Shown piece by piece: positions 1 to 17,729 of a stretch of 17,729 bases of DNA. Numbering within the stretch: position 1 is the first letter of the stretch; the number at the start of each line of letters is the position of its first letter. The position numbers and the translations under genes were made by a program. Under the pieces are notes generated by a model, which worked only from the letters and a program-made list of their open reading frames with translations, did not search any database and had not been told where the DNA came from. The stretch is from Candidatus Fermentibacterota bacterium (lineage in GTDB: Bacteria; JAFGKV01), in contig JAUXFG010000077.1 in assembly GCA_030620115.1 (NCBI GenBank), positions 1 to 17,729 on the forward strand. Direction: 5' to 3'.

Positions 1-1032
1 TCCTGGTCTCCACTCCGTTGGGCGGAACACACTGTCCAATTGCGTGCTTGCACCCACCGCGATGACACATTCCAATGAGCAGGACCATGCTGCCGGAAAG
101 GCTATATAATCCACGATTACCCTGTCATCTCCGGTGTTGCCCGAAGAACAGAGGATAACGGTGCCGGGCGAGTTGTTGTTCACATCCATGAATGCGTCCC
201 GGAGCAAGGGGAAGCCGCTTGTCTGAGGCAGGGCGCCACCGAAACTGCAGTTGACTACGCGGGCACCACGGTTGAAAACCACATCCTCCAAAGCCCACGC
301 TACTGCCGAGATAATCCATTTCGGCTCATACGGATCGTCATTGAACACCTTCTCGACCCTAACTCGGCAGTTCTGGTTAATGCCGGCAATCTCACCGTTG
401 CCATTGGGCGCTGCAATCTCACCCAAGCGGCGAGTGCCATGACCGTGATAATCCTCAGGCCAGCCAAGGTAGCTGGGTGCGTCAGTCCAATCATAGCCAT
501 ACTCAATCCTCGAACACCGGGCATACTCGGGGTGATCAGTGTCGCAGCCTGTGTCGAGGATTGCGATCAATACGTTGGTTCCCCGTGGCACTTTACGCCA
601 AGCCTGATCCGCGCCAGTGATCGTAAGCGGCCATTGGATCTCATCGCGGGTTTGGCATTCGGCATCTTGTACCTGGGATTCGGACATGTCGGGTTCCAGC
701 AATGGGAACGCCAGGTTCAAGGAAACCGCACGAAGCCTGGCATCATCCCTCAATTCATCCCACAGCGGGACTACATCGACATCCTGAGGGAATCTCAATC
801 GATACCACCCTATTCTCGGGATCGAGTCAAGAAGAGCGCCGCCAAGGTTGGGAACAAAGGAAGATACATCAAGATCGGCAGTGGGCTTGATCAGGAGCTC
901 GCCAAGTACGTAGTGGACTTCTGAACCATCTACGTCGAACGAACCGATCTGAATCTCGTAATCCTCTTGAGCAAAACCCAAGGAGGAAAGAAGGAGAGAA
1001 AAACAGATGATTGCGCGTGCATAGGCACACAT
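1..1032 (-). CDS. Secreted subtilisin-like serine protease (S8), C-terminus beyond window
   Basis: This is the N-terminal 344 codons of a peptidase S8 subtilase, running off the left edge. ATG at 1032-1030 is preceded by GGGAGG at normal spacing. Residues 1-21 form a signal peptide (MCAYARAIICFSLLLSSLGF, then AQ), so the enzyme is probably exported. Residues ~22-140 look like a propeptide or inhibitor region. The catalytic core follows. The Asp motif is ILDTGCD (Asp160). The His motif is HGHGT (His198), although the usual HGTHVAG continues here as HGTRRLGEIA. The oxyanion-hole region is CSSGNTGD (Asn299). The catalytic Ser would lie past position 1 and cannot be checked. The track contains several cysteines, unusual for subtilases but compatible with export. 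The gene is divergent from the DUF6600 gene and has its own promoter. Family is confident; substrate is unknown. Confidence 0.9.
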   Translation of the reverse strand, partial: MCAYARAIICFSLLLSSLGFAQEDYEIQIGSFDVDGSEVHYVLGELLIKPTADLDVSSFVPNLGGALLDSIPRIGWYRLRFPQDVDVVPLWDELRDDARLRAVSLNLAFPLLEPDMSESQVQDAECQTRDEIQWPLTITGADQAWRKVPRGTNVLIAILDTGCDTDHPEYARCSRIEYGYDWTDAPSYLGWPEDYHGHGTRRLGEIAAPNGNGEIAGINQNCRVRVEKVFNDDPYEPKWIISAVAWALEDVVFNRGARVVNCSFGGALPQTSGFPLLRDAFMDVNNNSPGTVILCSSGNTGDDRVIVDYIAFPAAWSCSLECVIAVGASTQLDSVFRPTEWRPG

Positions 1033-1108
1033 GACCGCCTCCCAGTAGAAGCCACCCATCCGGTGCTGCAGATTATGCAGCGCTAGCGCATACCTCAAGA
1101 TATTTTGA

Positions 1109-1137
1109 ATTGTACAGGACGTTCGCTCAGCTGTCAA
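1109..1137 (-). promoter_or_regulatory. Sigma-70 promoter of the subtilase gene
   Basis: Read on the minus strand, TTGACA (1137-1132) is followed by exactly 17 nt and TACAAT (1114-1109). This is a perfect -35 and a 5/6 -10 with optimal spacing. Transcription would start near 1102, giving a ~70-nt leader. That leader contains two small inverted repeats, GCTGCA/TGCAGC (1065-1081) and GCGCTAGCGC (1080-1089), which could fold in the mRNA. Confidence 0.8.
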
Positions 1138-1613
1138 GAGTCGACAGCGAGGGGCTTGGTCTTCCCCACGACTTCGCGCGGGAATCAAGCCAATCCATAC
1201 GGGCCTCGTAGACCGTAGACAGGGGACAGCATAAACAGATGCGGAGCCCGACGGAGCCAGAAGCGAAAGCGAAGGCTGGACAGGTCCTTCCATGGATGCA
1301 CATATATCGCAACGCTGTCATTCTGAGTGAGTGGAATGAGCGAAGAATCTCTCCGAGATCCTACGGCCTTGAGATTCTTCACTTGCGCTCAGAATGACAG
1401 CTCATGCCGCAACCAACGCATGGCGGGGAATGGCAGGCAGGCCTCCGGCTCGTAAAGCCTACGCCTCGGAGAGGACGCCTGCCCCACTGGGCCTATTGTC
1501 CCCAGACATGTCCCCGATGGTGGACGGTTTTTCGGAGAGTATCGCTGCGACACCGTGGTCGTGTGTCTCCCAAATGGTTGATACGGGAGGACAAAGCGCC
1601 AGTCAAGTGCCTT
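1138..1613. other. Divergent intergenic region
   Basis: The 660-bp spacer between the divergent subtilase and DUF6600 genes has no convincing coding region. Open frames here show no recognisable protein. It holds the subtilase promoter, one palindromic repeat (1315-1400), and the sigma-54 site of the DUF6600 gene. The part from 1400 to 1613 shows nothing else I can name. Confidence 0.6.
1315..1400. repeat. Palindromic repeat, inside-out arrangement (copy A)
   Basis: This 86-bp imperfect palindrome begins CTGTCATTCTGAG and ends CTCAGAATGACAG. GAAGAATCT (1342-1350) and AGATTCTTC (1372-1380) face each other inside. It uses the same half-unit (TGTCATTCTGAG...GAAGAATCT) as the elements at 4439, 8374 and 11522. 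Here the GACA ends point outward, the reverse topology of the other three. It is intergenic and non-coding. Confidence 0.8.
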
Positions 1614-1629
1614 TGGCACGGGATCTGCA
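1614..1629 (+). promoter_or_regulatory. Sigma-54 (RpoN) type -24/-12 promoter
   Basis: The 16-mer TGGCACGGGATCTGCA matches the RpoN consensus TGGCACG-N4-TTGCW at every fixed position except one (C for the first T of TTGC). The GG and GC doublets have the required spacing. Transcription would start near 1641, ~54 nt before the DUF6600 start codon at 1695. RpoN promoters need an enhancer-binding ATPase; no such gene or obvious enhancer is visible here. Confidence 0.65.
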
Positions 1630-1694
1630 CATGTCGAAAGATGGAAGAGAAAGACATCGTAACAGAAGAGGATTCCCGGTCAAGGAGGTTTCCC

Positions 1695-2810
1695 ATGAAA
1701 AAGCTCGTACTCATTAGTCTCCTGCTGGTGGCCATGGCTCCCACGGCACAAGCATTCTTCAGCATCAATGTCGGCTGGGGCTGGGATTGGGACTGGCAGC
1801 TCTCGGGCCACGGTCGCTGGGTCTACGAGCATGATGTGGGCAGGGTATGGGTGCCGCGGGTGACAATGTCCTGGCAGCCATATATGCAGGGTCATTGGGC
1901 ATGGAGTGATTGGGGCTGGATGTGGGTCTCATACGAACCATGGCATGCGACGTACCACTATGGGAGATGGCTGTGGACTGACTACCATGGATGGGTCTGG
2001 GTTCCGGGACATGTGTGGGGACCTTCCTGGGTGGTCTGGACGACCGGTCCGGGCTATATGGGGTGGGCGCCCATGCCGCCTGACTGGTATCATTACCGGT
2101 ACCCGCATTACTGGCAGCATTACCACCGTCATTATCGCCGGTGGGTATTCGTCGATTCAGGGCGTTTTCTCTCGCATTCGATCTACAAGTACAAGTTTGC
2201 CGGACATCGTGTGAAGCGTGTCTTGAACTCGAGCTACGCACCGGATCGCGACGGGAAGGTCAAGTTCTCCAAGGCTCCTGAGAAGCGGATGGTGGAGCGC
2301 GCCACGGGCAAACGAGTCGAAGTGATCAGCAAGGATCGCGTGAAGACGTACGAGGGAGAACGCCTCCAGTCTCGCGACAAAACACCGACCCGTGAGAAGG
2401 AACGGCGCTACGATCATCGAGAGAGAGATGATGGTGCGGTGCCAGTGGAGAGAGAAACCCGATCTGATCGGTCAGACAAGCGGCAGGTGGGTGAGGAAAG
2501 ACAGCAGTCATCGGACCCTTCTTCCAGGGAAAGGAGCGGAACGCAAGGCAAAGAGACCCGCCAGGGGCACTCAGCACGGGATACGCGATCTTCCGAACCT
2601 GCAGAGGAGCGGAACCGCCAACGCGTGGAAGCGCCACAACAGAGGGATGGCCAACAGCGGTCGAATGAGAGGTCACCTTCTGGTGAGAGCCGATCCAGGG
2701 AGAGGCGGCCGTACTACCAACCATCGGATGGGAGCCGCCAGCGAGCCGCGTCGAGCCACAGTCGTGAAGGCTGGTCTTCAGGAAGAAGCTCCAGGTCGAG
2801 AAGGAAGTAG
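1695..2810 (+). CDS. Secreted Trp-rich DUF6600-type protein with charged RS/RE tail
   Basis: A 371-residue protein starting at ATG 1695, chosen because AAGGAGG (1682-1688) lies at ideal distance and a clean signal peptide follows (MKKLVLISLLLVAMAPTAQA, cleaved before FF). The frame is open upstream to 1404, but that part has no signal logic. Residues ~25-150 are extremely aromatic, with about two dozen Trp in motifs such as HYGRWLW, GWVWVPGHVWGP and GWAPMPP, typical of the DUF6600 / YXWGXW family. Residues ~150-210 are basic. The remaining ~160 residues are low-complexity and disordered, dominated by Arg, Glu, Ser, Asp and Gln, with very few hydrophobic residues. The protein is likely periplasmic or surface-exposed. 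Its molecular function is unknown. It is monocistronic, with a sigma-54 site upstream and a terminator downstream. Confidence 0.85.
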   Translation: MKKLVLISLLLVAMAPTAQAFFSINVGWGWDWDWQLSGHGRWVYEHDVGRVWVPRVTMSWQPYMQGHWAWSDWGWMWVSYEPWHATYHYGRWLWTDYHGWVWVPGHVWGPSWVVWTTGPGYMGWAPMPPDWYHYRYPHYWQHYHRHYRRWVFVDSGRFLSHSIYKYKFAGHRVKRVLNSSYAPDRDGKVKFSKAPEKRMVERATGKRVEVISKDRVKTYEGERLQSRDKTPTREKERRYDHRERDDGAVPVERETRSDRSDKRQVGEERQQSSDPSSRERSGTQGKETRQGHSARDTRSSEPAEERNRQRVEAPQQRDGQQRSNERSPSGESRSRERRPYYQPSDGSRQRAASSHSREGWSSGRSSRSRRK

Positions 2811-2836
2811 CGGATTTGAACGCTCACAAGAGAAGG

Positions 2837-2867
2837 CCCTCTCCTCGTGCGGGGAGAGGGTTTTCTT
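2837..2867 (+). terminator. Intrinsic terminator after the DUF6600 gene
   Basis: The stem CCCTCTCC (2837-2844) pairs with GGAGAGGG (2853-2860) around an 8-nt loop and is followed at once by TTTTCTT. It lies 27 nt after the DUF6600 stop codon, as expected for a rho-independent terminator. Confidence 0.85.
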
Positions 2868-2870
2868 GTT

Positions 2871-3063
2871 GGGGGTTGATGGGTTGATGGGTTGAGAAGT
2901 TGCGTAGAATCCTATGGGGAAGAACGTCCAACATCGAACATCCAACATCGAACGTCGAAGTACAAGAGAGCGAAGTGAAGTGAGATTGTCAGGTTCACAT
3001 TCGCGACGCTTGGCCCAGCCAACCTTGAACCTTGAACCTTGAACCCATCAACCTCTCAACCTC
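2871..3063. repeat. Short-period degenerate repeat tracts
   Basis: Three non-coding tracts lie in the spacer before the DUF2961 gene. At 2871-2896, GGTTGATG is repeated. At ~2926-2962, units of the type CCAACATCGAACAT recur. At ~3023-3046, AACCTTG is repeated with 7-nt period, followed by CAACCTCTCAACCTCC. The last part is roughly the reverse complement of the first tract. No conserved repeat plus unique spacer pattern exists, so this is not CRISPR. Tracts of the same style occur at ~4387-4423 and ~11717-11752. Confidence 0.6.
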
Positions 3064-3078
3064 CACCATATATTGCTA

Positions 3079-3284
3079 CTGAGCCCGCATTTCTCATCCC
3101 GCGTCCGCCGCGGGACTGCAGCGTTGCATTTGACCCTGCCTGCTGCGTTACGCTCCTTCGGACTCCTCGATCCCGCGTCAGACGCGGGACAGGGGATACG
3201 CCTGCGGGGTCCTCGGTCGCAAGCCTTGCTGGCACAGCCAACTGCACCGCTTCGCGACGAAAGCCGGTGAAAAGTGCGGGTTAG
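3079..3284. mobile_element. MITE-like non-coding element with imperfect terminal inverted repeats
   Basis: CTGAGCCCGCATTTCTCA (3079-3096) is the imperfect inverse of TGAAAAGTGCGGGTTAG (3268-3284), which bounds ~206 bp with no convincing ORF. Inside are two related hairpins, TCCCGCG/CGCGGGA (3097-3115) and TCCCGCGTC/GACGCGGGA (3171-3189). The boundaries are my inference from the inverted ends. I see no clear target-site duplication, and only one full copy is in the window. Confidence 0.4.
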
Positions 3285-3360
3285 CGCCTTTGCATCGGGG
3301 GCTGGAATTGGCCGATTCTGCGGGTTAACCCGGGAGAACCCTCTTCAACGGAGGACAGGA

Positions 3361-4380
3361 ATGAACTTGTTTACACAAGGTCTGGGCATGCTCCCAGTGA
3401 TCAGCGATTGGGAGACAAGATCCATTTCAGCGGAGAACCCTGATGGCGCTCTGGGTGGAGGGGCGCATGCGCTTCCACAACCTAATGGGCCTGCCCAGGA
3501 TCTTGGACCAGGGTGGAAGGCCCGACCTTGCATTGTTCTGGAGCCCGGCCGGGAGACGGCACTGGCCGAAATCGAGAGCGCCGGCTCGATTCAGCATATT
3601 TGGTTCACGGTACGCGAGCAGTTTCTCCCGAGCATAGATCTGAAGATGCTTTGGGATGGGGAGCAAGATCCTTCGGTTGAGGCCCCGCTTGGGGACTTCT
3701 TTGCGAATCCCCATGGGCGGTATGCTCCGGTGGTGTCTCTTCCCGTGGCCGTGAATCCTACTGCGGGCATGAACTGCTACTGGCCTATGCCGTTCGCCAA
3801 GAGGGCGCGGATAGTCGTGGTGAATCGAGCCGAAGAGGAAATCCCTGACTTCTTCTATCAGATCACCTACGGGCTGGGCAAACTCCCTCCCAATATGGGA
3901 TTGTTTCATGCCATGGGGCGTCGGATCCGTACCTCGCGAGAGAGGCCCCTTCACATTATTGCCGATAATATCCAAGGCAGGGGACAGTACGTAGGAACCG
4001 TGCTCGGGTGGAACCCACGGTCGGATGGATGGTGGGGCGAAGGTGAGATCAAGTTTTTCTTGGATGGCGATCGGGATCATCCCACGATCTGCGGCACGGG
4101 CGCCGAAGACTATTTCGGCGGCGCGTGGTGTTTCGGCGCCACATTCTCGGCGCCCTTCTCCGGCTATCCCCTGGCTACAGAGGCGAGCGAAAGGCCGCGT
4201 ATGCACAGCATGTACCGATGGCATGTTCTTGACCCGATTCGGTTCAAGGAACAACTAAAAGTGACCATCCAGGCGTTGGGATGGGGTACCCACGAGCGGT
4301 ATCAACCGCTGGAGGATGAGATTTCTTCGGTTGCATACTGGTACCAGCTCGAACCGCACGCTCCATTTGGCCGCCGGTAG
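3361..4380 (+). CDS. DUF2961 protein, glycoside hydrolase family 172-like
   Basis: A 339-residue protein. ATG 3361 follows GGAGG (3350-3354); an open extension to 3274 runs through the repeat element and is rejected. The family signature is clear: WWGEGEIKFFLDGD (Trp224-Asp237) followed by PTICGTGAEDYFGGAW (Pro241 on). DUF2961 corresponds to CAZy family GH172, which includes a difructose-anhydride I synthase/hydrolase and arabinofuranosidases. Glu227 or Glu229 and Glu249 sit in the two motifs expected to carry the catalytic glutamates. I am assigning those roles from motif position only. There is no signal peptide, so a cytoplasmic enzyme acting on imported furanoside or fructan-type sugars is plausible. 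The gene stands alone between repeat-rich spacers, with no sugar transporter or regulator beside it. The exact substrate is unknown. Confidence 0.85.
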   Translation: MNLFTQGLGMLPVISDWETRSISAENPDGALGGGAHALPQPNGPAQDLGPGWKARPCIVLEPGRETALAEIESAGSIQHIWFTVREQFLPSIDLKMLWDGEQDPSVEAPLGDFFANPHGRYAPVVSLPVAVNPTAGMNCYWPMPFAKRARIVVVNRAEEEIPDFFYQITYGLGKLPPNMGLFHAMGRRIRTSRERPLHIIADNIQGRGQYVGTVLGWNPRSDGWWGEGEIKFFLDGDRDHPTICGTGAEDYFGGAWCFGATFSAPFSGYPLATEASERPRMHSMYRWHVLDPIRFKEQLKVTIQALGWGTHERYQPLEDEISSVAYWYQLEPHAPFGRR

Positions 4381-4438
4381 CCGTTCACAGGTTTCAGGGG
4401 TGTCGGGTTTCAGGTTTCAGTCTGGCCTCTCCCCACCC

Positions 4439-4539
4439 AGATTCTTCGGTCGCTTCGCTCTCTCAGAATGACACGTAGTGCGACCTGCTTCTGCACACTA
4501 CCACTGTCATTCTGAGCGACTCCAAGGAGCGAAGAATCT
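4439..4539 (-). repeat. 101-bp inverted-repeat element (copy B, inverted)
   Basis: It starts AGATTCTTCGG and ends GCGAAGAATCT. Its reverse complement aligns end to end, without gaps, to the elements at 8374-8474 and 11522-11622. The arms match closely and share a GTGGTAGTG stretch next to the left arm, while the centre diverges. Each arm (~36 nt) is an inverted copy of the other. Confidence 0.85.
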
Positions 4540-4639
4540 CTCCTACATCCTTCCTCCGTCATCTGAACCATGAACCCTTGTTTGAGAGCACATGACTCAT
4601 ATGGCCTGTTCTTCCAGCGGTACTCTCAACCCTGAAAAA

Positions 4640-4662
4640 TCTGATGGCGCGGCGCCATCAGA
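4640..4662. repeat. Perfect 23-bp inverted repeat
   Basis: TCTGATGGCGC (4640-4650) and GCGCCATCAGA (4652-4662) are perfect inverses around a single G. On the minus strand the stem is followed by TTTTT, which resembles an intrinsic terminator, but no minus-strand gene lies upstream of it. It could instead be an operator or another short repeat. Confidence 0.6.
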
Positions 4663-4731
4663 GACGGCACTGAACACTGACACCTGAGAACGCTTGCGGC
4701 CATTGGTAGCTCCCCGGATGAATGGTACTTC

Positions 4732-4761
4732 TTGACGGGCTGGCACCCTCCTAGATATCAT
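4732..4761 (+). promoter_or_regulatory. Sigma-70 promoter of the EF-G-2/yebC operon
   Basis: TTGACG (4732-4737) and TATCAT (4756-4761), each 5/6 to consensus, are separated by 18 nt. Transcription would start near 4768, leaving a ~134-nt leader before the GTG at 4902. I see no known riboswitch or leader peptide in it. Confidence 0.55.
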
Positions 4762-4901
4762 TGCCATCCTAAAACCTCTACGTGGGGAGTTCTTGATCCC
4801 GTGTGAGGCCCGGAGAAAAGGCACTGATCCCCGACCTATGTCATAGTATTGAATAGGCCGGCTTATGTTAGAGGAGCGGATTCGAGGAAGGAGACCTAGG
4901 T

Positions 4902-6968
4902 GTGAAGGATTATCAGACCAAAGATATCAGGAATGTTGCGGTAATCGGGCATGGTGGTTGTGGCAAGACGAGCCTGATTGAAGCGCTCTTGCACTTCACT
5001 GGAGCCACTCCGCGCAGAGGCAGCGTGGACGAAGGCACTTCCGTACTCGATCACGAACCCGAAGAAATCGACAAGAAGATGACCATAAGCATGGGATTGG
5101 CTCATCTCGAACATGCGGGATCGAAGATCAATCTGGTGGATACTCCCGGCTATCTTGATCTCGTGGGAGAAGTGGTCTCTGCTCTGAGGGTCGTGGATGG
5201 AGTGGCGGTGGTCCTTGATGCCACCAGCGGAGTCGAAGTAGGTACACAGCGCGTCTGGGAAGCGGCGAGAAAGGCTGATCTGCCTGCATTGTTCGTGGTG
5301 AACAAGCCTGACAAGGAGCACGCGGATTTCAATGCACTTCTTTCCTCCGTAGGTGACACGTTTGGTCCCAATGTCGTACCGATTGGGTTGCCGATTGGGG
5401 CAGCCGGCTCCTTCAAGGGGGTGGTGGACATCATCTCCAAGAAGGCGGTGTTTACCGACGGATCCACGGGCGACGTACCGGAGGAACTCACCGCTGAGGT
5501 TGAGAGCCATAGGGGAAAATTGGTGGAAAGCGTGGCGGAGACCGACGAAGAGCTTCTCGACTTGTACATGGAGCAGGATGATCTGCCTGAGAACAAGCTC
5601 CGGGAGGGTCTTGGGAAAGCCGCCATGGCAGGTGAGCTCTTTCCGCTGCTGGTGATCTGCGCAACAAAGGGAACGGGAGCGAAGATCCTGCTTGATGCAG
5701 TGGTTGGTTGCATTCCTGATCCCGCAACCGCGGGGGCCGTATCAGCCACCAAAGGAAAGGACGAGGCGGTGGAGCTCGCTCCGGATGCTTCTGGTCCACT
5801 GGCCGCACTGGTGTTCAAGAAGCTCTACGAGAGGCACCTCGGGGAGCTTCTCCTGTTCAGGGTATTCTCGGGGACGCTGGAGCCAGGAAGCGAGGTCCAT
5901 AACGCCAACCAGAACACCAATGAGCGGATCAGCCAGATCCTGGGATTGATCGGCAAGGAGAGGGATGAGCTCCCGAAGGCCATTGCTGGTGATATGGGCG
6001 CGCTGGTCAAATTGAAGTCCACTGAGACCGGCCATACGCTATGTGACAAGCGAGAGAACATTGTGTTGCCTGGGCTCGATTTCCCCAATCCAGTCATCGC
6101 CACTGCAATCACGGCGCGAACAAAGGGTGACGAAGATAAGATCTCCTCGGGTCTCAACCGGCTTGTGAATGAGGATCCGACACTCCGTGTAGTGGTGGAT
6201 GCCGAGCTCCGGCAGACAGTTGTCTGGGGTATGGGCGAGATGCACCTCGATCTGCTGGTGCGACGTCTCAAGAGCAGATTCGGTGTGGAGGTCGATCAAG
6301 CCAGACCCAAGATACCGTTCCGGGAAACAATAAAGGGCCGTGCCGAGGTACAGGGGAAGTACAAGAAACAGACGGGTGGGCGTGGCCAGTACGGTGATGT
6401 ATGGCTAAGAATGGAACCGTTGCCTCGTGACAAAGAGTTCGAGTTCGTGAATGGCATCGTGGGCGGCGTAGTCCCGGGGAAGTTCATACCTGCCGTGGAG
6501 AAGGGCGTACGGGAGGCGATGCGTTCGGGCATACTCGCCGGCTATCCGGCGGTGAGCATGAAGATCACCTTGTATGATGGTTCGTACCATTCCGTTGACT
6601 CATCGGAGAACGCTTTCAAGGTGGCGGGCTCCATAGGCTTCAAGAAGGGAATGGAGCAATGTAAGCCCGTGCTTCTTGAGCCAGTGTATCTCGTGGAAGT
6701 GATGGTGCCGGACGAGTTTCTTGGTGACGTCATGGGGGATCTGAGCTCGCGGAGAGGCAAGATCCAGGGAGTGGAATCACGGGGCGGTGGTTATCAGACG
6801 GTGAAGGCGACGGTTCCCCTGGCGGAGTTGGATCGATACTCGACTCATTTGCGGTCGATTACGCAGGGACGCGCGGCCCATAGCCGTGAGTTCGGTCATT
6901 ACGAGGAGGTTCCGAGCGAGATATCCGAGAGGGTCATCGCCGAGGCCAAAGCCGCTCTCGAGGAATAG
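4902..6968 (+). CDS. fusA2: EF-G-like translational GTPase (EF-G-2 type)
   Basis: A 688-residue, full-length five-domain EF-G-like GTPase. The start is GTG 4902, 8 nt after GGAAGGAG. The G domain has the P-loop GHGGCGKTS (16-24), switch II DTPGYLDL (80-87) and G4 motif NKPD (134-137). Domain IV carries GKYKKQTGGRGQYGDVW (from 485) and domain V ends near GHYEEVPSEI. Canonical EF-G has DTPGH, whose His activates GTP hydrolysis; here it is Tyr84. DTPGY and the KYKKQTGG/GSYHSVDSS motifs are typical of the EF-G-2 group known from Thermus and many deep-branching phyla, whose cellular role is poorly defined. No rpsL, rpsG or tuf gene is adjacent, so this is not the classical str operon. It is followed 5 nt later by yebC, suggesting co-expression of two translation-linked factors. 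Confidence 0.9.
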   Translation: MKDYQTKDIRNVAVIGHGGCGKTSLIEALLHFTGATPRRGSVDEGTSVLDHEPEEIDKKMTISMGLAHLEHAGSKINLVDTPGYLDLVGEVVSALRVVDGVAVVLDATSGVEVGTQRVWEAARKADLPALFVVNKPDKEHADFNALLSSVGDTFGPNVVPIGLPIGAAGSFKGVVDIISKKAVFTDGSTGDVPEELTAEVESHRGKLVESVAETDEELLDLYMEQDDLPENKLREGLGKAAMAGELFPLLVICATKGTGAKILLDAVVGCIPDPATAGAVSATKGKDEAVELAPDASGPLAALVFKKLYERHLGELLLFRVFSGTLEPGSEVHNANQNTNERISQILGLIGKERDELPKAIAGDMGALVKLKSTETGHTLCDKRENIVLPGLDFPNPVIATAITARTKGDEDKISSGLNRLVNEDPTLRVVVDAELRQTVVWGMGEMHLDLLVRRLKSRFGVEVDQARPKIPFRETIKGRAEVQGKYKKQTGGRGQYGDVWLRMEPLPRDKEFEFVNGIVGGVVPGKFIPAVEKGVREAMRSGILAGYPAVSMKITLYDGSYHSVDSSENAFKVAGSIGFKKGMEQCKPVLLEPVYLVEVMVPDEFLGDVMGDLSSRRGKIQGVESRGGGYQTVKATVPLAELDRYSTHLRSITQGRAAHSREFGHYEEVPSEISERVIAEAKAALEE

Positions 6969-6973
6969 GCGCC

Positions 6974-7723
6974 ATGTCAGGACATTCCAAATGGGCTTCC
7001 ATCAAGCACAAGAAGGCAGCGGCTGATGCGCAACGTGGGAGGGTTTTTACCAAGGTGATCCGAGAGATCAGCACGGCTGCACGGATCGGCGGAGGAGATG
7101 CCCTCAGTAATCCGCGATTGCGCACGGCCATTGCCACGGCCAAGGCCTCCAACATGCCGGCTGAAAACATCGAACGCGCCATCAAGAAGGGAACTGGGGA
7201 CCTCCCAGGGGTCACCTACGAAGAGGCCACGTATGAAGCCTACGGCCCAGGAGGCGTCGCCATTCTTATAGAAACGCTTTCCGACAATAAGAACCGTACT
7301 ATTGCCGAGCTGCGGCACATCACGCACAAGTATGCCGGGAATATGGCCGAGGCAGGCAGTGTTGCCTGGATGTTCGATCTCAAGGGCGTCATACGGGTGG
7401 ACGTTTCCAAGGCAGATGAAGACGAACTGCTTGAACAGGTGCTCGAGGCCGGCGCAGAGGATATGGAGATTGAGGGAGATTTTTTCGAGATCACGACTTC
7501 CGCACATGATCTCGAATCGGTGAAGGAGGCCCTGGAGGCGGCGGGTATCGATCTCGAATCGGCGGAGCAAGCGCAGGTCCCGAAGACTCTGGTCCCGGTA
7601 TCCGGGAAGGAGACCTCGCAACTGCTCAGGCTTATGAACCATCTTGAAGATCAGGATGATGTGCAGAAGATTTGGGCCAACTTCGATATACCTGACGAGG
7701 AACTGGACGCTGCCCAGGAATAG
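6974..7723 (+). CDS. yebC: YebC/TACO1/PmpR family protein
   Basis: A 249-residue protein with the family N-terminus SGHSKWASIKHKKAAADAQRG (residues 2 on), then GNPRLRTAI-like and MPAENIERAIKKGTG motifs, and the YEAYGPGGVA segment. Length matches the family. YebC proteins were first annotated as DNA-binding regulators. Their mitochondrial homologue TACO1 is a translation factor, and recent work on bacterial YebC supports a role in preventing ribosome stalling on difficult sequences such as proline runs. The gene begins 5 nt after the EF-G-like stop and precedes ruvC, a very common bacterial pairing. The 3' end overlaps the only in-frame standard start codons of ruvC. Confidence 0.95.
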   Translation: MSGHSKWASIKHKKAAADAQRGRVFTKVIREISTAARIGGGDALSNPRLRTAIATAKASNMPAENIERAIKKGTGDLPGVTYEEATYEAYGPGGVAILIETLSDNKNRTIAELRHITHKYAGNMAEAGSVAWMFDLKGVIRVDVSKADEDELLEQVLEAGAEDMEIEGDFFEITTSAHDLESVKEALEAAGIDLESAEQAQVPKTLVPVSGKETSQLLRLMNHLEDQDDVQKIWANFDIPDEELDAAQE

Positions 7724-8237
7724 TACGAGTAATGAATCGGTTGTCGTACTCGGCATAGACGCGGGTCTGGCGGCAACGGGATACGGCCTGGTTGAGGAGA
7801 TCGATCGACAGATACTCGTACGTGACTACGGCGTGTTTCGAACCAGTCCCCGCGCTCCATTGCCTTCTCGTTTGGCGATCCTGTTTCACAAACTCCAGGA
7901 GCTGGTGAAGGAAGAACGGCCCGACGAAATGGCGGTGGAGGACGGCTTCTTCGGAAAGAATGCGCGGAGCGCCCTGATCATGGGCCAGACACGCGGTGTT
8001 GCCATCCTTGTGGGCGCGCTTGCGGGGCTCTCCGTTCATCTCTACCCTCCCCGAGAGGTGAAGCTTGCTTTGACAGGGAACGGTGCGGCGAGCAAAGAGC
8101 AGGTTGCGTTCATGGTTCGGCGCTTGATGAAATTGGGCGAAGAGAAGATCCCGCAGGACAGCACCGATGCACTGGCAGTAGCCCTCTGCAGATGCCAGAA
8201 GAGGAACTTCGAAGCAAGAATGGGGAGGAGAATCTAG
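7656..8237 (+). CDS. ruvC: Crossover junction endodeoxyribonuclease RuvC (start uncertain)
   Basis: RuvC resolves Holliday junctions with RuvAB. The catalytic acids are all present: GIDAGLAATGYG (Asp; the usual GIDPG has Ala for Pro), VEDGFFGKN (Glu), and DSTDALAVA (two Asp). PPREVK and TGNGAASKEQV are also typical. The start is a problem. RuvC normally begins about six residues before GID, near 7735, but no ATG, GTG or TTG is in frame there. The in-frame options are TTG 7644, ATG 7656 or ATG 7659, all deep inside yebC and adding ~28-32 unrelated residues without a good ribosome-binding site. An ATG at 7732 is one base out of frame. A lost base between 7735 and 7740 would give a normal N-terminus, so a frameshift or sequencing error is plausible. 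The coordinate given is provisional. Confidence 0.85.
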   Translation: MMCRRFGPTSIYLTRNWTLPRNSTSNESVVVLGIDAGLAATGYGLVEEIDRQILVRDYGVFRTSPRAPLPSRLAILFHKLQELVKEERPDEMAVEDGFFGKNARSALIMGQTRGVAILVGALAGLSVHLYPPREVKLALTGNGAASKEQVAFMVRRLMKLGEEKIPQDSTDALAVALCRCQKRNFEARMGRRI

Positions 8238-8373
8238 AATTTGGCAATCTGGAATCTGAAATCTGGGGAGAATATGAGAGGAATTTCGAATTGCTATATT
8301 GGGGGAATGGGGGAATGGGAAGAAGATAGCGTTCAGCGATGAGCGTGCAGCGTTGAGATGATGGAGCAAGGAG

Positions 8374-8474
8374 AGATTCTTCGCTCCTTGTGGTCGCTCA
8401 GAATGACAGTGGTAGTGCCTATGTCGATGTGTGAATGCCTGTCATTCTGAGGGAGTGGAGCGACCGAAGAATCT
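8374..8474 (+). repeat. 101-bp inverted-repeat element (copy C)
   Basis: It begins AGATTCTTCGCTCCTTGTGG and ends GCGACCGAAGAATCT. The two ~36-nt arms are inverse copies around a ~30-nt centre. It differs from the copy at 11522-11622 by only four substitutions over 101 bp, centre included, which implies recent duplication or gene conversion. Flanks are also similar (GGAG before, GGG-rich after). Confidence 0.9.
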
Positions 8475-8550
8475 GGGAGGGGATTGGGGGAGATTGCGAA
8501 TTGGGGCAATGGAGAGGAGCGTTTGGTATAGCGGGCCGGATTTGATGTAG

Positions 8551-8570
8551 GGGCATGGCATGCCATGCCC
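8551..8570. repeat. Perfect 20-bp zero-loop palindrome
   Basis: GGGCATGGCATGCCATGCCC is its own reverse complement. It lies ~90 bp upstream of ruvA with no T-run, so it is not an intrinsic terminator. It could be a protein-binding site or another dispersed repeat. Confidence 0.7.
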
Positions 8571-8659
8571 TCTGGCGGTGGAGAATACTGCTATGCCATT
8601 GACCCGGGAATCTTGCCGACAGTCATTGTATCCTAGCGGAAAACGGAGCGTATTCTGAG

Positions 8660-9258
8660 ATGATTGACCGTATTACGGGGATCGCCCTGAAAGTCGAGCC
8701 CATGCAGGTGATTCTGGAAACCGGCGGGCTTGGTTTCCGCATAACGGTTCCCCTCTCCACAAGTGCAAAAATGATGCAGGGGAAAGAGACCGTTCTTCTC
8801 ACTGAGTTGATTGTGCGGGAAGACTCCATGACCTTGTTTGGGTTTCATACAGAGAAGGAGCGCGGGGTTTTTAACCTTCTCAGGGGTGTGGCAGGCGTGG
8901 GTCCGAAACTGGCGTGTACTGTCCTGTCCGGTGTTTCCGTGGAGGGCATCAACCAGGCGGTGATCCGGGGCGAGCCGGGGCTTCTTGCGAAAGTGCCCGG
9001 CATCGGGCGGAAGACCTCCGGTAGGATCGTGATGGAGTTGAGCGGCAAGCTCGACGGCGTACTGGAGGGAATCGCTCCAGTGAGGGGTTCCACTGCGGAA
9101 GCAATCCAAGCACTAATCAGCCTTGGATACCAAAGGAATGTGGCCGTACGATCAGTGGAGAAGGCAGCACACGATGCAGGGCATGATGCGTCAGTGGAGG
9201 ATCTGATCAGGGCGGCTCTGAAGCTCTCCACAGGCGCCGGAACCAAAGGGCGGAGAGG

Positions 9259-9262
<4 letters not shown>
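8660..9262 (+). CDS. ruvA: Holliday junction DNA helicase subunit RuvA
   Basis: A 200-residue protein, standard length. RuvA tetramers bind the four-way junction and load RuvB motors. [12 protein letters not shown]...GFRITVPLS forms the N-terminal OB-fold. The helix-hairpin-helix pair is visible as [20 protein letters not shown] and [19 protein letters not shown], which contact DNA. The C-terminal domain (from ~145: [24 protein letters not shown]) is the RuvB-interacting helix bundle. ATG 8660 has only a weak, distant GGAG. The stop codon overlaps the ruvB start as ATGA, so the two are translationally coupled. Confidence 0.97.
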
Positions 9263-11444
<2,182 letters not shown>

Positions 11445-11840
11445 TCGTGTCTTGAGCTTCCACTGTTATTTGCGCATTAAACGTGGATGTGTCGTGCCAC
11501 GAATCGCCTGGAATCTGGGAGAGATTCTTCGCTCCTTGTGGTCGCTCAGAATGACAGTGGTAATGCCTATGTGGATGTGTGAATGCCTGTCATTCTGAGG
11601 GAGGGGAACGACCGAAGAATCTGGGGAGAGGGGATGAGGGGGATTTCGAATTGCTAGAATGAAAGAATGAATGCAGAATCCGCCGGCTGGCGGAAACATC
11701 GAAGCAGGGCTTTTTCTTCGATGTTCGATGTTGAATGTTGAGCGTTGGATGTTTAGTTCCTCGCACGTCTGCGAATCGACAAGTCCGCCTGCGGCGGGGA
11801 CTGCTTTTCTCCCGGAAAAGTTCATAGAAAGGACAGAGAT
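11445..11840. other. Repeat-rich spacer between tgt and yajC
   Basis: No gene is visible in these 396 bp. They contain the 101-bp repeat (11522-11622), small GC-rich hairpins (TCCGCC/GGCGGA near 11688; CCGCC/GGCGG near 11790), a 10-bp-stem hairpin AACATCGAAG/CTTCGATGTT (11695-11725), and a tract of ATGTTCGATGTTGAATG type (~11717-11752). I found no convincing sigma-70 promoter, although yajC and its downstream genes should need one. Confidence 0.55.
11522..11622 (+). repeat. 101-bp inverted-repeat element (copy D)
   Basis: Same length and orientation as the copy at 8374-8474, with four substitutions and no gaps. It carries AGATTCTTCG/CGAAGAATCT ends and CTCAGAATGACAG/CTGTCATTCTGAG inner ends. 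Like the other copies it is strictly intergenic. Confidence 0.9.
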
Positions 11841-12152
11841 ATGCCGATTTGGATGTTGATGACGGGTCCTGCACAAGAGGGTGGCCAGGCGCCGAATTTC
11901 ATGGTGACTATGCTTCCCTTTATCGTCATCATGGTCATTTTTTACTTCTTGATCATGAGGCCAAAGCAGCAGGAACAGAAAAGGCATGAGACTATGCTCA
12001 CGGCGCTGAAAAAGGGCGATCGAGTCTTGACCTCCGGGGGGCTCTTCGGCACTGTGGTGGGAGTCAAGGAGAATGTGGTCGTGCTGAAGATCGCAGACAA
12101 CGTCAAGGCGGAGTTCCAGTTGAGCTCGGTGCAGGTGGTAGTAAGCAAGTAA
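11841..12152 (+). CDS. yajC: Sec translocon accessory subunit YajC
   Basis: A 103-residue inner-membrane protein. A single transmembrane helix (~residues 20-40, FMVTMLPFIVIMVIFYFLIM) is followed by the hallmark RPKQQEQKRHETML and then KKGDRVLTSGGLFGTVVGV, a short beta domain. YajC associates with SecDF at the Sec translocon. secD and secF, which normally follow, are absent; def begins 2 nt after the stop instead. GGACAG upstream provides a modest ribosome-binding site. The product is unambiguous. Confidence 0.95.
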   Translation: MPIWMLMTGPAQEGGQAPNFMVTMLPFIVIMVIFYFLIMRPKQQEQKRHETMLTALKKGDRVLTSGGLFGTVVGVKENVVVLKIADNVKAEFQLSSVQVVVSK

Positions 12153-12154
12153 AG

Positions 12155-12673
12155 ATGAGCGCGCTTCCTATACGAGTCTACGGCGATCCCGTGCTGCGGA
12201 TGAAAGCTAAGCAAGTGGATCATGGCTCCCGGGAGGTGGCAGAGCTCATTTCCCGGATGTTCGAGTCCATGCATAACGCCGAAGGACTAGGGCTTGCGGC
12301 CAATCAGATCGGCGAAGCGCTCAGAGTGGCCATTATCGACAGGCGTGGTACGGAAGACGGCACAGAGGATCTTGTCCTGATCAACCCCGAGATTACGGCT
12401 GCATGGGGTCAACAGGTCAGGGAAGAGGGATGTTTGAGTCTGCCTGAAATATGGGTCAAGGTCAAACGGGCTGCGCATATCAGACTGAAATATCAAGACC
12501 AGACCGGCGCCGAGAGAACATTGAAAGCATCCGATCTTCTTGCTTCCGCGCTTCAACATGAGATCGATCATCTCAACGGCGTTCTGATCGTTGACCGGAT
12601 TTCTGGGTTGCAGCGTCGATTCCTCTCCGGAAAACTCAACAAGCTCAGAGAATTATCTCGGGGTAATGGGTGA
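12155..12673 (+). CDS. def: Peptide deformylase
   Basis: A 172-residue metalloenzyme that removes the formyl group from nascent proteins. All three signature motifs are intact: GLGLAANQ (motif 1), EEGCLSLP (motif 2, metal Cys) and LQHEIDHLNG (motif 3, two metal His and the catalytic Glu). It starts 2 nt after yajC and its TGA overlaps the GTG start of fmt (GTGA). The def-fmt pairing is universal logic, since Fmt adds the formyl group that Def removes. Confidence 0.97.
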   Translation: MSALPIRVYGDPVLRMKAKQVDHGSREVAELISRMFESMHNAEGLGLAANQIGEALRVAIIDRRGTEDGTEDLVLINPEITAAWGQQVREEGCLSLPEIWVKVKRAAHIRLKYQDQTGAERTLKASDLLASALQHEIDHLNGVLIVDRISGLQRRFLSGKLNKLRELSRGNG

Positions 12674-13611
12674 AAGTAGCTGTCCTCGGCGGCGGTGAGT
12701 TTGTCCTTCCGCTGCTGGATGCTCTTCACGCAAGCCACCATGATCTGGTGGGCGTGGTGGCCAGGCCCGATATGAAGGCTGGTCGGGGGCGACGGCATAT
12801 CGCCTCTCCCGCGGCAGCGTGGGCTGCGGCACATGATGTGAAAGTCTTCAAGCCTTCCAGGGTTTCCGACCCTGAGTTTGAAGCGCAGTTCAAATCATTA
12901 GGGGCGGAGGTCGCCTTTGTGGCCGACTTTGGGGAGATCTTGCGACCCCGCGTTTTTTCGTGGACCACGTATGGCTTTTTTGGAGTTCACCCGTCTTTGC
13001 TGCCGCGATGGAGGGGTGCGGCCCCCGTACCATGGGCCATCCTTTCCGGCGACAGGAAGACCGGCGTCGTGGTATTCAAAGTGGGGGCGGGAGTAGATAC
13101 CGGCGCTATGGCTGGATGCGTGGAGACCGAGATCCGCGACAGGGAGACTGCGGCTGAGCTCGAGCAACGCTTAGCGCGCCTTGGCGCGGAGTTGGCGCTG
13201 GGTATTGTCGACTCGCTGGAGTGCGGCACACTTCGGCTTTCCCCGCAAGGCACTGAGGTGGCAAGCAAGGCTCGGCGGCTTCGCAAGGAGGATGGGCGAT
13301 TGGATTGGGCAGAGGAGGCTCTGGCACTCGATCGAAGGGTGAGAGGCCTGCTGCCATGGCCATGCGCTTGGTTTACTGCCCGCGGCACACAGATTAAGGT
13401 CTTGGAGGCGTGGCCGGTGGGTGACCAGGAAGGGAAATCAGGCCATTTCCTTGGGTTGCAGAGGGGTGACGATGGCCCCGAAGGGCTTGTAGTCGGGTGT
13501 GGCAAAGGATGTCTCCTGCTGGTGAAGCTCCAAAGTCCCGGCAAGAAGCCGCTTTGTGCGCGGGATTGGCTCAATGGATTCCGTCTGGAGGACGGGGAGT
13601 TGCTGGAGTGA
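12670..13611 (+). CDS. fmt: Methionyl-tRNA formyltransferase with altered catalytic triad
   Basis: A 313-residue protein, normal length, GTG start overlapping the def stop by 4 nt. It should transfer formyl from 10-formyl-THF to Met-tRNA. The tRNA-binding loop PDMKAGRGRR, the core HPSLLPRWRGAAP and the C-terminal LQSPGKK...A.DWLNG segment are all present. The triad known from E. coli (Asn106, His108, Asp144) aligns here to Gly105, His107 and Asp143, so the catalytic Asn is missing (FFGVHPSLLPRW instead of .NVH.SLLPRW). The N-terminal GTPEF is also changed, to GGGEF. The gene is otherwise intact and sits in its expected operon. It may be active by a variant mechanism, weakly active, or relieved by another formyltransferase. 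Confidence 0.9.
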   Translation: MKVAVLGGGEFVLPLLDALHASHHDLVGVVARPDMKAGRGRRHIASPAAAWAAAHDVKVFKPSRVSDPEFEAQFKSLGAEVAFVADFGEILRPRVFSWTTYGFFGVHPSLLPRWRGAAPVPWAILSGDRKTGVVVFKVGAGVDTGAMAGCVETEIRDRETAAELEQRLARLGAELALGIVDSLECGTLRLSPQGTEVASKARRLRKEDGRLDWAEEALALDRRVRGLLPWPCAWFTARGTQIKVLEAWPVGDQEGKSGHFLGLQRGDDGPEGLVVGCGKGCLLLVKLQSPGKKPLCARDWLNGFRLEDGELLE

Positions 13612-14414
13612 CCGTGCCGACGAAACGATCGAGCCGGGCGAAGCGGCGTACCCCCAAAGGGCGTGTCGGTCCGAAGAAGTGGCTCCGAAAAGCGGCCCGC
13701 TATCTGGCTGCCTATGGTCTCATCACGGGGCTTTTTGCGGGGGCAACTGCGCTGCTTCTTGATAGTGTGATCATGCCGAAGCTCGTGAAGCAGGGTGTCG
13801 AGTCCGAGATCCCCGACGTGACAGGTATGGATTATGTGGCCGCGGCAGAGATCCTGAATGACCATGGGTTTGACCCCAGGCGCGCGCGGGAAGAGCCTGA
13901 CCCCGAGCTGCCGAAAGGCACGGTGGTCAGTCAGGAGCCGACGGCGGGGCGGATGGGGAAACCATTGCGTCCCGTCAGGCTGGTGGTTTCGGCGGGCCCC
14001 GCCCGGGTGGTCGTGCCCGCCATGATAGGCTTGGGATGTCGTGAGGCGCTCAATAAGCTGACAACCCGCGGTCTCCGGACGGGTGATATCATCATGGCAG
14101 AGAGCCACCGCACAGTTGTGGGGAAGGTACTGGCATCAACTCCACGGGAAGGAACGGCTCTTCTTCTGGGCGCCGAGGTGGATCTGCTGGTTGCGGGTCC
14201 TCCTCACGGTACGGCTTACCTCATGCCATCTCTCGAGGGTCGAGGTGTGCGGGAGACCTTTCGTGTACTCAAGGGAATAGGAATCGGCGTATCCAGCCGA
14301 CGATATGTGCGGGGATCCGATGAGAAAGAAGGAACCGTGCTGTCGATCCTTCCCCCTCCGGGCTTCAGGATTTGCGCAGGTGAGAGTGTGGCCGTGGTGG
14401 TGAGCTCGTCATGA
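13608..14414 (+). CDS. PASTA-domain membrane protein without kinase domain
   Basis: A 268-residue protein starting at GTG 13608, which overlaps the fmt stop (GTGA) exactly as fmt overlaps def; GTG 13614 is an alternative. Residues 1-31 are strongly basic. A transmembrane helix spans ~32-51 (YLAAYGLITGLFAGATALLL), placing the rest outside. Three PASTA-like repeats follow: ~66-131 (IPDVTGMDYVAAAEIL...VVSQEPTAG), ~132-200 (VPAMIGLGCREALNKL...VLASTPREG) and ~201-268 (MPSLEGRGVRETFRVL...VLSILPPPG). PASTA repeats bind peptidoglycan fragments in PrkC/PknB kinases and some PBPs. No kinase or transpeptidase domain is present. Its position between fmt and rpe is where Bacillus and relatives keep prpC-prkC. 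A cell-wall sensing or scaffold role is inferred only. Confidence 0.85.
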   Translation: MTVPTKRSSRAKRRTPKGRVGPKKWLRKAARYLAAYGLITGLFAGATALLLDSVIMPKLVKQGVESEIPDVTGMDYVAAAEILNDHGFDPRRAREEPDPELPKGTVVSQEPTAGRMGKPLRPVRLVVSAGPARVVVPAMIGLGCREALNKLTTRGLRTGDIIMAESHRTVVGKVLASTPREGTALLLGAEVDLLVAGPPHGTAYLMPSLEGRGVRETFRVLKGIGIGVSSRRYVRGSDEKEGTVLSILPPPGFRICAGESVAVVVSSS

Positions 14415-15055
14415 CACAGGTCTTCCCAAGCCTCCTTGCAGCCGATTTCCTGCGGCTCGCAAATGAGGTTGCGAGCATTTCCATGGCCGACGGGATTCAT
14501 CTAGACATCATGGATGGGGTATTCGTCCCCAATATCTCGTTTGGTCCGGGAGTGGTGGAAGCCGTGCGTCGTGTTACTAGGCTACCGCTTCACAGCCATC
14601 TCATGATAGTAGAACCCTGGAAATACCTTGAGCGGTTCAAGGCGGCTGGTTCCGACCTGATCACGGTTCATTTGGAGACGATAGGAAGCTCGCCGAAAAT
14701 CTTTGATGACATCAAGAAGCTCGATGCCCAAGCGGGGCTCACCTTCAATCCGGACACGTCGGTTTCGGCGTCCTACGCGTTCCTTCCCTTTGTGGATCAG
14801 GCTCTGATCATGAGTGTCTTCCCCGGCTTCGGCGGGCAGAAGTTTTTGCCTGAGTCGCTTGCGCGGATCGAGGAACTAGCGGAGCATCGGGAGCGCGAAG
14901 GTCTGTCATTCTCCATTGCCATAGATGGAGGCATTGGGCGCTCCAATGCGGGAGCGGCGATTTCAGCGGGAGCGGATCTTCTGGTGGCAGGAACGTCGGT
15001 GTTTGGCGCCGTGGACAGAGCCAAGGCAATAGACGAACTCAGAGCGGCGACCTGA
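14411..15055 (+). CDS. rpe: Ribulose-phosphate 3-epimerase
   Basis: A 214-residue TIM-barrel enzyme interconverting ribulose-5-phosphate and xylulose-5-phosphate. The signatures are intact: PSLLAADF, IHLDIMDGVFVPNISFGP (metal His30 and Asp32), HSHLMIVEP, the phosphate loop PGFGGQKF, and AIDGGI with the second catalytic Asp. The family's V-N-PGFGGQ reads VFPGFGGQ here, a tolerated position. ATGA overlap with the PASTA gene makes it the last member of the yajC-def-fmt-PASTA-rpe operon. Confidence 0.96.
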   Translation: MTQVFPSLLAADFLRLANEVASISMADGIHLDIMDGVFVPNISFGPGVVEAVRRVTRLPLHSHLMIVEPWKYLERFKAAGSDLITVHLETIGSSPKIFDDIKKLDAQAGLTFNPDTSVSASYAFLPFVDQALIMSVFPGFGGQKFLPESLARIEELAEHREREGLSFSIAIDGGIGRSNAGAAISAGADLLVAGTSVFGAVDRAKAIDELRAAT

Positions 15056-15066
15056 CAGCCGGCTTG

Positions 15067-15192
15067 ACAGCGTCGGGCCTCGAGCTCTCGACGCTGTGAC
15101 AGTCTGGTTCTGATCAATTCGTTGCTCGAAAACTCGAAGCAGCGCGCGAGCAACGTGAGGCCTGCAGACAGATTGCTCGTCTGATGCCTCAC
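15067..15192 (+). other. Three consecutive hairpins downstream of rpe
   Basis: Hairpin 1 is ACAGCGTCG (15067-15075) with CGACGCTGT (15089-15097). Hairpin 2 is CGTTGCTCG (15120-15128) with CGAGCAACG (15147-15155). Hairpin 3 is GTGAGGC (15155-15161) with GCCTCAC (15186-15192), and holds a nested CAGAC/GTCTG stem (15165-15183). All stems are perfect. The block starts 12 nt after the rpe stop. It could terminate or protect the operon mRNA, or be an independent structured RNA. There is no poly-T after any stem. Confidence 0.5.
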
Positions 15193-15470
15193 ACGAGGGC
15201 GGCATAGCCGGCCGTCATGGCAGCACGCATTTGCGCATTTGGGGGACGTTGGTGCAGAAAGTGCTTGGCAGATCTGGGATGGAATCCCTTGCGGATGGTC
15301 GGCAATCTGATCCGAGGGAATTCGCGGATCAGCATTTCCGCCTGGGGGAATCACGGGAAGCAGTGAAGCTTTTCTTGCGAATGACAGCCGATCACGGCGT
15401 GAAGGAATTGGTTCGAGTTCGACCAGATAGCGGCCTCACTAAGGTGTCCACGATATTTTGGGGTTTCAAT

Positions 15471-15508
15471 TAAATCTCTAGTAAATCCATGGATTTACTA
15501 GAGATTTA
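15471..15508. repeat. Perfect 38-bp zero-loop palindrome
   Basis: The sequence from 15471 to 15508 is its own reverse complement, centred on CCATGG at 15489/15490. Each half reads TAAATCTCTAGTAAATCCA. Symmetry ends sharply at 15470 and 15509. It is AT-rich against a GC-rich background, and no T-run follows on either strand. Options are a cruciform-forming site, a dimeric-protein operator, a transposon or integration footprint, or a repeat unit. Confidence 0.85.
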
Positions 15509-15716
15509 TCAGACAAGAATTTCGGTGTTCCGGGGACTCAAGATTTCGGTCAAATGAGGCCTCTCCGATGACGGTCACGATTATTTCGATCAAGCAGGGA
15601 TGGCACAATGGCGAAGATATCGAGTCAATCTGCGATAGGATCACTTCCTATTCATTTGGCAATGTTCCCTCAATGTGCGTATATGTGTGAACTATCTACA
15701 CGTGACACACTATGCG

Positions 15717-16559
15717 TCATACGTGGCCCTGTCCGGCATACACAGGTGTCAATTCTACGGCGAACGATAGCTGCATTCTCTTAATCTTGCTTGCTATCCG
15801 CTCTCGTTCCTGATGGGATGGACGTGGCAGTCGAGCCGTGTCAGGCCACATGTTGTGAACTCGGCCATCAAGTATCCGGCCGGCGCGTTTCTTGCGCACT
15901 CCGCCCCATTGCTTGAAGAAGAATGGCACGTTGGCCTTCTGGCATTCATCTCGAATTGATCTAACCCAATTTGCCTGCAATGTGCGGGCTCCGGGGCCAC
16001 TCTCACCACCCACAATAACCCAATCGATACCCCCTAGATCAATCTCTCCGAGATCTTCCAGCAACGGCTCGAATGAGATAAACCGGACCTCTGCTCGTGT
16101 TCCGCGTATCTCATCGATCCGTGGCAAACCATGTCGGCGGTCCTCGACGCTTATACCCAACCATATGTGGGGAGATGAAGTCAGTCTCTTTGGTAAACGA
16201 TTGGTCACTTGCCGCATCCGATACGCACGTTTGGTGAGGATTTGGTAGGTATGCCAGTTGGCCAGAGCCATCACCTCAAATACGGCTCGTATATACTGAT
16301 ATGGCACCTCTTCATGGAACAAATCGCTCATCGAGTTCACGAATATCATGCGTGGCTGGGGCCACCTGATTGGGTCGCCCAGGCTCTTGGGCACCAGACG
16401 GAGATCGAATCCCTGCTCATATGGATGCCCTGGTATCCCACGCCATCTCTCCGCGAATTTCTCAGCATAACAGTGGTCACATCCGGGGCTGATTCTGTTG
16501 CATCCGCGGACCGGATTCCAAGTGGCGTCGGTCCATTCGATGTCTGATGATTGGGACAT
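15717..16559 (-). CDS. DUF5131 / phage Gp37-Gp68 family three-Cys protein
   Basis: A 280-residue protein. ATG 16559 is chosen because GGAGA sits 5 nt upstream and the family's N-terminal motif IEWTDATWNPVRGC follows at once. The frame stays open to 16997 but that part is tcmP out of frame. The three-Cys motif is C-x6-C-x2-C (Cys20, Cys27, Cys30; GCNRISPGCDHCYAE), resembling a radical-SAM-like cluster site. Further family blocks are FVNSMSDLFHE, YQILTKRAYRM, IWLGISVED, RFISFEPLLEDLG, DWVIVGGESGPGAR and PFFFKQWGG. Family members occur in phages and mobile regions, often beside a tcmP gene, as here (8-nt gap). Molecular function is not established. The core looks intact even though its partner is interrupted. 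Confidence 0.92.
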   Translation of the reverse strand: MSQSSDIEWTDATWNPVRGCNRISPGCDHCYAEKFAERWRGIPGHPYEQGFDLRLVPKSLGDPIRWPQPRMIFVNSMSDLFHEEVPYQYIRAVFEVMALANWHTYQILTKRAYRMRQVTNRLPKRLTSSPHIWLGISVEDRRHGLPRIDEIRGTRAEVRFISFEPLLEDLGEIDLGGIDWVIVGGESGPGARTLQANWVRSIRDECQKANVPFFFKQWGGVRKKRAGRILDGRVHNMWPDTARLPRPSHQERERIASKIKRMQLSFAVELTPVYAGQGHV

Positions 16560-16567
16560 TGCATCTC

Positions 16568-16789
16568 CTATTCGAATATGCTCAACTGGTCGGTGCTGTA
16601 CTTCCTCGCTTGCTGCCAGAATTCGCGCCCGCGAGCATGCCGGCTGAAAAACGCCAAGTGATAAAGAGACAGATTCTTGTCTGCGGACCTGACAAGGACC
16701 ATGTCTTCCATGCCTTCGTACATGTAGCCGATGACCTGCATTTGTCTTCCGAAGAAGTCGGAGACGAACGTGCCAAAAGCCTTTCCACC
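16568..16789 (-). pseudogene. tcmP: Orphaned 3' part of tcmP after the TAG codon
   Basis: In the same frame as the upstream tcmP segment, 73 codons run without interruption to a second TAG at 16570-16568. They encode recognisable family sequence: GTFVSDFFGRQMQVIGY, then MVLVRSADKNLSLYHLAFFS and REFWQQARKY. No frameshift is needed, only suppression or reversion of the TAG at 16792. Internal re-initiation at ATG 16741 (GGAAG a few nt upstream) would give a ~57-residue fragment and seems unlikely to be functional. The DUF5131 start lies 8 nt beyond. Confidence 0.8.
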
Positions 16790-17410
16790 CTATTTCTCCC
16801 GTTCCCAATGACTTCGCCACCGGGTGTTTCCAAGAAAGAGATCCAACACCTTGTTTCCACATGAGGTGTAAACAGCTTCGTTTCGGTGCGCATCCATGTA
16901 TGAAGGAATGAGGACCAGGAAATCCACATATCTCTGTGCCATGGCGCGTATTGTGTCGAAGTGAAGGTTCTGGATATCGAAGGGGTCCACAAGACAAAAT
17001 GTCAAAGCCGTGCGTTCCCTACTGCCCTGCGGCATAGCCGCCAGGATCTTCTCAGTTGACTGGTTGATATCGCCAACGATGAACCTATAATCGCCGCTTG
17101 GCTCAATGCGCTTCACCCTAGTTTCCAAGGCTTCGAGCGCAGCTTTGTTGATATCACAGAAGATGTAGCGATCAAACCTGTCAGGGATATCAAGAGCCAG
17201 AATCGGCGACGCTGGAATGATGGCACCTGTATCCTTGATTCTCGAGCGCCCGGTTCCGGCAAAAAGGTCCACATAGGCACGACAGTCCCATTTGTCCTTC
17301 ATGCCGGTGGCGAATGTTCGGGCGTAATTTGAGACGAGTCGATATTTCCGCTCAGCCCAAGGCCCAACTTCAGGTGTCAGAAGCCCATCGTCCTGCAGCT
17401 GTGGCAGCAT
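16790..17410 (-). CDS. tcmP: Three-Cys-motif partner protein TcmP, truncated by in-frame TAG
   Basis: The open part is 206 residues. The ribosome-binding region just before ATG 17410 reads AGGGGGTGAT, a strong anti-SD match. GPWAERKYRLVSNYARTF is the family N-terminus. A class I methyltransferase-like fold is visible: motif I VDLFAGTG (47-54), an acidic residue after strand 2 (CDIN, Asp86), VGDIN (Asp114) and VDPFDIQNL (from 141). The frame stops at TAG (16792-16790), codon 207, just after the conserved FLGNTRWR. The same frame then continues for 73 sense codons with typical TcmP C-terminal sequence. Full length would be 280 codons, usual for the family. The gene may be a nonsense pseudogene, a base error, or read through. 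Reaction and substrate of TcmP are not known. Confidence 0.88.
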   Translation of the reverse strand: MLPQLQDDGLLTPEVGPWAERKYRLVSNYARTFATGMKDKWDCRAYVDLFAGTGRSRIKDTGAIIPASPILALDIPDRFDRYIFCDINKAALEALETRVKRIEPSGDYRFIVGDINQSTEKILAAMPQGSRERTALTFCLVDPFDIQNLHFDTIRAMAQRYVDFLVLIPSYMDAHRNEAVYTSCGNKVLDLFLGNTRWRSHWEREK

Positions 17411-17453
17411 CTATCACCCCCTATGCTATTCTCGATGCATACTGAACAAAACA

Positions 17454-17482
17454 ACAGTACCGCATATCGCTGGTGTTGTCAA
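17454..17482 (-). promoter_or_regulatory. Promoter of the tcmP-DUF5131 operon with overlapping inverted repeat
   Basis: On the minus strand, TTGACA (17482-17477), 17 nt, then TACTGT (17459-17454): a perfect -35 with a 4/6 -10. Transcription would start near 17447, giving a ~37-nt leader. TACTG at the -10 is mirrored by CAGTA ten nt downstream, so an inverted repeat spans the -10 and start site, a typical place for a repressor operator. No regulator gene is visible. Confidence 0.6.
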
Positions 17483-17729
17483 GATCCCTTCGAGCGAGGG
17501 CGCAAGGGCATGTATTGACATGAGACAGATTGCAGGCTGATCTGATCGATTCGTGCATGCCTTGAGGAAGCCCGTGTTTTTACAGCGCTCTCTGCGCGAC
17601 TATCGTTACAACCTTGGGGGACATTCTATATCTCCAGAGTCAAGTAGTCTTTATGACAGGTTAGTTTTGGTACTGCATATTGACCCCCGTCCATAGGGCG
17701 ATTTTTCACTGTTTTTCAGAACTGGGGAA
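17483..17729. other. Right-edge region without a gene
   Basis: No coding region is supported in the last ~247 bp. The sequence becomes T-rich toward the edge (TGACCCCCGTCC near 17680, then TTTTTCACTGTTTTTCAG). That style resembles the non-coding end of an insertion sequence, but no transposase or terminal repeat pair is in view, so I do not call one. Confidence 0.4.

What the first reader, a model, noticed from the sequence alone, without database searches (positions are those of the whole stretch)
15717..17410. TcmP plus DUF5131 three-Cys pair as a stand-alone accessory module
Seen: two adjacent minus-strand genes, 8 nt apart, with their own promoter and a putative operator, next to a housekeeping operon and a palindrome-rich spacer. 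Known: the two families are recurrent partners, DUF5131 is also called phage Gp37/Gp68, and neither has an established reaction. Inference: a methyltransferase-like protein plus a CxxxxxxCxxC iron-sulfur-type protein suggests a nucleic-acid or small-molecule modification system, perhaps linked to phage conflict. This is the best candidate for an undescribed system here.
Basis: partly seen in the sequence, partly recalled or inferred. Interest (0 to 1): 0.6.

Follow-up and report, generated by a model that had tools for sequence, protein, structure and literature searches.

The report
Broken methyltransferase beside intact radical-SAM-like gene
This is a known but uncharacterised pair of bacterial genes, a methyltransferase and an iron-sulphur enzyme resembling a DNA-repair enzyme; in this genome the methyltransferase gene is cut short by a stop signal, and relatives link the pair to DNA-damage and phage-defence genes.

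Summary
TAG is an ordinary stop here and the genome has no PylS, so the copy looks broken (recent mutation or assembly error).

Modelling and profile comparison place DUF5131 in the radical SAM superfamily (nearest solved fold spore photoproduct lyase, Z 13.9), with an invariant but unusual CX6CX2C. TcmP is an RlmJ-like methyltransferase. In 38 of 38 full-length TcmP places from 290 genomes, a radical-SAM-type partner is adjacent or fused; only 25 are DUF5131.

PADLOC already lists the pair as a phage-defence candidate (PDC-M41/M30). I also find an SOS link: core SOS genes lie within 3.5 kb of TcmP in 4 of 39 genomes (0.38 expected, P about 0.0007). In M. tuberculosis the recA operon includes Rv2735c, taken here to be TcmP.

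TcmP is disrupted more often than its partner (9 against 1, P 0.02). The suspected operator fails as a LexA box; the promoter is unsupported.

Best reading: a DNA modification or repair enzyme pair, its methyltransferase half probably dead here. The reaction remains unknown.

The parts
16793..17410 (-). tcmP, N-terminal 206 codons (ATG 17410; stop TAG at 16792-16790): Rossmann methyltransferase core with motifs YVDLFAGTG and LVDPFD
   Evidence: TIGR04474 1.6e-30; model mc5d1c8511117, RlmJ-like
16790..16792 (-). in-frame TAG stop codon inside tcmP (codon 207)
   Evidence: '1 TAG'; the column is variable in 42 relatives; no PylS in the genome
16568..16789 (-). tcmP 3' part (73 codons + TAG), still homologous: last helices and beta6-beta7 of the methyltransferase fold
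   Evidence: TIGR04474 229-260, E 0.0055; identity to relatives 0.40 against 0.45 before the stop
15717..16559 (-). DUF5131 (phage Gp37/Gp68 family), 280 aa, intact; CX6CX2C at residues 20-30; radical SAM-like, nearest solved fold spore photoproduct lyase
17440..17459 (-).
15471..15508 (.). 38-bp perfect palindrome in the spacer; its 28-nt core recurs at the imuB end in the same genome (dispersed repeat)

Best explanation
The locus is a degraded copy of the TcmP-DUF5131 module. Shown by computation: TcmP has the fold and ordered motifs of an RlmJ-type SAM-dependent nucleic-acid methyltransferase; DUF5131 belongs to the radical SAM superfamily, its CX6CX2C region aligning with the cluster motif of undoubted radical SAM proteins that take its place beside other TcmPs. 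Inferred: DUF5131 binds a [4Fe-4S] cluster and SAM, and the two enzymes act together on DNA bases, modifying or repairing them when DNA is damaged or foreign DNA enters. Here the amber codon at position 207 removes the last helices and two core strands of TcmP, so only DUF5131 is probably made in functional form. Which base is touched, and whether the reaction adds or removes a group, is not known.
For: Fold: DUF5131 model pLDDT 91, best match SPL (Z 13.9, 2.9 A over 195 residues), then viperin 11.6 and RlmN 11.0. TcmP model pLDDT 90, RlmJ top by Foldseek (3.6e-7) and Z about 15, with aligned motifs YiDaFAGaG/YLDTHAGAG, gSpl/GSPL and DPyG/DPPY. Partner swap: all 38 full-length TcmP places among 290 genomes have a radical-SAM-type partner next door or fused (25 DUF5131, 10 other radical SAM or SPL-like, 3 fusions, one with PF20903 SPL at 7e-15). 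DUF5131 aligns to the CX3CX3C partners by profile (P 1e-6). DNA link: winged helix (PF22560) in long TcmPs; lexA, recA-recX or Y-family polymerase beside the pair in several lineages. Published: Rv2735c is co-transcribed with recA-recX (PMC3062782) and lies in a mitomycin-responsive cluster with Rv2734, recX and recA (PMC5057432). Broken copy.
Against: No reaction is known for either family and no substrate was tested. SOS genes are near only about one pair in ten. The window's own pair has no SOS gene in view (the contig ends 319 bp upstream of tcmP) and no supported LexA box. RlmJ acts on rRNA, so the target could be RNA. DUF5131 itself is not recognised by the Pfam radical SAM model, and its CX6CX2C is not canonical. 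The TAG could be an assembly error. That Rv2735c is the TcmP gene (BCG_2748c in PMC7387457) and Rv2734 its DUF5131 partner rests on gene order and memory.
Confidence: 0.5

Rival explanations
1. Anti-phage system: the pair marks or attacks invading DNA, as PADLOC's candidate systems PDC-M41/M30 suppose. This overlaps with the best explanation but has no role in ordinary DNA repair.
For: P0001 matches PDC-M41B (1e-100), P0002 PDC-M41A (2.5e-21). Restriction genes recur within 2.5 kb (Eco57I 5, N6_N4_Mtase 3, type I S 2 of 253 neighbours). Plasmid and prophage pairs sit beside Abi genes, a type ISP enzyme, an integrase or a repressor.
Against: Genes 5.5 kb or more away in the same loci also include many defence genes, so enrichment close to the pair is only suggestive. 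recA-recX, lexA and Y-polymerase links point to repair. I know of no infection test.
Confidence: 0.35
2. RNA modification: TcmP methylates an adenine in rRNA or tRNA, like RlmJ, and the radical SAM partner adds a second change, as RlmN or MiaB do.
For: RlmJ is the nearest relative of TcmP by profile and fold; RlmN is among the fold matches of DUF5131; one pair lies beside queA (L150).
Against: Patchy distribution (about 14% of genomes), presence on plasmids and phages, and winged-helix and SOS links fit DNA better than housekeeping RNA.
Confidence: 0.15
3. Toxin-antidote logic: TcmP makes a harmful DNA change that DUF5131 removes, so TcmP is lost first and DUF5131 often stands alone.
For: TcmP is the broken partner in 9 of 10 discordant pairs (P 0.02). 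DUF5131 without TcmP is common (159 phage records with DUF5131 against 9 with a ThankyouJordi-type TcmP). Every full-length TcmP has a partner.
Against: Small numbers; MAG frameshifts add noise; in some loci both genes are broken (L132, G033). The same pattern follows if DUF5131 simply has a second use.
Confidence: 0.15
4. The TAG is not a real lesion: it is an assembly or sequencing error, or it is read through, and the module is intact.
For: The sequence after the stop is still nearly as conserved as before it (0.40 against 0.45 identity) with a coding-like GC pattern.
Against: No pyrrolysyl-tRNA synthetase (23.7 bits against cut-off 178). TAG is the normal stop of EF-G, yebC and ruvC. The stop column is not conserved. 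A family member (G001) keeps only a TcmP remnant beside intact DUF5131, showing that the loss is tolerated.
Confidence: 0.25

Closest known systems
TIGR04474 TcmP with PF07505 DUF5131 (phage Gp37/Gp68)
   Same: Both families, order TcmP then DUF5131, short gap, three-Cys motif; scores well over both cut-offs
   Different: TcmP here carries an in-frame TAG; short form without the winged helix
PADLOC phage-defence candidates PDC-M41 and PDC-M30
   Same: P0001 matches PDC-M41B/M30B (about 1e-100), P0002 matches PDC-M41A (2.5e-21)
   Different: They are candidates, not proven systems; the methyltransferase gene is broken here
Spore photoproduct lyase (radical SAM DNA repair enzyme, PF20903)
   Same: Closest solved fold to DUF5131 (Z 13.9); true SPL-family proteins replace DUF5131 beside some TcmPs
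   Different: DUF5131 has CX6CX2C, not CX3CX2C, and is not hit by the SPL or radical SAM Pfam models; about 10% identity
RlmJ, 23S rRNA A2030-N6 methyltransferase
   Same: Closest fold to TcmP, with three shared motifs in the same order
   Different: Profile E only 0.007; DPF/DPY in place of DPPY; different context

Membership tests
TIGR04474 TcmP | Score over curated cut-off (53 bits) | tested here: met
   106.9 bits for the 206-aa ORF; 130.6 read through
TIGR04474 TcmP | One open, full-length gene | tested here: not met
   In-frame TAG at codon 207
PF07505 DUF5131 | Score over gathering cut-off (28.9) | tested here: met
   323.9 bits, profile 2-243 of 243
PF07505 DUF5131 | Three-Cys motif | tested here: met
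   C20, C27, C30 invariant in 30 relatives
Radical SAM superfamily | Radical SAM barrel fold | tested here: met
   Model Z 13.9 to SPL, 11.6 viperin, 11.0 RlmN; profile link P 1e-6 to PF04055-positive partners
Radical SAM superfamily | Canonical CX3CX2C and PF04055 hit | tested here: not met
   CX6CX2C; Pfam finds only PF07505
Radical SAM superfamily | [4Fe-4S] cluster, SAM cleavage | not testable with these tools
   Needs protein
Spore photoproduct lyase family | PF20903 match | tested here: not met
   No PF20903 hit for P0001; met by partners L146, L147, L152 and the L148 fusion
RlmJ family | RlmJ fold and motif order | tested here: inconclusive
   Fold and three motifs agree, but no Pfam hit for the 206-aa ORF and profile E 0.007
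Phage-defence candidate PDC-M41/M30 | Both component models match, adjacent genes | tested here: met
   gap 8 nt. TcmP was read through for the match
Phage-defence candidate PDC-M41/M30 | Protects against phage | not testable with these tools
   Needs infection tests
SOS regulon member | LexA box shared with lexA or recA of the same genome | tested here: not met
   TACTGN10CAGTA at chance in the genome, not found in the upstream stretches of lexA and recA that were read, no known box enriched upstream of 92 relatives
Pyrrolysine-decoded gene | PylS present, conserved position | tested here: not met
   No PylS over cut-off; column variable

The most novel reading that the evidence does not exclude
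TcmP with a radical SAM partner (DUF5131 or SPL-like) is an undescribed two-enzyme DNA base repair or modification pathway of the DNA-damage response, carried into plasmids, phages and defence islands; TcmP is the costly half, so it is repeatedly lost while the radical SAM enzyme stays.
Probability: 0.3. Interest if true: 0.75.

Novelty: new member of a known kind. Interest (0 to 1): 0.42.

Why it matters
The pair is widespread (about 15% of the genomes sampled) and has no known reaction. Treating DUF5131 as a radical SAM enzyme related to a DNA-repair lyase, and TcmP as an RlmJ-like methyltransferase, gives a concrete test: look for a base change in DNA after damage or infection, with and without the pair. 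The recA operon of M. tuberculosis seems to carry the same methyltransferase, so existing damage-response data could be reread in this light.

Tried and rejected
Pyrrolysine or general amber recoding: no PylS; TAG is a normal stop.

LexA box TACTGN10CAGTA before tcmP: attractive by eye, rejected. It occurs three times in the genome against eight for the reversed control, the other two copies lie inside ORFs, the lexA and recA upstream stretches that were read lack it, and none of the other known LexA box types tried is enriched in relatives.

Sigma-70 promoter: nothing on the minus strand.

Hotspot of TcmP breaks at residues 200-220: six of about twelve breaks lie there (G000, L103, L109, L126, L127, L132), perhaps because the segment is variable; numbers too small to press.

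Clear enrichment of defence genes close to the pair against far: family counts are higher near (274 and 248 against 110 PADLOC models), but one restriction enzyme matches many models and the far parts also hold defence genes, so only suggestive.

This TcmP subfamily in viral contigs: none found. AbiJ_NTD5 search was uninformative, with no control ringing. Solved relatives by sequence for DUF5131: none credible. Papers on DUF5131, PF07505 or the GMT winged helix: none in the library.

Full report
WHAT IS THERE. The two genes lie on the minus strand at 17410-15717. DUF5131 starts at ATG 16559 and runs 280 codons to 15717; it matches PF07505 over its whole length at 323.9 bits. TcmP homology starts at ATG 17410. 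That end is right, but the frame is interrupted: TAG at 16792-16790 closes the ORF after 206 codons. The 73 codons after it still match the end of TIGR04474 (positions 229-260), and the whole-genome search reports '1 TAG' inside the match.

IS THE STOP REAL? TAG is the stop of EF-G, yebC and ruvC in the same window. The genome has no pyrrolysyl-tRNA synthetase (23.7 bits, cut-off 178). In 42 relatives the column holds sixteen different states, so no special residue is conserved there. The part after the stop is nearly as conserved as the part before it (0.40 against 0.45 identity; for a reference relative 0.44 against 0.46) and keeps a coding-like GC pattern. This fits a recent nonsense change or an assembly error, not old decay and not recoding. 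In the predicted fold, residues after 206 form the helix 212-226, strands 238-241 and 248-255 and the helix 259-272, part of the methyltransferase core, so the 206-residue product is unlikely to be active (inference). In the only other genome of the family with the locus, G001, DUF5131 is intact (53% identical) and TcmP is reduced to a C-terminal remnant.

WHAT THE PROTEINS ARE. The DUF5131 model (pLDDT 91) matches spore photoproduct lyase best by both methods: Foldseek ranks 1-4, probability near 1 but E only 2e-3, and VIA-align Z 13.9, 2.9 A over 195 residues, ahead of viperin (11.6) and RlmN (11.0). These are radical SAM enzymes. By sequence, a profile of DUF5131 aligns with the profile of the CX3CX3C partner proteins (P 1e-6), which are themselves clear members of PF04055 and weak matches of PF07505 over the same region. 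The alignment pairs the cysteine region and the following CYA, and TKR with TKG. So DUF5131 is best seen as a radical SAM relative with extra residues between its first two cysteines. Cluster and SAM binding were not tested. The TcmP model (pLDDT 90) is closest to RlmJ (Foldseek 3.6e-7; Z about 15, with tRNA methyltransferase Trm1 tied). A profile of TcmPs reaches RlmJ at E 0.007 with the SAM motif, the GSPL motif and DPPY in order. Long TcmPs carry a winged helix, PF22560, which suggests DNA contact (inference). The short form here does not.

HOW STRONG IS THE PAIRING? In 290 genomes, 54 had a DUF5131 match and 42 a TcmP match. From those tables and the fetched neighbourhoods I count 38 full-length TcmP places over the cut-off. 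In 25 the neighbour is DUF5131. In ten it is another radical SAM or SPL-like protein (for G189 by motif and a weak PF07505 hit only; for G262 it is divergent, 117 bp away). In three the two are fused (L139, L141, L148). L148 is TcmP, winged helix and SPL in one chain. No full-length TcmP lacks a partner. In 57 further loci from named genomes, TcmP precedes DUF5131 by a short gap in nearly all cases not cut by a contig end.

ASYMMETRIC DECAY. In those loci I looked for stops, frameshifts and insertions. TcmP alone is broken in L103, L109, L112, L122 (transposase-like insertion), L126 (a type IIG restriction enzyme inside the gene), L127, L130 and L133; with G001 that makes nine. DUF5131 alone is broken once (L116). 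Both are broken in L132 and G033. The window's own gene, being the index case, is not counted; a stop seven codons before the end in L098 is not counted either. Nine against one gives P 0.021 (length-corrected one-sided 0.020). The loci were found through TcmP, which works against the trend, but MAG errors add noise. I treat it as a lead.

CONTEXT. PADLOC lists the pair as phage-defence candidates: P0001 matches PDC-M41B and PDC-M30B at about 1e-100, P0002 PDC-M41A at 2.5e-21. Restriction genes recur among neighbours within 2.5 kb, but distant genes of the same loci also show defence models. Mobile copies sit beside two Abi genes (Leisingera plasmid), an integrase (P. aeruginosa plasmid), an integrase and an immunity repressor (Gordonia phage ThankyouJordi) and a type ISP enzyme (Rhizobium plasmid). 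Most phages with DUF5131 seem to lack TcmP (159 records against 9 for one TcmP query).

SOS LINK. Searching all neighbourhoods with LexA, RecA, RecX, UmuC and ImuB gave nine hits, all within 2.5 kb of the pair and none further out (identities). Examples: recA, TcmP-SPL fusion, recX in L148; lexA 23 bp before TcmP in L149; a UmuD/LexA-type protein and a Y-family polymerase around L078. In 39 genomes with TcmP from the 290-genome sample, lexA, recA or a Y-polymerase lies within 3.5 kb in four (G007, G011, G057, G077), where 0.38 is expected (P about 0.0007). The two counts share some loci, so they are not independent. The lexA table was cut short, so this is a lower bound on observed cases. In M. 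tuberculosis, Rv2735c is co-transcribed with recA and recX (PMC3062782) and clusters with Rv2734, recX and recA among genes responding to mitomycin (PMC5057432). BCG_2748c carries the TcmP domain (PMC7387457); that it is Rv2735c, and that Rv2734 is its DUF5131 partner, follows from gene order and my own knowledge. SplB-like radical SAM proteins were tied to the SOS network before (PMC3765255). In S. meliloti a TcmP gene (SMa2243) is listed with the Hna phage-defence gene SMa2245 (PMC12445080).

REGULATION OF THIS COPY. The dyad TACTGTTGTTTTGTTCAGTA before tcmP looks like a LexA box. I tested this and dropped it: the pattern is at chance in the genome, the other copies lie in ORFs, the lexA and recA upstream stretches that I read lack it, and relatives show no known box. 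The promoter scan found nothing on this strand. The contig ends 319 bp upstream of tcmP, so upstream genes are unseen.

VERDICT. An ordinary member of a widespread, uncharacterised pair, probably broken in its methyltransferase here. What I found no earlier account of is at family level: a partner-swap argument that DUF5131 is a radical SAM enzyme, a measured SOS link, and preferential loss of TcmP. The paper library used is incomplete, so earlier accounts may exist.

Noticed in passing
L082:3514-5355(+): A DUF5131 gene in a Methylomirabilota MAG carries an intein (CLAPETQ...THN) placed exactly before the third Cys of the three-Cys motif, with a LAGLIDADG domain.
   Followed up: partly
L126:10600-14750: TcmP of an Ignavibacteriales MAG is interrupted near residue 207 by a 1011-aa type IIG restriction-modification gene and a 207-aa gene.
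   Followed up: partly
L148:7730-11690: Fusion TcmP-winged helix-SPL (719 aa) lies between recA and recX; the same genome (G057) has a second TcmP and SPL-like pair 23 bp after lexA (L149).
   Followed up: yes
window 15471-15508; L178:272-299: 38-bp perfect palindrome; its 28-nt core recurs at the end of imuB in the lexA2-imuB locus, so it is a dispersed repeat of this genome. The RNA hairpin is strong (z -4.6).
   Followed up: partly
L116:4299-4990: DUF5131 of a Bacteroidetes MAG has TGA where relatives have the near-invariant Cys206; could be a lesion, an error or selenocysteine.
   Followed up: no
L139:7536-9287(-), L141:8845-10620(+): TcmP fused directly to a radical SAM domain (584 and 592 aa) in two lineages.
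   Followed up: partly
G000:C53:28700-29287 (L177) and G000:C197:25605-26222 (L178): The genome has two LexA genes; the second lies directly upstream of an imuB-like gene.
   Followed up: no
L184:5804-9245: A Rhizobium rhizogenes plasmid holds two TcmP genes within 3.5 kb, beside a type ISP restriction enzyme and a DEAD/DEAH helicase.
   Followed up: no
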